DNA from: a virus | Direction: 5' to 3' (one strand) | Virus record (IMG/VR): IMGVR_UViG_3300032242_002041 | Location: 1 to 64,000 of that record | DNA length: 64,000 nucleotides | Shown here: positions 1-64,000 of the stretch, one piece after another | How positions within the stretch are numbered: the first letter of the stretch is position 1 | How the letters are laid out: each line of letters starts with the position of its first letter | Notes under the pieces: generated by a model | What the model saw: the letters and a program-made list of their open reading frames with translations, nothing else | The model's database searches: none | What the model was told of the DNA's origin: nothing | Translations under genes and position numbers: made by a program

Positions 1-194
1 CCATTTCCAGATCCGCCAGCACCTACTAGGATACCGCCGGCTGTGTTGCCATCTGACACATAGATAGCATTTGTTATGGGATCATACCAGAGTCGTTGTT
101 CTTGTCCTACATAAGTTGCCGCATTGGCATTATTATCTCTACTGGTAAAGAATCTTTGTATCGCTTGTGGATCGTTTGGAATATTGGCCGACAT
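1..194 (-). CDS. Fibre-like virion protein, N-terminal part only
   Basis: The reading frame begins at ATG 194 and runs off the left edge, so only about 64 residues are visible. The start reads MSANIPNDPQAIQRFF. A later segment, RLWYDPITNAIYVSDG, followed by a Gly-rich stretch, resembles the short N-terminal modules of phage fibres and tropism determinants, where a display such as 'YDPxTNxIxVxDG' is common. It is probably a virion fibre or baseplate-associated protein transcribed with the genes to its right. The C-terminal function cannot be judged from here. Confidence 0.6.
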   Translation of the reverse strand, partial: MSANIPNDPQAIQRFFTSRDNNANAATYVGQEQRLWYDPITNAIYVSDGNTAGGILVGAGGSGN

Positions 195-205
195 TGATCG
201 ACCCC

Positions 206-607
206 TTAATCGTTGACTACATCGTCATTGCTGAGTTCTTGAATTGCGGCTACAGGAACACCAGCCATACGTTTGATCTTGTCCAACAGATCTTCTTCTG
301 TAGTAGGTGCTTCTGCATTTTCATCGCTTGGATCAGCAGGCGGGCCATCGTCATAAACATTTTCTACGCCAACTGCTTTTTTCAATAGCTCTTGTTTTTG
401 TTGTAATGGTGGAAGGAATAGGTCTTTTGGTTCTTTGTCATTGCCACTGGCTGTAACGCCGTTTGGACTAGCGTGTTCTGTGTCAGTATCAGCTACAACT
501 TCCACATCAATAAGTTCAGCTGGATTTTGAATGCGTGGATCCGGTGTGCCGCCTGCTGCGTGTTCTAAATTGTTGGCTAAAGTGCGTAGTATATCAGCAA
601 TTTTCAT
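206..607 (-). CDS. Hypothetical acidic protein (133 aa)
   Basis: I do not recognise a family. The protein starts MKIADILRTLANNLEHAAGG and is then Asp/Glu/Pro-rich and low complexity (around residues 25-110), ending in a short helical-looking segment. It has no transmembrane segment or cysteine pattern. A Shine-Dalgarno-like AAGGAA precedes the ATG, and a GGTAAATA box lies 18 nt upstream, overlapping the stop of the next gene. Its position among probable virion proteins suggests an internal or accessory virion role, which is inference from context only. Confidence 0.65.
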   Translation of the reverse strand: MKIADILRTLANNLEHAAGGTPDPRIQNPAELIDVEVVADTDTEHASPNGVTASGNDKEPKDLFLPPLQQKQELLKKAVGVENVYDDGPPADPSDENAEAPTTEEDLLDKIKRMAGVPVAAIQELSNDDVVND

Positions 608-625
608 AATCTTTTCCTTGTCCTA

Positions 626-633
626 TATTTACC
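626..633 (-). promoter_or_regulatory. Late-promoter-like box GGTAAATA
   Basis: The octamer lies 18 nt before ATG 607, with AAGGAA between box and start. It is a weaker variant of the T4 late consensus TATAAATA and overlaps the stop codon of the upstream gene. Confidence 0.4.
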
Positions 634-1021
634 TTGGATAGCCCTTGAATCCTGTAACAGGACTGCGTGTATCTACGTCTGTGGCTTCTTCACTGGCCAT
701 AGTACCAATTTGAACTGCGTCACTAGGTGGCATGCCCATGGCTCTTAGTGCATCATGAATATAATCAACCACATGCGGATCATAACTTACTACGATTTCG
801 TTTTCGCCAAACACTGATTCTTTACCGTCAAATGGCGGAACTCCATCTTCACGACGTTGTTTAGCACCCTTGGCGCCAGCAATAGCCACACCAAAACGAT
901 ATTGCAAGTACGGGTCTTGATTTTTTAGTGCAGGAATTTTAAATGCACCAGGAAGAGCACGTCCTACGTCTGCGGTAAATGATCCTGTACGACCTTCACC
1001 AATGAACTCTCTGGCTCTCAT
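629..1021 (-). CDS. Putative internal virion protein with T4-type targeting N-terminus
   Basis: This 130-residue protein begins MRAREFIGEGR and ends SPVTGFKGYPR. The beginning resembles T4 internal proteins (MKTYQEFIAEA), where gp21 cuts after the I/L-x-E motif; here the motif is I-G-E with cleavage expected after residue 9. The middle contains a YRFGVAIAGA segment I have seen in uncharacterised aquatic T4-like phage proteins. Its start overlaps the stop of the next gene by 4 nt (ATGA). That neighbour (1018..1401) has the same two ends, so the pair looks like a tandem duplication. The internal-protein role is inferred; the similarity of the N-terminus is seen directly. Confidence 0.65.
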   Translation of the reverse strand: MRAREFIGEGRTGSFTADVGRALPGAFKIPALKNQDPYLQYRFGVAIAGAKGAKQRREDGVPPFDGKESVFGENEIVVSYDPHVVDYIHDALRAMGMPPSDAVQIGTMASEEATDVDTRSPVTGFKGYPR

Positions 1022-1401
1022 CTTGGATAACCTTTGAATCCTTTAACTGGGCTAACTTTGTGTGTTTCTGGGTGCTCGTTACTACGATGGTCTGTGACCA
1101 CATGATGAGCATCTGCGCCAATAGTTTTCATAGCACCGTGAATCATGTTGTCTTCTTCTTTGGTATAGGGATGTGCTGTATTGTATTTTTCAACCCAACT
1201 TGCTGGATCCATTTGGCTCCGTGGAATAGCTTTTTTTGTTTTACCGTCATGCATTGCAGCAGCCATCATCATACGATTCATATGATTGGTGCGATCGTAG
1301 CCTCCGTTATCGCGCATGATATGTGCGCCTGGCATTGAATTGTCGTGGCCGCCTGGAATTTTGCCCTTGCGGTCCTCGGAGATGAACTCACAGGCTCGCA
1401 C
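1018..1401 (-). CDS. Paralogue of the neighbouring putative internal virion protein
   Basis: This 127-residue protein begins MRACEFISEDRKGK and ends SPVKGFKGYPR, matching its neighbour at both ends while the middle differs. The start contains I-S-E at residues 7-9, the form cut by T4-type prohead protease. The middle is rich in His, Met and Asn (for example MNRMMMAAAMHDG) and has a region YTKEEDNMIHGAMKTIGA that aligns in position with the DYIHDALRAMGM helix of the paralogue. The ATGA overlap implies coupled translation. Function is unknown; packaging with the prohead core is an inference. Confidence 0.65.
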   Translation of the reverse strand: MRACEFISEDRKGKIPGGHDNSMPGAHIMRDNGGYDRTNHMNRMMMAAAMHDGKTKKAIPRSQMDPASWVEKYNTAHPYTKEEDNMIHGAMKTIGADAHHVVTDHRSNEHPETHKVSPVKGFKGYPR

Positions 1402-1403
1402 CG

Positions 1404-1697
1404 TTAAACTCCAGAGGAGTTAAAAACGCTGTGTTGTGCTGAACTTTGTGTGCCTAGTGCTTTGGCAGTAAATGTAGTTCCAGCTATGATAAGGTAGTTA
1501 CCAGATCCAACATAAATTTGTTTGACTGTTCCATTAGGAACACCAACTACGTTAGCATACAGATTACCTGCTGGGGCAGCATTACCTAACCCAGTGGCAA
1601 ATACTTGATAGGTAACATCGGCACTTTTAGACTCTATTTCTGCTTTGTCTGTTGTCCACAATACATTACCTGCGGCATTAATAACTTGTACGCTCAT
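1404..1697 (-). CDS. Hypothetical small beta-rich protein (97 aa)
   Basis: No family is recognised. The sequence has alternating hydrophobic and polar residues with many Gly, Ala, Thr and Val, as in small beta-sandwich virion or decoration proteins, and has no cysteines. It starts MSVQVINAAGNVLW and ends QHSVFNSSGV. It sits 2 nt from the next gene, within a tightly packed run of probable virion genes. A structural role is plausible but unproven. Confidence 0.6.
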   Translation of the reverse strand: MSVQVINAAGNVLWTTDKAEIESKSADVTYQVFATGLGNAAPAGNLYANVVGVPNGTVKQIYVGSGNYLIIAGTTFTAKALGTQSSAQHSVFNSSGV

Positions 1698-1702
1698 TTT
1701 GA

Positions 1703-3514
1703 TTAACCTTTATAATTTTTCCAAGTCTTGAACAAGCTACGCTCAAGCTCAACTGACTCTTCCATACTGGCCTGGCGACGTAACTGGCTAGCAACTACAG
1801 GAACGGTTGTTTGACCTGTTGACTTAGGACCATTTAGGCCGCCGCTGTATGTGCGTAGGTTAGGTTCTGCCTCAAGTGTTTCTTTATCTGTAGGCCAATC
1901 TGGATTGTTCAACGTTTCATCTGTGTCGCCGTAGGCTTCTTCAACTGTTTCATCGCAACTGCATGGTGTATTACCACATCCGCAAGATTCAGCGGACTGA
2001 CCGTGTAGACCTGCCATTTTTAACAGGGCGGCCAACTGATCAGCTTCTTCGCCTTCGGCACTAACAGTAATACTCTTACGAGTTTCACCATCTTCACCAG
2101 CGTTCATGTTTACACTGACGTTCATAGTTTCTGTAATCATTGATTCAACACGATTATTAAAACCTTCGTATACACCTTTACCAAACTGCATACCTTTGCC
2201 GGCTTTAGGTGCGGCATTGGCCACAGGTGCTACACTACCGGCTACTGTTGTTTCGTCAACTTTTTCTTCTTTGTCTTTAGAGGCTTTTTTCATAGGTTCT
2301 TTACGATCACCATCTTTATCTAAATCTAAAAAGTCTGGCTTGCCACCTTCCTTAACTTTCTTAGGTAAGCCTTTTTCTTTAGTAGCGGCAAAGTCGTGTG
2401 TGTCACCAGGTTTCATTGACTTGGCAACTTTTTTCAACTCTGGACTTGCGCCTTTGATTTTTTCACCTTTTTGGATAGCGTGTGCCATGCCCATAAACTT
2501 GCGTTGAGCTTTGCTTACGGCTTTTTCTGGAATAACTGTTGTAATCCCTTCTTCACCTGTGTGTTGTTCAACATCACGCTCGTGTGTGCTCAAGATATAA
2601 TCAGTAACACTACTCATCATACCTTTGATCTGTCCAATTTTTTCCTGTACCCACTCTGGCAGGTTCTCATTGCTACGCAAGGCACGCTCGAGTTCTTTTG
2701 CACTACGAACAATAGTATGCAAACTATCTTTGGCCATACCTGTTTCGTCATTATACTCACCTTGCTCGCCAGGATTAACATCCTCACTGCTCATGTTACT
2801 AGGGCGTGTCATCATAACTCCATCGCTATCAAGAGCTTCTTTAGTTTTGGTTTTGCGTTCGCCTTTGTGCTTCCAAGCACCTTTGGTTGTACGCTCTGGA
2901 CCTTTATCCTTGCCTTTTGGACGTCCTTTTTTCTTAGGAGCATCACTCTTAACTTCGTCATCTTTATCTTCTTCATCGTCGTGCTTGCGGGTATATGTTG
3001 TAGCTTTCATTCCGCCTGGCAAGGTGCGTTCTTTTTTATCAAATTTACCTGTGCCTTTTTCTTTTTCACGACTGGCCAACCAAGCATCCATGTCAGCAAA
3101 ACCTTCTTCAATGCTACTTGTATCTGTAAATTCTTTTCCACCTACTTTGAACTTGCCGCCCTTTGGTGTCTTTGCTAGTGCGCCAGTAAATGCATTACCT
3201 TCGTCAGTCATGCCAGTGCTTTCTTTAGGATGACGTAACTTATTCAATACCGCACCGGCAACACGCTCACCAGCCTCTTTACTGCCATAACGTTCGGCAG
3301 CACCTTTGGCAATCTTGCTAAAGTTCTTGCCAGGCTTGCCTAAATCTTTACCAGCACGGCCGGCCTTGGCACTGTAACCTGCTTCGGCTACTTCCAACGA
3401 TTCAGCTAATCTACTTTTAGGTGCAACAGCTTTTGCTTGTTCTGCAATATGTTGAGCATCTTGTTTATCAGCCAATGCGGCCAATCTCTTGTTTAGGTCA
3501 TGGAAAAATGTCAT
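1703..3514 (-). CDS. Large charged virion-associated protein with DUF3008-like region
   Basis: The protein is 603 residues and strongly charged. Around residues 190-225 is a Lys/Arg-rich segment (KKKGRPKGKDKGPERTTKG). Residues about 333-390 resemble DUF3008: KAQRKFMGMAHAIQKGE then FAATKEKGLP. A Ca-binding-loop-like DLDKDGDRKEPM follows. The C-terminal region has a Cys cluster (CGCGNTPCSCD) and a GGLNGPKSTGQTTVPVV segment that I associate with uncharacterised cyanophage virion proteins. Near the N-terminus there are two I/L-A-E sites (HIAE and RLAE) that could be cut by prohead protease. Its function is unknown; it may be a DNA-packaged or core-associated protein. Confidence 0.7.
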   Translation of the reverse strand: MTFFHDLNKRLAALADKQDAQHIAEQAKAVAPKSRLAESLEVAEAGYSAKAGRAGKDLGKPGKNFSKIAKGAAERYGSKEAGERVAGAVLNKLRHPKESTGMTDEGNAFTGALAKTPKGGKFKVGGKEFTDTSSIEEGFADMDAWLASREKEKGTGKFDKKERTLPGGMKATTYTRKHDDEEDKDDEVKSDAPKKKGRPKGKDKGPERTTKGAWKHKGERKTKTKEALDSDGVMMTRPSNMSSEDVNPGEQGEYNDETGMAKDSLHTIVRSAKELERALRSNENLPEWVQEKIGQIKGMMSSVTDYILSTHERDVEQHTGEEGITTVIPEKAVSKAQRKFMGMAHAIQKGEKIKGASPELKKVAKSMKPGDTHDFAATKEKGLPKKVKEGGKPDFLDLDKDGDRKEPMKKASKDKEEKVDETTVAGSVAPVANAAPKAGKGMQFGKGVYEGFNNRVESMITETMNVSVNMNAGEDGETRKSITVSAEGEEADQLAALLKMAGLHGQSAESCGCGNTPCSCDETVEEAYGDTDETLNNPDWPTDKETLEAEPNLRTYSGGLNGPKSTGQTTVPVVASQLRRQASMEESVELERSLFKTWKNYKG

Positions 3515-3518
3515 CGTA

Positions 3519-4127
3519 TTATCCCTTTAGGTTTGCGCCGGTAGCCGGGCGTGGTGGTCTCTTGACCTTGGTCATTGGGCTGTCATTGCCCATTGGTAAA
3601 TCATTTGTAGTTTTTGCAGGCGGTGTCTTGCCACCGGCCACAGTAAAGTCACTGCGATATGCATTCTTTAATACAGCATGCTCATCGTAAGGTGCTGAGT
3701 AATCTTTACTCAAGGCCCGTTGTGCGGCATCGGGTGCAGGATAATCTGTGTCGGTCAACAGGTCTTTATTTTCGTCTTCGACTCGTTTACGTTCACTGTC
3801 CATACCTTCTTCGTGTGGTGTGGTCAACATGATGATACGATTGGGATCCAAGAACAACAGTTGAGCAATCTGCTTGATCTGTGGCTCAATTGCTGGATAA
3901 CGGAACTCTACATCAATGCTGGTTACACTATCGTTGCTGTGCTTAGGAAAGTCAGCTGGGCTCATTTGAACCGGTGTAGTTTTTGGTCGGCTAAACTTGA
4001 CTGTGTCAAACTGTTTGCATTTTTCTTCTAGCGCCTTGACGAAATCAGGTGCTATGTCACCTACAATTTTGATTCTATAGTTGTAGGTTCTTTCGCTTTC
4101 TGCGAGGTATTGTTGAAAATTTTTCAT
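3519..4127 (-). CDS. Conserved T4-like internal/virion protein with targeting N-terminus
   Basis: The 202-residue protein begins MKNFQQYLAESERTY, very close to the T4 internal-protein leader MKTYQEFIAEA, with L-A-E at residues 8-10 where gp21-type protease would cut. The first 120 residues after that look like a compact alpha/beta domain (RIKIVGDIAPDFVKALEEK, then SIDVEFRYPAIEPQI). The C-terminal part is Pro/Lys-rich and probably disordered. A Shine-Dalgarno AGGGA precedes the start, and a CATAAATA box lies 18 nt upstream. It sits directly downstream of gp16. A role inside the capsid is inferred. Confidence 0.7.
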   Translation of the reverse strand: MKNFQQYLAESERTYNYRIKIVGDIAPDFVKALEEKCKQFDTVKFSRPKTTPVQMSPADFPKHSNDSVTSIDVEFRYPAIEPQIKQIAQLLFLDPNRIIMLTTPHEEGMDSERKRVEDENKDLLTDTDYPAPDAAQRALSKDYSAPYDEHAVLKNAYRSDFTVAGGKTPPAKTTNDLPMGNDSPMTKVKRPPRPATGANLKG

Positions 4128-4145
4128 ATTTGTATCCCTATATGA

Positions 4146-4153
4146 TATTTATG
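4146..4153 (-). promoter_or_regulatory. Late promoter box CATAAATA
   Basis: It lies 18 nt upstream of ATG 4127, with AGGGA between the two, and overlaps the stop codon of gp16. It matches the T4 late -10 octamer at seven of eight bases. Confidence 0.55.
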
Positions 4154-4655
4154 CTTTGTCATTGTTTTGGTCTCTTGACATCATCAAGCGTTCCAATAAA
4201 TCATTACGACTTAGTACTTGTCCGTGTGCTGTTTCTACAGCTTCTTCTGGTGCATTTTTAGCCGCATCTTGATCTAACTTTAACTTTTTCATCTGTAGAT
4301 CAACCATTTTTAACTTTTTATTAAGTTTGGCTGTTTTGGCAGTGATTGCATGGCCCAACATGGTGCTGGCCACAGCAAATATTTCACTTGAATAGCGACT
4401 ATCAACCTGCATACCCAAGTTCATTAGATCATCAAATGTTTCTGTGGCTTTAGCTGCCAGGTCATCCATTTCACCGTCGCTAGCATCTAGTCCTCGAACT
4501 GCCGGTAGTGCTAGATCAATTTTGTCAATGGCAAGATCAATATTTGCCATTGTAGTTTTATTTTCTTCTATGGTAGGTGCCGGCGTTTCAACGGGATTTG
4601 TAGTAGTGGGTTCTAGCTGGTCGAATTGAAAAAGTTCTTCTAATTTTTTTGTCAT
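4149..4655 (-). CDS. gp16: Terminase small subunit
   Basis: This 168-residue protein matches T4-like gp16, which forms the ring that recognises DNA and stimulates the packaging motor gp17. Diagnostic features are the start MTKKLEELFQF, the central MNLGMQVDSRYSSEIF segment and the helical run TMLGHAITAKTAKLNKKLK followed by LQMKKLKLDQ. These fit the two-helix oligomerisation core seen in the family. The start codon overlaps the stop of the upstream homing endonuclease (ATGA). A CATAAATA box ends 4 nt before the ATG, leaving no room for a ribosome-binding site. gp17 is not in this window. Confidence 0.85.
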   Translation of the reverse strand: MTKKLEELFQFDQLEPTTTNPVETPAPTIEENKTTMANIDLAIDKIDLALPAVRGLDASDGEMDDLAAKATETFDDLMNLGMQVDSRYSSEIFAVASTMLGHAITAKTAKLNKKLKMVDLQMKKLKLDQDAAKNAPEEAVETAHGQVLSRNDLLERLMMSRDQNNDKA

Positions 4656-5239
4656 AGTGTATTTATGGGTGATTTTTTAGGGTTTAAAATAGTCCATCCT
4701 CTATGATGTTTGAAATGGCCGTTATTCACACCACTCATCTTTGTGTATAGCAACCCTTGTTCTTTGCATCCTTGTTTTAGGCTTTCATATGTGTACTGTA
4801 CACCCTCTGGTGAAATTAGTATAATAGATTTACATGGACCTTTTAATCCAGTGACTCCTTTGTTCCACGGTGCATAGCCTTCTTGTTTAATGCGATCCCA
4901 GCCTGCCTTCATAGCATCAATGTGTTCTATGGGTCTGGGTTTTCCTTTATGCATACCAGGAACCCCGCCACCTTCACCTGTTTCTGGTTTCAAATTGGCC
5001 CAGTCTGGTGAGTCTACTACATTCCAGAGTTTGCTGTAGTATTCTCCTCGAGTTTGTATTTCATTATGATTTGCTGTTTCAAACAAAACTTCAGTGTTTA
5101 CATCATTGCCGTGTTTTTTAAGATGGGCGATCCATCTTACTCCAGAACCCTTATATTTGTAGGGATTTTTGCGTGTAAAACCAAGATATTTTATATTTGT
5201 TGTTTTATGAGTTTTTTTATAAAGATAATATGTTGTCAT
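4652..5239 (-). CDS. GIY-YIG homing endonuclease
   Basis: The 195-residue protein starts MTTYYLYKKTHKTTNIKYLG, a GIY-YIG-type beginning in which YYLY and KYLG stand for the two name motifs. It goes on with a KYKGSG core and ends with a NUMOD-like DNA-binding region (ITLISPEG-type segment, LKQGCKEQG and HHRGWTIL). Such free-standing enzymes spread by cutting genomes that lack them. It is inserted directly before gp16, and its last codons contain the CATAAATA box and the ATGA overlap with gp16. An ACTAAATA box sits exactly 5 nt before its own ATG and no Shine-Dalgarno is visible. Confidence 0.8.
   Translation of the reverse strand: MTTYYLYKKTHKTTNIKYLGFTRKNPYKYKGSGVRWIAHLKKHGNDVNTEVLFETANHNEIQTRGEYYSKLWNVVDSPDWANLKPETGEGGGVPGMHKGKPRPIEHIDAMKAGWDRIKQEGYAPWNKGVTGLKGPCKSIILISPEGVQYTYESLKQGCKEQGLLYTKMSGVNNGHFKHHRGWTILNPKKSPINTL
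4660..4667 (-). promoter_or_regulatory. Late promoter box CATAAATA, 4 nt from gp16 ATG
   Basis: The box lies within the last codons of the homing endonuclease and ends 4 nt before the gp16 start. If used as in T4, transcription would begin at about the start codon. Confidence 0.5.
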
Positions 5240-5244
5240 ACAAC

Positions 5245-5252
5245 TATTTAGT
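5245..5252 (-). promoter_or_regulatory. Late-promoter-like box ACTAAATA, 5 nt from ATG
   Basis: Exactly 5 nt separate the box from ATG 5239 and no Shine-Dalgarno is present, so a leaderless mRNA is predicted for the homing endonuclease. Confidence 0.45.
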
Positions 5253-5267
5253 ATGACTTTGCATAAT

Positions 5268-5699
5268 TTACTTTTTACCGTTACGGAAAATATCGTCTTC
5301 GGTAATTACTCGGAAGGTTAATCCATTGCGCTGGCACCATTTTTGAGCACTCGACCACTTGGCATAGTTTACTGCTACAATAGCACGATCGCGATCCGTT
5401 GCTTTGCTTTCAATCAGGCTTTGTTTTTTTGGTTTGATTTCAATTAGTTCAGCTCGGGTAGTGTTATCGGGGCCACGATAAGTCACTAGAAAATCTGGAA
5501 TATACATGCTGGGCTTACCGGTCAAAGGATTACGATAAGGTATTGCAATACTTTCGCTGGCCCACTGTAGAATATTATCGTTTGAATCTAAGAACATCAT
5601 AAAAGTAAGTTCCCAGCCTGACCGATAACGGGGTGTTCCTTTACCCACATATTTGGCAGTATTTTTTACAGTGTAGGCGCCTTGACGAAAATTAGGCAC
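5268..5699 (-). CDS. gp4: Head completion protein, TnsA-like nuclease fold
   Basis: The 143-residue protein corresponds to T4 gp4 (gp50), required to finish filled heads before tail joining. The segments RYRSGWELTFMMFLD, ILQWASESIAIPY, MYIPDFLVTY and LIEIKPKKQ give the E...D...ExK arrangement of the TnsA/restriction-like nuclease fold. The start codon is GTG (5697-5699), with AGGATTT about 8 nt upstream. It is followed on the left by the homing endonuclease after a short gap. Assignment is from motif order and length. Confidence 0.85.
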   Translation of the reverse strand: MPNFRQGAYTVKNTAKYVGKGTPRYRSGWELTFMMFLDSNDNILQWASESIAIPYRNPLTGKPSMYIPDFLVTYRGPDNTTRAELIEIKPKKQSLIESKATDRDRAIVAVNYAKWSSAQKWCQRNGLTFRVITEDDIFRNGKK

Positions 5700-5702
5700 G
5701 GC

Positions 5703-6062
5703 TTAAATCCTAATGTTGTGAGCTACGTAATAGTTGGGCTGTGTAGGTACATTAAGGCCTAACAAGGTACTTCTACTACGAATACCATTTAGATAGTAGG
5801 CCAAGGTCAATGTAATTTGTGGAGCAGCTTGTCCTTGAAACTGTTGTAGTAATGTCATTGCAGGAATGTTGGTTGCATGGCTGATACGGAATACTGCCAC
5901 AGTCATATTGCCCGCGGCTTCTCTAGAACCAAATACTGATTTAAAATAACTCAAGATTGCATCATAGGCATCCACTGGCACTTGTTGTTGATAGCCATAG
6001 AATCGATCAAATATTTGAACAGTTTGATCTATACTGCGATTAGGTACGTTTACTGAAGCCAC
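5703..6062 (-). CDS. Conserved small T4-like virion protein (119 aa)
   Basis: The start codon is GTG, giving MASVNVPNRSIDQTVQIFD. The protein looks mainly helical in its first half and contains HATNIPAMTLLQQFQ. Related small proteins sit beside gp4 and tail genes in aquatic T4-like phages, as far as I recall, without a firm function. It lies 2-3 nt from its neighbours on both sides, between the tube-like protein and gp4, so a tail or head-completion role is likely from context. Confidence 0.65.
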   Translation of the reverse strand: MASVNVPNRSIDQTVQIFDRFYGYQQQVPVDAYDAILSYFKSVFGSREAAGNMTVAVFRISHATNIPAMTLLQQFQGQAAPQITLTLAYYLNGIRSRSTLLGLNVPTQPNYYVAHNIRI

Positions 6063-6064
6063 AA

Positions 6065-7258
6065 TTATCCTTCACCGTACGCACTGGCATCTGCGGCATT
6101 TACGGTACCATCAGCATTGTAACTGGCAGTTATCGGATTAGGTGGTGCTGGAAACAAGAATCCACCAACTGCCCCAGCAGCTTGTCGTGCAGCATCTATA
6201 CTTCCACCAGCCAATGCTGGAGCCAAATTTTGTAGTATGTTTTGTGTATACGCACCAGATCCTGCCAGTGCAGCACCTGCAAATGCTGACGCAGTTGGAA
6301 CCAGACCTTGACCAACTGCCCCGATGACATTTTGTAAAGTGTTGTTGCCCTGAGCCAGTGCTTGTAAATCTTGTTTGGACCCAGCTGGAATATAAGTGCT
6401 GCCCGAAGGGGCTATTGGACTCTTTTCGGTATCGTAGTGTGCTGGGTCAGCAAAATTAGTAACCTGTTCGCTTGGTGTATCGCCGCCAATGTTTCCAGAA
6501 AAATATTTTACAGCTTCGTAACGTATGCTCATGGTATGTGTTACTATTCCGTTGCCCTGAGCATAGTCATAGGTATCATGCGTCCATTCACTTATCAGTG
6601 GATTAATCATGGTATACTGGGCATAGGTCTTTTGTGACAGACCGTAGATGGTAATGTCGCGGAAGAATGGTTCAACTCCGCTGGCAGGTCCAGTCAACAG
6701 GGCCGATGATAAACTTTGTAATGAAGGGTTTGTGTATCCTTGACCGCTGAGGCCCCAGTGTTGAACTGTTCGAACTGGGTTATAGATGTCGTTAGAGGGA
6801 TAACTAAATCCACTCATTAAGGTATCAATTTGCCCCAGGGTTCCTGATTGATTAGGAGTATTACCATAGGCATAGATTGGATCACTGTAGTAGTATTGAT
6901 AATATTGGTACCACATGTTGCGTATAAGATCGCTGTTGTCATCGTTAAATACTATCTGTGCTGGATTGTAATTGATTTTTTTCTGAATCAGTCGTTTTCT
7001 ATTGTACTGATTCATTGCGTCTACTTCAATTTGATAGCTGGGCAACTGTGCAGTTTTGACCATAAGACTAATCACACTTGATTTGCCGCCAGAAATTAAA
7101 TTTGATACCGCTGGTATATTGGTGTTTAAATTAAAATAAACATGAAATAGATACTTGTTTCTGGGAAGATATTGATAGCTTCCGCCACTTACAAAAGTTT
7201 TAGAGGCGTGTGTATAATCTCTTAACCCTTGTCCAGGCGGAAATGGTTGTAACGACAT
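6065..7258 (-). CDS. Tail-tube-family protein, possibly gp54-like tube initiator
   Basis: The 397-residue protein has a domain of the gp19 fold near its start: RNKYLFHVYFNLN, VKTAQLPSYQIEV, KINYNPAQIVFNDD and a final IRYEAVKYFSG strand match the order of segments in tube proteins. It is about twice the size of gp19 and carries an Ala/Gly-rich C-terminal tail (around residues 290-397). In T4, gp48 and gp54 are larger tube-like proteins that start the tube on the baseplate; this may be the equivalent. It could also be a second tube or baseplate protein. It lies 6 nt downstream of gp19. Confidence 0.65.
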   Translation of the reverse strand: MSLQPFPPGQGLRDYTHASKTFVSGGSYQYLPRNKYLFHVYFNLNTNIPAVSNLISGGKSSVISLMVKTAQLPSYQIEVDAMNQYNRKRLIQKKINYNPAQIVFNDDNSDLIRNMWYQYYQYYYSDPIYAYGNTPNQSGTLGQIDTLMSGFSYPSNDIYNPVRTVQHWGLSGQGYTNPSLQSLSSALLTGPASGVEPFFRDITIYGLSQKTYAQYTMINPLISEWTHDTYDYAQGNGIVTHTMSIRYEAVKYFSGNIGGDTPSEQVTNFADPAHYDTEKSPIAPSGSTYIPAGSKQDLQALAQGNNTLQNVIGAVGQGLVPTASAFAGAALAGSGAYTQNILQNLAPALAGGSIDAARQAAGAVGGFLFPAPPNPITASYNADGTVNAADASAYGEG

Positions 7259-7264
7259 TGGCTA

Positions 7265-7888
7265 TTAGTTTGGATTTGATACGCCAGTTGCTGTGCCAGG
7301 TTTTTCTGTAGTCTCAATTTGAGAAGCATTGTCAAATCTAATAGTCATACTAACTGACATTGGCTCATTGGTGCCATAGTTAGCATCGTTATAGTTAACA
7401 GTTTGTAGATAGCAACCATACATTTCCCATGTTTCAAGAACAATCGGAACATTGGTGCCGTTGCCGCCATCTAAGACCTGGAATGTTGTTTGAAACTTAT
7501 AATTAATACCAGAAGCAGCACTTGACATTTCCGCAAAATCTAATTGTTTCTGTAACTGACTACCAATTACTCTTGAAATATTGCCGCCTGCATCGTCACG
7601 AACTTGGCAGGTAATATCTTGCCAGCTGTATTTGCCTGCAATTTTTACTGTACTGTTGTAAACAGGCAAATCAATGTTCTCAAACTGAACTTGCGGACGA
7701 GTAAAGTCCATTACTTGTCTGGTTACTTCTAATGTTTCACCAGGTCCGTAAGTTCCTATTCCTTGAAATTGAACGCGAAAGCGATATTTTAGCTTTGGCA
7801 TCAAGAGGGTTTGATTTCCAAGGCTTGAATCGCTTCCTGGTAACCCACCGGTGTAAACTGACATTTTTTGTAGTGATGCTGTTGGCAT
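7265..7888 (-). CDS. gp19: Tail tube protein
   Basis: The 207-residue protein follows gp18 directly, as in T4, and shows the tube-protein pattern: KLKYRFRVQFQGIG, VTRQVMDFTRPQVQFE, YSWQDITCQVRDD and a final MSVSMTIRFDNA strand. Stacked hexamers form the channel through which DNA passes. Its length is close to the usual 160-210. It is preceded by AGGA and a CATAAATA box 21 nt upstream, so it is likely transcribed late on its own as well as with gp18. Confidence 0.88.
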   Translation of the reverse strand: MPTASLQKMSVYTGGLPGSDSSLGNQTLLMPKLKYRFRVQFQGIGTYGPGETLEVTRQVMDFTRPQVQFENIDLPVYNSTVKIAGKYSWQDITCQVRDDAGGNISRVIGSQLQKQLDFAEMSSAASGINYKFQTTFQVLDGGNGTNVPIVLETWEMYGCYLQTVNYNDANYGTNEPMSVSMTIRFDNASQIETTEKPGTATGVSNPN

Positions 7889-7909
7889 TTTTATCTTCCT
7901 ATATAAGTG

Positions 7910-7917
7910 TATTTATG
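7910..7917 (-). promoter_or_regulatory. Late promoter box CATAAATA before gp19
   Basis: The box lies 21 nt upstream of ATG 7888 with an AGGA between, the usual T4 late promoter plus leader arrangement. Confidence 0.6.
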
Positions 7918-7948
7918 GTATCAAAATTGAGTTTCAACTCAACGCTAG

Positions 7949-10900
7949 TTAAGCCGAGGCCTGCGCCGCAATAGTTCCTGTATTTTGAATACGCATTGGT
8001 ATGTAGATAAACTCTACTGCCTTAACTGGTTCAATAGCAATATCAACATAAAGTTCGTTACGATCAATGGTAGACGGAGTATTGTTTGTTGTATCGCAAA
8101 CAACCAAATAGTCATAGAGAGCACGTTTGCCCACTAACTCAACCATAAGCGATGTAATTTGCGCTGCGATTGAACTACGAGTAATTGTGTCATTGGGTTC
8201 AAACAAATACTGATTACCAATGACCTCTAATCGACCACGTAAGTATGCTACTAGACGTGCTACGTTGATACGATCAAGTGCTGTAGCAGCACCTTGTAGG
8301 GTATGGTTGCCAAAGTTAGTGATACCAGTTCCAGGAATGAATGTAATTGGATTAACATCATTCTGATATAAAACATCACGTAGTCCTTGGTTAACGCCCA
8401 ATGGTGTGAATTCGCCAGTTTGAGCCATTAAGTAACCAATTTGCAATGCATTGTCCACTACGCCGCGACGTAAACCAGCTGGAGCAAACCATGGATATGC
8501 CACTGCGTCTGAACGAATAATTGTACGAATCATCATATGACTTGGTGCGGTAACTACAACATTACCTGTCAAGTCAGTTGTAGTGCAACTTGGATAGAAC
8601 GCGGCACTGTATGCATCGCCGGTGGCCAAATTACCGTCAGCAAATGGTTGTCCTAGACCGTTGTTGTTAGTGGCCCAAGCCACTACATCAGCTGGATCTA
8701 AACGCAATGGTGTATCGACTACGCTAAATGCTGTATCACCACGATCATTGTTGAGAACACGCATTTCTGGTGCCAATTCTGGATATTGTGGGCAAGCAAT
8801 TAAGTTAAACTGTGCTTGTTGTTCACGCAATTGTGTACTGGTATCAATAGCTGCTCTTAGTGCCTGAACAATCAAGGCACGTTGAGCATGGCGACCCATG
8901 TTAGCAGCACCATCGGCGCGATTACCACTTGCTGTTACCCAGGCATTGGTTTGACTAGGCAATACATCTGGATACGGGAACGTTGTGGCGTTGAAGTAGT
9001 TAACCTGGAATGACTTAACATTAAATCCACTACGACGTGTATTCCACAACAGGATACCCTCTGGATACAATAATGGATTTGGTGCGTCAAGATCCAAATA
9101 GTCGCTGGTGATCAAAGGTGTTGAACCTGTAGCGATTGGAGGAATAGGATCTGTAATTGGATTAGTTGTGCCGTTAGGTGCCCAACGTGCATCTGCAAAC
9201 AAAATACCATTGATTGTGGTTTGATCAGCAGTACTAATCTGTACCCACTGATCTTGACCACTTACATTTTCCCAACGGCTGATTATAGGATAATTTTCCA
9301 AATCACTGGTGTTGATCCATAAGTCGCCATAGACCAATGGGCTTTCGGCTGTATCAGTCTGTGTAGTTGGTGCTGTGGCACTGAATATTGGGCCAGCAGC
9401 GTTAGTGGTACTTAAATTGTAACCACGAACATCGTTGGTAACGTTTTGATAACCTACCCAAGCTCCATTATTTTGAATCATAATGTCGGCTGTGGTAGCA
9501 TCACTGTAATACCAGAGTGTTCCGTCAGCTGGATTGATTTCAGGAGGACTGCCTGCAGCTATGTAAGTAAATGCTGGACTTCCAATCCAGTTACTCAAAG
9601 TAATACCGGCTACTGAACCATCAACATAAGTATCACGAACACCGGCAACTGTTGTAGTGAATCCAGCATCAGTTAATGGACTATTTGTACCATCAACTAG
9701 ATAAATGTCGCCGCCTGTGGAGTGTGTAAACACTATAGCACCAGCATTATTAACTGCGGCGCTAACATTGTCAATCATTGCAGCACTTACTGCCTGACAG
9801 AAATCAGCAACAGTAGTACCAGTAATGGTAATTGTTACTGGAGTTGTTGGTGTAGCTGTTTGTGGCTCTGTTGCTGATAAAGTAAATGTAGATCCATTAA
9901 CAAATGTTGGACTAGATACAGAAGCAGTAATAACAGTGGAGCCAGCAGCACTGCGCTCAAGAATTAACAATCCTGAAGTACTACTATTCAATGGATCAAT
10001 TTGTGCATAAGTAGTGCCAGCTGGAATACTCTGACCACCGTTAGCAGGATCTAAACCGTATAGTGCGGCTGAATCATTGGCATAAACTGGGCAACTTTGT
10101 AATACATAGGTACCCAAAGTGCTGTTATAACGCTTGACTTCTGGCAACATTCCCTGATTAACAAGGTTAGTTTGCTGAAATACTGATCCAGTAGGAGCTG
10201 GCATAGCCTGTCCTGTTCTCCAGCGTGGAGCGGCATAGTTAGGACCAAAATCATACTGTGGAGCATAGTATTCACCAGTAGTGAGTCCTAATGTAGCCAA
10301 TGCTGTGCCAGTATAGTTACTGATATAAACCACACCGCCATTGGCAGCAGAGTTTACAATAGTTCCACCTGACACATAGGAAGCTGTTGTGGTGTTAGCA
10401 TAAGATACAGATGTAGTTGTACAGGCTGTTACAGTATATGTTCCGTTGTAACCGGCTGGATTGATGCCAGCAACTGTGATTGAATCGCCAACTACATAAG
10501 GAGCAGTAGCTTGTGCTGTAAAGGTCAATGTTGCCACAGACCCTGTTCCTGTTGCACCAGTTACTACTACGTTATCTCCAGATGCCATACTGTCTGCGTA
10601 CAGAGTTAATTTTCCGCCAATGTTGGCAGCATAAACACCACTGGTGTTAAGCGCACTATTGATCTGTCCAGCCAAATACTGAACTGTATTGTTAGGAGCG
10701 CCAGCTACTGTAATATTTGTGCCATTAATTCTAATTACACTACCAGGAGTAATACTTGTAGGTGCTAGTGTGCCTTGTACAGTTGGCCAAGATGTTTTCC
10801 ATTCATCGCTTCCAATTTGTACCCAAGTGTTGTATAACTCTTCGGCTGTTAGCGCATCTTGTTGCCAACCAGGAGCCTGTGTAAGTCCGTTGACAGTAGT

Positions 10901-11515
10901 AGGACCGCCACGCTTGTAGTAAGTTGGATTGTAAACGTTTGTAGCTGTGACTGCATAGTCGCCAATGCTACCATAGCTGGTCAACGGTACTGTGCTTGAT
11001 GTTTCTAAATAAGCAGTGTCGGTGATCACTGAGGGTGTCTTGCGAGTAAATGCAGAAGTAGAAATATTCCACTCATTGATACCCCAACGACTATTGGTTG
11101 TATCTAACCAATATGTACCGTTAGCAGGAGCACCAAATGGGCGAGTTAATGTAGCAGTAAGAGCAGCCAAGTCAATATCGGCTCGCATTACATAAGCAAT
11201 GTTAGTTACACCCAAGGCTGAATAACCAGCTAATAACCCGTATTCATTGAGTTCGTATCCGTTGATCGGAGTACCAGCTGTGGTGTTATAAAAGAATGGA
11301 ACACCAAACGTAGACAACAAATCTCGTTGACTGGTCATCAAGTAAAGTTTACCTGCATTGACTTTTAGTGTTCCTGGAGCGATTCCAGTACCTGCACCAG
11401 AAATTTTATTCTGTGCAGTTGCCAATAAAATAAACGGTACCGAGCTAGCGGCAGCGGGCGTGTAATTACTTTGATCAATTACACTAACTTGTACACCTGG
11501 GGATAGTAAGGCCAT
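7949..11515 (-). CDS. gp18: Tail sheath protein, unusually large
   Basis: The protein is 1188 residues, against 659 in T4. The N-terminus (MALLSPGVQVSVIDQSNYTP) and C-terminus (PWFAPAGLRRG, then VEFIYIPMRIQ) are those of contractile sheaths. The extra length lies mainly between about residues 130 and 780, as Thr/Gly-rich beta modules. These include two related 'ITGTT...' hook-like repeats, an Ig-like stretch near residues 310-390, and W-rich segments such as GTLWYYSD and GAWVGYQN. These probably form outward domains on the sheath. A GATAAATA box and AAGGAA precede the start. Confidence 0.92.
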   Translation of the reverse strand: MALLSPGVQVSVIDQSNYTPAAASSVPFILLATAQNKISGAGTGIAPGTLKVNAGKLYLMTSQRDLLSTFGVPFFYNTTAGTPINGYELNEYGLLAGYSALGVTNIAYVMRADIDLAALTATLTRPFGAPANGTYWLDTTNSRWGINEWNISTSAFTRKTPSVITDTAYLETSSTVPLTSYGSIGDYAVTATNVYNPTYYKRGGPTTVNGLTQAPGWQQDALTAEELYNTWVQIGSDEWKTSWPTVQGTLAPTSITPGSVIRINGTNITVAGAPNNTVQYLAGQINSALNTSGVYAANIGGKLTLYADSMASGDNVVVTGATGTGSVATLTFTAQATAPYVVGDSITVAGINPAGYNGTYTVTACTTTSVSYANTTTASYVSGGTIVNSAANGGVVYISNYTGTALATLGLTTGEYYAPQYDFGPNYAAPRWRTGQAMPAPTGSVFQQTNLVNQGMLPEVKRYNSTLGTYVLQSCPVYANDSAALYGLDPANGGQSIPAGTTYAQIDPLNSSTSGLLILERSAAGSTVITASVSSPTFVNGSTFTLSATEPQTATPTTPVTITITGTTVADFCQAVSAAMIDNVSAAVNNAGAIVFTHSTGGDIYLVDGTNSPLTDAGFTTTVAGVRDTYVDGSVAGITLSNWIGSPAFTYIAAGSPPEINPADGTLWYYSDATTADIMIQNNGAWVGYQNVTNDVRGYNLSTTNAAGPIFSATAPTTQTDTAESPLVYGDLWINTSDLENYPIISRWENVSGQDQWVQISTADQTTINGILFADARWAPNGTTNPITDPIPPIATGSTPLITSDYLDLDAPNPLLYPEGILLWNTRRSGFNVKSFQVNYFNATTFPYPDVLPSQTNAWVTASGNRADGAANMGRHAQRALIVQALRAAIDTSTQLREQQAQFNLIACPQYPELAPEMRVLNNDRGDTAFSVVDTPLRLDPADVVAWATNNNGLGQPFADGNLATGDAYSAAFYPSCTTTDLTGNVVVTAPSHMMIRTIIRSDAVAYPWFAPAGLRRGVVDNALQIGYLMAQTGEFTPLGVNQGLRDVLYQNDVNPITFIPGTGITNFGNHTLQGAATALDRINVARLVAYLRGRLEVIGNQYLFEPNDTITRSSIAAQITSLMVELVGKRALYDYLVVCDTTNNTPSTIDRNELYVDIAIEPVKAVEFIYIPMRIQNTGTIAAQASA

Positions 11516-11542
11516 AACTAATTCCTTTTTATTAATTAAAGA

Positions 11543-11550
11543 TATTTATC
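11543..11550 (-). promoter_or_regulatory. Late promoter box GATAAATA before gp18
   Basis: It lies 27 nt upstream of ATG 11515, with AAGGAA between. A plus-strand box for the HNH gene lies 50 nt to the right, making this a divergent late promoter region. Confidence 0.55.
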
Positions 11551-11600
11551 GGTTATCTCAAAAAGATTGGTGTAATACACCCCTACTTAGTAGGTTTTCT

Positions 11601-11608
11601 GCTAAATA
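11601..11608 (+). promoter_or_regulatory. Late-promoter-like box GCTAAATA, 5 nt from ATG
   Basis: Exactly 5 nt separate the box from ATG 11614 and no Shine-Dalgarno is present, so T4-type initiation would start at the A of ATG. Confidence 0.45.
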
Positions 11609-11613
11609 TCTGC

Positions 11614-11958
11614 ATGAGACCCATGTGTTTAGCCTGTAATCAGCGGCCAAGAGCTGTAGCATACCACCGCAAGGACTCGGTGCAGTATCGAAGATTATGC
11701 GAGTATTGTATCAAACGTGGTAAACGTGTTAAGCCTCCAGAACCTAGATGGAGAGTTGCTGGATATAAGAAAAAACCCACATGTGATCGATGTGGGTTTA
11801 GAGCCAAGTTTGCAGCACAGTTATTGGTATATCATGTAGACGGAAACTTACATAATACCGGGCTTAGAAATTTAAAAACTATTTGTCAAAATTGTGTTAT
11901 AGAAGTTGAGAAGACTGATCTTCCTTGGCGGGTCGGAGACTTAACACCAGACGTTTGA
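11614..11958 (+). CDS. HNH endonuclease-like zinc protein
   Basis: The 114-residue protein has two zinc pairs, CLACNQRP/CEYC at the start and CDRCG/CQNC later, with an HNH-type core YHVDGNLHNTGLRNLKTIC. Similar small HNH proteins are found in many aquatic T4-like phages beside structural genes. It may be a homing enzyme or may assist packaging. It is divergent from gp18, and its 3' end overlaps the 3' end of the convergent dNMP kinase by 62 nt. No Shine-Dalgarno precedes the ATG. Confidence 0.78.
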   Translation: MRPMCLACNQRPRAVAYHRKDSVQYRRLCEYCIKRGKRVKPPEPRWRVAGYKKKPTCDRCGFRAKFAAQLLVYHVDGNLHNTGLRNLKTICQNCVIEVEKTDLPWRVGDLTPDV

Positions 11959-12556
11959 CCTGGGCAAATAGTGGATCAAGCCCATCTGCGTTGTTGTCAA
12001 TAACAGCGTCAAACACAGTACCAATCCAGGCCCATTCACTAGGATGTACACCTAGCTGTTTTAACAGTTCCTGATCGGGTAAAATGCCAGCGTTGGCACC
12101 AAGTGCAGTTTCGTACCAATCTGGTTCTGGGCCACGTACCACTCGAATAACAATACCACCAGCATTTCTAACTGCCTGAATTTCGTTAGGAAATCTAACG
12201 TCTGTAATAACAATATCGTTGTGTGCTTTAGATAACTTATTTTCAAGACTAGCAATCCAAGTGTCATCGTGCCAGCTTTTACGGGCTACTTCGGTTCCCC
12301 ATTTTTGCAGGACCAAGCGTGGAGTTAAGTTGGGCATGTTCAATCGGTTGGCCCACCACGGATCCACTTGTTCTCGCCAGGCACGACTTTCTGTTGTGCG
12401 GCCTTCTAACAGTTCGCGGTCCCACCCAAACACAGCAGCAACTGCATCTTTGAGTGTGGCGGCAAAACTATCACGTTTAAATCCGTAGATGTTTTGCAAG
12501 TAGTCAGCGATGGTATCTTTTCCTGACCCTTGGAAACCGGCTATTCCTATGATCAT
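11897..12556 (-). CDS. gp1: Deoxynucleoside monophosphate kinase
   Basis: The 219-residue protein is a P-loop kinase with GIAGFQGSGKDTIADYL at the start (Walker A GFQGSGKDT), then DSFAATLKDAV and VITDVRFPNEIQAV, matching T4 gp1-type dNMP kinases. These phosphorylate dGMP, dTMP and hydroxymethyl-dCMP to feed phage DNA synthesis. In T4 it also lies near structural genes. Its start overlaps the stop of the upstream exonuclease gene by 4 nt, so the two are coupled. The last 20 codons overlap the HNH gene on the other strand. Confidence 0.88.
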   Translation of the reverse strand: MIIGIAGFQGSGKDTIADYLQNIYGFKRDSFAATLKDAVAAVFGWDRELLEGRTTESRAWREQVDPWWANRLNMPNLTPRLVLQKWGTEVARKSWHDDTWIASLENKLSKAHNDIVITDVRFPNEIQAVRNAGGIVIRVVRGPEPDWYETALGANAGILPDQELLKQLGVHPSEWAWIGTVFDAVIDNNADGLDPLFAQVKRLVLSLRPAKEDQSSQLL

Positions 12557-13077
12557 CTTAATTCCTTTACATTTAAGTGTTTAAGTGTGGCCTGTAACAT
12601 GTCAATTTGTCTGCGGCAATCTTCTAAAGCATGGTGGCTGGTTGCTGGTTTGGGCAGTTCCGGCCATAGGCTATAAATGGTTCTAGCATCACGCACATTG
12701 TAGAACTGCCAGGGTAGGGCCTTGCCATAGCTCTTGTAAGCATGTTCAAGTATGTTCATGTCATACGTCGGCCCATTGGCCCAGATAAATTTGTGTTGCC
12801 AGGCCAGTTTATATAGACTGTCCAAGGCTTGGTCCAAGTCCACACGACCTTCTTCCATAAATGCTTCTGCTTGTGCTTCAGGTTGAGTGGCCCACCAGTC
12901 TATGGTGTCTTGTTGTATAGTGCGGTTTTCTTGGCTTTCCAAAGTGATACGAGCATAGTATTGACGATCGTAATAACCCTTTCCAAATGGGTCAAAGCTC
13001 TGGGCCGCGATAGTCAAAATGGTGGCATCCGGGCCAGTGCCCAGTCCTTCTATATCAATCATTAATGATGTGCTCAT
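12553..13077 (-). CDS. DEDDh 3'-5' exonuclease (DexA-like)
   Basis: The 174-residue protein has the DEDDh signature: MIDIEGLG (D and E near residues 8 and 10), IDWWATQPEAQ, the NGPTYDMNILE motif, and SHHALEDCRRQ with the catalytic His and final Asp. The IxWW segment also appears in T4 DexA, so DexA-type host-DNA degradation or primer and repair processing are candidate roles. It forms a coupled pair with gp1, a nucleotide kinase, which fits recycling of host DNA into dNTPs. A TATACT -10-like hexamer lies 6 nt before the ATG. Confidence 0.8.
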   Translation of the reverse strand: MSTSLMIDIEGLGTGPDATILTIAAQSFDPFGKGYYDRQYYARITLESQENRTIQQDTIDWWATQPEAQAEAFMEEGRVDLDQALDSLYKLAWQHKFIWANGPTYDMNILEHAYKSYGKALPWQFYNVRDARTIYSLWPELPKPATSHHALEDCRRQIDMLQATLKHLNVKELR

Positions 13078-13083
13078 GCTAAG

Positions 13084-13112
13084 AGTATAGCATGAATTTT
13101 AAGTTAAGTCTA
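13084..13112 (-). promoter_or_regulatory. Sigma70-like promoter TAGACT-N17-TATACT
   Basis: The -10 hexamer (13084-13089) ends 6 nt before ATG 13077 and the -35-like TAGACT is spaced 17 nt. This would place the start of transcription at about the start codon of the exonuclease. The -35 match is only moderate. Confidence 0.35.
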
Positions 13113-13119
13113 GTGTTTG

Positions 13120-13890
13120 TTAACCAATAACCCAGGTAAGCGGTTGCGATCCATCTACGTAGTTCTTTAGATCTTCCAAGCACTTGTCAATCCCAGCTTG
13201 GCCTTCGGCTTTCATAGCTGAACCGTTTAGGGTGCCGCCGCCTTGTGGACCGGCGATGGTGCCAAACTTCTCACGTGCTTCGCCTATGATTATCTTACAA
13301 TTAGCTGTCATGTAGTCGCGGAACCACTGCCGAATTTGATAATCGCTGAGCAGGTTAAATTCAGGTTTAAGGTTATATGTCCATAACAAAACACTTTCAC
13401 CTGTGCCTTTTGGATCGCGGATCAACTGTAATTTTTTGGTTACAGGATTCCAAGTATAGTTCATGTAGGCGCCAAACATACGTCCAGCTAGCTCTACATA
13501 CTGACTATAGAAATCGTAAGTAGCGAGACCGCCGGCCACGTTGAAGTTCATCAGATACACGTTCATTGACGCTTGGCTAAATGGATCAAAGTTTGATGCA
13601 AACGGACCAGTGGAGTCGCCAAAAGTTCTACGGAAAATTTGTCTAACAGTTATAACTTCCTGTGGCAAGTCGTAGATGTTGACATTGGTAACCAGTTCTA
13701 AAAAACTATAACTTTCTTCGTAGGCGTTTTGTGCTCGCTGACGATAAACACCCAAGGTACGTTGATAGGCTGCTTCGTAGTGTTCAGCATCCAACTCAAG
13801 GTCAATGATTTGTGCGCCTAGTTGCAAGCGAACATAATCAATTAATTCTTGTTTTAGTGTTTCTGTAGTGGTTTGATTTTCTAATGCCAT
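13120..13890 (-). CDS. gp13: Neck protein gp13
   Basis: The 256-residue protein matches the gp13 family, which with gp14 closes the head after packaging and forms the tail-joining site. Typical elements are the helical start LKQELIDYVRLQLGAQIIDLE, YDLPQEVITVRQIFRR, and RQWFRDYMTANCKIIIGEAREKF near the C-terminus. Length is close to the usual 250-310. An ACTAAATA box and a GGAG are found upstream of the ATG. gp14 and gp15 are close by but on the other strand, unlike T4. Confidence 0.85.
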   Translation of the reverse strand: MALENQTTTETLKQELIDYVRLQLGAQIIDLELDAEHYEAAYQRTLGVYRQRAQNAYEESYSFLELVTNVNIYDLPQEVITVRQIFRRTFGDSTGPFASNFDPFSQASMNVYLMNFNVAGGLATYDFYSQYVELAGRMFGAYMNYTWNPVTKKLQLIRDPKGTGESVLLWTYNLKPEFNLLSDYQIRQWFRDYMTANCKIIIGEAREKFGTIAGPQGGGTLNGSAMKAEGQAGIDKCLEDLKNYVDGSQPLTWVIG

Positions 13891-13910
13891 TAGGGACTCC
13901 GTGTTCCCTG

Positions 13911-13918
13911 TATTTAGT
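13911..13918 (-). promoter_or_regulatory. Late-promoter-like box ACTAAATA before gp13
   Basis: It lies 20 nt upstream of ATG 13890, with GGAG between, the usual leader arrangement. Confidence 0.45.
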
Positions 13919-13921
13919 AGT

Positions 13922-15067
13922 TTACCAAGCCCAAAGTATGATTAGGTTATCGTTGCCACGTCCGTTAAACTTGGTTTCTGTTGCTTTAATTTCACTAAAT
14001 GCTTTACGAGCCGCGGGCTTGCCACCACCAACGACTGCCTTGATTTGTTCAGCTGGTTTGCGTAGTGTTTTTTGTACCGTTGTTAAAGCATCAAACCCTA
14101 CAATGGCACTGCCCTTGACTGTAAAAGTTCCAATATGACTGTCGGCCATAACGTGAATTAGTTTACGCTTGGCTGTGTCGTATAACCATGCTTCTGTGGC
14201 ACCAACCAATTTGGTAACCGGTTCAGATTTAAGTTTAAGTTCATCAAACTCTCGTAAGAACTTAAAGTTGCGTGTGAGTTTTTCTGGACTCACAGCTTTT
14301 TTAGCTCTAGGCTTTCGTTCTACTTTTTTCAGCTGAACATAGCTGTTGCAATCGTTAATCACAGTTTCACAGAACTTGACACAGTTCTTAAGTTGCAATC
14401 GTGTAAGATGACTATAGCCTTCGACTAGATCAGCATCATTGCCTTCTAATACTTCCGTAAATTCTGCAAGACGCAATTCCCAGACACGACTTACTGTGCT
14501 GATCATATTAGGACTTACATTCATTCCACGCATTAGTGCAATGGGCTTAAAGTCTGCTGACATCTTAGCACCAGCTACAATAAAGTCATCAAACATACCT
14601 TCAAGTTCACCACAACACTCAGAGATTTTTTCACGCAGATGATCTTGGATTGTAAGTTTAGCCACTGCGGTATCGGCATCAACTTCACTTTGTTCACGTT
14701 TCTTTTCTTGTTTGACTCGAAGCATTTGGCTGATTTGGTCGTCGACAATACTCTGTTCGTGTTCGTTGAGCATAAGGCCAATTAGTGTCATGCGACATAC
14801 CCAAGCCGGAGTTACACGAATTTGGCTATCAGGAATGCCACGCATAGTTTTAGCATCTTTGCTACGACCGTTGTGTTCTAAATAATGACACAGCATTTCT
14901 TTGGCATCTTTTTTACCATAGTGATAGTTGTACCACTGGAATGCGTTGGCCAAACTGCTAAGGCGATTTTCTTCAGTAGGTTGAAACTTCCACTCAGGCT
15001 CGTGTCCTACATATTTGGTTTCAGCACCCTTGGGGTTTAGTCTTTTAATTTCGTTTGATTTAGCCAT
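13922..15067 (-). CDS. Conserved hypothetical protein (381 aa)
   Basis: I do not recognise a domain of known function. The first 250 residues look almost wholly helical with many Lys, Glu and Leu, and include FQWYNYHYGKKDAKEMLC and KISECCGELEGMFDDFIV. A Lys-rich linker (RKPRAKKA) at about residue 265 leads to a small C-terminal domain with LVGATEAWLYDTAKRK and HVMADSHIGTFTV, which looks beta-rich. Length and composition suggest a soluble DNA- or protein-binding factor. It has no T4 counterpart that I can name. Confidence 0.65.
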   Translation of the reverse strand: MAKSNEIKRLNPKGAETKYVGHEPEWKFQPTEENRLSSLANAFQWYNYHYGKKDAKEMLCHYLEHNGRSKDAKTMRGIPDSQIRVTPAWVCRMTLIGLMLNEHEQSIVDDQISQMLRVKQEKKREQSEVDADTAVAKLTIQDHLREKISECCGELEGMFDDFIVAGAKMSADFKPIALMRGMNVSPNMISTVSRVWELRLAEFTEVLEGNDADLVEGYSHLTRLQLKNCVKFCETVINDCNSYVQLKKVERKPRAKKAVSPEKLTRNFKFLREFDELKLKSEPVTKLVGATEAWLYDTAKRKLIHVMADSHIGTFTVKGSAIVGFDALTTVQKTLRKPAEQIKAVVGGGKPAARKAFSEIKATETKFNGRGNDNLIILWAW

Positions 15068-15098
15068 AGTCTTTATTGTATATTAAATTTTTGTAATG

Positions 15099-15350
15099 TC
15101 AACCAATAAGTGCCGCAAAGGTAATGTGTTTTTCCAAATTGTCAATACGCTCAGTTGCCTGTTGCAATAACTCTTGATATCGACTTGTTTCCTTATGCAT
15201 TCTGCGGCATTCTACCGATTCCTGATCCACCGCTGTCATAGCCATATCAACAGCACGAATCATTTTGATAAGGTCGCGCTTGGCCACTTTGCTTTTGACA
15301 GCATTTACCTGTTCTACAGCACGGTCCAAACGATCGTATAATTCATTCAT
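15099..15350 (-). CDS. Small coiled-coil protein (83 aa)
   Basis: I choose ATG 15350 (MNELYDRLDRAVEQVNAV) because a strong sigma70-like promoter lies directly upstream, inside the longer open frame. The protein is a helical, charged heptad-like sequence (RAVEQVNAVKSKVAKRDLI, then LLQQATERIDNLEKHI), as in small coiled-coil regulators or chaperones. An alternative start at ATG 15380 would place the promoter inside the coding region. The promoter type suggests early expression, unlike its neighbours. Confidence 0.55.
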   Translation of the reverse strand: MNELYDRLDRAVEQVNAVKSKVAKRDLIKMIRAVDMAMTAVDQESVECRRMHKETSRYQELLQQATERIDNLEKHITFAALIG

Positions 15351-15357
15351 AACCTTA

Positions 15358-15386
15358 ATTATACCGGCTTTTGAATTCATAGTCAA
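15358..15386 (-). promoter_or_regulatory. Strong sigma70-type promoter TTGACT-N17-TATAAT
   Basis: The -35 TTGACT (15381-15386) and a perfect TATAAT (15358-15363) are 17 nt apart, the best host-type promoter in the window. TATAAT ends 7 nt before ATG 15350, so the transcript would begin at or next to the start codon. Confidence 0.65.
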
Positions 15387-15393
15387 TCTAACC

Positions 15394-15401
15394 GCTAAAT
15401 A
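15394..15401 (+). promoter_or_regulatory. Late-promoter-like box GCTAAATA, 7 nt from gp14 ATG
   Basis: It is divergent from the sigma70-type promoter beside it. The predicted leader is about 2 nt, and no Shine-Dalgarno is visible. Confidence 0.45.
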
Positions 15402-15408
15402 CACTACT

Positions 15409-16773
15409 ATGCCACGCTTATCGCTATACCGCCCTAATAGAACCAACGATTACCAGTTTTTGGATCGTACTATATCCGAAATGTACACAGTTGGTGGGCT
15501 TGACATTTATGTACACAAGTACCTAGGTCCACAAGGTGCAGGCACAGACAATGGCAACAACGATGCTACCATTCCTAATTATCCTACAACCAATCCTTTG
15601 TTTATTGAAGATTTGTTGCTGTTAGAAAATCGTGATCGTGTGTATGATCCAGATGTGTTCATCATGCGTGGTGTGTATCGTACACAAGATGTAGACTTTG
15701 ATTTAACACAATTTGGTTTGTTTTTGAATGGTGATACCTTGTTTATGACATTTCATTATAACAACATGATCGACACATTTGGGCGCAAGCTCATGTCGGG
15801 CGACGTTATTGAAGTTCCTAACCTAAGAGATTACAATCCACTTGACACTGCCCTGGTTAAAAGTTTACCCAGGTACTATGTAATACAAGACGCTAACTTT
15901 GCGTCAGAAGGATTCTCGGTTACTTGGTTGCCTCACTTGTGGCGTGTTAAAGCCACTCCATTGGTCAATGCTCAAGAGTACAGCCAAATAATGAATCAGC
16001 CGTTTATGCCAGAGAATATCTGGGATCCTGGCAATTTTTATCCCAATGCTTTTGTAGTTAACAATGGTGGCACTTATTATACAGCCAATGGACCAGTTCC
16101 TCCTGGGACTCCAATTGATGCGGTCAATCCCAGCACCGGTCTGCCATACTGGACTCCAACTACGCCAAGTACAGTAGGTGACAAGCAAAGTACCAGACCT
16201 CGAGACCTGGCTCTCAACGACGCTATCCTTGCACAGGCCTATGAAGAAGTTCCGTTATCAGGATACGACAACGTAAAATTTTATATCCTACCAACAGAAA
16301 ACACTCGTCAACCAGGATCATATGGTGTTACTACCACAACTGATGGAATTACAAGTTCTGGCGAGGAACCAGCATTAGATGTTACTCCTGATGGATTTGG
16401 CTATGTTCGCGGTTACTTAACCGGAGACACACATGCTCCCAACGGATTACCAGTTACTCCCGGAGTACAATTTCCTCCACACCCAGCCAACGGCGATTAT
16501 TGTTTACGTTTAGATTATTACCCTAATCGTCTGTTTCGTTACAACGGTCGTGCTTGGTTGGCTATCAGTGATAATGTCCGTACGGATCTTGATTATGCCG
16601 CAGAGGCATTGACTCAACGAGCCAGCTTTGTTAATAATACATACACTGTGCCTACTAAAGATATCGGTAACATTCCTAGTCGTCAAAGTCTTAGTAAGAT
16701 ACTTGAAATTAAACCCGACAACGGTGACCAAGGTGGCAACTTGCCACCTAACCCAAGACCTCCAGGGAGATAA
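15409..16773 (+). CDS. gp14: Neck protein gp14 with extra C-terminal region
   Basis: I choose ATG 15409 (MPRLSLYRPNRTNDYQFLDR) because family members start at this point and because the upstream in-frame extension is antisense to the coiled-coil gene. The first 200 residues fit cyanophage-type gp14: SEMYTVGGLDIYVHKYLGP, VYRTQDVDFDLTQFGLFL, SEGFSVTWLPHLWRVK. At 454 residues it is longer than T4 gp14 (256). The extra part holds a carbohydrate-binding-like segment (NIWDPGNFYPNAFVV... PYWTP) and a YNGRAWLAI module. It follows a GCTAAATA box and runs directly into gp15. Confidence 0.75.
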   Translation: MPRLSLYRPNRTNDYQFLDRTISEMYTVGGLDIYVHKYLGPQGAGTDNGNNDATIPNYPTTNPLFIEDLLLLENRDRVYDPDVFIMRGVYRTQDVDFDLTQFGLFLNGDTLFMTFHYNNMIDTFGRKLMSGDVIEVPNLRDYNPLDTALVKSLPRYYVIQDANFASEGFSVTWLPHLWRVKATPLVNAQEYSQIMNQPFMPENIWDPGNFYPNAFVVNNGGTYYTANGPVPPGTPIDAVNPSTGLPYWTPTTPSTVGDKQSTRPRDLALNDAILAQAYEEVPLSGYDNVKFYILPTENTRQPGSYGVTTTTDGITSSGEEPALDVTPDGFGYVRGYLTGDTHAPNGLPVTPGVQFPPHPANGDYCLRLDYYPNRLFRYNGRAWLAISDNVRTDLDYAAEALTQRASFVNNTYTVPTKDIGNIPSRQSLSKILEIKPDNGDQGGNLPPNPRPPGR

Positions 16774-16778
16774 CCATC
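16763..16778 (+). promoter_or_regulatory. Ribosome-binding site deciding the ATC start of gp15
   Basis: CCAGGGAG within the gp14 end, followed after 6 nt by ATC GCT CAA. The spacing is optimal for an initiation codon at 16776 and favours ATC as the true start. Confidence 0.55.
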
Positions 16779-18191
16779 GCTCAATATTTTTACGACGAGC
16801 AGCTACGTCGATTCCTATTACAGTTTGCTAGAATATTTTCAAACTTTGACGTTGAATTTGGCACCAACGAAGCTGGCCAAGGTCCGGGCAGTACCGTAGA
16901 TACTCTAGTGCGTGTACCAGTACGCTACGGAGATGCCAGCCGGCAAGCGCAGACCATATTGCAAAACAATTCAGCCAACGACATGCCGGCAACACCCTTG
17001 ATGACATTTTATATTACAGATTTAAAATATGATCGGCCTAGAATGCAGGAACCGTATTATGTACAAAACATGTCGGTTCGACAACGAACCTATGATCCCA
17101 ACACGGACACCTATGAAACCACGCAAGGCAATGCATTTACTATAGAACGTGCCATGCCTGTACCTTATGAAATGACCATAAACTTGGACATTTGGACCAG
17201 CAACACCAATCAAAAAATGCAGTTGTTGGAACAAATTTTAACCTTATTCAATCCTAGCTTAGAAATTCAAAGCACTGACAACTACATTGACTGGACCAGT
17301 TTGACTGTGTTGTATCTCAAAGATGTGCGTTGGTCAAGTAGAACTGTTCCTGTTGGCACCGATAACCCAATTGATATTGCCACCTTATCATTTACCCTGC
17401 CCATGTGGATTACTCCGCCGGCCAAGGTCAAGAAGCTTGGCGTTATTGAGCGTATTATTACCAGTGTGTACGATGCGCAAGGCGACCTAATCAACTCATT
17501 GACCAACAGTGATTTATTGTTGGGTACTAGACAACGATTTACACCCTTTGGATATCAAGTGCTACTAGTCAATAACAAATTGCAGGCACTACGTCACCAA
17601 CAAGTCATTGATGAACCCAATGCAACGTTGACCGAGGCCAATAGTCCACCTAGTAACTTGTTGTGGCATAGTGTAATTGGTATGTACGGCGTGCTTCGTC
17701 CTGGAATCAGTTATATTACACTAGAACAGCCAGATGGAACCGATGTGTCTGGTACCGTGGCTTATGATCCCACCGACGATAGATTTTTGTTGTTTACTGT
17801 AAACACCAGTACTGTGCCGGCCAACACCTTGCCGCCAATAACGGCTGTGATAGATCCTCTGATCAGTGGGCCCGGTTATGGGTTGCCAGCGGCTGCTCCG
17901 GGACAACGATACCTGCTTACACAGGATACCGGCTCTTGGTCTAATCCAGACACCACCAATCCTGTGGCCTGGGAAGGGACGTTTGGACAACCGCTAGTAG
18001 CTCGTGCCAATGATATTATTGAATATGATGGCACCTATTGGCAAATTGTGTTTGATCGCACTAGTAGTCTAAATAATACACAGTATGTTACAAATCTTAC
18101 CTCAGAGTTACAGTATCGTTGGACTGGCACAACCTGGGTCAAGAGTTATCAAGGTATCTATCCGGGGGGCCAATGGACGCTGGTACTGTAA
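16776..18191 (+). CDS. gp15: Tail sheath stabiliser/terminator gp15, apparent ATC start
   Basis: The frame holds family-typical sequence from ATC 16776: AQYFYDEQLRRFLLQF, then VRVPVRYGDASRQ, LMTFYITDLKYDRPR, PVPYEMTINLDIW and LLEQILTLFNPSLEI. This matches T4 gp15 segment by segment (for example RVPITY and MIYELSIF...EQILPYF). No ATG, GTG or TTG lies in frame before GTG 16908, which would cut away 44 conserved residues. An AGGGAG sits 6 nt before the ATC. The 471-residue product has an added C-terminal W-rich region (EYDGTYWQIVF, QYRWTGTTWVK). Confidence 0.8.
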   Translation: MAQYFYDEQLRRFLLQFARIFSNFDVEFGTNEAGQGPGSTVDTLVRVPVRYGDASRQAQTILQNNSANDMPATPLMTFYITDLKYDRPRMQEPYYVQNMSVRQRTYDPNTDTYETTQGNAFTIERAMPVPYEMTINLDIWTSNTNQKMQLLEQILTLFNPSLEIQSTDNYIDWTSLTVLYLKDVRWSSRTVPVGTDNPIDIATLSFTLPMWITPPAKVKKLGVIERIITSVYDAQGDLINSLTNSDLLLGTRQRFTPFGYQVLLVNNKLQALRHQQVIDEPNATLTEANSPPSNLLWHSVIGMYGVLRPGISYITLEQPDGTDVSGTVAYDPTDDRFLLFTVNTSTVPANTLPPITAVIDPLISGPGYGLPAAAPGQRYLLTQDTGSWSNPDTTNPVAWEGTFGQPLVARANDIIEYDGTYWQIVFDRTSSLNNTQYVTNLTSELQYRWTGTTWVKSYQGIYPGGQWTLVL

Positions 18192-18604
18192 CGGCTGTGG
18201 GAGTTTGGTTTTACACTGTTAATACTCATAGATATCTATATCTTATGAGGAACGATCCTAAACATCCCGGCTCTTGGGGCTTGCCCGGTGGACGTGTAGA
18301 GTCGGGCGAAACCTTACTAGAAGCCATGACCCGTGAATGTCGTGAAGAATTAGGGTTTGTGCCTGACTATTTGCGTATGATTCCTTTGGAAAAGTTTACC
18401 ACTAGTGACGCAGGCTTTGAATATCACACGTTTTTTTGTGTGGTAGACTCAGAATTCCAACCTACATTAAATCACGAACACTTAGGATATGCCTGGATCA
18501 ATTCGGGTATTTGGCCTCGTCCCATGCACCCAGGACTTTGGTCAACTGTAAACTTTGACGCAGTACAAAACAAAATACTAGTTATTGAATCTAGTCTACT
18601 GTGA
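18173..18604 (+). CDS. Nudix hydrolase
   Basis: I choose ATG 18173 (MDAGTVTAVGVWFY), which overlaps the end of gp15 by 19 nt and has a GGGGGG run just upstream; an ATG 54 nt earlier would overlap gp15 much more. The 143-residue protein has a full Nudix box at residues 40-62 (G-x5-E-x7-RE-x2-EE-x-GF, seen as GGRVESGE... RECREELGF). Nudix enzymes hydrolyse nucleoside diphosphates linked to another group. GSWGLPGG precedes the box as in MutT/NudG-type members. The substrate cannot be read from the sequence. Confidence 0.88.
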   Translation: MDAGTVTAVGVWFYTVNTHRYLYLMRNDPKHPGSWGLPGGRVESGETLLEAMTRECREELGFVPDYLRMIPLEKFTTSDAGFEYHTFFCVVDSEFQPTLNHEHLGYAWINSGIWPRPMHPGLWSTVNFDAVQNKILVIESSLL

Positions 18605-19261
18605 CACGTCGCAGTAACTGATCCAATCTCGATAACTTAAGGTTCTTACATTGGCGCAGTCTACCCACTCGTCGGGCATGTTGGTACTTTCGCCAACCAG
18701 ATAAAATTCAACTGGATAAGTTCTAAATACGTCGGCAATTTCGTTGATCCAGGTGTTGTGGCCCCCATCAACGTCTTGATTGTATCCTAACAAAAATATT
18801 TCTCGATGTCCGTCAAATGCCGCCAGGTAAACTACGGTAGCTAGATCTACAACGGCAGGGCGTTGTGGTATAAGATAAAAACTGCCAGGATTACGAATAC
18901 AATTTTTTGCAGTAGTGTAGACCACGCTGTCTTGTTGGATTGCTGATGCCTGTATTTTGGCCAATTGGTCGGTGCGAGTCTCTACAGTAAAATCCAAACG
19001 CATTTCCAAGGCAATCGCTCCAACACCGTAGGTTTGTAATTTTTTACTGCTTAGTAGACCGCCGCGGTGACGGGCCAGACGGGTGTAGTCAAATGCGGCT
19101 CGATCCGCTGAACTGCCAATGCAGGCCGCACGACCCGAAATGTGTTGATTTTCAATGGGATTAGGAATCCACTCTCTGGTTTCTGATTTTTTGCCGCCGG
19201 ACCATCGAGCTTCTAGCACAACAAATTCTCCAGGGTAGTCAGTACGATATCTAGCTTCCAT
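18596..19261 (-). CDS. Hypothetical protein, glycosyltransferase-42/DUF115-like pattern
   Basis: The 221-residue protein alternates hydrophobic strands and helices. Segments resembling the DUF115 or GT42 sialyltransferase-like fold are AIALEMRLDFTVETR, VVYLAAFDGHREIFLLGYN and an NTWINEIADVFRTYP region with a His/Asn cluster. That resemblance is weak and based on pattern only. It overlaps the Nudix gene's 3' end by 9 nt (convergent) and lies at the left edge of the fibre locus. A sugar-modifying role for fibres or cell surface is possible, but the function is unknown. Confidence 0.55.
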   Translation of the reverse strand: MEARYRTDYPGEFVVLEARWSGGKKSETREWIPNPIENQHISGRAACIGSSADRAAFDYTRLARHRGGLLSSKKLQTYGVGAIALEMRLDFTVETRTDQLAKIQASAIQQDSVVYTTAKNCIRNPGSFYLIPQRPAVVDLATVVYLAAFDGHREIFLLGYNQDVDGGHNTWINEIADVFRTYPVEFYLVGESTNMPDEWVDCANVRTLSYRDWISYCDVSQ

Positions 19262-19269
19262 ATAGTTAC

Positions 19270-19905
19270 TTATCCGCCTAGAGTAACACCGCTACCAATG
19301 GTTACTCCTGAGATATTGAGATAGTATGGTGGATTAAGAGAAATTGCAACAGTTGATATTGCTCCACCGACCTGGGTAAGACCAGCAGTTCTTGCAGTTG
19401 ATATTCCTGCGGCAACCTGTAGTTCATCAACTATGAGTAATCCAGCACTAGCAGACCGGACTCCAGGAGTGTTTACTCGAACGGTAGTGGAAGCAGGTGC
19501 TGTCCATGTACCAGCAACGATTGGTGCACCGGCTGCATAAACACTTAGTACATAAGCATTGGCTGTGGGGGTTGTTAAAGTGTTGGTTGTTAATGTTGTT
19601 GAGTAGGACGCAACTGGCTGTAAAGAACTTACTCCCCTGTAGTCAATCATTACCGCTATAGTACTAGTGCCAGCGTTGGTTAGGGCTACACTTGATTCTG
19701 ATGCAGTGGCAGTTTTATAAAAAATAGTAGAAAATGTGCCACTACCTTGTGCAGAAAGTAAGGTCCATCCGGAGGGTGTGGTAGTTGTTGCAGTTCCTGT
19801 GGTAACAATTATCAAAGTATCACCTGCGGCATACCCAGCAGGTACAGCTACAGTTGGGTTTGCACCCGTTGCGACTGCGCCAACAGCAACAAATGAGACA
19901 GCCAT
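19270..19905 (-). CDS. Fibre-associated beta protein (211 aa)
   Basis: The sequence is Thr/Ala/Val/Gly-rich with many short strands (AAGDTLIIVTTGTATTTTPSGWTLLSAQGSGTF in part), typical of a jelly-roll-like adhesin or fibre tip. It ends with a YLNISGVTIGSGVTLGG tail that recalls the GPG motif of the small virion proteins further right. It starts on a TAATG overlap with the stop of the large fibre upstream, so the two are coupled and may act together. It may be a receptor-binding tip or tip chaperone; this is inferred from position. Confidence 0.6.
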   Translation of the reverse strand: MAVSFVAVGAVATGANPTVAVPAGYAAGDTLIIVTTGTATTTTPSGWTLLSAQGSGTFSTIFYKTATASESSVALTNAGTSTIAVMIDYRGVSSLQPVASYSTTLTTNTLTTPTANAYVLSVYAAGAPIVAGTWTAPASTTVRVNTPGVRSASAGLLIVDELQVAAGISTARTAGLTQVGGAISTVAISLNPPYYLNISGVTIGSGVTLGG

Positions 19906-22397
19906 TAGGTTCTGCCTACTACTACTTCGATTGTTCCTTCGGCGCCATCGAAGTCCTCAAGTGCTTTGCCAATTACGGTGCCAACTCGAGGATTGGATTC
20001 TGCTCTGGCACGTCCTAAGCCTGCACTAACCATTAGGTCGCCTTTGCGTACCGGACCAACAACAAATGTTGGCACACGTCCTGTGAGTGCCACTGTAGCA
20101 ATGTATTCACATTCTAATCCTTCATTCATTACAAATCCAGGATCAGTAGACACTACTCCAGCTACTCTGCAATCACTATCCACAGCGTTAACTGTGACTT
20201 CAGCTGTGCCACCAAATACCACAACAGTGCCCGGCACATAGTTAGCGTCGGCTGTATATTTTTCTGCCAAGTCAGCGTACTGTGCTGTGGTTGCTTTGCC
20301 GCTATACACACCAGTTGATGATATGGTTACTATCGACGACATAGCACCTGGTGCACCAAAAGCAAAGTTTAAAGTTGCGCCGCTTCCTGTGGAATATAAA
20401 CCAATTGCTCCGGTACCATCCGTAAAAGCTAATCCTCCACCATATGAACCAGATGCTTGCAATCCATAATTTGTGGCAGCAGCCGGGCTGGCATTTGTTC
20501 CTGCAATAACTTTAGCACCAGTAACATTACCGGTTGTACTAATCAGTCCACTTGATGTAACTGATGTCAGTGTGCCAACTGAGGTAATATTTGGTTGTGC
20601 GGCAGTGGTCACAGTGCCAGCTGTGGTTGCTGATCCAGCTGATCCACCAATACTTAACGACGCAGCAGTACCTGTTAGGCCAGTGCCAGCACCAGTAAAC
20701 GATGATCCAGTTACTGTTCCACTAGCACTTAAACTTGTGCCTGTCATTACACCACCTACAACACTTGCGGCTGTGGTTGTGCCAGTGACACTTGTTGACG
20801 AGCCAGTGATTACTCCACCCACTGTACTTGCGGCAGTTACGGTACCACTTACACTGGCACTTGTAGAATACACAGTTGCCCAATAATTACTTGTTCCACC
20901 TAAATTTAGTGTAGCATTGGCTGCTGGAGTTAATGCAATATTACTTTGCCAGCTTGTTGTAGTGTTATTGAATCTCCAGTAGGCCAAGGCATTGTTACCA
21001 AGATCAATACCGCCACCATTTAAGGCAGTGCCAGTATTTTGATTGTTACCTAATGTTATATTAAGTTCGTTGGTAGTTATAGTCTGAGAGTCAATATAAG
21101 TTACGTTACCTTGTACACTCAAGTTACCTGCGATAACAACGTTACCGTCTGTGCCACCAGAACCATTAGGGTCAATGGTAAATGTTGGGCCAGCAGCTAT
21201 GAGTGTGTTTCCACTAAGAGTAATACTACCGCCAACAACACTGGCACCGGTTACAGCACCTGTTACTGATACACTTGAGCCTGTAATAATACCGCCAACA
21301 GTTGAGGCAGCAGTTTGGCTACCAGTTACGCTTGTTGACGTGCCGGTTATTACACCACCCACAGTACTTGCAGCAGTTTGACTACCAGTGACACTTGTAC
21401 TTGATCCAGTGATCACACCACCAGCTACACTAGCGGCAGTTACTCCACCACTTACTGAAACACTAGTACCATTATGAGCTGTACCTGTTACGGTTCCTGA
21501 TACTGATAAACTTGAACCAGTAATTACACCACCTACAGTACTTGCAGCAGTTTGTGAACCGGTAACACTTGTACTTGTTCCAGTAATGACTCCACCTGCT
21601 ACACTAGCGGCTGTAACACCACCTGTAACACTTACCGCAGTTCCAATGTGGGTAGCCGCACTAACGTTGGCTGCACTTGTGATGTTGCCAGTGGCACTTA
21701 ATGTTGTAGCTGATATCACATTGGCACCAGTAATATTGCCGCCTGCGCCAGAACCAGCAATAATATTACCACCAGTAATATTGCCTGTAGCACTTACTAA
21801 TCCGCCTGTGTTGATGTTGCCACCTGTGATGTTACCAGAGACGCTTGATAATCCAGAGGTGTATATTCCAGTTGTAGCAACTACAACAACATTTGATGTT
21901 CCGCCTATGGATATGTTGGCATTGCCACCACTTGTTCCAATATTGGCTTCACTTGTTCCATTTGAAATCTTAGTTGAGCTACCGCTTGCAATACCAGTTA
22001 ATTGACTGCCATTACCAATAAAGTATCCACCAGTAATGTTGCCAGTAGCACTTACTTGTCCGCCTGTTAGTACATTACCACCGGTGATGTTGCCTGTGAC
22101 TGATTCGGTTCCAGAGACTACCGTTCCAGTAGAACTTATGGTCAATATGTTGGCAGTACCAGCTGAGCTGATGGTTACATTACCACTGGCTCTGGTTACT
22201 ACGTTACTAGTGCCATTGATCAATTGGTTACCCGAAGCCGTACTGGCATTGGCCAATACAGTAACCACGTTACTGAGGTTTAAAAAGTACAGTACACCGT
22301 CGGCGTAATTTAGGCTTAATTCGCCATATGATAGGCTAGCCGCTAGAGGAACTGCGGCAACGTTGCCGTTGCGTTTAAGCAAAATTGTGTTAGACAT
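19905..22397 (-). CDS. Long tail fibre with repeats and G2/S74-like chaperone end
   Basis: The 830-residue protein starts MSNTILLKRNGNVAAVPL, a virion-anchoring start shared with the 1779-residue fibre. The middle consists of Gly/Ser/Thr-rich repeats including the 21-residue unit ending GGVITG. The last 130 residues (YADLAEKYTADANYVPGT, then VALTGRVP and VVVGRT) form a conserved C-terminal domain, as in peptidase-G2-like fibre chaperones that help trimerise the shaft. It lies 2 nt from the next fibre. It is probably part of the adsorption apparatus. Confidence 0.8.
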   Translation of the reverse strand: MSNTILLKRNGNVAAVPLAASLSYGELSLNYADGVLYFLNLSNVVTVLANASTASGNQLINGTSNVVTRASGNVTISSAGTANILTISSTGTVVSGTESVTGNITGGNVLTGGQVSATGNITGGYFIGNGSQLTGIASGSSTKISNGTSEANIGTSGGNANISIGGTSNVVVVATTGIYTSGLSSVSGNITGGNINTGGLVSATGNITGGNIIAGSGAGGNITGANVISATTLSATGNITSAANVSAATHIGTAVSVTGGVTAASVAGGVITGTSTSVTGSQTAASTVGGVITGSSLSVSGTVTGTAHNGTSVSVSGGVTAASVAGGVITGSSTSVTGSQTAASTVGGVITGTSTSVTGSQTAASTVGGIITGSSVSVTGAVTGASVVGGSITLSGNTLIAAGPTFTIDPNGSGGTDGNVVIAGNLSVQGNVTYIDSQTITTNELNITLGNNQNTGTALNGGGIDLGNNALAYWRFNNTTTSWQSNIALTPAANATLNLGGTSNYWATVYSTSASVSGTVTAASTVGGVITGSSTSVTGTTTAASVVGGVMTGTSLSASGTVTGSSFTGAGTGLTGTAASLSIGGSAGSATTAGTVTTAAQPNITSVGTLTSVTSSGLISTTGNVTGAKVIAGTNASPAAATNYGLQASGSYGGGLAFTDGTGAIGLYSTGSGATLNFAFGAPGAMSSIVTISSTGVYSGKATTAQYADLAEKYTADANYVPGTVVVFGGTAEVTVNAVDSDCRVAGVVSTDPGFVMNEGLECEYIATVALTGRVPTFVVGPVRKGDLMVSAGLGRARAESNPRVGTVIGKALEDFDGAEGTIEVVVGRT

Positions 22398-22399
22398 AC

Positions 22400-25300
22400 T
22401 TAGTATGTACCACCGTCAATGGTGTCGTTAGCATTTAATACGCTGACTCCACCTTTGTAAACTCCTGTACCAAGTATATTGCCGCCTGTAATGTTGCCTG
22501 TAGCACTTACAGTTCCACCAGTTGCTAAACTACCACCGGTTACTGCACCAGTTACTGAGGTACTCGAGCCAGTAATTACACCACCCACTGTACTTGCAGC
22601 TGTTTGGCTACCAGTTACTGAGGTACTAGATCCAGTAATAACACCGCCAACAACACTAGCACTAGTTACTGTACCTGTTACACTTACTGTAGTACCTGTA
22701 TGGGCTGTAGCACTAACGTTACCGCCAGTGATATTACCAGTGACACTTAACAATCCAGTTACATATTGACCTGTTGTTGCCCAAACTACTACGTTGCTAG
22801 TTCCGCTAATTGTAAGGTTAGCATTACCGTTGAGTGTTGTAGTAAGGTTTGTAGTACCGTTGGTAAGTGCTGTTGCTGTTGTGGCCGCAACACCTGTAAG
22901 TTGGCTACCATTACCAAAGTAATAACTAGCAGTTATGTTGCCTGTAGCACTAACTGTTGAGCCTGTAATGATACCACCAACGGTACTAGCGGCTGTTACT
23001 GCACCCGAAACGCTGGCACTGGCGCCACTTACAGCACCTGTTACTGATACGCTTGAACCGGTGATTACACCACCAACTGTTGAAGCAGCTGTTTGACTAC
23101 CAGTTACGCTTGTACTTGAGCCAGTGATTATACCACCCACTGTACTTGCCGCTGTCACTGCACCCGAAACACTAGCACTTGCACCACTTACAGCACCTGT
23201 TACTGATACACTTGTACCTGTGATTACACCACCAACTGTACTGGCAGCTGTTTGTGATCCAGTTACGCTTGTTGAAGTTCCTGTAATTACGCCACCTGCT
23301 ACACTGGCTGCAGTTATACCACCTGTTACTGATACTGATGCACCAACATGTGCGGCACCTGTATTACCAATTGTAGCGGCACTTACAGTACCGCCAACAA
23401 TACTGGCTAAAGCATTACCAATTGTAGCGGCGTTGATTGTAGCGGCTAAAACTGTACCTGTACCACTTACGGTACCTGTTCCATAGTTGACGTTGCCACC
23501 AGTGATATTGCCACTAGCACTAACTGTTGCGCCGCTTACGGCACCTGTTACACTGGTACTTGAGCCTGTGATAACTCCGCCTGCAACTGAAGCGGCAGTT
23601 ACACCACCACTAACACTTGCACTAGCACCTTGAACGGCACCTGTTACGCTTGCCGAACTTCCAGTGATAACACCGCCCACTGTACTTGCAGCGGTAACTG
23701 TACCACTTACTGAAGCACTTGACCCAGTGATAACACCGCCAACTGTACTAGCGGCAGTTACGGTACCGGATACGCTAGCACTGGCGCCACTTACAGCACC
23801 CGTTACCGATGTGCTTGAGCCAGTAATTACACCACCAACTGTACTAGCGGCAGTTTGTGTTCCAGTTACGCTGGTACTTGTACCAGTAATAACTCCACCT
23901 GCTACTGAGGCAGCTGTTACGCCACCTGATACACTAGCACTTGCGCCTTGAACGGCGCCTGTGACACTTGTACTTGTACCAGTAATTACACCGCCAACTG
24001 TACTAGCGGCAGTTACAGTTCCTGTAACACTTAAACTTGTACCAGTGGCTGCACCAATGTTTGGTGTTGTCAGTGTAGCACCGGCCTTGACAATAATGTT
24101 TCCAGCGCCATCAAACGCTGTGGTTGCATTGTCAACTTTGGCACTGAATACTGTACCAGTTAAACTGATACCAGCTGATGTATTGGCCGTATATGTTGTG
24201 GTTTGACTGAATACTGCAAAACTAATATTACTAGTTCCAAATGTAATTGTTCCTTGTGGTGCATTAACAACAAACGCAGTACCTCCATTAACAGCACCGT
24301 TGGATGTAAAGAAGTAGTCGTTAAGACTTAGGGTATTTGGAACAGATCCGTATGTGTTGGTATCTGTTGAACGAACAATAGCTGTTGCATTAGACCAGGT
24401 ATAAACACCGTTATATGCACCATTAGCTTCGTTTTTAACCAAGATACGTGTGCCAACAGTCTGAACGTTGGCTGTATCAATCAAATTAAACGAGCCAGTA
24501 GTTTGTAAGTATGCACCAACACCGTTTGAAACACCGTTAGGTTGAGTATAGGTAATTGTACCGCCTGTGGTTGTAGCCAAGGTAGTTGTTGTAGCTACAT
24601 AAACTGGTGTGTGGAAGGTTAACCCTGTTGATGCTATTTGATCAACGTAGTATTTAGATGCTGCATCAGTATCTTGTACTGGAGTTAACTGTAAACCGTT
24701 AACAAAAGTATTGGCCAAAACCAAATTACCGAATGGTGTAATATTGATATTGCCGCTACCATTGGTAATGGTTAGTCCTGTGGCATTGTATACTTGTGCG
24801 GTATTTACGTTGGCACCAGTAATATTGCCACTAGCACTAACAGTTGCACTACTTACAGCACCAGTAACACTTGTACTTGATCCGGTAATGACACCACCTG
24901 CTACACTAGCGGCTGTTACACCACCTGTTACACTTGCACTGGCGCCACTTACGGCACCAGTTACTGATGCGCTTGAACCAGTAATAACACCACCGGCAAC
25001 TGAAGCAGCTGTAACACCACCTGATACACTTGTGCTTGAGCCAGTGATTACACCACCTACTGTACTAGCGGCAGTTGCAGTACCAGTTACTGACACACTT
25101 GTTCCTGTAATAACACCACCAACTGTTGACGCGGCAGTTGCAGTACCACTTGTGCTGATTGCACCTGTGCTTAAAATGTTTGCGCCGGATATGTTGGCTG
25201 CACTAGTAAGGTTACCGGTAGAGCTGATTAGGCCGCCTGTTAAAACGTTCCCACCTGTTACGTTTCCACTTACACTTGTACTTGTACCTGTGATTACTCC

Positions 25301-26833
25301 ACCAACTGTACTGGCAGCTGTTTGTGTTCCTGTAACACTGGTACTTGTTCCTGTAATGACTCCGCCTGCTACTGAGGCGGCTGTTACTCCACCTGATACA
25401 CTTGCACTTGCACCTTGCACTGATCCAGTAACACTTGTACTTGAGCCAGTAATTACACCACCAACGGTACTTGCCGCTGTTTGTGTGCCTGTGACACTTG
25501 TTGAAGTACCGGTTATGACACCACCTACAACACTAGCAGCAGTTACGGTACCGGTAACGCTAACTGTGGTACCTGTATGAGCCGTTGCTGAAATGTTACC
25601 ACCAGTGATATTACCAGTTGACGAAATCAATCCGCCTGTTAGTAAATTACCGCCGGTGATGTTACCTGCATTAATTGTGCCGGTTGTTGAAATTGTATTA
25701 GAACCAAATGCAGCCAAGAAACTAGCGGCATTGGTATTGCTGTATCCAGCTGGCAAGCCAGTTATCTGACTACCATTACCAAAAAGGTAACTACCGGTGA
25801 TATTTCCTGTAGCACTAACACTTGTTGCTGTGATTACGCCACCTGCTACACTAGCAGCTGTAACGCCACCAGTAACACTTGTTGAAGTGCCGGTGATTAC
25901 ACCACCTGCTACTGATGCGGCAGTAACTCCACCTGATACGCTAGCACTGGCACCACTCACGGCACCTGTTACACTAGTACTTGAACCAGTAATTACACCA
26001 CCTACAGTACTTGCGGCTGTTTGTGTTCCTGTAACGCTAGTACTTGTACCAGTAATAACTCCACCTGCAACTGATGCGGCAGTTACCCCACCAGCAGTTG
26101 AATAACTACCCGCTGATGATGTGCCAGTAACACTTACAGAGCTACCAGTAATAACACCACCCACTGTACTTGCAGCAGTTACAGTACCACTGGTGCTGAT
26201 TGCACCCGAACTTAATACGTTGCCACCAATGACGTTACCAGACGTTGATATACTGTTGCCAGAGCCTGTAACAACTATGTTACTACCGTTGACTGTCAAC
26301 GTTGTGTCAGTAGCACCAACGGTTACGTTACCAAGATAAAGGGTACTGTTTGATAACCAAAGATCTTTCCAACGATTTGTAGTGTTACCCAAACTGTAGG
26401 TGATGTTTGCTGCGGGTATTAAATTGCTAGCAACTAGTCCTGCGGACAATTGGCCGCCTGTTGAAATATTACCGCCAGCTACGTTACCGGTTACGCTTAA
26501 TACGTTGGTTGCTGAATTATATGTAAATGCTGACGAAGCTGCCAAGTTACCAGCATTGTTATAAACAACCTGTGTGTTTGCTCCTGGAGCAGTTACGTTG
26601 CCACTAATACTACCGGCAAACGCACCAACAAAGTAACCAGCTGTAGTAATATTTCCTGTAGCACTTACTTGTCCGCCAGTTAATACGTTGCCGCCGGTAA
26701 TGTTACCTGAGGCCGAAACAGTAACGAAGCCTGTGGATTGTCTAGTCCAAGAATTTGAAGCTGACGAATAAACATACGTTATACCGTTTACTACTGTGGT
26801 TTGTCCGTCTGTTGGAGTAGTTGGAAATGCCAT
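22400..26833 (-). CDS. Giant repeat fibre (1477 aa)
   Basis: The protein starts MAFPTTPTDGQTTVVNGITY, a knob-like anchor unlike that of its neighbours, followed by long tracts of the 21-residue repeat (for example SVTGTQTAASTVGGVITG). In the middle (about residues 745-960) is a unique block, STGLTFHTPVYVATTTTL to TLTTPNIGAATGTSLSVTG, also found in the 1620-residue fibre. It has no S74 or G2 chaperone at its end; it stops with NDTIDGGTY. It may therefore depend on another protein for trimerisation. Repeats are typical beta-helix shaft material. Confidence 0.78.
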   Translation of the reverse strand: MAFPTTPTDGQTTVVNGITYVYSSASNSWTRQSTGFVTVSASGNITGGNVLTGGQVSATGNITTAGYFVGAFAGSISGNVTAPGANTQVVYNNAGNLAASSAFTYNSATNVLSVTGNVAGGNISTGGQLSAGLVASNLIPAANITYSLGNTTNRWKDLWLSNSTLYLGNVTVGATDTTLTVNGSNIVVTGSGNSISTSGNVIGGNVLSSGAISTSGTVTAASTVGGVITGSSVSVTGTSSAGSYSTAGGVTAASVAGGVITGTSTSVTGTQTAASTVGGVITGSSTSVTGAVSGASASVSGGVTAASVAGGVITGTSTSVTGGVTAASVAGGVITATSVSATGNITGSYLFGNGSQITGLPAGYSNTNAASFLAAFGSNTISTTGTINAGNITGGNLLTGGLISSTGNITGGNISATAHTGTTVSVTGTVTAASVVGGVITGTSTSVTGTQTAASTVGGVITGSSTSVTGSVQGASASVSGGVTAASVAGGVITGTSTSVTGTQTAASTVGGVITGTSTSVSGNVTGGNVLTGGLISSTGNLTSAANISGANILSTGAISTSGTATAASTVGGVITGTSVSVTGTATAASTVGGVITGSSTSVSGGVTAASVAGGVITGSSASVTGAVSGASASVTGGVTAASVAGGVITGSSTSVTGAVSSATVSASGNITGANVNTAQVYNATGLTITNGSGNINITPFGNLVLANTFVNGLQLTPVQDTDAASKYYVDQIASTGLTFHTPVYVATTTTLATTTGGTITYTQPNGVSNGVGAYLQTTGSFNLIDTANVQTVGTRILVKNEANGAYNGVYTWSNATAIVRSTDTNTYGSVPNTLSLNDYFFTSNGAVNGGTAFVVNAPQGTITFGTSNISFAVFSQTTTYTANTSAGISLTGTVFSAKVDNATTAFDGAGNIIVKAGATLTTPNIGAATGTSLSVTGTVTAASTVGGVITGTSTSVTGAVQGASASVSGGVTAASVAGGVITGTSTSVTGTQTAASTVGGVITGSSTSVTGAVSGASASVSGTVTAASTVGGVITGSSASVSGTVTAASTVGGVITGSSASVTGAVQGASASVSGGVTAASVAGGVITGSSTSVTGAVSGATVSASGNITGGNVNYGTGTVSGTGTVLAATINAATIGNALASIVGGTVSAATIGNTGAAHVGASVSVTGGITAASVAGGVITGTSTSVTGSQTAASTVGGVITGTSVSVTGAVSGASASVSGAVTAASTVGGIITGSSTSVTGSQTAASTVGGVITGSSVSVTGAVSGASASVSGAVTAASTVGGIITGSTVSATGNITASYYFGNGSQLTGVAATTATALTNGTTNLTTTLNGNANLTISGTSNVVVWATTGQYVTGLLSVTGNITGGNVSATAHTGTTVSVTGTVTSASVVGGVITGSSTSVTGSQTAASTVGGVITGSSTSVTGAVTGGSLATGGTVSATGNITGGNILGTGVYKGGVSVLNANDTIDGGTY

Positions 26834-26835
26834 GA

Positions 26836-29800
26836 TTAAAATCTCCCTACAGCAACTTCAATAATTTGAACGCTGTTATCTGTGATTGTTTCTAAACTCT
26901 TACCAATTACCACACCAGGTTGGAACCGACCAGCTTCAATTGCCATTGCAGTTCCTGGTACTGTACCAGACACGAGTATTTGTCCTTTTGTTACTGGTCC
27001 TTGTACCTGACATGGTACACGACCTGTTAATGCTACTGTTGCTGTCGTTGTTCCTTCAAGTCCGGCATTCATTACATAACTTGGATTTGTAGAAACAATG
27101 CCGGCTACACGAGAATCATGATCTGATGTAGACTGTGTAACTTCAGCATCCCCGTCAAAGATAACCACCGTACCGGGCGGATACTCCTCGTCGGCTGTGT
27201 ACATCTCAGCTAAGTCAGCGTAGAGTGCTGATGTTGCTTTGGCAAACACTGTATTGAAATATGTTGTAGCACTACCAATATTACCAACAGCATTGGCGTT
27301 GGCATTAACAATACTACCCACAGTAATTGTTCCAGTACTTACCGACAAGTTACCGCCGGTAATATTTCCACTTACACTCAATGAGCCAAGTGTGCCAACT
27401 GAGGTAATATTTGTTTGACTTGCTGTGGTGATTGTACCAACTAAACTTGCACCTGTTACAGCACCTGTTACCGATGCAGAACTACCAGTGATAACTCCGC
27501 CAGCAACACTAGCGGCAGTTACGCCACCTGTAACACTTGTTGAAGTACCAGTAATAACTCCACCTGCTACTGAGGCAGCTGTAACGCCACCGCTTACGCT
27601 GGCACTTGCACCACTTACGGCACCTGTTACACTTGCTGAACTACCAGTGATTACACCACCAACTGTACTTGCAGCTGTTTGTGAGCCAGTAACACTTGTT
27701 GAAGTGCCAGTGATAACTCCGCCAGCAACACTAGAGGCTGTTACACCACCTGTTACTGATACCGATGTGCCTGTAATTACACCACCAACAACACTTGCGC
27801 CAGTTACAGCACCAGTAGCACTTACTACGCCGCCAATATACAAACCAGTAGTAGCAAACACTGCCACGTTGCTCGTTCCGCCGATGGTGATGTTGGCGTT
27901 ACCATTTTGAGTTTGTATATCAATCATGGTTGTACCATTTTGAATACGATCGCCCAAGATGTTACCAGTCAAGGTAGCGTTACCTGTTACAGTCAAATCG
28001 CCATTGATTTGTAATCCGCTATTGGCAAACACAGCCACGTTAGGTGTGCCATTAATTGATATAGCCAAGTTACCGCCGCCTGCACCAATATTGGCTTGGC
28101 TAGTACCGTTTACAATAGCTGAGAATGTTCCGCCTGAGCCAACGGTAGCGCCAAAGTCATCAATCCAGTAGTAGCTAGTACCGTCAAATGTGTAACGATA
28201 CTGTACGTTGGTTGTGGTGTTGTACCAGAAATCACCAACTGTTGGGCTGGCAGGAGCAGTTCCACTTGATGTTGAACGCACACCGCCGCCCACAATGTTA
28301 CCCGAAGTACTGATTAATCCTGTGGATAAGATGTTTCCACCAGTTACGTTGCCACTTGCGCTTACTACACCAGTGACATATTCACCAGTTGTTGCCCAAA
28401 CTACCACGTTACTTGTGCCGCCTACGCTTGCTGCAATATTGCCACCTGAGGCAGTTACAGTTACGTTACTGTTGCCTAAGTTGATATTGGCCACGCTGGT
28501 AATAACGCCTGTCAATGATGCACCGTTACCTAAAATATAATTGCCAGTGATGTTACCTGTGGCACTAACAATGCCGCCAGTTAATATGTTACCACCAGTA
28601 ATATTACCAGAACCAGAAATGCTTCCACCAGAACCTGGAAGTACAATGTTGCCGCCTGTGATGTTGCCTGTAGCACTAACAATGCCGCCAGTTAGGACAT
28701 TACCACCTGTTACGTTGCCGCTCGCACTGACAGTTGCACCACTTACAGCACCAGTAACACTTGTACTTGACCCTGTGATAACACCACCCACTGTGCTTGC
28801 AGCAGTTTGTGATCCGGTTACGCTGGTACTTGTACCTGTAATTACTCCACCTACAGTACTAGCGGCAGTTTGACTGCCGGTGACACTGGTGCTTGTTCCT
28901 GTAATTACACCACCCACTGTACTAGCAGCAGTTTGTGTTCCTGTAACACTTGTACTTGTACCGGTGATTACACCACCAACTGTACTGGCAGCTGTTTGAC
29001 TACCGGTTACACTTGTACTTGTTCCAGTAATAACTCCACCTGCTACTGAAGCAGCAGTAACGCCACCTGACACACTTGCACTGGCACCACTTACGGCACC
29101 TGTAACACTAACACTCGAACCAGTGATTACTCCACCTACTGTACTAGCAGCAGTTTGGCTACCAGTTACACTTGTGCTTGTTCCGGTTATGACACCACCC
29201 ACTGTACTTGCTGCTGTTTGTGTTCCTGTAACACTTGTACTTGTACCAGTAATTACACCGCCGGCAACACTGGCTGCTGTTACACCACCCGATACACTGG
29301 CACTTGCTCCTTGAACAGCACCAGTGACACTAGCACTTGATCCAGTGATCACGCCACCTACTGTACTTGCAGCAGTTTGTGATCCGGTTACGCTGGTACT
29401 TGTACCAGTAATAACTCCACCTACTGTACTTGCCGCTGTTTGTGTACCTGTGACACTTGTTGACGTACCAGTGATCACACCGCCCACAGTTGAAGCAGCA
29501 GTTACTGTGCCTGTTACTGATACGTTTGTACCTGTATGATTTGTTGCTGAAATGTTACCGCCAGTGATGTTACCAGTTGACGATATTGTGCCGGCAGTAG
29601 CTAAATTACCGCCTGTAATTGTACCGCCCACTGACAAAGCATTTGTTGTTTGAGTAAATGTAAATGCTGAGGATCCAGCCAAGTTACCGCTGTTGTTATA
29701 CTGAATTTGTGTATTTGAGCCGCCTGCTGTTACGTTACCGCTGATACTACCAGCAAACGCACCAACAAAGTAACCGGCTGTGGTGATGTTGCCAGTAGAA

Positions 29801-32175
29801 CTGATAATACCACCTGTTAAGACATTACCACCTGTTACGTTGCCTGTGGCACTTACTGTACCTGCTGTGGCTAAATTACCACCAGTTACTGTACTTGTAG
29901 CACTGATACCTACGTTGGTTGTCCAAGCATTGGCTACTGTAGCATAAGTCCAGTTTGTTAACGGTGTACCTTGTGGTCCTACGTTAAGACCTGCACCATT
30001 GATATTGGCATAGGTAGTTTGATTATTGGCCAGTTCAATGTATAAATCATTAACTGTAATTACGTTGCTGTTAATAAATGTTACGTTTCCTTGAACATTT
30101 AAGTTGCCAAGGATATTAGCATTGTTTGAAACAACCAAATTACCAACGGTGGCAGTTCCAGTGGCGCTTACCTGACCACCTGTATTGATATTGCCACCTG
30201 TTACATTGGCACTTACTGAAACACTTGTACCGGTAATTACACCACCAGCAACACTGGCGGCAGTAACTCCGCCTGTAACACTTGTACTTGTTCCAGTAAT
30301 AACTCCACCTGCTACTGAGGCTGCTGTTACACCACCTGACACACTTGCACTGGCACCACTTACGGCACCTGTAACACTAACACTCGAACCAGTGATTACT
30401 CCACCTACTGTACTAGCAGCAGTTTGGCTACCAGTAACGCTTGTACTTGAGCCAGTAATTACTCCACCAGCAACACTAGCAGCAGTAACGCCACCTGATA
30501 CACTTGCACTGGCACCACTTACAGCACCCGTTACCGATGTGCTTGAGCCGGTGATTACGCCACCCACTGTTGAAGCAGCTGTTTGACTGCCAGTGACACT
30601 TGTTGAAGTGCCGGTGATTACACCACCAGCAACAGATGCGGCAGTAACGCCACCTGATACGCTAGCACTGGCACCACTTACAGCACCGGTTACTGATGTG
30701 CTTGACCCTGTGATAACACCGCCAACTGTACTAGCGGCAGTTTGACTGCCAGTTACACTTGTACTTGTTCCTGTAATTACACCACCTGCAACTGAGGCAG
30801 CAGTTACAGCGCCACTAACACTTGTACTTGTTCCGGTGATTACACCACCTACAGTACTTGCAGCTGTTTGTGTTCCTGTTACGCTGGTACTTGTACCAGT
30901 AATAACGCCGCCAGCAACTGATGCGGCAGTAACGCCACCTGATACACTTGCACTTGCGCCTTGAACGGCACCTGTTACGCTTGTTGAACTACCAGTGATC
31001 ACACCACCCACAGTACTTGCCGCTGTTTGTGTACCAGTTACACTTGTTGAAGTACCTGTGATTACACCACCCACTGTTGAGGCAGCTGTTTGGCTACCAG
31101 TGACACTTGTGCTTGTTCCTGTAATAACACCGCCCACTGTTGAGGCAGCTGTTTGGCTACCAGTGACACTTGTGCTTGTTCCTGTAATTACTCCACCTAC
31201 TGTACTAGCGGCAGTTGCAGTACCAGTGACTGATACTGATGTACCGACGTGTGCGGTACCTGTATTACCAATTGTAGCGGCACTTACAGTACCACCAACG
31301 ATACTGGCTAATGCGTTACCAATAGTAGCGGCATTAACAGTAGCAGCCAATACTGTACCTGTGCCACTTACTGTACCTGTTCCATAGTTGACGTTGCCAC
31401 CTGTTACGTTGCCAGTCACACTTGCTGACGTACCAGTAATAACACCGCCTACTGTACTTGCCGCTGTTTGTGTACCAGTAACACTTGTACTTGTTCCTGT
31501 GATCACGCCACCAGCAACAGATGCGGCTGTTACTCCACCTGATACACTTGCACTGGCACCACTTACAGCACCTGTGACACTGGCACTTGATCCAGTGATA
31601 ACACCACCCACTGTACTAGCGGCAGTTACTGTGCCTGTTACTGATACGTTTGTACCAGTGTGATTTGTTGCTGAAACGTTACCGGCAATGACGTTGCCAG
31701 TGACACTTAATAATCCGGTGATATATTCGCCTGTGGTGGCAAACACTGCTACGTTAGCAGTTCCGCCAACGCTGACAGCAACGTTGCCGCCAGATGTACC
31801 AATGTTGACATTGGATGTGCCGTTGGTGATATTGCTGGCGTTAAAGCTGACCACGTTGTTACTGATACTGGTAACACGACCTTTGGAGTCAACTGTTACA
31901 GTAGGAATACTTGTACTGTTACCATATGTTCCAGCAGTCACACCTGAGTTGGCCAAGGTAGTAGTGATTGCAGTTTGACCAGAACCAGTGACATCGCCGG
32001 TTAAACTAATAGTTTGATTTTGAGTAAGGTTAATGATAGCATCGCTACCATTATTGATCTTGGTAAACAAATTACCATCGTTTGTGTTGATAGCCAATTC
32101 GCCCAGAGCCAAACTACCTGTGGTTGGTACAGCATTTGCTATGGCATTGCGTTTTAATAAAATTTGATTACTCAT
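26836..32175 (-). CDS. Giant repeat fibre (1779 aa) with G2-like C-terminal domain
   Basis: It starts MSNQILLKRNAIANAVPT, like the 830-residue fibre, and ends with the same C-terminal domain (LYADLAEMYTADEEYPPGT, then VALTGRVPC and VAVGRF). Most of the length consists of 21-residue units in several variants (QTAASTVGGVITG, GVTAASVAGGVITG, AVSGASASVSG) repeated dozens of times. Two W/Y-rich modules appear, around INGAGLNVGPQGTPLTNW and GDFWYNTTTNVQYRY. These variants behave as a mosaic, as if duplicated and shuffled. It is a receptor or particle-surface fibre; whether it is a side fibre or an auxiliary fibre is unknown. Confidence 0.78.
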   Translation of the reverse strand: MSNQILLKRNAIANAVPTTGSLALGELAINTNDGNLFTKINNGSDAIINLTQNQTISLTGDVTGSGQTAITTTLANSGVTAGTYGNSTSIPTVTVDSKGRVTSISNNVVSFNASNITNGTSNVNIGTSGGNVAVSVGGTANVAVFATTGEYITGLLSVTGNVIAGNVSATNHTGTNVSVTGTVTAASTVGGVITGSSASVTGAVSGASASVSGGVTAASVAGGVITGTSTSVTGTQTAASTVGGVITGTSASVTGNVTGGNVNYGTGTVSGTGTVLAATVNAATIGNALASIVGGTVSAATIGNTGTAHVGTSVSVTGTATAASTVGGVITGTSTSVTGSQTAASTVGGVITGTSTSVTGSQTAASTVGGVITGTSTSVTGTQTAASTVGGVITGSSTSVTGAVQGASASVSGGVTAASVAGGVITGTSTSVTGTQTAASTVGGVITGTSTSVSGAVTAASVAGGVITGTSTSVTGSQTAASTVGGVITGSSTSVTGAVSGASASVSGGVTAASVAGGVITGTSTSVTGSQTAASTVGGVITGSSTSVTGAVSGASASVSGGVTAASVAGGVITGSSTSVTGSQTAASTVGGVITGSSVSVTGAVSGASASVSGGVTAASVAGGVITGTSTSVTGGVTAASVAGGVITGTSVSVSANVTGGNINTGGQVSATGTATVGNLVVSNNANILGNLNVQGNVTFINSNVITVNDLYIELANNQTTYANINGAGLNVGPQGTPLTNWTYATVANAWTTNVGISATSTVTGGNLATAGTVSATGNVTGGNVLTGGIISSTGNITTAGYFVGAFAGSISGNVTAGGSNTQIQYNNSGNLAGSSAFTFTQTTNALSVGGTITGGNLATAGTISSTGNITGGNISATNHTGTNVSVTGTVTAASTVGGVITGTSTSVTGTQTAASTVGGVITGTSTSVTGSQTAASTVGGVITGSSASVTGAVQGASASVSGGVTAASVAGGVITGTSTSVTGTQTAASTVGGVITGTSTSVTGSQTAASTVGGVITGSSVSVTGAVSGASASVSGGVTAASVAGGVITGTSTSVTGSQTAASTVGGVITGTSTSVTGTQTAASTVGGVITGTSTSVTGSQTAASTVGGVITGTSTSVTGSQTAASTVGGVITGSSTSVTGAVSGATVSASGNVTGGNVLTGGIVSATGNITGGNIVLPGSGGSISGSGNITGGNILTGGIVSATGNITGNYILGNGASLTGVITSVANINLGNSNVTVTASGGNIAASVGGTSNVVVWATTGEYVTGVVSASGNVTGGNILSTGLISTSGNIVGGGVRSTSSGTAPASPTVGDFWYNTTTNVQYRYTFDGTSYYWIDDFGATVGSGGTFSAIVNGTSQANIGAGGGNLAISINGTPNVAVFANSGLQINGDLTVTGNATLTGNILGDRIQNGTTMIDIQTQNGNANITIGGTSNVAVFATTGLYIGGVVSATGAVTGASVVGGVITGTSVSVTGGVTASSVAGGVITGTSTSVTGSQTAASTVGGVITGSSASVTGAVSGASASVSGGVTAASVAGGVITGTSTSVTGGVTAASVAGGVITGSSASVTGAVTGASLVGTITTASQTNITSVGTLGSLSVSGNITGGNLSVSTGTITVGSIVNANANAVGNIGSATTYFNTVFAKATSALYADLAEMYTADEEYPPGTVVIFDGDAEVTQSTSDHDSRVAGIVSTNPSYVMNAGLEGTTTATVALTGRVPCQVQGPVTKGQILVSGTVPGTAMAIEAGRFQPGVVIGKSLETITDNSVQIIEVAVGRF

Positions 32176-32183
32176 AATCTATC

Positions 32184-33029
32184 CTAATATGATCCTGCAT
32201 CTACTACCTGGAAGTCGTTAATTATCTTATACCACGACGTCCACGTTCCACTATAAAGTGTTCTATCCCACTGGATTTTCGCATTATTCAATGTTACTGT
32301 TCCAGGGTAAAATGTTTGTGTTGTTGTTGCTCCACTTGTCAACACTACTAATAATCCTGTATACACTGTACTATCTACTGGGGCTCCGGTTACACCGCTC
32401 CACGAGGTACGATTTACATTGTATGTTCCCATATTTATCAAGCTATTCCAATTATCTGTGTCTGAGCCACGATCTATGGCCACATTAGGAGCGACAATGT
32501 TGCCGGTGACACTGAGCGTTCCTACTATTACTGTACCGGTCGAACTTACTGTTAATACATTGGCCACACCGGCGCTACTAATAGTCACATTGGCATTGCT
32601 GTTGACTACAACATTGCTAGAGCCGCTTGAAATTGAGTTTGCTGAATAGTTTTGTGTGAATACCAGGGCTGTAGACCCAATTAAGATTGGGTTATCGGTG
32701 ATCAATTTCCACTGAGTATCGGCATATATGGAACCCTCAGTGACCATGATGATCATGCCAGCTTCAATTTCGCCGTTGTCGTTGCCGTCACTTGTTCTAG
32801 CCCAGGTACCGTTGGAGCCTGTGCCCACTGTGGCTACATAGTAAAGGCCGTTTTGACTGGCTGTAGTTTGCCCTGTAACCAAAACTCTATCGTTTTGAAC
32901 AAGAGTTACACCGTCAACCACAGTTGGGGTGCCGCCTGCTAGTGTGACGTTGGTTACAGTAACTACACGAGTAGCTTGCTTGTAATCAAGGTTAAAAATC
33001 TGCGCGGCACGCGGTCTAGTTAAGGCCAT
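32184..33029 (-). CDS. Fibre tip protein with pyocin-knob-like end (281 aa)
   Basis: The start MALTRPRAAQIFNLDYKQA leads to a domain found in tail fibres, VTLVQNDRVLVTGQTTAS followed by QNGLYYVATVGTG and GTWARTSDGND, which is related to a block in the two long fibres. The C-terminal half ends with GTWTSWYKIINDFQVVDAGSY, matching pyocin-knob carbohydrate-binding ends in the W-x-x-WYKI motif. This suggests a short receptor-binding fibre. An ACTAAATA box lies upstream. The ending VVDAGSY resembles TIDGGTY of the 1477-residue fibre. Confidence 0.75.
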   Translation of the reverse strand: MALTRPRAAQIFNLDYKQATRVVTVTNVTLAGGTPTVVDGVTLVQNDRVLVTGQTTASQNGLYYVATVGTGSNGTWARTSDGNDNGEIEAGMIIMVTEGSIYADTQWKLITDNPILIGSTALVFTQNYSANSISSGSSNVVVNSNANVTISSAGVANVLTVSSTGTVIVGTLSVTGNIVAPNVAIDRGSDTDNWNSLINMGTYNVNRTSWSGVTGAPVDSTVYTGLLVVLTSGATTTQTFYPGTVTLNNAKIQWDRTLYSGTWTSWYKIINDFQVVDAGSY

Positions 33030-33050
33030 AGTCTATCCAGTATTAGCTAA

Positions 33051-33058
33051 TATTTAGT
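33051..33058 (-). promoter_or_regulatory. Late-promoter-like box ACTAAATA
   Basis: It lies 21 nt upstream of ATG 33029, with a weak GGATAG before the start. Confidence 0.4.
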
Positions 33059-33059
33059 C

Positions 33060-33090
33060 AAAAAAACAAATAGGGCTTAGAGCCCTATTT
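33060..33090 (-). terminator. Rho-independent terminator after the pirin gene
   Basis: A 10-bp stem, AAATAGGGCT with AGCCCTATTT and a 3-nt loop (33068-33090), is followed on the minus strand by GTTTTTT. It ends the pirin and GPG-protein transcripts. Confidence 0.75.
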
Positions 33091-33108
33091 TGTAATAAAA
33101 TTTATTGT

Positions 33109-33780
33109 TTAAACCAGGTCAAACAAGATCATTTCTGATTCCGCAGGATTGAGTATTTCTATTTCTATTTCATTTTCAAAACTCAATCCGTCGCCTTCTA
33201 CTACCGGTTGATCGTTTATAGTAGCTGTACCTGTGACTACGTATAGATAATAGTGACGGCTAGGATCAATCCAGTAGGTAAAATCTTCGGTAAAAATGCC
33301 GGCTAACAAACGGGCATCTTGATGTATAGGCAGATACTCAGTTATGTTACAAAAACAGTTGAGTTTGTCCTCACGAGAGAACTGGTGCCAGACATGTGCA
33401 GGTTTGGTATCCAGCTTGTTGGGCTGTATCCATAACTGTAAGTAACGATTAGGAGTGTTGGCAGTATTACCTTCGGTATGGCTTATACCTGATCCACAAC
33501 TCATACGCTGAACAGCACCAGCAGGTACTTCTACATCATTACCAAGACTATCCACATGATGGCTGCTACCTTCTACAACATAGCCAAAGATTTCCATGTT
33601 CTTGTGTTCATGCCAAGGTACTTGCCAGGCATACTGAACACGGTCATCATTGATGGTTTGAAGGTCGCTATAGTTCATATAGCGACTGTCGTAATAACTA
33701 GGGAAACTAAACGTCCTGTAACTGTTTATAAAATCTGCTCTAGGATTTCCCCTAGTATTAGCAGGACGATGTAATATCAT
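33109..33780 (-). CDS. Pirin-family bicupin dioxygenase-like protein
   Basis: The 223-residue protein has the pirin layout: FPSYYDSRYMNYSDL, WHEHKNMEIFGYVVEGSS, then GSGISHTEGN and, in the C-terminal cupin, YYLYVVTGTATIND. The Fe ligands His57, His59, His101 and Glu103 fall at the same spacing as those of human pirin (56, 58, 101, 103). Bacterial members (YhhW-type) degrade quercetin or act as redox-linked regulators. It directly abuts the next gene (TAA-ATG) and is followed by a terminator. A metabolic enzyme between fibre genes is unusual; it may target a host surface or redox molecule, which is inference. Confidence 0.85.
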   Translation of the reverse strand: MILHRPANTRGNPRADFINSYRTFSFPSYYDSRYMNYSDLQTINDDRVQYAWQVPWHEHKNMEIFGYVVEGSSHHVDSLGNDVEVPAGAVQRMSCGSGISHTEGNTANTPNRYLQLWIQPNKLDTKPAHVWHQFSREDKLNCFCNITEYLPIHQDARLLAGIFTEDFTYWIDPSRHYYLYVVTGTATINDQPVVEGDGLSFENEIEIEILNPAESEMILFDLV

Positions 33781-34326
33781 TTAGCACCATTGATTTGTGT
33801 TAACGATATTTGGTGTAATTATTGTAAATGTAGCAGGTAAGTTCCAAGTTCCTGCTAATGTGTAAATAGGACCGTTGTAGTAACCAGTTCCAGAAGTTTG
33901 CCAGATAGGATTAGCGGTATCAACCACACCCATATCCAACCATGCGTTATTGTCGCCGGCGTCATACAAACGCATAACGACCACACCAGATGCAAGTGTG
34001 CTACCGGCTCCCCAGACCACATTGAACATATAAGCATCAGTGCTGGGATTCAATCCATTACTGGCCCAGTACGCACGAATCTCAGCAAGTTTGGCAGGAC
34101 TACCGCCGTTGTTTAAACTTAAACTAGGCTCCCAAAATGCTTCTCCTGGACCACTTTGTCCAGTAGTGGTAAATCCTATGTTACCGTTAGGGGATATATA
34201 GTTTCCACCATAGGAAATAGTAAAGTCTGTTGAACTTAGTGAAAATGATGCTCCACTGCTAACACCTATGCCCCAGCCAGGTCCTATGCTTACTCCGGGT
34301 CCTATTGATACGTTATATGCTACCAT
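33781..34326 (-). CDS. GPG-tagged virion protein 1
   Basis: The 181-residue protein begins MVAYNVSIGPGVSIGPGWGIG, with two GPG units, then a beta-rich domain (SFSLSSTDFTISYGG, FNVVWGAGSTLASGVV) and ends with TFTIITPNIVNTNQWC. The domain resembles the next two proteins, which also contain W-GAGS or WSSGS and a final PATF motif. No enzyme motif is visible. It follows the pirin without a gap. A small adhesin or decoration protein is the best guess from context. Confidence 0.6.
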   Translation of the reverse strand: MVAYNVSIGPGVSIGPGWGIGVSSGASFSLSSTDFTISYGGNYISPNGNIGFTTTGQSGPGEAFWEPSLSLNNGGSPAKLAEIRAYWASNGLNPSTDAYMFNVVWGAGSTLASGVVVMRLYDAGDNNAWLDMGVVDTANPIWQTSGTGYYNGPIYTLAGTWNLPATFTIITPNIVNTNQWC

Positions 34327-34348
34327 GATTTGTTTTCCTTAATGTTGT

Positions 34349-34903
34349 TTAACACCAACCGCCCTTGTTAATGGCCGGAGTTACCAAAGTGAATGTTGCT
34401 GGGAACAAAAATGTGCCGGCAAGTTCTTGAGTAGTGTTGTTGTTGGGTGGATCAGTATTCCAGCCTGTGACTGTAGTGTCTACTGGAGCAATAAAAAGAT
34501 TGCCAGTAGAATTACTTGTTCCAGACATTATGACATATCCGTTAGTAATACTACTGCCGGCTCCCCAGGTAACTGACCATAAAGCAGCTTGATTGGCGCT
34601 TGTCAGCACGTTTGAGTTCTGTAAGTTAGTGAAGAAATCTGCAACAGGTTGACTGTTGATGTTTACATAGTAAGGACTAAATGCCGTGTAGTTAAAATTA
34701 GAGCTATCAGGAGGAATGTTGGAAAGATTTACAATAAATCCATCTACTCCGTTTGTGCCCACTGGTGTAGGATAGTCAACTGTGGCTGAATTATTGTAGG
34801 AATATCCTGTGGTAAAGTCAGATGACTGTAGCGTGATTGAATGTCCGCTACTAATACTAAATCCTGGTCCTATGCTGAATCCTGGTCCTATGCTGAATGA
34901 CAT
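34349..34903 (-). CDS. GPG-tagged virion protein 2
   Basis: The 184-residue protein begins MSFSIGPGFSIGPGFSISSG and shares the middle WSVTWGAGSSITNGYVIM and the end FLFPATFTLVTPAINKGGWC with protein 1 (AIN-WC versus NQWC ends). The ending cysteine, preceded by W, is shared by both. It is thus a tandem paralogue of 33781..34326. Its function is unknown. Confidence 0.6.
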   Translation of the reverse strand: MSFSIGPGFSIGPGFSISSGHSITLQSSDFTTGYSYNNSATVDYPTPVGTNGVDGFIVNLSNIPPDSSNFNYTAFSPYYVNINSQPVADFFTNLQNSNVLTSANQAALWSVTWGAGSSITNGYVIMSGTSNSTGNLFIAPVDTTVTGWNTDPPNNNTTQELAGTFLFPATFTLVTPAINKGGWC

Positions 34904-34913
34904 GTGTTATTCC

Positions 34914-35357
34914 TTAGCTAAATGTAACTGGGAATATGAACGTTGCTGGGAAACTGACCACATCATTCATAAAGAATACAATCACGCCAGGTTGTCCAGA
35001 TTGATCATTTTGTTGAAGATTGACTGTCATTGTAGTAGTTGTGCTTCCAGATGACCAGGTCACAGTTCGATTGCCTGTGCCGTAGGTACTAAAGAATGCT
35101 TGATTATTGGCAGTTAGATAACTGACAGCAACACCGTTTGAAGTACTTCCAGACCCACTGGTGGCGTTGAGAATAAATCCATTGCTGATCATTGTGGCTG
35201 TTTGGTCTTCTATCCATTGCTGACTGTTGCCACTCTGAGTCATCTCGGTGAAGCCAACGACTCCGTTACTGCCGCTAGGGCCAGCGCCGCCGCCTGTGCC
35301 TACTGTCCATCCAGGTCCTACTGTCCAGCCTGGTCCAAATGTTGTTGGTGCTACCAT
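34914..35357 (-). CDS. GPG-tagged virion protein 3
   Basis: The 147-residue protein begins MVAPTTFGPGWTVGPGWTVG, then a Gly/Ser region and a domain ending FPATFIFPVTFS. It shares SGSGSTSNGVAVSYL with the V/I-x-x-SGxxV pattern of the other two. It lacks the terminal WC. An AAAGGAT before the ATG gives a good ribosome-binding site. It is the first gene transcribed of the three paralogues and follows the S74 fibre gene. Confidence 0.6.
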   Translation of the reverse strand: MVAPTTFGPGWTVGPGWTVGTGGGAGPSGSNGVVGFTEMTQSGNSQQWIEDQTATMISNGFILNATSGSGSTSNGVAVSYLTANNQAFFSTYGTGNRTVTWSSGSTTTTMTVNLQQNDQSGQPGVIVFFMNDVVSFPATFIFPVTFS

Positions 35358-35413
35358 ACGTCGTTATCCTTTGTTAATGTTAGTACCGGGCTGTTACACC
35401 CGGCACTGTCTTT

Positions 35414-38400
35414 TTACTTTTGAATCTGCGCTTTTATTGCTTCGATATCTTGTCTTAACTCTTTGACTGTTTCAATCAAAAATGGTATTACCATTATATA
35501 GTTAACTGACTTGATACCTTCTGCATTTGTACTAACTGCTTCAGGAAGTATTTGTTCTACTGCCTGTGCAATCATACCGTATGCGTGACCAGATCCATCT
35601 TTCCAATCGTATCCAACACCTTGCAATCCATCAACTACTTGACCGGCATTGACTATTGGTGTAACATTGTCTTTGAGACTAGCATCACTGGTATTAACAA
35701 AGTTCTGTGCATATACATTTCCACTTACAACCAAGTTGCCTGTGGCAGCAATATTTGAACTTCCGTCTACAACACTGATTTCAGCAGTTCCAAGACCGTT
35801 ACTGATACTGTAAACAGTTGTAGTAGTGGTCAACACACGAACGTCAATCAAGTCGCCTACTGCAGGAGCTTCAGTAAATGTAAGTGTCACACCGCTGACA
35901 GCATAAGCTGTTGTTGGAATCTGTTGCACACCGTTGATACTGACAATTGTACCAGCTGTGGTAGCATTTCCACTCAATGTAAACACTACTGTAGTGCCAT
36001 CACCGTTGAACTGTTGATCAGTGATCAATGTATAACTTGGAGCACCTACTTGAGTCCACATGTTGTTGTCATACACTTCTAAATAATTAGTAGTTGTATT
36101 AAAACGGAACTGACCAGTTGAACCCACAGGACGCTGTGCGCTGTTACCAACCGGAACTTTGATACTGTTGGTTGCGTTAAACGACACAATTGAATTGATT
36201 GTTTGTGTAGCATTTCCAAAACTAGCTGTGCCTGTACCTGCGTCAACAAAGAACGTAATATTACCTGTACTGTCGTAGATACCAGTATTGGTATTCAACT
36301 GACTGTAGTTTAAGAACAAGTTGGCCGCTGGGCTATCAATACCACCTGATGTTGTAACCAAGAAATTGCCTTCAACATTGCCTGTAGCACTGAGGTTGCC
36401 AGCTGTGGTGTCACCCGGTATATTTACTGTAGAGGTTGTGTTACCTAAAGTCAGTGTGGCGCTGGTAGTATTAGCACCTATCTGAATCAAGTTAGGATAT
36501 TGATCTCCAATAGAAATTTTGCCGCCGCCTGGGTTGGCAACTCCTATACTAAGGAAAGTACTGTTTGTCCAAATTTGACTAGAATTTAGACGAATATTTT
36601 CAGCTGTTACATTACCTGTGGTACTGACATTACCGTTAATGTTAATGCCAGTGTCGTAGAATGTAGCAACAACGTTTGAACTAGTGCCAATAGCAACAAC
36701 TACGTTACCATTTGGAGTAATAACATTGGCGTAGCTTCCACCATTGGTAATTTTAGTTGAGCTTACATTGGCGGCATTAATGTTACTGATATAGTAGCCA
36801 TCACCAAACAAATAATTGGCTGTTATAATATTACCAGTTGCTGATACATAGCCACCAGTTAAAATGTTACCACCAGTTACGTTACCACCAGCTGAAATAT
36901 TTCCGGCTCCTGTGATATTTCCGTTAGAGCCACTGGTTTTTAAGTTGCCGCCGGTGACATCACCTGTGGCACTTACATAACCACCTGTGGCAATGTTGCC
37001 GCCAGTTACTGTACCTGTTGCACTAACCGCACCTGCTGTGTTTACGTTGCCGGCTGTTACAGTGCCTATAGCACTTACATAGCCACTTGCGGTTACGTTG
37101 GCCAAATTGGCTATGCCACTGACACTAACTCCGTTCAGGATGCCAACGCTTGTCAGACTTGAGTTGACTACGTTGTTGGCAATGAATGTGCCTGTTAAGG
37201 TTTCAGCGTTGGCTGAACTGGCTGTAACACCTGTTAACTGGCTACCATTACCAATGATATAATTACCAGTGACGTTGCCTGTAGCACTTACATAGCCGCC
37301 TGTGGCCACATTACCTACTGTGGCTGTACCTGTGGCACTTACGACTCCTGTGGTCAATAAATTACCACCGTGAACATCGCTTGTGGCCGACACTTGACCG
37401 GCTGTGATTAAATTACCACCAGTTACGTCGCCTGTGGCTGTTACAAAACCAGTAGTAGAAACATTTGCACCATAAATTGTATCACCCGATGTAACTGATC
37501 CAGTTGCACTTACTAAGCCGCTGGTTAGAACATTGCCGCCTGTAATGTTGCCTGTACCAGAAATTGTTCCACCAGTAGACAAATTACCACCTGTTACTGT
37601 ACCGGTAGCACTTACTGTACCACCTGTGGCTAAATTACCTACTGTGGCTGTGCCGGTGGCACTTACTGTACCGCCTGTGGCCAAGTTGCCACCTGTTACT
37701 GTACTGGTTACACTTAGGCTTGTACCTGTTGCAGCACCAATGTTAGGTGTTGTTAAATTAGCACCAGCTTTGACAATAATGTTACCTAAGCCGTCAAAGG
37801 CTGTAGTGTTGTTGTCAACTTTGGCACTGAATACTGTGCCAGTTAAGCTGATACCAGCTGCTGTGTTGGCTGTGTATGCTGTAACTTGGCTGAATACTGC
37901 AAACGTAATATCACTTGTACCAAAAGTAATTGTTCCTGTTGGCGCATTAACAACAAACGCAGTACCTGCATTAACGTTACCATTGGTTGTAAAGAAGTAG
38001 TCGTTCAAACTTAGAGTATTTGGTTGTGTACCATATGTATCAGTGTCTAGGGTACGAACAATTGTTGTAGCATTGGCCCAACCGTACACACCGTTCCAGG
38101 CAGCATTGGCTTCGTTCTTGATCAGGATACGTGTGCCAACTGTTTGAACATTGGCTGTGTCAATTAAATCAAACGAGCCTGTGGTTTGCAAATATGCACC
38201 AACACCGTTACTTACACCATTGGGTTGAGCATAGCTAACTGTACCACCTGTGGCTGTGTCCAACGTTGTTGAGGTAGCCGCATAAACTGGTGTGTGGAAG
38301 GTTAATCCTGTTGATGCAAGATTGTCAACATATAGTTTATTGGCCGCATCTTGATCTTGCGCTGGATAGGCTACACCGTTGATATAGGTGTTGGCCAGTA

Positions 38401-40276
38401 CAACATTACCAAAGGTGCCAAGATTAATATTTCCTGTACCTGCGGACAAGGTCAATGCAGTTGCACCATATACTTGTGCGGTGTTTACATTGGCACCTGT
38501 AATATTGCCTGTGGCACTTACTGTACCACCAGTGTTGATGTTGCCACCGTTTACATTGCCACTTGCAGTTACCAAACCGCTGGTGTTGATATTGCCACCA
38601 GTGATGTTGCCAGCACCAGACAATTCGCCACCTGATCCGCTGGTATAAATGTTGCCGCCAGTGATTGAACCTGTGGCACTTACAGCACCACCTGTGTATA
38701 AATTAGCACCAGTAATGTCCCCGCTAGCACTTGCATAACCATTAGCGTTTACATTAGCACCTGTGATATCTCCACTAGCTGAAACAGTACCACCTGTGGC
38801 CAAATTGCCACCAGTTACTGTACCAGAAGCTGTTACAATACCGATTGTGTTTACGTTGCCACCGGTTACGTCGCCTGTGGCACTTACATAGCCACTAGTA
38901 TTGATGTTACCACCTGTTTGGGTAACTTCTCCGTTGACACTAAGGCTAGTTAGTACTCCAACTGTTTGTAGGCTTGAATTGATTACGGTAGAATTAAGGA
39001 ATGTGCCTGTTAAGGTTTCAGCATTGGCTGAGTCAGCTGTGACGCCTGAGATGTAACGTCCATTACCAACAAAGTAGTTAGAAGTTGCAATATTACCTGT
39101 GGCAGTTACAACTCCGCCAGTTACAAGGTTAGCACCGGTTACTTCGCCTGTGGCAGTTATCAAACCACCTGTTATGATGTTGCCGCCAATGATGTTGCCA
39201 GAACCACTGATGTCTCCGCCTGATCCGCTGGTATAAAGGTTACCACCTGTGATCGAACCAGTGGCACTTACAGCACCACCTGTGTATAAATTAGCACCGG
39301 TTACATCACCTGACGCACTTGCATAGCCGCCTGTGACCAAGTTGCCACCAGTTACTGTACCAGAGGCTGTTACCACACCAGTTGTGTTTACGTTACCACC
39401 AGTTACGTCGCCTGTGGCACTTACATATCCGCCAGTGGCAATGTTGCCACCTGTTACTGTACCGGTAGCACTTACTTGACCACCTGTGGCCAAATTACCA
39501 GAGGTTGTGTTGCCGCTTACAGATAAGTTGGACAATACGCCAACTGTTTGTAGACTTGAATTAATTACATTGTTGGCAAGGAATGTTCCGGTTAGTGTTT
39601 CAGCATTGGCTGAATCGGCTGTGACGCCTGTAATATTGCGACCATTACCGAAGAAATAATTGGCTGTTGTAATATTGCCAGTGGCACTAACATAACCGGC
39701 TGTTAGAATGTTGCCGCCTGTGATGTTGCCGCCTGCACTGGCTGTTCCAGCAGTGGCCAAGTTACCACCTGTGACGGTGCCTGTGACATTGGCATCACTG
39801 ATGATGTTTCCACCCAAACTGGTTGTGCCTGAAATTTTAACATTGCCACCAATGGTAGCATTGGCTGTGTGGATATTGGCATAGCCTGTGACTGTGATTA
39901 CAGTGTTGGATTCAGCTGTGCTGGTAAAGGCTGTGACAAATTCTTTGGTACTTTCTTGCCATACAAAGGCAATATTTTCGCTAGTACCACGTTGTCCAAT
40001 AAAACCAATGTCCACTGCTGGAGTACCAGTTTGCATACTGGCCAATAAAATAACCGGATCTTCAATTGTGGTAATTGTAGTATCAATTGCTGTGGTATTG
40101 CCTTGAACTGTCAAGTTACCTGTAACTGTCAAGTCTGAACCATAGGTCAGATTGTTGGCAATTTTTGTACTTGTAATTGAGTAGTTTTGTAGTTTGGTAT
40201 TTGCATTAATACCAAGATACACGTTACCTGCTACTGCATCGGTTATTTGATTATTATTAATTCTTGTGACAGCCAT
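35414..40276 (-). CDS. Giant fibre (1620 aa) with S74 intramolecular chaperone
   Basis: The fibre starts MAVTRINNNQITDAVAGNVY and is built from units such as ATGNITGGNVLTGGYVSATG, different from the GGVITG repeat. It holds the STGLTFHTPVYAATS block (about residues 680-890) also present in the 1477-residue fibre, and repeated TADSANAETLTGTF segments. The last 110 residues (SDASLKDNV, then YGMIAQAVEQILPEAV) form a peptidase S74 chaperone, which trimerises the fibre and cuts itself off. The final helix (ETVKELRQDIEAIKAQIQK) is a coiled coil. It is likely a long tail fibre. Confidence 0.85.
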   Translation of the reverse strand: MAVTRINNNQITDAVAGNVYLGINANTKLQNYSITSTKIANNLTYGSDLTVTGNLTVQGNTTAIDTTITTIEDPVILLASMQTGTPAVDIGFIGQRGTSENIAFVWQESTKEFVTAFTSTAESNTVITVTGYANIHTANATIGGNVKISGTTSLGGNIISDANVTGTVTGGNLATAGTASAGGNITGGNILTAGYVSATGNITTANYFFGNGRNITGVTADSANAETLTGTFLANNVINSSLQTVGVLSNLSVSGNTTSGNLATGGQVSATGTVTGGNIATGGYVSATGDVTGGNVNTTGVVTASGTVTGGNLVTGGYASASGDVTGANLYTGGAVSATGSITGGNLYTSGSGGDISGSGNIIGGNIITGGLITATGEVTGANLVTGGVVTATGNIATSNYFVGNGRYISGVTADSANAETLTGTFLNSTVINSSLQTVGVLTSLSVNGEVTQTGGNINTSGYVSATGDVTGGNVNTIGIVTASGTVTGGNLATGGTVSASGDITGANVNANGYASASGDITGANLYTGGAVSATGSITGGNIYTSGSGGELSGAGNITGGNINTSGLVTASGNVNGGNINTGGTVSATGNITGANVNTAQVYGATALTLSAGTGNINLGTFGNVVLANTYINGVAYPAQDQDAANKLYVDNLASTGLTFHTPVYAATSTTLDTATGGTVSYAQPNGVSNGVGAYLQTTGSFDLIDTANVQTVGTRILIKNEANAAWNGVYGWANATTIVRTLDTDTYGTQPNTLSLNDYFFTTNGNVNAGTAFVVNAPTGTITFGTSDITFAVFSQVTAYTANTAAGISLTGTVFSAKVDNNTTAFDGLGNIIVKAGANLTTPNIGAATGTSLSVTSTVTGGNLATGGTVSATGTATVGNLATGGTVSATGTVTGGNLSTGGTISGTGNITGGNVLTSGLVSATGSVTSGDTIYGANVSTTGFVTATGDVTGGNLITAGQVSATSDVHGGNLLTTGVVSATGTATVGNVATGGYVSATGNVTGNYIIGNGSQLTGVTASSANAETLTGTFIANNVVNSSLTSVGILNGVSVSGIANLANVTASGYVSAIGTVTAGNVNTAGAVSATGTVTGGNIATGGYVSATGDVTGGNLKTSGSNGNITGAGNISAGGNVTGGNILTGGYVSATGNIITANYLFGDGYYISNINAANVSSTKITNGGSYANVITPNGNVVVAIGTSSNVVATFYDTGININGNVSTTGNVTAENIRLNSSQIWTNSTFLSIGVANPGGGKISIGDQYPNLIQIGANTTSATLTLGNTTSTVNIPGDTTAGNLSATGNVEGNFLVTTSGGIDSPAANLFLNYSQLNTNTGIYDSTGNITFFVDAGTGTASFGNATQTINSIVSFNATNSIKVPVGNSAQRPVGSTGQFRFNTTTNYLEVYDNNMWTQVGAPSYTLITDQQFNGDGTTVVFTLSGNATTAGTIVSINGVQQIPTTAYAVSGVTLTFTEAPAVGDLIDVRVLTTTTTVYSISNGLGTAEISVVDGSSNIAATGNLVVSGNVYAQNFVNTSDASLKDNVTPIVNAGQVVDGLQGVGYDWKDGSGHAYGMIAQAVEQILPEAVSTNAEGIKSVNYIMVIPFLIETVKELRQDIEAIKAQIQK

Positions 40277-40433
40277 GTTGGTCTCCAGTTAGCCCATTTT
40301 TAATGCCTTAGCAAGAAGGATCTTGCTACAAAATTCGTTAGCCCAGGAGCGGATTTTCCCTCACCCGAATACAAGGCTATGACATATTTACCAGAGACCA
40401 GCGAAAAGGACGGCTGTGACAAAATTATGAACC
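40277..40433 (-). promoter_or_regulatory. Fibre leader with late-promoter-like box GGTAAATA
   Basis: GGTAAATA at 40385-40392 lies about 108 nt before the fibre ATG. The leader contains a hairpin (AGCAAGA pairing with TCTTGCT, 40303-40320 region) and a GGAGACC ribosome-binding site. The role of the leader is unknown. Confidence 0.4.
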
Positions 40434-40463
40434 ATAAAAAAATCCCCAACAAGTGGGGATTTT
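40434..40463 (-). terminator. Rho-independent terminator
   Basis: The stem AATCCCCA/TGGGGATT with loop ACAAG is followed on the minus strand by a run of seven T. It ends the 320-residue protein's transcript. Confidence 0.75.
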
Positions 40464-40481
40464 GATTGAAAAACACCGCTA

Positions 40482-41444
40482 TTAGGATGTGTAATTCTGA
40501 ACCTGTGCCAAGGTAAGATCACCTGTGGTGTTGGTCCAAGTTGGGATGTCTGCGCCAGATTTAGCAGTGGTTGAAACAGCTTCACTGAATGTTAATCCAC
40601 GTGTGTTACCAGCAGCAGTCACAATGTTTGCACCACCTTCGGTAGCAGCCAACTGGAAAGTTGTTGTACCGTTGGTACCAATAACAAAATATGTTGTTGG
40701 GTTGGTGTAACCGGTGATTGTGGCATTGCCTGTAAGTGCGCCGGCTACAGTGATAACTTGACCTGTTGTAAAGGTTGTGGCATTGGCAGTGAACCAACCA
40801 GCAGTGTTAGCAACAGCCACACTACCAAGAGTGATTGCGGTTGTTTCGCCAGAAACAAAGAAGTTAACAGCGTAACGATTTGGAGGTGTTGATGAATCCC
40901 AAATGTACTTGTTGGTCAAACGACTAGCAAAAGTTTGGCCACCGTTGGCACTGAATACCATGTTCATTTGACCAGACGTGATTGTGGCGTTTGCAACCAA
41001 TTGGCATTGACCACAGTCACTGGCAGTGCCTGAACCTGCACCAGCACCGGTTGCTGTGAAAACGTCACCAACTGTTGGGTTGATTCCAGCACCAATTGAG
41101 GTCCAGTTTGTGTTGCCCAAGCTGAGAATTTGATAGCTAAAGCCCGGAGTGAAACTTCCTGCGTTTACACTATTTTCACCAGATACTAGATATTTGTAAG
41201 TGCCTTTTTGTGTAATAATGTGAGCAGCACCTTGTTGGCCGTTTACGTTGGCAGTGATTTTGACCACTGGAAAAGTGCTTGTAGCAATGCCTGTATTGGC
41301 ACCACCAACCACGCCCAAGAATTCAGTGCTGGTCATTCCAACCGGAATAACTTGCGTACCTGGATCCAAGTTGGCAAACTGTGGATAACCAGCATCTGTT
41401 GGAATGCTGTTGTTTAATTTTTGTATTTTAAGTGGACGACCCAT
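40482..41444 (-). CDS. Virion structural protein (320 aa), cyanophage-like
   Basis: It starts MGRPLKIQKLNNSIPTDAGY, a form I associate with uncharacterised cyanophage virion proteins (GRPLKI start), and is Thr/Gly/Val-rich throughout. A short CGQCQ motif lies near residue 145. It forms several beta repeats such as ANAGQVITVAGALTGN and FFVSGETTAITLGSV. It is expressed alone, between a promoter with a 97-nt leader and a terminator. Probably it is a capsid decoration or tail structure; the exact function is unknown. Confidence 0.65.
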   Translation of the reverse strand: MGRPLKIQKLNNSIPTDAGYPQFANLDPGTQVIPVGMTSTEFLGVVGGANTGIATSTFPVVKITANVNGQQGAAHIITQKGTYKYLVSGENSVNAGSFTPGFSYQILSLGNTNWTSIGAGINPTVGDVFTATGAGAGSGTASDCGQCQLVANATITSGQMNMVFSANGGQTFASRLTNKYIWDSSTPPNRYAVNFFVSGETTAITLGSVAVANTAGWFTANATTFTTGQVITVAGALTGNATITGYTNPTTYFVIGTNGTTTFQLAATEGGANIVTAAGNTRGLTFSEAVSTTAKSGADIPTWTNTTGDLTLAQVQNYTS

Positions 41445-41539
41445 GATTTGTTTTCTCCTTAAAGAAGTCCGATGTGGGTTCTAGCCACTACGCGGTAGGG
41501 TTTATTCTTCCGCATAAAACGCAGGATTGCGTTGACTAG

Positions 41540-41547
41540 TATTTATG
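41540..41547 (-). promoter_or_regulatory. Late promoter box CATAAATA with long leader
   Basis: It lies about 96 nt before ATG 41444; the leader has a 6-bp hairpin (AACGCA-ATCC-TGCGTT) and a good AAGGAG. It is divergent from the TPR gene's box. Confidence 0.5.
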
Positions 41548-41580
41548 GGCCGACAAATATTTTGGGTCTGCCAGCGCAGA

Positions 41581-41588
41581 ATTAAATA
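41581..41588 (+). promoter_or_regulatory. Late-promoter-like box ATTAAATA, 5 nt from ATG
   Basis: Exactly 5 nt (GAGTC) separate box and ATG 41594; no Shine-Dalgarno precedes it, so a leaderless mRNA is predicted. Confidence 0.45.
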
Positions 41589-41593
41589 GAGTC

Positions 41594-42739
41594 ATGCACA
41601 CAGAAGAACTAATAGACCTGGGCAATCAAGCCCGCGAAGCAAACAACCCAGAACTGGCCCTGACGTATTATGCTCAGGCCATGACGCAGGATCGAAATTC
41701 TGCAAGTGCTTTTAATAATTATGGCAATGTGTTACGCGAATGCGGAGACCCTGCAGGTGGTATTCCATTTTTGCAACGCAGTATACAGCTAGCGCCAGAA
41801 CACCCAACTGCTCCATTTAATCTGGCAGTGGCTTTGTTGCTGGCTGGTGATTACAGCCGGGGCTGGACCCAATACGAAGCACGATGGAATTATGAGCATT
41901 TAGCCGGTGCATTACCTGCTTACCAACAACCCAGGTGGACTGGTCAAGATCTTACGGATAAAACTGTGTTGGTTCTTGGTGAACAAGGTCACGGTGATAA
42001 TCTACAGTTTGTTCGATTTATTGGCGATGTCAAGTCACGCGGTGCAAGAGTAATATTAGCCGTTAATGAAAGTCTGCGGCCCTTGTTTTTGGGACCAAAT
42101 ATTCCTGAAATTGTTTCGCCAGGAGATCCCTTGCCTGAATTTGACTACTGGATTCCTATCATGAGCATTCCTGCGGTAATTGGAACAACCCTGGAAAACT
42201 TAGCCGAGGTGCAATATTACTTGACTGCTGATGCTGACCTACAGAAACAGTGGCAGGCGACGCTTGGACCTAAACGCAGATTACGTGTGGGCTTTTGTTG
42301 GTCAGGGCGCAGAGATACCTGGATCAATCGACACAAGGCCATGCCGTTTGCAGACATGCTGGCCTTAATAAAACGCAATCCCGGCTATGAGTGGGTTAAC
42401 TTACAGTGCGATTGCACCGAGGAAGAAGAGCGTGAATTAGTTGCCGCCGGAGTTAGAGCATATCCAGGTGCCATCTCAAGTTTTGCTGATTCAGCAGCCT
42501 TGCTCATGCACATGGATGTGGTCTTGGCTGTGGATACTGCTGTGGCACATTTAGCTGGCGCACTAGGCCGACCAGTCTGGGTCATGCTGAGTCAATTTGC
42601 GTTGGATTGGCGCTGGTTGCTGGATCGTGATTCAAGTCCCTGGTACACCACTGCTAGACTATTCCGTCAACCTCAAATGGGTGACTGGGCCTCGGTAACA
42701 GAACGAATACACAAATACTTGTCGTGGTATAAGATATAG
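41594..42739 (+). CDS. TPR-domain glycosyltransferase
   Basis: The 381-residue protein has TPR-like helices in residues 1-95 (ELALTYYAQAMTQDRNSAS, then FNNYGNVLRECGD) followed by a GT9/GT41-like domain: VLVLGEQGHGDNLQFVRF, VGFCWSGRRDTWINRHKAM and the donor-site-like VLAVDTAVAHLAGALGRPVW. This layout is common in Betaproteobacteria and aquatic phages. It is a lone plus-strand gene between virion genes, with a terminator after it. It may glycosylate virion proteins or host glycans; the sugar and acceptor are not known. Confidence 0.8.
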   Translation: MHTEELIDLGNQAREANNPELALTYYAQAMTQDRNSASAFNNYGNVLRECGDPAGGIPFLQRSIQLAPEHPTAPFNLAVALLLAGDYSRGWTQYEARWNYEHLAGALPAYQQPRWTGQDLTDKTVLVLGEQGHGDNLQFVRFIGDVKSRGARVILAVNESLRPLFLGPNIPEIVSPGDPLPEFDYWIPIMSIPAVIGTTLENLAEVQYYLTADADLQKQWQATLGPKRRLRVGFCWSGRRDTWINRHKAMPFADMLALIKRNPGYEWVNLQCDCTEEEERELVAAGVRAYPGAISSFADSAALLMHMDVVLAVDTAVAHLAGALGRPVWVMLSQFALDWRWLLDRDSSPWYTTARLFRQPQMGDWASVTERIHKYLSWYKI

Positions 42740-42742
42740 TCA

Positions 42743-42773
42743 CAAAAAACCACCCGACGGGTGGTTTTTGTTT
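42743..42773. terminator. Bidirectional terminator
   Basis: The stem AACCACCC/GGGTGGTT with loop GAC has A/T tracts on both sides: TTTTTGTTT on the plus strand and TTTTT on the minus. It separates the TPR gene from the convergent LamG-type gene. Confidence 0.75.
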
Positions 42774-42808
42774 GTGTTACTAACTTGTGTTGACCCGGTT
42801 GTGTTGTA

Positions 42809-44146
42809 TCAACTGGTCAAGGTGTAGAACGGACTGAGACCTGTTTCTACACAACTACCATTGTTGGTAATGGTGTAGGCATTAGGACTTGCATCAACAG
42901 TGGCACTGGTTGTGCTTTGTGCTGTTAATAGCTGTGTACCGGAGATGGCTGTGAGCGGTACTGTTGGTACTGTATAAGTAGATCCAGGATAAAGTGCTCT
43001 ATTAAGAACTCGTAAATTTGAAATATAACCAGTCATGTAAGCTGCATTTATTTGACCTATTGACACAGTTGTTCCTGTTACATTAGGTGCTGTTGGTGTG
43101 TCGGATGCTTTTACTACGCCATTGACAAATATTTTTCTAGTAGTTCCGTCGTATTGTGCTACAACGTGATACCATGTATTTGCTACTAGGCCTATATCTC
43201 CAGTGCTCAAATCGTTAAACCACCAATAGTTGATTAGTCCTGTTCCGTTTTCAATTCTAAAAGCGTTTAGCTGACTATTGGTCTGAGTTCCCCAGTTGAT
43301 AATCTCGGCTCTTGTTCCTTGGTTGTAAACCCAGGCCTCTATGGTGTAACTAGAACTTCCTGTTGGCAATGCTGGAGCACTAGCAGAAAGATAAGAATTG
43401 CTGAACTTTGTTGAGCCGCCGATGAATGGGTTGCTGGTCACAGGCACAGAGCTACCTGTATTGGTAATGGTGTAGGCATTAGTACTTGCATCGGTAATTG
43501 TGGTGGCGCTTTGACAGGTCAATAGCTGTGTACCAGAAATGGCGGTGAGTGGTGTGGTTGGAGGTGTAAAGTTGCTGGTATAAACTGCGGTGCCTTTGAC
43601 AATGCGTAAATTACTCACATTGCCGGCAAAATATGTATTGAGAAATGCGCCAATTGACAAGGGAGTTCCTGCTGATGATTGTGGTGAACCACTTATTGCT
43701 ACCGTTCCTTGTGAGACGCCGTTTACAAATAAAGTAATTCCGCCAGTGGACTTGGTCATGGCAATGTGTGTCCAAGTATTCAATGCCACAGTCGCAGTAG
43801 AATTTACAGATTGAGATGAACCATTATAATAATAAAAAGCTATTCTTCCTGTGTTGGAATTGATACCAAATGCCCAATATTGAGTAGAGGTAGCAGGATC
43901 CATATTGCCAACTAAAACAGGAGAAGGAGTGCTACTCCAGAAATTATATGCGGTTGGATATATCCAAGCTTCAATGGTGTAATCAGTGGTATACCAATCA
44001 AAATTTGCAGTTGAATATGGCACGGTCAAATATTGACTGGATCCGTTGAGCGCTACTGAACCGGTCAAGGTTGTGGCAGGTGCACCAGATCCTGATACGG
44101 TAAATCCAGGTCCTATGGTAAATCCGGGTCCAATTGTTAATGGCAT
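42809..44146 (-). CDS. GPG-tagged protein with two LamG-like domains
   Basis: The 445-residue protein begins MPLTIGPGFTIGPGFTVSG, the doubled GPG tag, followed by two laminin-G/concanavalin-like domains: DYTIEAWIYPTAYNFW ... VALNTWTHIAMTKSTGGITLFVNG and SYTIEAWVYNQGTR ... NTWYHVVAQYDGTTRKIFVNG. Each domain ends with the same LTAISGTQLLT motif. Such domains bind carbohydrates. It is preceded by AAGGAA and an AATAAATA box. It is a likely surface adhesin or capsid decoration that binds glycans. Confidence 0.78.
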   Translation of the reverse strand: MPLTIGPGFTIGPGFTVSGSGAPATTLTGSVALNGSSQYLTVPYSTANFDWYTTDYTIEAWIYPTAYNFWSSTPSPVLVGNMDPATSTQYWAFGINSNTGRIAFYYYNGSSQSVNSTATVALNTWTHIAMTKSTGGITLFVNGVSQGTVAISGSPQSSAGTPLSIGAFLNTYFAGNVSNLRIVKGTAVYTSNFTPPTTPLTAISGTQLLTCQSATTITDASTNAYTITNTGSSVPVTSNPFIGGSTKFSNSYLSASAPALPTGSSSYTIEAWVYNQGTRAEIINWGTQTNSQLNAFRIENGTGLINYWWFNDLSTGDIGLVANTWYHVVAQYDGTTRKIFVNGVVKASDTPTAPNVTGTTVSIGQINAAYMTGYISNLRVLNRALYPGSTYTVPTVPLTAISGTQLLTAQSTTSATVDASPNAYTITNNGSCVETGLSPFYTLTS

Positions 44147-44170
44147 CGTGTGATTCCTTTTGAGATTATG

Positions 44171-44178
44171 TATTTATT
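44171..44178 (-). promoter_or_regulatory. Late promoter box AATAAATA
   Basis: It lies 24 nt upstream of ATG 44146 with AAGGAA between. An overlapping ACTAAATA is at 44175-44182. Confidence 0.45.
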
Positions 44179-44188
44179 TAGTGGCCAA

Positions 44189-44210
44189 CAAAAAGCCCGA
44201 GTCTCGGGCA
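44189..44210 (-). terminator. Rho-independent terminator
   Basis: The stem GCCCGA/TCGGGC (44195-44209) is followed on the minus strand by TTTTTG. It ends the transcript of the 117-residue gene. Confidence 0.65.
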
Positions 44211-44294
44211 GTTTATTTTTGTTTGTGTGCAACAGGAATCGCCGACCCACCAGCTGAACAATTTTGACTCCGCTCAGTCAGGAGTGTAACGTAC

Positions 44295-44361
44295 TTATGG
44301 GGCTGATTGTTGGGCCAGCAATTTTTGACAGTGATCGCCGTGCCAGCGGGCGTAATTAGTT
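44295..44361 (-). pseudogene. Remnant of a homing-endonuclease C-terminus
   Basis: Out of frame with the 117-residue gene, the minus strand encodes NYARWHGDHCQKL and a stop. This matches the KRWHGDNCHM end of the complete GIY-YIG gene 500 nt to the right. No start or upstream part remains, so it is a likely leftover of an earlier endonuclease copy. Confidence 0.5.
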
Positions 44362-44713
44362 AGTGCAAGTGCTTTACTACAGGAACTGCTGGTTCTTCTA
44401 TTTCTTCGGGTTTTGTAATTGCCATTTCGTTTTCGCAATCTTCACAGATTTTGTCGTCGGCTTTAGAGTGATCAAACACTTCGTCTAGCAAGTTTTCGGT
44501 GCTCCAACCTGAGCTGGATAATACATGAATACAATCAATAAACAAGCTAAACACCGCGGCTGTATAATCAAACTTTTCAGTACGGCCTTCTTTGCTCCAA
44601 AGCAATGCCATAGCATCTTCTGCAGCTTCGTTGCACACGTCCATGTTGAACACGTAGGTTGAGCCGTCGGCTAGGGTTTCAACAATGTCTTCGTTCTTTT
44701 CTACTTTACTCAT
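44360..44713 (-). CDS. Hypothetical acidic protein with CxxC (117 aa)
   Basis: I do not recognise a family. The protein starts MSKVEKNEDIVETLADGS, has a helical middle (DAMALLWSKEGRTEK) and a C-terminal CEDCENEMAI that might bind metal. It overlaps the homing endonuclease by 8 nt, with AAAAGGAG upstream, and is followed by an endonuclease remnant and a terminator. Confidence 0.6.
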   Translation of the reverse strand: MSKVEKNEDIVETLADGSTYVFNMDVCNEAAEDAMALLWSKEGRTEKFDYTAAVFSLFIDCIHVLSSSGWSTENLLDEVFDHSKADDKICEDCENEMAITKPEEIEEPAVPVVKHLH

Positions 44714-45566
44714 GTGTTTCTCCTTTTGGTTTAATGCGTGGTTTTAATTTAGGGTTGTATCGTTTTGATTCTGAATTCATATGACAGTTATCGCCGTGCC
44801 ATCGTTTGAACATACTGGTTGGCACAGTCCAAGTACAGCACAAACAAGTGGTTTCAGATTGTGACGGATGTGTTCCTTCTGCTAACCGCATCAGATTGCC
44901 TTCGCTGCCGAGAAAGTTGTGTGTACCATCTTCTACTCGTTTGGCATTTAATTCAGGGCCAAGGAAGTTATGGGTACCGTCTGCTACTAACTTAGCATTT
45001 AATTTTCCGCCGGCATTTGGACTTTTTCCATCTTGCCAATGATGTATGCCTGCTGCACTACGCCATATGCTCGGATTGTTGGTTAAGTTAATGTGCGTAC
45101 CATTGGCCATTGCTGTTTTGGCATTACGACCGTCTTTGTTTGGGTGATTATTTAAAAATACTTGTTTAGCGTCAGGGTTACGATTCATCCAATGATTATC
45201 GCCAGCAAATTTTTCTCTATGTTTTTCAGGATCTTTATTAAACCAATGATTATCTCCTGATAACTTTGCCGCTACTTCGGGATCCTTCATTGGATTATTT
45301 TCAGAATCAAACCCTATTGGATCTTTGGTACGATTCATACAATTTGGTTTACCAAAATGCTCTGCTAAGTATTTGCCCTCAAGCGCCTTAACTGCTTCAA
45401 TTGAATCTGCGTATTCTAATATTTCGCGGGTCAGTGTCGACTTATCTTTTATTGATAGCGGCCATTTACCAGAGCCAATATACCCGTCGTTGATGTTGTT
45501 TGTACTGTGTCTTCCAACATAGTATTTTCCGTTTGTGTGTGTTGTTTTGTAGATAAAGTGTTTCAT
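44706..45566 (-). CDS. GIY-YIG homing endonuclease with NUMOD3 repeats
   Basis: I choose ATG 45566 (MKHFIYKTTHTNGKYYVGRH), because the GIY-YIG fold starts there and a GCTAAATA box ends 5 nt before. The 286-residue protein has FIYKTTH...YYVGRH as the catalytic start, GYIGSG, and then many NUMOD3-like DNA-binding repeats (DNHWFNKDPEKHREKFAG, THNFLGPE, THNFLGSE). It ends with a zinc-finger-like part (CLCCTW...RWHGDNCHM). It lies beside the major capsid gene, a common place for such enzymes in T4-like phages. Confidence 0.85.
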   Translation of the reverse strand: MKHFIYKTTHTNGKYYVGRHSTNNINDGYIGSGKWPLSIKDKSTLTREILEYADSIEAVKALEGKYLAEHFGKPNCMNRTKDPIGFDSENNPMKDPEVAAKLSGDNHWFNKDPEKHREKFAGDNHWMNRNPDAKQVFLNNHPNKDGRNAKTAMANGTHINLTNNPSIWRSAAGIHHWQDGKSPNAGGKLNAKLVADGTHNFLGPELNAKRVEDGTHNFLGSEGNLMRLAEGTHPSQSETTCLCCTWTVPTSMFKRWHGDNCHMNSESKRYNPKLKPRIKPKGETHE

Positions 45567-45571
45567 AGTAT

Positions 45572-45579
45572 TATTTAGC
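45572..45579 (-). promoter_or_regulatory. Late-promoter-like box GCTAAATA, 5 nt from ATG
   Basis: Exactly 5 nt (ATACT) separate the box from ATG 45566, and no Shine-Dalgarno is present. Confidence 0.45.
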
Positions 45580-45628
45580 ATAGTCTGTCGCATTACTAAA
45601 ATATTAACATCTTTAGAATTAAAAGTCA

Positions 45629-45656
45629 ACAAAAAAGGCACTCGAAAGTGCCTTCT
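45629..45656 (-). terminator. Rho-independent terminator after gp23
   Basis: The stem AAGGCACT/AGTGCCTT with a TTCG-type tetraloop is followed on the minus strand by TTTTTT. It ends the gp23 transcript. Confidence 0.85.
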
Positions 45657-45710
45657 TTGGTAGTACTTAAAACAAATACCGTTACAATGAAGTAACGCGG
45701 TACCAAATTC

Positions 45711-46907
45711 CTAGCTAAACGATAGGTTCTGTACAGCGATTTCTCCAACATAATCGGCGGCATTCCCGAACGAGGAGGCCGTGTTAGTGAGTTCTACGAA
45801 TCCGTAGCGAGTCATAAAGCTAACTACTGGTTCGAATGTGGACGGATCCAATACAACACCTGAGCTCATCAACGGAATGTATGGGCAATAGAACGCAGCA
45901 GCATCAGCTTCTGATGTGCCTTTGTAACCTACCAATACACTTGCTGTATCTTGAGCGTAGCTGTTTACAAACACACGCATTGCACCGTTCAATGTACCAA
46001 CAAACTTGGTGTTTGTAGGAGCTTCGAATGTGCCTTCTGTTGTGCGAGCAAAAGCTGATGTTGTTGCACTTTGTAGCACTGTTAAGCTAGCTGGACTAAC
46101 AACAGCCCAGTTACCAGCGCCACGACGTGTACGCTGAGCGATCAAGTTAGCAACGCGGTTAATCAACACTGCCAAAGCGGCATGCTCATCACCAACGAAT
46201 GTTGCTGTACCACTTACAGTAGCTTGGTTGTATGTGTACTCAGTAGCAGCCAGGGTACTCAAACTTAACAAGATCTCTTGATCGATCTCAGCTGTGATCT
46301 CTTGTGCAAGAGCAGCCATGATTTCAGCTTCTACATCGATACCGTGCATGGCTTGTGCATCTTGAGCACTTTCAAATGTCCAACGAGCTTGTAACTTGCG
46401 TGTCTTAGCTTCAACAGCTTGTTTCAAGATCTGTACGGAAATTTGCTTACCGCCTGTGCCTTCCATTGTTGCTGTGTTGTTACCTGTGTAACCAGTAGCT
46501 GTTGTTTGCGCTTGTGGCACTGTAGAGTAAGCAGTAGCAATTGTGAATGGACTCAAAGCTTCACTACCAGCTGCAACGCTAGTAGCGGCTGCGGATTGGT
46601 CATTCAAACTTTGTGCATAGCGAACACGTAGCGTGTGGATTTGGCCTACTGGACCTGTCATTGGCTGTACGCCTACCAACTCGTTAGCAATAACTGTTGG
46701 CATTACACGACGGATCACTGGCAGAATCACACGGTTTAATGTGGCGATGTTACCAGAAACTGTAGAACCGGAACTTGCATTCTCACGCAAGTATTTCTTT
46801 GTATTTTCGAGGATAACGGACATGGATGTACGCTTAGAACCAGACAGGCCTTCTAACAGTGCATCTTTAGTTTCGCTCCAACGACCTTCTAATAATTCTT
46901 GTGACAT
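45711..46907 (-). CDS. gp23: Major capsid protein
   Basis: The 398-residue protein matches cyanophage-type gp23: NRVILPVIRRVMPTVIANEL, GVQPMTGPVGQIHTLRVRY, RRGAGNWAVVSPASL and FVNSYAQDTASVLVGYKG. The N-terminal part is probably cut by gp21 after LRE at residue 42 (just before NASSGSTV). The order gp23-gp22-gp21-core-gp20 is that of T4. An AAGGAGA precedes the start. A terminator follows. It is the main shell component. Confidence 0.93.
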   Translation of the reverse strand: MSQELLEGRWSETKDALLEGLSGSKRTSMSVILENTKKYLRENASSGSTVSGNIATLNRVILPVIRRVMPTVIANELVGVQPMTGPVGQIHTLRVRYAQSLNDQSAAATSVAAGSEALSPFTIATAYSTVPQAQTTATGYTGNNTATMEGTGGKQISVQILKQAVEAKTRKLQARWTFESAQDAQAMHGIDVEAEIMAALAQEITAEIDQEILLSLSTLAATEYTYNQATVSGTATFVGDEHAALAVLINRVANLIAQRTRRGAGNWAVVSPASLTVLQSATTSAFARTTEGTFEAPTNTKFVGTLNGAMRVFVNSYAQDTASVLVGYKGTSEADAAAFYCPYIPLMSSGVVLDPSTFEPVVSFMTRYGFVELTNTASSFGNAADYVGEIAVQNLSFS

Positions 46908-46935
46908 TTAAGTCTCCTTATATTATGTCTTGGAT

Positions 46936-48033
46936 TTACAGCCCTGCCAAACGCTTTAGATCGATCACGTTGGATTCTTGTTCAACTTGATCTGCATCTG
47001 GACTGCGGGCAGATTTATCGCCAGTTGCTGTAGATAATGATTCTGTAATCACCTTGGAGGCTTTTACTGAACGGTCATCTAAAACTGCTGGTAGATACTT
47101 TTCAAATGCGTTGGACAGACGTGCTGTTTGTACGCTTTCGAGCAAATTACGCATAACTTCTTGCTTTTCCTTGTTTAGGGGAGCAAGCAATTCCTCTAAC
47201 ACAGCTTCACGCTGATTAGATTCTTTGAGTATACGCATTTCGCGTTCTTTGTTTTCGACCAGAACTCGTGCCTTCTGGGCGAATTTGATGGCTTCGGACA
47301 GTTTGGCATCTTTGGCAGCGATTGTGTCATGCAATTTACGAACTTCCTGCTTCTCATTTAAATGAGTTGCACCAAATTCTGTTGCATACGCTTCAAAAAT
47401 ACGGCGACCAAAATTGTTCTCACGAGCAACTTTGATGTCTTCTTTTAACTGACTGAGTTCACCCTTTAGATGTGTGCTAACAGCGTTAGACATCTTGCGA
47501 GCAGATTCAGCAACGAATCGACTCTTCAATGTTTCTAACTGACGGCGAGCTTCACGCACCAAACGAACTTTTGTGTTGACCACATCTTGTTTGTCTGTTG
47601 CAAATTCTTGAATCTCACGTGCAAGAGCATGTACCACAAATTGTTCTAATTTCTGAACACCTTCGGTGTGTGTCTTGCGGTCTTTGCGCAGTTCGCCAAT
47701 TTCTTCGGCCAATTTAGTAACCATAAACGAATTGAACTTCGTTGCTGATTCTTTCATTTTGACTTGGAAACGAACGCGATCTTCGGCCAACTGTTGCTTT
47801 TCAGCGGCAATTGATTGAATCTCTGCTGCAAGACCTTCTGTTACCATACGATCCAGGGCTTCCACCATCACTGTTTTGTCATGCTCATAGCGTTGTGCAA
47901 ACTCTTCGCGTAGTTCTGCACGTACTTGTTCACGAGCTTCGTTTAACTTGGATTCCCAAGCCTCAGTAATTTCTTGCTGAGCGTCCTCGCTTAACAGTTC
48001 GCTATCTAGTAACGGTTTAATAGCATCTAACAT
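46936..48033 (-). CDS. gp22: Prohead scaffold protein
   Basis: The 365-residue protein is almost wholly helical and charged (VRFQVKMKESATKFNSFMV, KLEQFVVHALAREIQEFA, FEKYLPAVL near the C-terminus), as expected for gp22, the main scaffolding protein of the prohead core. It is the third gene from gp20 in the T4 order, 28 nt upstream of gp23. CAGGAG precedes its ATG. It would be degraded by gp21 during maturation. Confidence 0.88.
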   Translation of the reverse strand: MLDAIKPLLDSELLSEDAQQEITEAWESKLNEAREQVRAELREEFAQRYEHDKTVMVEALDRMVTEGLAAEIQSIAAEKQQLAEDRVRFQVKMKESATKFNSFMVTKLAEEIGELRKDRKTHTEGVQKLEQFVVHALAREIQEFATDKQDVVNTKVRLVREARRQLETLKSRFVAESARKMSNAVSTHLKGELSQLKEDIKVARENNFGRRIFEAYATEFGATHLNEKQEVRKLHDTIAAKDAKLSEAIKFAQKARVLVENKEREMRILKESNQREAVLEELLAPLNKEKQEVMRNLLESVQTARLSNAFEKYLPAVLDDRSVKASKVITESLSTATGDKSARSPDADQVEQESNVIDLKRLAGL

Positions 48034-48035
48034 GC

Positions 48036-48686
48036 TTATTTCTCCTGTATCTTGAGACCACGTATCAATCGCATTACTTCGCTTTTTACGTATCTCTGTG
48101 CTTTGTTGCTGTTAGCCGGATCCTTAAACATTTCTAACAAGCGAGCTCCGCCGGCGTGATTTAACAGGCCTTCGTAAATTGCTGTTGGATATGCGTTGGG
48201 AGCACTTGGCTGAGCAACCACATCTACAGTGACAATTTCAAAGTCACTGACATGTCCGTTATGGTCGTCGACGTTACCGCTGCCACGACTGCTAACTCCT
48301 AATTTTACACCGTTAGTCAACATGGTTTTGACCAGTTCGCCCATCGGTGTAGGTAGTATCTTTAATGTGCCCATACCAGCTGGCCCATCCATCCACATTT
48401 TTTCAATCATGTGACTTACACGATCCAGGTTAATTTTCAAGTCATCTGGATGATCAACTTCACCTAGTACACTATGACCAGTTTTAATTTGTTCGTTAAT
48501 GGTGTCAACTGCCTTGGCAATTTCATTTACAGGATATACTCGCTCATTGGCGTTACGAACGCCGCCCTCAATGCAGATACCCTTTAACTTCAAGGTGCCT
48601 TTACCGGAGCCATCGTGGGCTTCCTCAGACAAGATTTCTAGTCCTGCCTGAGTGAAGCTTAGATGTTCTTTTAGATATCGAGCCAT
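48036..48686 (-). CDS. gp21: Prohead core protease
   Basis: The 216-residue protein fits gp21 (peptidase family U9). Key segments are the HPDDL motif with GEVDHP (catalytic His), KLGVSSRGSGNVDDH (catalytic Ser in VSSRGSG) and ADVVAQPSAPNA-type DVVAQPSAPNAYP near the C-terminus. It cleaves capsid, scaffold and internal proteins after I/L-x-E, as seen in several proteins of this window. It is 2 nt upstream of gp22. Confidence 0.9.
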   Translation of the reverse strand: MARYLKEHLSFTQAGLEILSEEAHDGSGKGTLKLKGICIEGGVRNANERVYPVNEIAKAVDTINEQIKTGHSVLGEVDHPDDLKINLDRVSHMIEKMWMDGPAGMGTLKILPTPMGELVKTMLTNGVKLGVSSRGSGNVDDHNGHVSDFEIVTVDVVAQPSAPNAYPTAIYEGLLNHAGGARLLEMFKDPANSNKAQRYVKSEVMRLIRGLKIQEK

Positions 48687-48695
48687 ATCTCTGGA

Positions 48696-49559
48696 TTAGC
48701 CTTTTGGAAATGGTGTTTTTGTGTTAACGCCACTGGCTTGGGCTGTTACAGGTTTTGGAGCAGCTGCTAACTTAGCATTTGCGCTGCCTTTGCCTGGTAC
48801 ATTCTTAAATGTTCCTGCTTCTGGCAAATCACCAGTTTTTGGAGCACTACGACCTTGTGCTGTGTCACCAGTCATTCGAACTGGAGCACCTTGCATACCT
48901 TTAGCACCGCTGTTAAAAGCTACAGTACTCTTGGTATTTGTGCCAGCTGGTTCGCTAGTTACAGGCTTTGGTGCTGCATCTAACTTGACGTTTTCCATCA
49001 TGGCTTCGTCGGCAAACTCAGCTGTTTCTGTATCGTCCATTTCTAAAGCGTCGCCGCCGTCAATGTCAGACACACTATCACCGTGCTCTTCGCCACCCAT
49101 CAATGACTCAAATTCAGCCATGAGTTCGTCAAGTTTGTCTTCGAGATCAACAACGCGGTCTTCGATATCACCTTCGTCATGGTCTTTTTCCATGTCGTGT
49201 GTGAGTTCTTCGCCGTCTTCTTCAGCTGAATCATCAAATTCTGCATCAGTTTCTTCTGACATGCCTTCTTCTTCCATTTCAACTTCGTCGCCTAAGTTTT
49301 GAAAGTTTTCGTCAAGTTCGTCTTCTTCTTCTTCGTGAAGTTCGTCGTACTCGATGTCTTTAGCAACCTTTTTGCCTGCTTTTTCAGCATGGTCGTCGCG
49401 TTCAGCGTCAGACTCTTCGTCCAACTCTTCCTCTTCCTGCATTAGATTTTCGTAGATTTCGCGACTTTTTTCTACCACGATATCGTGGAATAGTTCTTTG
49501 GCTTTCGCCTCTTCATCATTGATCACGTATTCGATCAATTGTTCAAATTTCGATGTCAT
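48696..49559 (-). CDS. Acidic prohead core protein
   Basis: The 287-residue protein starts MTSKFEQLIEYVINDEEAKA and has a very acidic middle (DEESDAERDDHAEKAGKK, then long Glu/Asp runs) and a Pro/Ala/Lys-rich C-terminal part with KPVTSEPAGTNTKSTV and KPVTAQASGVNTKTPF repeats. T4 has the small core proteins gp67 and gp68 between gp20 and gp21; this is a probable counterpart. Residues 1-35 resemble the cyanophage version I recall. GGAGG lies upstream of the start, with an AGTAAATA box 32 nt before. Confidence 0.75.
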   Translation of the reverse strand: MTSKFEQLIEYVINDEEAKAKELFHDIVVEKSREIYENLMQEEEELDEESDAERDDHAEKAGKKVAKDIEYDELHEEEEDELDENFQNLGDEVEMEEEGMSEETDAEFDDSAEEDGEELTHDMEKDHDEGDIEDRVVDLEDKLDELMAEFESLMGGEEHGDSVSDIDGGDALEMDDTETAEFADEAMMENVKLDAAPKPVTSEPAGTNTKSTVAFNSGAKGMQGAPVRMTGDTAQGRSAPKTGDLPEAGTFKNVPGKGSANAKLAAAPKPVTAQASGVNTKTPFPKG

Positions 49560-49591
49560 ATTTTTTCCTCCATAGGTTATGGCTCGTCAGA

Positions 49592-49599
49592 TATTTACT
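49592..49599 (-). promoter_or_regulatory. Late-promoter-like box AGTAAATA
   Basis: It lies 32 nt before ATG 49559 with GGAGG between. Confidence 0.4.
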
Positions 49600-49657
49600 A
49601 TCAACAAGTAATATTGGTACTTTTGAGGTAGAAAACTGGGTGTTTTTGACTGTTATA

Positions 49658-49879
49658 TTACAGTGCAGGTGCCGCAGGAGGAGGTGCGTATTGCTTTTTA
49701 ACTTTTTTAAGTTTTTCTTTAAATTCGTAACTTCTTACATCGTTCATTTGACGTAACTTATTAAGCTGACGCAGAGTTAAGCGTGTTTTGCGGAGATTAC
49801 CCAAACGAGGCTGGCTATTATCTTGACTTAGGTCTTGATAAGAGTTGGGTTCGCGAGAGTAGATTTCGTTTAGGATCAT
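49658..49879 (-). CDS. Small basic core-like protein (73 aa), gp67-position
   Basis: I choose ATG 49879 (MILNEIYSREPNSYQ) because the upstream extension overlaps gp20 and uses a GTG. The protein is basic and helical (KTRLTLRQLNKLRQ, then EFKEKLKKVKKQY) and ends with Pro/Ala. Similar small proteins lie between gp20 and gp21 in cyanophages. T4 gp67 occupies this position, though that one is acidic. A TATAAATA box (49884-49891) ends 4 nt before the ATG, with no Shine-Dalgarno. Confidence 0.7.
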   Translation of the reverse strand: MILNEIYSREPNSYQDLSQDNSQPRLGNLRKTRLTLRQLNKLRQMNDVRSYEFKEKLKKVKKQYAPPPAAPAL

Positions 49880-49883
49880 TGTG

Positions 49884-49891
49884 TATTTATA
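49884..49891 (-). promoter_or_regulatory. Perfect T4 late box TATAAATA, 4 nt from ATG
   Basis: The full T4 late consensus lies within the last codons of gp20, 4 nt before ATG 49879, so initiation would fall at about the start codon. Confidence 0.55.
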
Positions 49892-51722
49892 CTCCGGGTA
49901 CGCCGCCGGCAGGAGCTGTTGGAACAGCAGTTCCAGGAGCTGTAGTAGGAGCTCCGGGCATACCGCCTTCTGCACCCAGCATGCCGCCTGTGTCGGCGCC
50001 AGCTAGTTCTTCCCCAGTTTGAATATCACTTTCAAGTCCTGCAGGTGTAACGCCCACTGCACGTAGGTCCTGTCCTTGCGTAGTTTCTAATTCTGGTTCG
50101 TCGCGTTCTTCCATCCAAAGTGTTTCGTTTTCTACAATTTCTTCTTCGGTCAAGCCTAGGTAACGTTTCATCAGGAAGCGTTTGCTCATGTATGGCAGGG
50201 CTTCCACTTGTGAAAACGCTTGGATACGAGTAGTATCCAATTCACTCTGACGGTAACTTGCAAAGTTCTGTGGTTCGCAGAAGCTGATATTAAAGATCCC
50301 AGCGTCAATGTTAAAGCCTCTCCAACGCAAGAACATCTTGAATTCGTCGTCCAATTTCTGCATGATCAGCCGCTGTAGACGCATGCAATACTGGTTAAAA
50401 CGGTATTCTTGAATCAGTGCTGTGCCCACACGACCGTCACTCATGGCACGATCACTGTCGTCTGGACCGGTGGGCAAGTAGCTACTTGGCACACGTAGAC
50501 CACGTGCCATTTTGTTATTAAAGTACTTTAAATCATCAATTTCGCCAAGATTGCTACCGCCGGCCAGGGTAGTAACATCAGACCCTTTGCTGTCTGCACT
50601 CACCGGAAAGAAGTAGTCTTCGTTAATACTCAGTGGATTATAACTTGAATCCATCATATTTGCGCCACCGCCGGTGTTGGTAGGAATACGACGCTGATGC
50701 ATTTCATTCTTTACACGCTCAACAAACTGCATGGCCATATGGCTAGGCATATTGCCTACGTCAATTTTAAAGATTCTGCGCTCTGGAGCACGTTGTACAC
50801 GATAGATTAGGACAGCATCTTCCAGCAGTTCTTTTTGCTTGTAGACTTTAAAAATGTTTTCTAGTATACTCTGTCCAAAAGGCCAGAAAAAGTCAAGGCC
50901 TTCGTTGAGGCTTAGGTGCACCACGTGACGTGCATCTAAACAAGTTTCATTCATGGCCTGTGTAAAGCGACTGTTACCTGCTCCGCCCACTCCGCCGGCA
51001 CCACCACCGCCGCCTGCTCCGTTGGGTGCTGTATAGTTGGTTTGTCCCATTCCTCCAGTAGCACGACTTACATAGTAGTCGCTGGTAGTTTTTTGTGCCA
51101 CACTCATGTTTTGAAAGTTGGGATTAATATCGCGGATAACATACTGCTCAGGACGCTTGCCTTCGCTTTCGTTAACAATAACACGGGCCACTTTGACCAT
51201 GTCTACCCACATCATTTCAAATGTTTCTGGGTCACGTACAAATACTTGATCGCCATACTTGATTGTGTTGCGGAACAATTTGAATATGCGTTGATCTAAC
51301 TTGTTTAACTTGGTCCATTGCTGTAGTTGTTTTTTAACAATGTCTACTTCGTGATCTGTGGGTTTGTCAGTAAAATTAATATCAAACGGTGTACCGTTGT
51401 CTTGGTTGACTTGTGTTGAAAATTCAGCAATAATATCTAAACAGGCATTAACTTCGGAGTCCATGTCCATGTTTTCGTACTGATTATACCGCTCGATACG
51501 GTTAGGGTGCCCTGAATATACTTCAGGCAAACGGCTAGCATAGTTACGAAAGGCAAAATCGTTTGGTGTGCCGCCGGCAGCATAGCCTTGTCCGGTCTGG
51601 CGGGGATAGCCGTCTAACCCGAACTGGTTTTGTCCTGAAATTGGACTAAGTTGCCCGCCGGTACTAGCAACTTTAAAATATTTTTTCCAACCGCGTTTAC
51701 GGTTATTATCGTTATCTGCCAT
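49887..51722 (-). CDS. gp20: Portal vertex protein
   Basis: The 611-residue protein matches gp20, the dodecameric portal that seeds the prohead core. Typical parts are NRIERYNQYENMDMDSEVN, ACLDIIAEFSTQVNQ, LPTGPDDSDRAMSDGRVGT and FNQYCMRLQRLIMQKLDDEF. A Gly-rich loop (GAGGGGGAGGVGGAG) near residue 235 and a Pro/Gly/Ala-rich C-terminal tail are extras. A CATAAATA box (51730-51737) lies 7 nt before its ATG. Confidence 0.92.
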   Translation of the reverse strand: MADNDNNRKRGWKKYFKVASTGGQLSPISGQNQFGLDGYPRQTGQGYAAGGTPNDFAFRNYASRLPEVYSGHPNRIERYNQYENMDMDSEVNACLDIIAEFSTQVNQDNGTPFDINFTDKPTDHEVDIVKKQLQQWTKLNKLDQRIFKLFRNTIKYGDQVFVRDPETFEMMWVDMVKVARVIVNESEGKRPEQYVIRDINPNFQNMSVAQKTTSDYYVSRATGGMGQTNYTAPNGAGGGGGAGGVGGAGNSRFTQAMNETCLDARHVVHLSLNEGLDFFWPFGQSILENIFKVYKQKELLEDAVLIYRVQRAPERRIFKIDVGNMPSHMAMQFVERVKNEMHQRRIPTNTGGGANMMDSSYNPLSINEDYFFPVSADSKGSDVTTLAGGSNLGEIDDLKYFNNKMARGLRVPSSYLPTGPDDSDRAMSDGRVGTALIQEYRFNQYCMRLQRLIMQKLDDEFKMFLRWRGFNIDAGIFNISFCEPQNFASYRQSELDTTRIQAFSQVEALPYMSKRFLMKRYLGLTEEEIVENETLWMEERDEPELETTQGQDLRAVGVTPAGLESDIQTGEELAGADTGGMLGAEGGMPGAPTTAPGTAVPTAPAGGVPGV

Positions 51723-51729
51723 GGTAGTA

Positions 51730-51737
51730 TATTTATG
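51730..51737 (-). promoter_or_regulatory. Late promoter box CATAAATA, 7 nt from gp20 ATG
   Basis: The predicted leader is about 2 nt and no Shine-Dalgarno is seen between the box and ATG 51722. Confidence 0.5.
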
Positions 51738-51772
51738 GAGCTGTTAGATTGCGCAGACTAATTTACGCAGAT

Positions 51773-53971
51773 TTATCTAGCAGAGTTTTGCGCTTGCTTT
51801 TTGCTGTTATCATCAATGTTGGCTAATCGACGATCCATAGATTGTAGCGCACTGTTTAACGTACCTAAAATTTCTTCACTGTGATCTGTGCGACTAGCTT
51901 CTTGATTGGCTTTTGCTACTTCTTTTTCAGGTAAAGTGGCATTAGGTTTTATTGCGGCTAGCTTGTTGTCAAAACTGTTCTTGGGGCCTGCCAATAATTC
52001 TGATCGAGCATCCTGTGCGGTTGTTTTGGCTTGACCAGCCAATAATTCTGATCGAGCATCCTGTGCGGTTGTTTTGGCTTGACCAGCCAACAACTCTGCA
52101 TTGGCCATTCTGGCACCTGTTTCGGTGCCAGCCGACCGTTCGTATAATCTATCTACTAGTTGAGCAGCCTGGGCCGCTGTTTTAGCTTGACGTAATTGAT
52201 CGCCGGCTCGTTTTTCAGTATTTTTAAGTTCATAGTCAACAAACTTTAGTTGCTCTTCGAGCGTAGAGTCTTTTAATGTTTTGCCCATGACTCGTTCAAA
52301 ATTGGCCTGGCGATCTGGGTGCCACTGTGCAACTCCCTTGGCTTTGCCACCATCGCCCACAGCATTGATGTTTAAATTCTTTCCAGATTCTTGTTGTAGG
52401 TTCCCTACAATTCCAGCGGCTTGTTCTTTGGTCCAGCCGGCACTTTGAAAGAATTTCATTGCGGTGTCGGCATTTTGACTTGAGCCAGCCCCTTGCCCGC
52501 CAAACGTTTTAGCAGGGCCGCCACCTATGCCCTGGGTGGATGCTATATTTCCTGGTGCTACTCCAGCAATTTTGTTGGTTACTTTGGATAATGCTTCCAA
52601 TGATGTAGTAGCTGGGTTTACACCCATTGTAACAAAACTTTGTAGAGAATCTCTACTCTTCATCTGGTTAATACGCAGTTCAACCTGTGCTTTGGTGTTA
52701 GGATCTAGGCCTTTTTGTTGTAGCTCTTGTTGAGCCTTGGCCAAATCCTCTTGTTGTTTCATACTAACGTCGGTATTACGAGATAAGATTCGACTACGTG
52801 TTTCAGCATCGTAGACTGCGTCGTCCATTGCTCCGTTAAACTTGTACATGCTGGCCATGCCAGATTCGTCAAATTGTTTCATGCCGGCTGTTAGTTTATC
52901 CATTCCAGCGGCTGCTTTAAAGTTTTTATCTTGTGTGTACAGTGCAAATTCACTCATTCCCATGGTCATCATCTTGCCACTTGCACTAACATCTCCGCCA
53001 ATACTTCTCCAATAATCTTTTTGTAGTGCTGGAGAAGTTTTTAGCATATCAGACATTTTGATATATTCGTCGGCTAAATCTAGTGATGCTTGGTCTCCCT
53101 TTTTCCTTAGCTCGTAAATGGTTTGATTAAACGCATTTTCAGCCATGGCTTGATTTCTATTTTCTTGAAGGGCCTCTGCACTTTCGCCTGTGAGCTTGCT
53201 CATTAAATCTAACTGCTTGATATACTCAGCACTTCTGGCAGCTAGATTTTGTTGTATGTTTGTTGATGTTACTCCAGACATTTGCTGTTGTTTAACAAAC
53301 ATAGCTATACCACGATTTATATCATCGGGTGTTTTGCCCAACATCTGTAATGATTTACCTACATCACTACGTTGTATCTGTGAGGCTGCATCGGCAAATG
53401 CTCTGGTTCCGCTAGCAGCAGTGCCACCAAAAGATGCCAGTGCCGCACTGTTCTCTTTGATTATTGCAGTCATTTGGTCTAGTTGTTCAAAACCATAACC
53501 TAACTTCTGCATGTTGGCAGTAATTTCTGTCATGCCACCAGCAGCGGCTGCACCTGATTTACTTAAATCTTGATAGGCTTTAAATACCGCATCACTCTGC
53601 TTGTTTACTGTTTTAAGTCCTTCGGCAAATACGCCCACAACTTTGCTGGCTGCAAACAAGCCTGCTTTAAGCAAAGCAGATCCGGGAATAATAAGAAGAA
53701 GAGCTTCTAGTCCACCAGCAAGCGAATCTATGGCGCCGTTCATTGCCGACATGCCTTGCTCGCCCTTATACATGGCCTTGGTAAAGTCTACAACTCCTTT
53801 GCCCATTTTTGACTGGGCGTCGGCCATTGCTTTAGAGTAGCCTTTGAGACCTTTTTCGGCATCTTTCATGGCATTAGCCATTTCCTGAGTTATAGGAGTG
53901 CCAGATTTGATTGCGTTATTATACGCTTCAAATATGCCTTGGATTTCTTCCGGGGTGTATTGATCAGCCAT
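51773..53971 (-). CDS. Tail tape measure-like protein with tail lysozyme domain
   Basis: I choose ATG 53971 (MADQYTPEEIQGIFEAYN), 5 nt after a GGTAAATA box; a longer frame overlaps the divergent gene. The 732-residue protein is helical and Ala/Met/Lys-rich with a hydrophobic stretch near residues 80-125 (LEALLLIIPGSALLKAGLF). Residues about 510-640 (FFQSAGWTKEQAAGIVGNLQ, then GVAQWHPDRQANF) match phage tail lysozyme domains, which cut peptidoglycan. A 16-residue repeat (LLAGQAKTTAQDARSE) follows. It is placed next to a gp26-like gene, as tape measures often lie beside their chaperones. Confidence 0.75.
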   Translation of the reverse strand: MADQYTPEEIQGIFEAYNNAIKSGTPITQEMANAMKDAEKGLKGYSKAMADAQSKMGKGVVDFTKAMYKGEQGMSAMNGAIDSLAGGLEALLLIIPGSALLKAGLFAASKVVGVFAEGLKTVNKQSDAVFKAYQDLSKSGAAAAGGMTEITANMQKLGYGFEQLDQMTAIIKENSAALASFGGTAASGTRAFADAASQIQRSDVGKSLQMLGKTPDDINRGIAMFVKQQQMSGVTSTNIQQNLAARSAEYIKQLDLMSKLTGESAEALQENRNQAMAENAFNQTIYELRKKGDQASLDLADEYIKMSDMLKTSPALQKDYWRSIGGDVSASGKMMTMGMSEFALYTQDKNFKAAAGMDKLTAGMKQFDESGMASMYKFNGAMDDAVYDAETRSRILSRNTDVSMKQQEDLAKAQQELQQKGLDPNTKAQVELRINQMKSRDSLQSFVTMGVNPATTSLEALSKVTNKIAGVAPGNIASTQGIGGGPAKTFGGQGAGSSQNADTAMKFFQSAGWTKEQAAGIVGNLQQESGKNLNINAVGDGGKAKGVAQWHPDRQANFERVMGKTLKDSTLEEQLKFVDYELKNTEKRAGDQLRQAKTAAQAAQLVDRLYERSAGTETGARMANAELLAGQAKTTAQDARSELLAGQAKTTAQDARSELLAGPKNSFDNKLAAIKPNATLPEKEVAKANQEASRTDHSEEILGTLNSALQSMDRRLANIDDNSKKQAQNSAR
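51990..52085 (-). repeat. Perfect 48-bp tandem duplication in the tape measure gene
   Basis: Two identical 48-nt copies (51990-52037 and 52038-52085), with a partial third, encode 16 residues each. Perfect identity suggests a recent event or one under conversion. Confidence 0.85.
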
Positions 53972-53976
53972 AATTA

Positions 53977-53984
53977 TATTTACC
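53977..53984 (-). promoter_or_regulatory. Late-promoter-like box GGTAAATA, 5 nt from ATG
   Basis: The box lies exactly 5 nt before ATG 53971 of the tape measure gene, in the 26-nt divergent gap with the gp26-like gene. Confidence 0.45.
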
Positions 53985-53997
53985 GAGGTAAGAAAAC

Positions 53998-54837
53998 ATG
54001 AATCTAAACAATCCACTTAAACAGTATTTTAGACAACCGGCAATCTACGTCCGACTGCCCAGTCAGGGTCAAAGTTACCCTGCAGGTGCTCTAACCATGC
54101 CACCAACAGGCGAATTACCAGTGTATCCAATGACTGCCATTGACGAAATTACCTATCGTACACCAGATGCGTTATACAATGGACAAGCCACAGTCAACGT
54201 AATACAAAGCTGTATTCCTGATATCAAAGATGCTTGGGCAGTTCCTTCTACCGACACCGATACCCTGTTAATAGCTATACGCATAGCCACCTACGGGCAT
54301 GATATGGATTTTGGCACTGTTTGTCCATCCTGTAGAAAAGAGTCAGAACAAACATTGGATTTGCGTAATGTCTTGGATTCTATGCGTCCAGCTGATTATA
54401 GTAAAACTGTACAGGCTGGCGATATGGAAATATTTTTCAAACCATTGAATTACAAGAATATCAATGACAACAACGCAATACAGTATGAAAATCAAAAACT
54501 CTTACAGATGTTGCCCGATACTGCTGTACCCGACGCTGAAAAAATGACAGCCTTGACTGCTGCTTTAAAAAGAATTACCGATATTACAGTAAGTGCAATT
54601 GGACAAAGTATTTCTGCAATAAAAACTCCACAGGCTTTGGTCAACGAGCCTGCTTTCATTGAAGAATTCTTAACAAATTGTGATCGAAAACTGTTTAATC
54701 AAATTCGTGATTTTATTATCAATCTCAAGGTTAATTCAGAAATGCAACCACTTAAGATAACATGCCCTGATTGTAATCACACATACGAACAAAGTATTAC
54801 ATTGGACATGTCCAGTTTTTTCGGGTCCGCCTCTTAG
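53998..54837 (+). CDS. gp26: gp26-like baseplate hub/tape measure chaperone
   Basis: The 279-residue protein matches the T4 gp26 family: LPSQGQSYPAGALTMPPTGE, YPMTAIDEITYRTPDAL and VQSCIPDIKDAW-type VIQSCIPDIKDAW. It has two CxxC pairs, C109/C112 (CPSC) and C256/C259 (CPDC), which may bind zinc. In T4, gp26 and gp51 are needed for hub assembly and are thought to act on the tape measure. GAGGTAAG precedes the start. Its end carries the T-TTT-TTC slippery heptamer described below. Confidence 0.8.
   Translation: MNLNNPLKQYFRQPAIYVRLPSQGQSYPAGALTMPPTGELPVYPMTAIDEITYRTPDALYNGQATVNVIQSCIPDIKDAWAVPSTDTDTLLIAIRIATYGHDMDFGTVCPSCRKESEQTLDLRNVLDSMRPADYSKTVQAGDMEIFFKPLNYKNINDNNAIQYENQKLLQMLPDTAVPDAEKMTALTAALKRITDITVSAIGQSISAIKTPQALVNEPAFIEEFLTNCDRKLFNQIRDFIINLKVNSEMQPLKITCPDCNHTYEQSITLDMSSFFGSAS
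54816..54822 (+). promoter_or_regulatory. Slippery heptamer T TTT TTC
   Basis: The heptamer is in the correct zero-frame phase (agT TTT TTC) 8 nt before the in-frame TAG of gp26. An imperfect stem (TCTGA..CCA with TGG..TCAGA, 54846-54875) lies about 24 nt downstream. Confidence 0.6.
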
Positions 54838-55052
54838 TCTCGACATCTGACCAGATTAGCAAGATGGTTGATCAGATGGAAAAAGACACAGTTAATATCA
54901 GACGAGAGGCGTTGCAAATGGCCTGGTATATGCGTGGAGGATTGTCTTACGATCAAGCTCTGCAGCTCAGCGTCAGTGAGCGTACATTAATCAGCGAATT
55001 AATTAAAGAAAACTTAGACACCACCAAAAAATCAGGATTACCTTTTTTCTAA
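54816..55052 (+). CDS. Predicted -1 frameshift extension of the gp26-like protein (gp51-like position)
   Basis: At T TTT TTC (54816-54822) the gp26 frame can slip by -1 into a frame open to 55052, adding 76 residues and making a 351-residue fusion. If read alone it would start at ATG 54864 (MVDQMEKDTVNIRREALQ), with no good Shine-Dalgarno. The extension is helical and includes YMRGGLSYDQALQLSVSE and ELIKENL. Tail chaperones of lambda (G/T) and P2 (E/E') use such a shift, P2 at T TTT TTG. Position after gp26 is that of T4 gene 51. Confidence 0.65.
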   Translation, partial: FFRVRLLVSTSDQISKMVDQMEKDTVNIRREALQMAWYMRGGLSYDQALQLSVSERTLISELIKENLDTTKKSGLPFF

Positions 55053-55558
55053 TGTTAGATCTAGCAACTGTAAAACAAGCGATAGAGCAGTGGATAGTAG
55101 ACTTCGTTGAAGTTCCACATCCAGCACTTGGTGGCTGGGCTCCTTGTCCGTATGCTCGTAAGGCTCGCCTTGAACAAGCCTATGAAGTAAGGTTGGGCAC
55201 AGACCCCTATGTTGACTTGCTGGAAATTTCTAAAACTGGCCTAAACGGTAAAAGTGTCATTGTCGTTGCTTATGATCCTGCACACTGGGAATACCGATAT
55301 TTTAGTGAAAGCCTAAAAGCTGCAAACATTGTGCATTTACTTGACCGTGACCTCCTGGCCTTGGAGGATCATCCTGGAGACCCAGAAATTGTCAACGGCG
55401 TTTCAATGAATCAAGGAACCTATGCCTTGGCCTTGGTCCAGAGTCTCAGTGACCTGAATGAAAAAGCCAAGGCCATGGCTCGCAAAGGATTTTATGCAAC
55501 GTGGCCAGAAGAATATTTACAAGCATTGTTTGAAAACCGCAAGGATCCTAGACTGTGA
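55052..55558 (+). CDS. Conserved hypothetical protein (168 aa)
   Basis: I do not recognise it. The protein starts MLDLATVKQAIEQWIVDFV and includes HPALGGWAPCPYARKARLEQ, then GKSVIVVAYDPAHW and MNQGTYALALVQSLSDLNEK. The pattern suggests a small alpha/beta protein. Its start codon shares its first base with the stop of the frameshift extension, and it overlaps the next gene by 4 nt (GTGA/ATGA-type overlap at 55555). It belongs to a five-gene plus-strand operon with gp26. Confidence 0.6.
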   Translation: MLDLATVKQAIEQWIVDFVEVPHPALGGWAPCPYARKARLEQAYEVRLGTDPYVDLLEISKTGLNGKSVIVVAYDPAHWEYRYFSESLKAANIVHLLDRDLLALEDHPGDPEIVNGVSMNQGTYALALVQSLSDLNEKAKAMARKGFYATWPEEYLQALFENRKDPRL

Positions 55559-55989
55559 CTTATCAGTTTGCTAGAATACGATTAGCAGAAACTACCTACC
55601 AGGCCACAGTAGAATGGGAATATCTGCATGAGCCTAACATTGTACAGCTCAAAGACATTTACAGAACCTACTGCATCTATAAACACTTTGCTAGTGTTAT
55701 GCCATTATTTGATAGTCAGTTTACAGATCCTGATACAGATGTTGTTGGTTACAGAGAAGAAGGGCAACTAGTAGCGTTTAGTTTGATGAAACGCTACGAT
55801 GAGCAAAACGTTCTAGCCAGTCAGTTTGCATGGACCTATCATAATCCACGAACAAGACTAGGCATAGAAAGTTTAAAAACAGAGTGTGCTATCTATAGAG
55901 AACGCGGATTTAAGTTCTTGTACTTAGATCAAGCACATCTGTACAAGCAAGGCTTAGAAGGCTTTGAAATTTTAGGGACACTACAATAA
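55555..55989 (+). CDS. GNAT-like acyltransferase-type protein (144 aa)
   Basis: The translated start overlaps the previous stop. The protein has GYREEGQLVAFSLMKRYD, then TRLGIESLKTECAIYRERGFKFLYLDQAH, in the order beta-strand 4, acyl-CoA-loop-like region, helix, beta-strand 5 that GNAT or arginyltransferase-like folds show. No full acetyl-CoA motif (RxxGxG/A) is present, so the assignment is tentative. The substrate is unknown. It is coupled to the DUF6614 gene (stop/start overlap). Confidence 0.5.
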   Translation: MTYQFARIRLAETTYQATVEWEYLHEPNIVQLKDIYRTYCIYKHFASVMPLFDSQFTDPDTDVVGYREEGQLVAFSLMKRYDEQNVLASQFAWTYHNPRTRLGIESLKTECAIYRERGFKFLYLDQAHLYKQGLEGFEILGTLQ

Positions 55990-56324
55990 TGGCAGATTTA
56001 TACACAATTTGGGCAAACAAAGAAGGCGACATCTCAGACCTAGACTGGACCAACGGAATGCGTAGCTTTTTTGATCACTTAGTTGCAGAAGGCAAAATGG
56101 AATCATACAGAATTACTCGTTGTAAAATGGGCTTCCGCAGTATTGCTGATATGCCTGAATGGATGATTTTAATGGAATTTAAAAATATGGCTCAAATGGA
56201 TGAGGCCTTTAAGAGAGTTGCTCCATTAGAAGGCGAACTCGAAGTGAAACATAAATCATTTAATCAGTTTGTTAGTGGAGACATTCAACATGCACTGTTT
56301 AGAGATTGGCCTGATCAATTCTAA
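55989..56324 (+). CDS. DUF6614 family protein (111 aa)
   Basis: The protein MADLYTIWANKEGDISDLDW, then GKMESYRITRCKMGFR and DMAQLDEAFKRVA-type NMAQMDEAFKRVAPLEGE, ending with HALFRDWPDQF, matches DUF6614, a small alpha/beta barrel-like family seen in aquatic phages and bacteria. Its function is not known. It ends the plus-strand operon, and hairpins follow directly. Confidence 0.75.
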   Translation: MADLYTIWANKEGDISDLDWTNGMRSFFDHLVAEGKMESYRITRCKMGFRSIADMPEWMILMEFKNMAQMDEAFKRVAPLEGELEVKHKSFNQFVSGDIQHALFRDWPDQF

Positions 56325-56742
56325 ACGAACTTATATGAGATCTCTTAGAGATCTATGTCTTTCGTTACACTCAGACATGATTGTTTTTCTTTAGCATTAT
56401 CTAGATTACGCGGTCACAATTCACCGTATGCACGGTGAACTGACTTCTACATTATCTGAGTGTAGCTGTCATTTATCATAATGAGATTGTCTTACGACGC
56501 GGAGGCGGTTGACCGGTACCCCCTACTCAAGCTTCACATATCAACGGAACCCTAGTGACCCGACGATAAATCCAAGTCCTACGAGCATGGGTCGTATCTT
56601 TTTCAACGGAGCCCAAACCATTTGTTGCCTTAAGTTAGCAATTGCCTTTCACACGCAAGCCATTCTGGACCGGGTATTGCACCGTTCCTCCTTGCGAGTC
56701 GAGCATCCTCGACCAAACAGAGTGTGTTGTTGCCTGTCTAGT
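56325..56742. ncRNA. Structured noncoding region, candidate RNA or terminator cluster
   Basis: The 418 nt between the two convergent gene ends carry no convincing gene. They hold several clear hairpins: AGATCTC/GAGATCT (56338-56354), ATGTCT/AGACAT (56355-56378) followed by a T-rich run, TTCACCGT/ACGGTGAA (56420-56439) flanked by GTCA/TGAC, CTACA/TGTAG near 56447, and GTCGAG/CTCGAC (56698-56713). CpG-rich, stem-rich composition differs from the coding neighbours. The first two may terminate the gp26 operon. The rest might be a structured RNA linked to the GIY-YIG gene. No tRNA T-arm or tmRNA end is recognised. Confidence 0.4.
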
Positions 56743-57171
56743 TTAAATTTTGTTTTTTATGTGACTTCCATGTATACGGCACACAATTTGTCCGTTATAA
56801 TAGTCGTCTGATTCTAATACTCTATGATTAAATTGTTCTCTGGCTTCAATATAACTACATTCTGCTTTTGATTTACAATAAAATAATATTTCTCTTGTAA
56901 AGTTGTCGGCGCCCTGCGCTAGAATATCTTGGTTGAGTTGATCGTTGCTTCCATAGTATAGTTGCCAGTCTGAGTCTATTTTGCTTTTTATTTTCTTACG
57001 TTTTTTGTTGCCGTTTTTTAATTTTACTACCTTGTATGAGGTTTTACTAAATTTTGCTAATTTTTTTCCAATATATTTTCTGCCAGTTATGTTATTTGTA
57101 ATCAAATAAACAAAGCCGACACAGTCTTCGGGTAGTGTTTCAATTTGTGTGTTTTCGTAAAGCCATACCAT
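56743..57171 (-). CDS. GIY-YIG endonuclease, SegE-like
   Basis: The 142-residue protein has GFVYLITNNITGRKYIGKKL (the GIY-YIG pair VYL and KYIGKK), a Lys-rich insertion (KLKNGNKKRKKIKSK) and YYGSNDQLNQDILAQG followed by FTREILFYCKSKAECSYIEA with the catalytic Glu region. This order fits SegE-type endonucleases in T4-like phages. It lies 18 nt from the second radical SAM gene, in the convergent gap. No strong promoter is visible. Confidence 0.82.
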   Translation of the reverse strand: MVWLYENTQIETLPEDCVGFVYLITNNITGRKYIGKKLAKFSKTSYKVVKLKNGNKKRKKIKSKIDSDWQLYYGSNDQLNQDILAQGADNFTREILFYCKSKAECSYIEAREQFNHRVLESDDYYNGQIVCRIHGSHIKNKI

Positions 57172-57189
57172 GGACTTATAGTTATCATA

Positions 57190-58200
57190 TCACCACTCGG
57201 TTGCATATTTTTCATCCACTTTCGTATCAGAACACTTGGTTTGACATTCTTGCCAACGAAATGTTTTTAATTCTGCTGTCCAAAACGGATCAGCTATTAC
57301 ATCTAATAAGGTTCTAGTATGTAGATCAAACTGTTCAGCCAGAGTTTGCCACTCACTGTTGTGCCCGTATCGGTTGGCTACCCAGCAACAAGGAAACAAT
57401 CTACCACGAGCGTCTATGTACAAGCCCTTGTTACCAATTTCACACAAAGGTTTAACGCCGTTGATCTCAGTCGCCGACTTGTACAATTGTATATTTTTTT
57501 CGTTTACACGATTGTTAATGCCACGTGAGCTTAACAGTATAACATCTCTTTCAAATCTATGCGACCCGCTGACAAACTTACGACTAGGTTCCAACGGATC
57601 ATCAATGCCGTAACTGGGATAAACACTGCCAAATTTGGTAGAACGTGTAAGTTGAAATGCATCCATGCCCAGTTTCGTTGCTAAAGATTTCATATAGTCA
57701 ACGTGATCTTCGTTGAACTTAAAGGCTATAGCGGCCCACACCAATCGACACTTGCTTACGGCTCTTAGAGTTTCAATTCCCAGCACGATTGATACAAAAT
57801 CACTGTTTACACGATATAGATTATTACTGGCGTTATCGTAACCGTCTACGCTAAAATGCACTGTGTCTTGATCTGTTAACACAGAGCCTAGCCCTTGCCA
57901 CCATTCAGGCTTCTTGTGTGAACCATTGGTAACAATAACTATCTGCACAGGTTTAATGCGTTTGATATACTCAATTACAGGAATAAGATCGTGTGCATAT
58001 ATAGGGTCGCCATCATCGCCACAGAATGTAATTTTCTCAACATTTTTTAATATAAAATCTTCTGTAAAGTTACGTTTAAAGAACGCTAAATCTAATTCAG
58101 TATTAACTAACCCATTGGGAACTTCCTGCCGGGCGCACCGAGGGCACCGTAAGGTACACTTACTGCTGATCTCAATATGGAAGTGCCAAGTTGCTAACAT
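57190..58200 (-). CDS. Radical SAM enzyme with SPASM/twitch-like end
   Basis: The 336-residue protein carries C15, C19 and C22 (KCTLRCPRCARQ), the radical SAM cluster motif, then FCGDDGDPIYAH (a GGEP-like loop) and HFSVDGYDNASNN. Near the C-terminus GVKPLCEIG, LFPCCWVANRY and ECQTKCSD give the cysteines of a SPASM or twitch domain, which binds extra iron-sulfur clusters. Such enzymes usually modify peptides or proteins. It starts within the stop of the upstream gene, so it is coupled to the methyltransferase-like genes. Confidence 0.85.
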   Translation of the reverse strand: MLATWHFHIEISSKCTLRCPRCARQEVPNGLVNTELDLAFFKRNFTEDFILKNVEKITFCGDDGDPIYAHDLIPVIEYIKRIKPVQIVIVTNGSHKKPEWWQGLGSVLTDQDTVHFSVDGYDNASNNLYRVNSDFVSIVLGIETLRAVSKCRLVWAAIAFKFNEDHVDYMKSLATKLGMDAFQLTRSTKFGSVYPSYGIDDPLEPSRKFVSGSHRFERDVILLSSRGINNRVNEKNIQLYKSATEINGVKPLCEIGNKGLYIDARGRLFPCCWVANRYGHNSEWQTLAEQFDLHTRTLLDVIADPFWTAELKTFRWQECQTKCSDTKVDEKYATEW

Positions 58201-58952
58201 AAGTTGACGAATTTATTTCCGGCTAATGCCATCAAACTATATCTTTCTGCCAAGGTTAACTCTGGATTGTTAAAATCATAGTCCTTGTTTATTACTTTAT
58301 TTTGATACGCACCACTGGGTACGTTTTTTTTATTACTGTCTAGCCAAGTATTATACACATAATAAAACTTTGAGTCAATATCAAATTGGTACTTTTTTAA
58401 TACAGAATCAAATGTAGCTTCGTTTTCCAATAACGCAGAAACATTTATATGTTGAGTGCCAACAGTTTGTTTACGAATATGATCAACAGCAACACAATAC
58501 ATAGAGTAATTGACTTTTACTATAGGATCGATAATTTTTGATGCTAATACATTAAAATTTATATCAACTGTTGTTGTTTTATCAATGTTGCTTGCAACTA
58601 CAAACGGTAACGCAATATCGTCGGCTACTATGTCTATTGTAAAATTATCAAACAGGTCAGTGGTATAGTAATGACTTTTGAACCATTGGTGATTTGGCAA
58701 AGAACAATACTCATCCAGTTCAGATGATAATTCTTGAATGTTAACATGGTCTAAGTAATCAGCGTTGGCAATCTTGTCAATATTTTTAGCTGTAGCCCAG
58801 TTAACTTTTGAAAAATCTGTACCAGTTTTGCCATTACTTTCTATGGCAGTATACTTTATGTTGACAACTGATTCAGGCGAGCCAAGCGATTTAAGATATA
58901 AAATCATATCGCCACCTGCTCCACCACTCCATCGTAAAATCTTGGCCGCCAT
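58194..58952 (-). CDS. Unknown protein with glycine-rich N-terminal loop (252 aa)
   Basis: The start MAAKILRWSGGAGGDMILYL has a Gly-rich loop similar in form to nucleotide or PAPS-binding loops of P-loop sulfotransferase-like proteins, but I cannot confirm it. The rest has DIALPFVVASNIDKTTTVD and ends with LTLAERYSLMALAGNKFVNL. It starts on a TAATG overlap with the previous gene and ends within the start of the second radical SAM gene. It could be a substrate-binding or group-transfer partner. Confidence 0.55.
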   Translation of the reverse strand: MAAKILRWSGGAGGDMILYLKSLGSPESVVNIKYTAIESNGKTGTDFSKVNWATAKNIDKIANADYLDHVNIQELSSELDEYCSLPNHQWFKSHYYTTDLFDNFTIDIVADDIALPFVVASNIDKTTTVDINFNVLASKIIDPIVKVNYSMYCVAVDHIRKQTVGTQHINVSALLENEATFDSVLKKYQFDIDSKFYYVYNTWLDSNKKNVPSGAYQNKVINKDYDFNNPELTLAERYSLMALAGNKFVNLC

Positions 58953-59488
58953 TATTTCTTCCTAACAATTACAATAGAATTGTTAATTTGTTGTCCGTTG
59001 GTTTTTTCTAATACATTTTTATATGTTGTAGTAAGCCTATTAAAATGGACACGGACAAACGGTACAGTACAAATCACTTGGCCGCCTGCTGGTACATACT
59101 CTAACAACTGATCTAAATTATCAACTAGCTGATCCACTGTTTGGTGGTGTACCCAATAATCGCTGTGTAGTATGACTAGATTTGTTGACAATAGCTTATT
59201 CAGAACAAGACGGTACAGTGCTGGGTTCTCGGGCTCTACAAATAGAGTTGACTTGTGAAATTCTAAATTGGCATTTTTAAACATTTTAAGCTCAAGGTAT
59301 GTGGCATCAAAATCTAAACGCCAACTTCCGCTAAACATAAAAGTTGTTTTCCCGGGTAATATCATATTTTTAACACAGTCAAGCACATCTGTATCTATAG
59401 GATAAGATAAAAATTTACAACGATTTGCCAACGTACCTGGATCGTCAAGTAATTTAGATTCTGTTACATAAGAATTAACAATATTCAT
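58952..59488 (-). CDS. Methyltransferase-like protein (178 aa)
   Basis: I choose ATG 59488 (MNIVNSYVTESKLLDD), which overlaps the upstream stop (ATGA). The C-terminal half, TNLVILHSDYWVHHQTVDQL, then LLEYVPAGGQVICTVPFVRV and NRLTTTYKNVLEKTN, looks like the later strands of a class I SAM methyltransferase (motif 'L..GG....vPf'). The classical motif I is missing. It could be a divergent methyltransferase or a non-catalytic relative. Confidence 0.5.
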   Translation of the reverse strand: MNIVNSYVTESKLLDDPGTLANRCKFLSYPIDTDVLDCVKNMILPGKTTFMFSGSWRLDFDATYLELKMFKNANLEFHKSTLFVEPENPALYRLVLNKLLSTNLVILHSDYWVHHQTVDQLVDNLDQLLEYVPAGGQVICTVPFVRVHFNRLTTTYKNVLEKTNGQQINNSIVIVRKK

Positions 59489-59973
59489 TGTGCAACCCTT
59501 AGATGAAATCGTGTCAATGGATGTATCCAATTAAACTTGTTGCCAAAATCAAGTCCACATGGTTGGTATTGTTCAACTGTTGCGTTTATGTTTTTGGTAA
59601 TAAATTGCTCAATAGCAGTGTCATAGTCAGCAGACAACGTGGAATCATAGCAGTTGGCCTGTGCCACATACTTGTTCAGTGACAGATAAATTAAGGATCC
59701 TGGAAGCATTTGATTTTTTATTATACCATTGATGTTGGAAACAAGATCGTCAAAATTAAATTCTTGTAACTGTATATAGATACAAAAATCTACCGGTTCT
59801 GAATCTACAAATTCAACAAAGTCAGCAAAGTAATCAATCGCGCCTATTGCTAACGCTTGTTTATAATTGCCACGATTGATTATATCTATCAAGTCTTGAT
59901 CCTGCTGTATACGGCACTGGCCTTCAAATAAACTCAATTGACCATCGCGGTCTGGTCTAGGATATGTCGACAT
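59485..59973 (-). CDS. Small methyltransferase-like protein (162 aa)
   Basis: The start overlaps the end of gp46 by 17 nt. The middle, ADFVEFVDSEPVDFCIYIQL, then LVSNINGIIKNQMLPGSLIYLSLN, again resembles the C-terminal strands of class I methyltransferases (L-P-G-S-L-I-Y-L-S). The end ELDFGNKFNW-type GLDFGNKFNWIHPLTRFHL may contact substrate. It has no clear SAM-binding motif I. It is likely a relative of its neighbour; function is unknown. Confidence 0.5.
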   Translation of the reverse strand: MSTYPRPDRDGQLSLFEGQCRIQQDQDLIDIINRGNYKQALAIGAIDYFADFVEFVDSEPVDFCIYIQLQEFNFDDLVSNINGIIKNQMLPGSLIYLSLNKYVAQANCYDSTLSADYDTAIEQFITKNINATVEQYQPCGLDFGNKFNWIHPLTRFHLRVAQ

Positions 59974-61720
59974 CGGTGTTATAACTTGTAAATCCGTTTT
60001 CTTTGACCACTTTGAGAATATTTTCTACTCGTCCAGCAAGTTCATCTCTATGACTTACTAGCCAAATTGACTTGTGTCGTTCGCGGCTCATCTGTTTTAA
60101 CAAGGCCAACGCACTCTCTACACCAGCAGTATCGAGTCCGTTGTCAATCATTTCGTCTATAAACAGGAGATTAATTGGCTGGTATAAACTTTCAAATACA
60201 TCACGGAATGCCCACGACATACTCAGAATTAGTCGATTACGTTCACCGCGGCTTAGGTTATCAAAGTCCAACTCACGACCTAGCTCTTCAATACCAACGG
60301 TTAAGTCGTTTTGGAATACCACAGTATGCGGCAAGCCCACGCGATCCAAGTAGTGTGTTAGTCTAGCATTTAGATAGCTAAGATTTTGTTCAATAATCTT
60401 CTTACGGATGAAACTGTCTTTGCTTGTGAGCAGTTTGAGTAGGAACTCTTGATGTTCTTGCAAGCGAGTAAGTTCATTAAGTGTGTCATATGAGACCTCC
60501 TGTAAGGCTTGTTGTTGCATTTCTTCAATCTGTTCTGCATAAGGATCTGTTTCCACTTGCTTTGTGGCAATCTGTTGCTCCAAGCTAGTTAATGTAGCTT
60601 GATGTTGAATAGCATCACTCTCTTTGTCATAGAACATCTTGGGCGGCTTACCTAACGTGCCCAAGGCCGTGTGGGCAGTCTCCAGCTCTGATAGGAGGGT
60701 GCTGTAAGTTGTGCCGCTCTCTCGAGCCGTTGCCAGATCACTCTGTTTCGCTTCCATAACCTGTTGGTGCTTACTATCGTGGAAGGGCTGACCACACGTA
60801 TGACATTCATGGTTAGCGAGCGTTTCAATTTCCTTAGATAGTTTGGCGACCAACTTGTCCTCCCGGCCGATGTCCAGTTTGACTCGTGCGATCTGACTCG
60901 ATAGTTCGTTGATATCCTTTCGCTTTTGATCCCACTCCTTGTGATCTTTATGCGCTTGGATCTCCACTGCAATGTCAATTGCCTGTAACGATTGTAAGGC
61001 TTTCTCAAGTTCTTTGATATCTTCGCCATGTTTAGTAGCCCATAATCCTTGTCTACGTTTAAGACTGTCTATTTGTTCTTCGATGCGTTTATTGGCTTCC
61101 TGTATTGCACGAATACGAAATTCTTCTTGCGTAATTCCGTCTTTGGTTTGTTTGTTGAGCTCTTTAATTCGGTCAGCACGTTCACTTAGCATGGTAATGC
61201 CAAGCAATTGCTCAATTATGGTACGCTGATCGTTGGCTTTAAGACTTAAAAATGGTTCAGTATAAGTGTTTAACGCCATGATATGTTTGAACATATCGTG
61301 ACTAAGTCCCAAGGTAGCTTCAATTGACTCTTGCGTTTCTCTTGAATCACCTTGTGCTTCGTCAGTAATGACTTGTTCTTGATTGTTTACATAGAATTTT
61401 AAAATATTGGGTTTACGACCACGCTCAATTTTATAAGTTTGATTTCCAGCTACAAAATCTAAACTGACCAACATGCCCTTGCCGTTGGTCTTATTAACCA
61501 GATTGTCTTTGCGAATATTGCTTAGTGCCTGGCCGTATAATGCATAACTCAGGGCATTTATAATAGTAGTCTTACCAGTACCATTGCGACTACCATCACC
61601 ACCTAGGTCCAAATTTTCTCCTAGTACAAGAGTCAGGTCGGTGCGATCAAAATCAATAGCCTGTGTGGTATTGCCTACACTCATAAAGTTTTTTACAGTA
61701 AGATTTTTAATTTGTATCAT
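59957..61720 (-). CDS. gp46: Recombination nuclease subunit gp46 (Rad50/SbcC-like)
   Basis: The 587-residue ATPase has Walker A with an insertion (NGTGKTTIINALSYALYG after LGENLDLGGDG), a long coiled coil with a zinc hook CHTCGQPF near residue 305, the signature LSRGERNRLILSMSW and Walker B LLFIDEMIDNGLD. With gp47 it processes DNA ends for recombination-dependent replication and degrades host DNA. It overlaps the upstream radical SAM gene by 4 nt and the next gene by 17 nt. Confidence 0.93.
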   Translation of the reverse strand: MIQIKNLTVKNFMSVGNTTQAIDFDRTDLTLVLGENLDLGGDGSRNGTGKTTIINALSYALYGQALSNIRKDNLVNKTNGKGMLVSLDFVAGNQTYKIERGRKPNILKFYVNNQEQVITDEAQGDSRETQESIEATLGLSHDMFKHIMALNTYTEPFLSLKANDQRTIIEQLLGITMLSERADRIKELNKQTKDGITQEEFRIRAIQEANKRIEEQIDSLKRRQGLWATKHGEDIKELEKALQSLQAIDIAVEIQAHKDHKEWDQKRKDINELSSQIARVKLDIGREDKLVAKLSKEIETLANHECHTCGQPFHDSKHQQVMEAKQSDLATARESGTTYSTLLSELETAHTALGTLGKPPKMFYDKESDAIQHQATLTSLEQQIATKQVETDPYAEQIEEMQQQALQEVSYDTLNELTRLQEHQEFLLKLLTSKDSFIRKKIIEQNLSYLNARLTHYLDRVGLPHTVVFQNDLTVGIEELGRELDFDNLSRGERNRLILSMSWAFRDVFESLYQPINLLFIDEMIDNGLDTAGVESALALLKQMSRERHKSIWLVSHRDELAGRVENILKVVKENGFTSYNTDVDIS

Positions 61721-63222
61721 AGATTCTTATTATACACGTATCCCATGGCTTTTGCAATCTCAAAATGGTTTTCTGAAAAGTTTTCATTTCTAATTTGATC
61801 AAACCATCTAACTCGATTATTAAACTTAGCACCATCGCTGTCTGGTAGCGTTTTTATAATTTCCAATACCTTTTGTATTTCGTTCCAGGGATGGTCTTTG
61901 AATTTGTTAAACATTAATTCCTTAGCGTCTTTGGTTAAATTATTCAATTCAACACCAGGGCCACGCACATGACTAACAAATAACGGAAACCCGTGTTGTT
62001 GTGCCCAGTTGTATACTTGATCAATGTAATACACGTTCATAATACTGATGGTAGGCATAATACTGATAGAAAGATTTGGTAAATTTAATTCTTTGATTCT
62101 GAGAATATTTGCCTCAACATCTTTCCAACTGCCGCCTCGTTGTAACTCAAACTGTTTTTCAACAGCATCAATACTAAAATGTATATCAACCAATTTAAAA
62201 TCTGGCCAGTAAGGTAATAACTGTTCGGGCCATATAGACCCGTTACTGTTATAGTGCAATCTGATATGCGTGGAGTGCCCTTGATCAACAGCTAGCTCTA
62301 GCACTTTTTTAAATTTTTTTATTAAAAATGGTTCGCCGCCAAACATGTCAATGTTTTGAATTCTTGGAAGCAACTCAACCATTTGATTAATAAAACTATC
62401 ACTTTCACTCCAGTTGTCTTGTAAAACCAGCGGGATTCCTTGATACTTGTGTTCCTCTAATGCAAACAGTGAGCTGCTCTCGCCGTTGCATACACGACAT
62501 TTAAAATTGCAAGTGTTATTAAACTTAAGATCAATGGTTGATATTTCAGGATCATCCAAAAACTTAGTTAAAAAATCTTTTTTTGTACGTTTTATATTAT
62601 GCATACGTATTGAAGTTAAGTTTTTATCTTCAACTTTCCAACAGGAGCTACATTCTGCTGGTTTCCTGCCAGCTAAGAATTCTGCCCGCAATTGTGTTGC
62701 AACCTCACTGTGAAATGCCTGTTCCAGCGTTGTAGTTTTAATATTGCCCAAACTTAAATTTTTGATCATACAACAAGGTGTAATATCACCAGTTGAACGG
62801 ATTTCTAAATTGGTCCAGGGTATTGAGCAAATAGTATCGGGCAGCATATTTGAATCAACCACTTTGTGGGTAGGACCAAGAGCAACTTCTTGAAATCCAA
62901 CAGGAATTGGATCTGTTGAAAACTGCCGGCACGATGATGCCACTAGATCCTTTAATTCAGCAGGACCGCAGATTAATATAAACCAGTTGCTAATATCAAT
63001 AAAGTTAATTGTTTCATACAGATTTTGCAAGAACTGCTCAGATAGGTGTTGCGAAGTGTAAAATACAATACGATCGTCGGCATTGTAACTCTCTTGATAT
63101 ACACTGTCTAGTGCTTTAAACAATCCATTAGGAGTGGCTGATAGCTTTCCTAAATCGTGTATCAGCTTGACATTAAATTTTTCTTTCAGTTGACTTTCGA
63201 GATCATCCGGCGAAATAATCAT
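61717..63222 (-). CDS. Twitch-domain radical SAM enzyme
   Basis: The 501-residue protein has the radical SAM motif at C238, C242 and C245 (NTCNFKCRVCNGES), FGGEPFLIKKF after it, and HFSIDAVEKQ. A twitch-like Cys set lies before it, not after: C132 (ICSIPWTN), C150/C151 (ITPCCMI) and C191/C194 (CSSCWK). This order fits twitch-domain radical SAM proteins seen in phages. Residues 1-120 are a separate alpha/beta domain. It overlaps both gp47 and gp46 by 4 nt, so it is made together with them. The substrate is unknown. Confidence 0.85.
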   Translation of the reverse strand: MIISPDDLESQLKEKFNVKLIHDLGKLSATPNGLFKALDSVYQESYNADDRIVFYTSQHLSEQFLQNLYETINFIDISNWFILICGPAELKDLVASSCRQFSTDPIPVGFQEVALGPTHKVVDSNMLPDTICSIPWTNLEIRSTGDITPCCMIKNLSLGNIKTTTLEQAFHSEVATQLRAEFLAGRKPAECSSCWKVEDKNLTSIRMHNIKRTKKDFLTKFLDDPEISTIDLKFNNTCNFKCRVCNGESSSLFALEEHKYQGIPLVLQDNWSESDSFINQMVELLPRIQNIDMFGGEPFLIKKFKKVLELAVDQGHSTHIRLHYNSNGSIWPEQLLPYWPDFKLVDIHFSIDAVEKQFELQRGGSWKDVEANILRIKELNLPNLSISIMPTISIMNVYYIDQVYNWAQQHGFPLFVSHVRGPGVELNNLTKDAKELMFNKFKDHPWNEIQKVLEIIKTLPDSDGAKFNNRVRWFDQIRNENFSENHFEIAKAMGYVYNKNL

Positions 63223-64000
63223 AGGCTCTGATATATTTTTAACAGTAGTTTAGGATCGTAAAACTCTGATTCAATGTTGGTAATCTGATCTGTGACAATC
63301 TGATCCACACTTTCAAACTTAATTTCGCCAGGCGCAAGATCTAAATCCACAGCGGTGCTCTTAATAGGCAACAGGGCCATTTCACGTAGGTTATAGTCTT
63401 TGATGAATGTTTCTTTGATAAAGTTGGCTTCTTCATAGCTGATATCAATGTCTAGTTCTACACGCACATGCATATTGGGTCGAAATATATTGGCACCGTT
63501 GTCAATGGCTTCACTTAACTTCATAACTCGATACAATGGTTGTCCTGGCCAAGCAAAGTATTGCTGTTCTTGCCCCCACTCCAGAACCATCATACCACGA
63601 TTAGCATCGCCAGCATCGGCAAAGTTGTGTGGAAAGCAGTTGCCAATATAGTTGATGTTCTTTTTCTGTTGACGCAAATGGAAGTGCCCGGAGTACACAC
63701 TTTCGACTCCGGTAAAGTTTTCTACTTTGATCTCACCGTGGTCTGGCATTTCTACCATGGCATTCATCTTAAAGTGCGGTAGCTCAAAGTGTCCAAACAT
63801 ATATTTTGCTGACATTTTAGCTAATTTTTTATGATCATCTCCAACCAACCAAGGAGCAATGATAACATCATCCTGTTTAAACCAGTCGTTGACCACAGTA
63901 ATATTGGGCAAGTGTTGTGCCCATTCTGCGCCGTGAATATCACGTTTATCTCTATAGTAAAGATCGTGATTGCCCGGAATAAAGTAAAATTGTTCAAACG
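63219..64000 (-). CDS. gp47: Recombination nuclease subunit gp47 (Mre11/SbcD-like), partial
   Basis: The coding region continues past the right edge; before the internal TTG the frame encodes FYFIPGNHDLYYRDKRDIHG, holding the metallophosphoesterase GNHD motif. GHFELPHF and SVYSGHFHLRQ (GHxH-type motif) follow. It is the nuclease partner of gp46. About 260 C-terminal residues are present; the N-terminal metal-binding DxH motif is outside the window. Its stop overlaps the radical SAM gene start (ATGA). Confidence 0.92.
   Translation of the reverse strand, partial: FEQFYFIPGNHDLYYRDKRDIHGAEWAQHLPNITVVNDWFKQDDVIIAPWLVGDDHKKLAKMSAKYMFGHFELPHFKMNAMVEMPDHGEIKVENFTGVESVYSGHFHLRQQKKNINYIGNCFPHNFADAGDANRGMMVLEWGQEQQYFAWPGQPLYRVMKLSEAIDNGANIFRPNMHVRVELDIDISYEEANFIKETFIKDYNLREMALLPIKSTAVDLDLAPGEIKFESVDQIVTDQITNIESEFYDPKLLLKIYQSL

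Follow-up and report, generated by a model that had tools for sequence, protein, structure and literature searches.

Does the gp26-like gene of a T4-related virus encode a single protein, or two proteins that share a start and differ in their ends? In the window, i.e., the whole stretch of 64,000 nucleotides analyzed here, this gene has a run of T residues near its 3' end and is overlapped by a second open frame. Programmed -1 frameshifting is well established in tail assembly chaperone genes, including lambda G/GT and P2 E/E', and the lambda G and GT proteins are known to coat the tape-measure protein. Levin 1993, Christie 2002 and Xu 2004 are among the references on such frameshifts given in PMC12859696. 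The locus in the window very probably follows the same principle and would represent a -1 programmed ribosomal frameshift by which a T4-related phage reads its tail assembly chaperone gene in two ways. The case for this rests on patterns of sequence conservation, which we set out below together with the competing explanations.

The gp26-like frame encodes 279 amino acids, and its 3' end reads ATG TCC AGT TTT TTC GGG TCC GCC TCT TAG. The heptamer T_TTT_TTC is in phase for a tandem -1 slip and covers the Phe-Phe codons 274-275. The sequence-only reading of this DNA had called the heptamer phase-correct, and both the phase and the position hold, although the spacing to the gp26 stop TAG (54835-54837) is 12 nt and not the 8 nt initially given. 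Starting 58 nt 5' of the gp26 stop codon, the -1 frame stays open up to its own stop and adds 76 residues past the Phe-Phe (RVRLL...LPFF), as had also been proposed. The products would be a short form of 279 amino acids and a predicted long form of 351 amino acids. Coordinates of all features are collected in Table 1.

Table 1. Features of the predicted frameshift locus in the window (columns: feature, position, strand, basis or remark).
gp26-like gene, short form of predicted tail assembly chaperone	53998..54837	+	PF12322, phrog_150, model vs BFVD
Slippery heptamer T_TTT_TTC	54816..54822	+	kept in 111/112 distinct sequences
-1 frame extension	54822..55052	+	stop TAA 55050-55052; helical model
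Predicted stimulatory stem, 5' arm	54828..54835	+	5 nt past heptamer, reaches first base of gp26 stop codon
Stem 3' arm, outer 8 pairs	54904..54911	+	pairs with 54828-54835
Stem inner part, 5' side	54837..54840	+	4 pairs with 54900-54903
Stem inner part, 3' side	54900..54903	+	pairs with 54837-54840
Tape-measure / tail lysozyme gene, divergent	51773..54016 (start codon provisional)	-	Phage_lysozyme2, phrog_9570

The gp26-like protein matches PF12322 (T4_baseplate, E 3.5e-15) and phrog_150, annotated as baseplate hub (E 2.2e-16). It is the single PF12322 match in the IMG/VR virus record of 228,286 bases that contains the window. In BFVD, the predicted structure (pLDDT 84.4) is matched by a T4-like hub assembly protein (E 4e-23, TM 0.91). 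The extension was modeled as four helices (pLDDT 87.8, pTM 0.60), and a fold search of the PDB with both models returned no match at E<=0.001. No Pfam family was found for the window's extension at E<=0.1. Among 31 members of the extension, matches to Pfam were scattered and weak; the commonest match to PHROGs was the functionally uncharacterized family phrog_18291 (5/31), with phrog_634 and phrog_150 found once each (E 0.03-0.045). Four cysteines of the gp26-like protein (109, 112, 256 and 259) form the pairs CPSC and CPDC, which are invariant in alignments of 20 and 28 rows and are reminiscent of a split zinc ribbon. Cys pairs are also present in T4 gp26 and gp51.

As had been proposed, the chaperone gene adjoins a tape-measure gene, which lies on the opposite strand. 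The encoded tape-measure protein carries a tail lysozyme domain (Phage_lysozyme2 1.1e-30; phrog_9570 7.8e-36), and the same divergent layout of chaperone and tape-measure genes is found in SNUABM_47. Near the C-terminus of the tape-measure frame (~51986-52096, minus strand), a 16-residue repeat, ELLAGQAKTTAQDARS, is present in two full copies plus the start of a third. Further along the window, two more minus-strand frames were inspected by eye for motifs. The frame at 56743-57171 resembles a GIY-YIG endonuclease, and the frame at 57190-58200, with CxxxCxxC near its start, resembles a radical SAM enzyme.

The bare heptamer is common in the window, with 20 occurrences on both strands compared to 14.5 expected and 11/100 shuffles reaching an equally high count, and conservation was therefore taken as the test. 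A gp26 scan of viral contigs (best 80 of 247 relatives) recovered an in-phase heptamer with an open -1 frame at 80/80 loci, including one locus (L003) where the -1 frame ends at the contig end. Later scans, combining an N-terminal pattern (best 80 of 595) with smaller searches and covering many of the same contigs, found the in-phase heptamer at 87/88 loci. These site counts leave out one locus that meets the contig end (L218) and the loci retrieved for gene 51 (L178-L215). Reduced to distinct gp26 coding sequences with the window included, the heptamer is in phase in 111/112. The -1 frame is open for at least 140 nt beyond the stop in 110/111 of the heptamer-bearing scan sequences, and the remaining one meets a contig end. 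An enlarged set has the heptamer in 124/125 sequences, of which 13 are named phage records added after their heptamer was seen. The base after the heptamer is G in 123/124 sequences.

The conservation extends to the choice of codons. TTT followed by TTC encodes the slip Phe-Phe in 62/62 sequences at <95% identity, and the slip Phe codons are the sole columns without synonymous change among 82 conserved ones (Met and Trp excluded), with the next best column at 89%. The heptamer is retained at protein identities to the window as low as 25%. The extension itself provides an internal control, since it ends in Phe-Phe in 106/123 complete sequences, where identical residues on the same transcript have a free choice of codons and TTTTTTC is used in only 3/106. 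The same count disposes of a second candidate slip in the window. An in-phase TTTTTTC at 55043-55049, with the ATG of the next gene (55052) in its -1 frame, was rejected given that only 3/106 relatives keep the codons, and its occurrence is probably due to chance.

The exception among the later loci, L220, is 100% identical to residues 1-251 of BUCT608 gp26. From contig position 1501 on, it departs from the pattern: its T run differs in length from that of L219, the in-phase heptamer is missing and the gene continues in another frame. The difference could be either an assembly error or a real variant, and heptamer-bearing copies exist alongside (L219 and L092). PA5oct and BUCT608 gp26 used as queries against viral contigs retrieved 3 and 2 loci, respectively.

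Selection also acts on what lies beyond the slip site. The -1 peptide begins with FFR in 123/124 heptamer-bearing sequences, and the sixth residue is Leu in 123/124. From the gp26 stop up to extension codon 16, the -1 frame has a pN/pS of 0.61 for the 25 sequences of the window's clade and of 0.48 for the 31 sequences of a second clade; the other frames yield 1.07/1.20 and 1.02/1.15 over the same stretch. Beyond codon 16, pN/pS of the -1 frame is 0.27-0.39. Judged by these substitution patterns, the extension is under protein-level constraint ahead of its first usual start codon. The comparison of homologues suggested by the sequence-only reading revealed a near-invariant heptamer, slip codons held against synonymous change, a -1 frame that stays open and protein constraint over the junction.

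Frameshift sites of the XXXYYYZ type are expected to have a stimulator 5-9 nt past the heptamer. The stem predicted in the window's clade begins 5 nt past the heptamer and was assessed in an alignment of 21 sequences, 20 of them distinct. In this alignment, 88.3% of stem cells are paired versus 36.7-54.6% in slid versions. The covariation score of 0.182 exceeds that of shuffles (0.122; 0/500 as high) and of slid versions (maximum 0.108), where the shuffles ignore relatedness and the structure derives from the very sequences tested. Without guidance, RNAalifold recovers nine of the twelve pairs. Neither the pairs with two-sided change (2) nor additional pair types are more numerous than in shuffles in this clade. 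Pairing is incomplete at some positions, with pair 13-96 lacking in 6, pair 22-88 in 7 and pair 25-85 in 10 of the 20 rows. Pair 54834/54905 is C-G in 13 distinct rows, U-A in 6 and unpaired in 1, and the C-G label changes at least 3 times on the gp26 tree. In four relatives (L030, L032, L033 and L034), the 5' arm GCCTCC is kept and is paired with a nearer GGAGGC in single-sequence folds.

The second clade (31 sequences) instead has a compact hairpin predicted from 6 nt past the heptamer, with 88.9% of cells paired and eleven of its pairs recovered unaided by RNAalifold. Two-sided cells number 19 compared to 4.9 in shuffles of the same kind (0/500 as high), while pairs with two-sided change number 4 compared to 3.0 (154/500 as high), and additional pair types are not above shuffles here either. 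For the two clades, covariation score and two-sided cells lie above all 500 shuffles and above every slid version. In 64.5% of all 124 sequences, the best-stem score ranks within the top 5% of mononucleotide shuffles. Among 17 individually listed sequences, the window, Atu_ph07, Phosso, PA5oct, L095, L096, L216, S-SZBM1 and PX29 reach the top 5%, and SNUABM_47, 121Q, SCTP-2, ACG-2014a, S-RIM2, S-P4, S13 and BUCT608 miss it. The stem is therefore clade-dependent. In both the window's clade and the second clade, the predicted structures start 5-6 nt past the heptamer, which is where a downstream stimulator would be placed. A covarying downstream stem in two clades supports the slip interpretation beyond what had been predicted for this locus. 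Three features of the XXXYYYZ class, namely an in-phase heptamer, an open -1 frame under selection and a putative downstream stimulator, are found together at this site.

The second frame might alternatively be a gene in its own right, expressed from ATG 54864 or 54876 by re-initiation or coupling. Annotators do call distinct small ORFs in isolates such as SNUABM_47, 121Q and Phosso. Extension codon 20 is an ATG in 23/25 rows of the window's clade and 21/31 rows of the second clade, and in part of the group-2 relatives codon 3 is an ATG that overlaps the stop. Some -1 frame start codon is present upstream of, or early in, the extension in 73/124 sequences, so that extra internal initiation might occur in these. 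However, 51/124 sequences have no ATG, GTG or TTG before extension codon 16 or upstream in the -1 frame, and in 6 of these the first start codon appears at codon 30 or later. The FFR..LL residues ahead of the usual start codons are conserved. Shine-Dalgarno pairing amounts to 0.0 kcal/mol at ATG 54864 and a weak -4.4 kcal/mol at ATG 54876, compared to -7.3 kcal/mol at the gp26 start, which agrees with the earlier view that the second ORF lacks a good ribosome-binding site at ATG 54864. Two independent genes would also leave the synonymous invariance of the heptamer unexplained. We therefore consider separate genes an improbable explanation.

Slippage could also occur during transcription, given that six T followed by a C might let RNA polymerase produce transcripts of altered length, and the run does differ in length in one contig (L220). 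A plain T run would require neither the retained final C and the G that follows in 123/124 sequences, nor a stem. The covarying stems 5-6 nt downstream in two clades resemble the arrangement at ribosomal slip sites. We consider polymerase slippage even less probable than separate genes. The last alternative holds that the genes overlap with no slip at all and that Phe-Phe together with local composition maintains the heptamer. The abundance of TTTTTTC in the window would fit such a coincidence, but the same two residues keep these codons in 111/112 sequences at the slip site and in 3/106 at the end of the same ORF. A conserved coincidence is therefore barely credible.

Under the preferred explanation of a ribosomal -1 frameshift, we infer the slippage and how efficient it is, the movement of the tRNAs and the role as a chaperone. 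Most ribosomes would end at TAG 54835 and release the short form. Some ribosomes would pause at the stem 5 nt past the heptamer, where two Phe-tRNAs could slip back by one base, from TTT-TTC to TTT-TTT. Translation would then continue in the -1 frame to 55050 and yield the long form, whose C-terminal part is predicted to be helical. If the models of lambda G/GT and P2 E/E' apply, the two forms might coat the tape-measure protein at a constant ratio while the tail assembles. The likeness to these systems consists of a short protein with a -1 extended form, a nearby tape-measure gene and a slip site shortly before the first ORF closes. The window differs in its protein, which has invariant Cys pairs and belongs to PF12322, a family of T4-like phages, in the divergent orientation of the tape-measure gene and in a stem enclosing a loop of ~60 nt.

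The distribution of the site was further surveyed in 21 named phage records, which were hand-picked and hence a non-random sample. The heptamer and an open -1 frame are present in 13/21: Atu_ph07, Phosso, SNUABM_47, PA5oct, 121Q, Salicola SCTP-2, BUCT608, S-RIM2, S-P4, ACG-2014a, S-SZBM1, Aeromonas PX29 and Cronobacter S13. These span cyanophages, jumbo phages and two Straboviridae. The proposal that a T4-like phage uses the strategy of siphoviruses and P2 is supported, but this range of hosts for the site means that the strategy is not peculiar to the window's phage. In T4, Aeromonas SW69-9, Banach and K14-2, genes 26 and 51 are separate, and TTTTTTC is absent around the gene 26 end. K14-2 carries another in-phase heptamer, TTTAAAG, whose -1 frame closes after 29 nt. 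Serratia Kevin, Dickeya JA15 and Salmonella moki, all Ackermannviridae, and Vibrio K386 (together L224, L225, L226 and L090) have an open -1 frame and NTT TTC without the heptamer. The sequence-only reading had held that relatives keeping the second ORF and losing the heptamer would speak against a frameshift. A combination that partly fits this description was encountered only in these distant relatives.

T4 gp26 (8.8e-64) and gp51 (3.9e-52) each align with the entire PF12322 model and are therefore paralogues, with gp51 being longer at the C-terminus. The family is shared with the window protein, and the C-terminal addition of gp51 resembles the end of the window's extension. Using hhalign, the end of the extension aligned with the gp51 C-terminus with a probability of 62% over 31 columns, and of 45% over 30 columns with 21 gp51 sequences; the jumbo gp26 profile against gp51 reached only 6% and 24%. 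The alignments are weakly suggestive of homology between the extension end and the gp51 C-terminus. A natural reading would be that in T-even phages the long form became fixed as a separate gene. In contrast to the window, both genes of T4 are complete and its gene 26 lacks TTTTTTC; downstream of gene 26, gene 25 occupies the -1 frame in both T4 and SW69-9. Genes 26 and 51 of T4 had been described as separate, which is correct, and as lying at the same place, whereas they are divergent and do not form a tandem pair there.

The site also recurs in cyanophages (Kyanoviridae). All four examined have TTTTTTC 10 nt before the stop and a -1 frame beginning FFRxAL, although the extension is shorter and in three of the four no stem ranks within the top 5% of shuffles. 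They also differ in annotation, as the second ORF is recorded as a separate baseplate hub assembly catalyst in the four cyanophages and is named gp51 in two of them. Cyanophage ORFs of 31-63 aa (L221, L222, L223 and L229) are annotated as hub assembly catalyst (gp51). These ORFs look like frameshift tails of gp26 rather than independent genes.

The assignment of the T4 gp26/gp51 family to tail assembly chaperones (TAC) follows Vladimirov, Gautam and Davidson 2022 (Virology, PMID 34826709), a study of T4-like chaperone genes whose title suggests a mechanism other than frameshifting. A passage in PMC10885494 citing this work states that some T4-like phages instead have one short gene beside a long one that is fused. 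A passage in PMC12846349 cites the same work when stating that TAC-N genes of T4-like phages have poly-T slip signals, and the frameshift principle in T4-like phages is hence probably already in print. The chaperone frameshift of Vandenendeviridae and Andersonviridae (phage Adele), as presented in PMC12846349, involves the motif GTTTTT and other phage families. Among the matches listed in our literature searches, titles and the starts of abstracts contained no description of the jumbo-phage site, and no description of the stem was among the matches listed. The word "frameshift" is absent from the main text of the Atu_ph07 paper (PMC6102473), and an SPP1 paper (PMC6316719) contains both this word and TTTTTTC. 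We claim as new only one more member, the breadth of the measured conservation and the stem, and priority cannot be claimed.

Taken jointly, these observations could be explained if the TTTTTTC frameshift were ancestral for the chaperone pair of the T4 superfamily and had been kept in jumbo phages, cyanophages and some Straboviridae. T-even phages would have replaced the frameshift by duplication, with gp26 as the short and gp51 as the frame-fused long copy. The window's clade would have added a long-range stem, of which the 3' arm moved in L030 and L032-L034 while the 5' arm and the heptamer remained fixed. We see this scenario as evenly balanced between holding and failing. Should it hold, much of the T4 superfamily would make its chaperone pair by one conserved -1 slip, and a likely intermediate between the strategy of lambda and P2 and the two genes of T4 would be at hand. 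Many cyanophage "gene 51" database entries would then be frameshift tails and not genes, and the annotation of short "gene 51" ORFs would be corrected. The locus would also offer a reporter target with a clade-specific stimulator.

Follow-up and report, generated by a model that had tools for sequence, protein, structure and literature searches.

Gene content and layout of the operon

The window analyzed here is the whole stretch of 64,000 nt, bases 1-64000 of the virus record IMGVR_UViG_3300032242_002041 (record G000, 228,286 bases in total). ORF calling confirmed seven minus-strand genes at 57190-63222, with gp47 reaching beyond this interval to its start at position 64235 of the record, outside the window. 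They are listed below with the domains of the first radical SAM (rSAM) protein and with the gene that follows the seven. Slot A denotes the gp47|gp46 interval and slot B the gp46|GIY-YIG interval.

63219-64235 of the record (63219..64000 in the window), minus strand: gp47, SbcD/Mre11-like nuclease subunit (phrog_100, 3e-34)
61717-63222, minus strand: rSAM501, twitch-type rSAM protein in slot A (NF033640, 288 bits)
62839..63222, minus strand: rSAM501 N-terminal domain, aa 1-128, homologous to the N-terminal half of family X
62638..62829, minus strand: rSAM501 auxiliary iron-sulfur (SPASM/twitch) domain, aa 132-195 (PF13186, 7.5e-12)
62044..62523, minus strand: rSAM501 radical SAM core, aa 234-393 (PF04055, 1.5e-10; CNFKCRVC)
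59957-61720, minus strand: gp46, SbcC/Rad50-like ATPase (phrog_77, 3e-102)
59485-59973, minus strand: 162-aa protein, small cassette gene 1 of slot B (counterpart of c11)
58952-59488, minus strand: 178-aa protein, small cassette gene 2 of slot B (counterpart of c12)
58194-58952, minus strand: 252-aa Gly-loop protein (SGGAGGDMI), small cassette gene 3, in place of c20
57190-58200, minus strand: rSAM336, recurrent occupant of slot B (PF04055, 30.2 bits)
56743-57171, minus strand: SegE-like GIY-YIG nuclease gene, right edge of slot B (PF19835, 4.9e-32)

From gp47 to rSAM336, consecutive genes overlap by 4, 4, 17, 4, 1, and 7 nt, including a 4-nt overlap at each end of rSAM501, which agrees with the linkage by overlaps of 1-17 nt described in an earlier note on this DNA. 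The labels given there to gp47, gp46, the twitch rSAM, and the SPASM-like rSAM also hold, the SPASM match of rSAM336 being sub-threshold. The 178-aa gene was measured from an ATG; an upstream in-frame TTG would give 192 aa instead. Among 599 slot junctions in related loci, 371 were overlapping, 178 of them by exactly 4 nt, so that the overlaps are not due to chance, and the seven clustered genes are probably translationally coupled. The GIY-YIG gene begins 18 nt downstream of rSAM336; the operon probably extends as far as this gene, which is a possible homing agent. On the opposite strand, facing the operon, a DUF6875-like gene, a weakly ATE_C arginyl-transferase-like gene, and a DUF6614 gene occupy 55052-56324 of the window, and this trio is kept beside the operon in relatives.

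Two exchangeable slots in a fixed backbone

Approximately 165 viral loci were gathered via proteins similar to rSAM501, gp46, and rSAM336; gp46 has at least 592 relatives in viral contigs. Mapping of gene ends revealed a fixed backbone of gp47, gp46, and GIY-YIG across about 120-155 related loci, with both slots variable in length. The slot A interval was -4 nt (gp47 and gp46 overlapping) in 41 of 122 loci and up to 3006 nt elsewhere. Slot B ranged from 29 to 4395 nt in 157 loci, in all of which the GIY-YIG gene adjoins it. To count occupancy among loci unselected for cargo, only the 80 best gp46 matches, hence close relatives, were used. In these loci slot A was empty in 31/69 and contained an rSAM gene in 10, and slot B was empty in 21/77 and contained an rSAM gene in 42.

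The cargo comprises rSAM, Gly-loop, sulfotransferase, SGNH-like, methyltransferase, short-chain dehydrogenase, and dioxygenase-like genes, and a PhyH-like protein is also encoded in the slots. There were 27 filled combinations in slot A and 30 in slot B, an upper estimate, as the smallest ORFs probably include some spurious calls. On a gp46 tree with 87 tips, slot A showed 26 states with at least 48 changes and slot B showed 25 states with at least 49 changes. The tips carried 57 different slot A/slot B combinations, and the two slots change separately. Between pairs of loci with common cargo in slot A or slot B, a recombination gradient along gp46 was weak; these pairs are not independent, and the gradient was given no weight. 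Taken together, the locus is almost certainly a backbone operon with two interchangeable cassette slots.

These results bear on the proposal of the earlier note that the seven genes, or the five accessory ones, form one pathway. The genes are real, clustered, and group-modifying in appearance. However, the single pathway was rejected, because relatives have lost or replaced the accessory genes mostly independently of one another and their slot combinations change. Parts of the set do recur elsewhere, namely the pair of 162- and 178-aa genes and the pair rSAM298 and rSAM336. The seven genes thus represent a single draw from a shuffled stock of enzymes, of which every related virus has its own mix.

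Several further genes were observed at these loci. A TctC-type periplasmic receptor gene is located at L071:3278-4222, another lies at 140688-141683 of the record, and one of these two is in slot A. In L003:12261-13194 and L069:2515-3503, an apparent split rSAM is encoded by two overlapping genes, one coding for 207-221 aa with CNYDCMYC and the other for a Cys-rich 106-108 aa part that may be a twitch domain.

rSAM501 and a predicted glycosyltransferase family

rSAM501 belongs to the NF033640 family N_Twi_rSAM (288 bits; curated cut-off 170) and has relatives at 55-67% identity. It falls within the radical SAM superfamily (PF04055, 41.9 bits; cut-off 29.5), and the CxxxCxxC motif, CNFKCRVC, is intact, as it is in rSAM336; the earlier assignment of two rSAM enzymes was thus correct. 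The SPASM/twitch domain scored above the cut-off (PF13186, 45.8 bits vs 21.5). It precedes the rSAM core, and the alignment contains invariant Cys columns.

The N-terminal domain of rSAM501 is homologous to a stand-alone family, c4 or family X (hhalign probability 90%, E 2e-6), and the c4 HMM matches rSAM501 at 3.7e-9. Because of fusions, an iterative family X profile also collected rSAM proteins; it was replaced by a profile built from stand-alone members. Six stand-alone family X proteins are encoded in the record. The structural model of a family X protein (pTM 0.72) gave leading PDB matches to GT-B glycosyltransferases that agreed among themselves, at weak scores (best E 8.5e-4, TM about 0.2-0.4). 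The best PDB match by sequence was a fucosyltransferase at a non-significant E of 0.44. The fold matches of the model suggest that family X proteins are predicted GT-B glycosyltransferases. In slot A of three loci, family X is present as two separate half genes (L044:992-2061, L066:2039-3129, and L094:4922-5999).

Occupants of slot B

rSAM336 scored barely over the PF04055 cut-off (30.2 vs 29.5 bits), and with its CxxxCxxC motif, CTLRCPRC, it also belongs to the radical SAM superfamily; the PF13186 SPASM/twitch score (16.9 bits) was below the cut-off of 21.5. In the alignment of relatives, the invariant cysteines are C15/C19/C22 and, at the C-terminus, C271/C319/C323; at most by inference from these positions, the C-terminal set might act like a twitch domain. 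There were 306 relatives, the best 80 of which share 71-84% identity, and rSAM298 and rSAM336 recur together in other loci. No bacterial relative was confirmed in the genome contigs searched. rSAM336 is a recurrent and strongly constrained occupant of slot B.

In direct searches of viral contigs and phages, the 162-, 178-, and 252-aa proteins had no relatives. The view of these genes as orphans was overturned, for the first two of them, by profile comparison with the slot cargo, in which the best non-self matches of the three were c11, c12, and c20, respectively, each weak alone. In L078, L082, L097, L098, and L197, the segment from gp46 to GIY-YIG contains c11, c12, and c20, likewise in this order. 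Among the 237 proteins of the record, the c11 HMM ranked the 162-aa protein first (E 1.8e-4), with the common motifs NKY/NKF, YDS, and HPLT/HPVT, and the c12 HMM ranked the 178-aa protein first (E 1.2e-3). The c20 HMM did not find the 252-aa protein significantly in the same set (domain E 2.8), and family scans assigned it to no database family above threshold; only its place and a Gly motif (SGGAGGDMI vs EPGSGGDFI in c20) link the two. Thus, the 162- and 178-aa pair is backed by both sequence and place and the 252-aa gene by place only, and the homology check proposed earlier for these three proteins gave counterparts for two of them. Since a divergent c11-c12 counterpart pair occupies the same place elsewhere, the 162- and 178-aa genes belong to a real cassette.

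The earlier note called two of these proteins methyltransferase-like, and support was obtained for the 178-aa protein, only via its relatives and a weak model. A low-confidence model of c12 (pLDDT 55) gave SAM methyltransferases as leading PDB matches (best E 1.9e-3). The 178-aa protein has no glycine-rich SAM-binding motif I (no GxGxG) in its translation or alignment, and it may weakly be regarded as a degenerate class I methyltransferase-like protein.

Selection was compared between backbone and cargo. The median dN/dS values, which derive from few pairs with synonymous sites often saturated, were 0.054 for gp46, 0.064 for rSAM336, 0.12 for rSAM501, 0.136 for c12, 0.252 for c11, and 0.331 for c20. 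The measured slot cargo is under purifying selection.

Radical SAM and sugar-related genes in the phage group

The record encodes 17 CxxxCxxC proteins, which is also the approximate number of its rSAM proteins. Sixteen of the 17 had rSAM family matches in the family scans, and the exception, at 153759-154637, is among the 16 places in the record listed by the PF04055 search. In the related records G001-G009, PF04055 matches mostly numbered 12 to 21, the outliers being a 117-kb piece with 9 matches and a 157-kb record with none; IMG/VR records are possibly fragments, and these counts are per record. The most matches, 21, were seen in G005, a 320-kb viral record from which locus L160 derives. 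In the comparison genomes, there were 11 PF04055 matches in CP220, 6 in Vibrio phage K566, and none in PA5oct. NF033640 scored above its cut-off 10 times in the record and in none of the 14 control genomes.

An island at 93-118 kb of the record contains epimerase, UDP-glucose/GDP-mannose dehydrogenase, and carbamoyltransferase genes, and an amidinotransferase-like protein is encoded at 114582-115607. A DegT gene and a second epimerase gene lie at 176-178 kb. A weakly DUF6875-like gene is also present within the rSAM island (108035-108568).

Proposed mechanism and alternative explanations

We propose that cassettes enter the slots in a way that largely preserves the overlaps of start and stop codons, and that their expression is probably joined to that of the repair genes through a putative common transcript. 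In this large bacterial virus, slot A contributes a twitch rSAM with an N-terminal domain common to the predicted glycosyltransferase family. Slot B contributes a three-gene cassette, in which the second gene is a methyltransferase-like candidate and the third codes for a Gly-loop protein, followed by rSAM336. The cassettes may be interchangeable parts of a larger repertoire (about 17 rSAM proteins, six GT-B-like proteins, nucleotide-sugar enzymes, a carbamoyltransferase, and an amidinotransferase-like protein). Judging from its predicted enzyme families, this repertoire most likely modifies sugars or glycans, probably those of the host surface. Competing phages or phage progeny might then no longer bind the modified surface, and, as general phage biology suggests, the rapid exchange might reflect a receptor arms race.

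Glycans are suggested as the substrate because many of the families encoded in the slots, at 93-118 kb, and at 176-178 kb belong to sugar or glycan modification, because family X has a predicted GT-B fold and is homologous to the rSAM501 N-terminal domain, and because CP220, K566, and the pelagimyophages offer precedents. The low fold score of family X and the lack of a significant relative of the 252-aa protein weaken this reading. Overall, we consider it slightly more probable than not that the slot model holds and that the substrate is a glycan or a surface molecule. A more far-reaching proposal is a mobile combinatorial kit of up to about 21 rSAM proteins with GT-B-like partners and fusions, swapped as cassettes in a repair operon and rewriting host-surface or virion glycans. 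As a whole, this proposal, in which the radical chemistry of the kit would be of a type still to be described for viruses, is less likely than not.

Peptides are the most frequent substrates of SPASM/twitch rSAM enzymes, which counts against glycans and favors peptide or protein modifiers (RiPP-like enzymes or maturases) whose targets would be proteins of the host or virion and whose partners would be the small proteins. The weak similarity seen to maturases, for example TIGR04317 (48 bits), and to several sacti- and ranthipeptide enzymes points the same way. However, all these matches are far under their cut-offs (48 vs 380 bits for TIGR04317), and the neighboring families in the record include sugar enzymes. 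Moreover, a peptide substrate gene, for which the earlier note proposed a search, has no room within the operon, where the junctions all overlap or measure 18 nt, with no precursor gene beside either rSAM gene. We therefore regard peptide modification as rather unlikely.

The DNA-end processing genes gp46-gp47 in the same operon would suit a role in modifying phage DNA or nucleotides or in the synthesis of antiviral-like nucleotides, as would the weak PADLOC pVip matches of rSAM501 (40.5 bits) and rSAM336 (30.1 bits). The NCBIfam viperin model NF038283 scored only 33.8 and 23.7 bits, respectively, against a cut-off of 180, and slots that are empty in 31/69 and 21/77 of the gp46-selected loci are unlikely to be needed for an essential genome modification, which makes this function improbable. 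Comparably low probability is given to the slots being neutral landing sites for homing-nuclease-borne or transient genes with no common function. The high cargo turnover on the gp46 tree, the GIY-YIG gene at the edge of slot B in all scored loci, and further apparent homing-endonuclease ORFs in some slots (by inspection) fit such sites, but much of the cargo consists of few modifying-enzyme families under purifying selection, and the constraint on rSAM336 is close to that on gp46 (0.064 vs 0.054).

Two clean slots, empty and full and with closely related alternatives, constitute a natural experiment, and an rSAM protein that shares a domain with a predicted glycosyltransferase provides a concrete substrate hypothesis. 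If the glycan reading is true, phages reshape glycans by radical chemistry and trade the enzymes as cassettes.

Comparison with known systems

To our knowledge, radical SAM islands have been noted in phages before, with their function unproven. In Vibrio phage K566, an rSAM cluster lies near an annotated PagP gene (one case, by annotation only). The closest cultured phages by DNA are the Pseudomonas jumbo phage PA5oct group, in which the gp47-gp46 pair is present (about 67% DNA identity to gp46-gp47 over 17% of the query). PA5oct differs in that its slot A is empty, gp47 and gp46 being joined by 1 nt, and its record has no PF04055 match. Unlike a plain member of the NF033640 family, to which it belongs by score, rSAM501 has an extra N-terminal domain common to the predicted GT-B family.

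The Campylobacter phages CP220 and CPt10 each carry 11-12 rSAM genes, clustered with a putative glycine amidinotransferase gene as an interchangeable module (PMC2853527); the group studied here, with up to 21, exceeds this number. In CP220, two nucleotide-diphospho-sugar transferase genes and the amidinotransferase gene lie alongside the rSAM cluster. The rSAM336 profile detects rSAM proteins of CP220 (6e-32 to 1e-29), and the CP220 amidinotransferase matches 114582-115607 of our record at 3e-10. A module of the CP220 type is present at 99-117 kb of the record, with nine CxxxCxxC proteins and this amidinotransferase-like protein, whereas the window operon has no amidinotransferase. NF033640 twitch enzymes dominate in this record, and none scores above the cut-off in CP220. 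In pelagimyophages, a hypervariable region is described in which rSAM cassettes are gained and lost between close phages, and modification of the host surface was proposed for the glycosyltransferases of this region (PMC7029224). These are a different phage group and locus, and slots flanking gp46 are not mentioned in the part of that paper available to us. Unlike in CP220/CPt10, the cassettes here also lie inside the gp47-gp46 operon, in slots that flank gp46.
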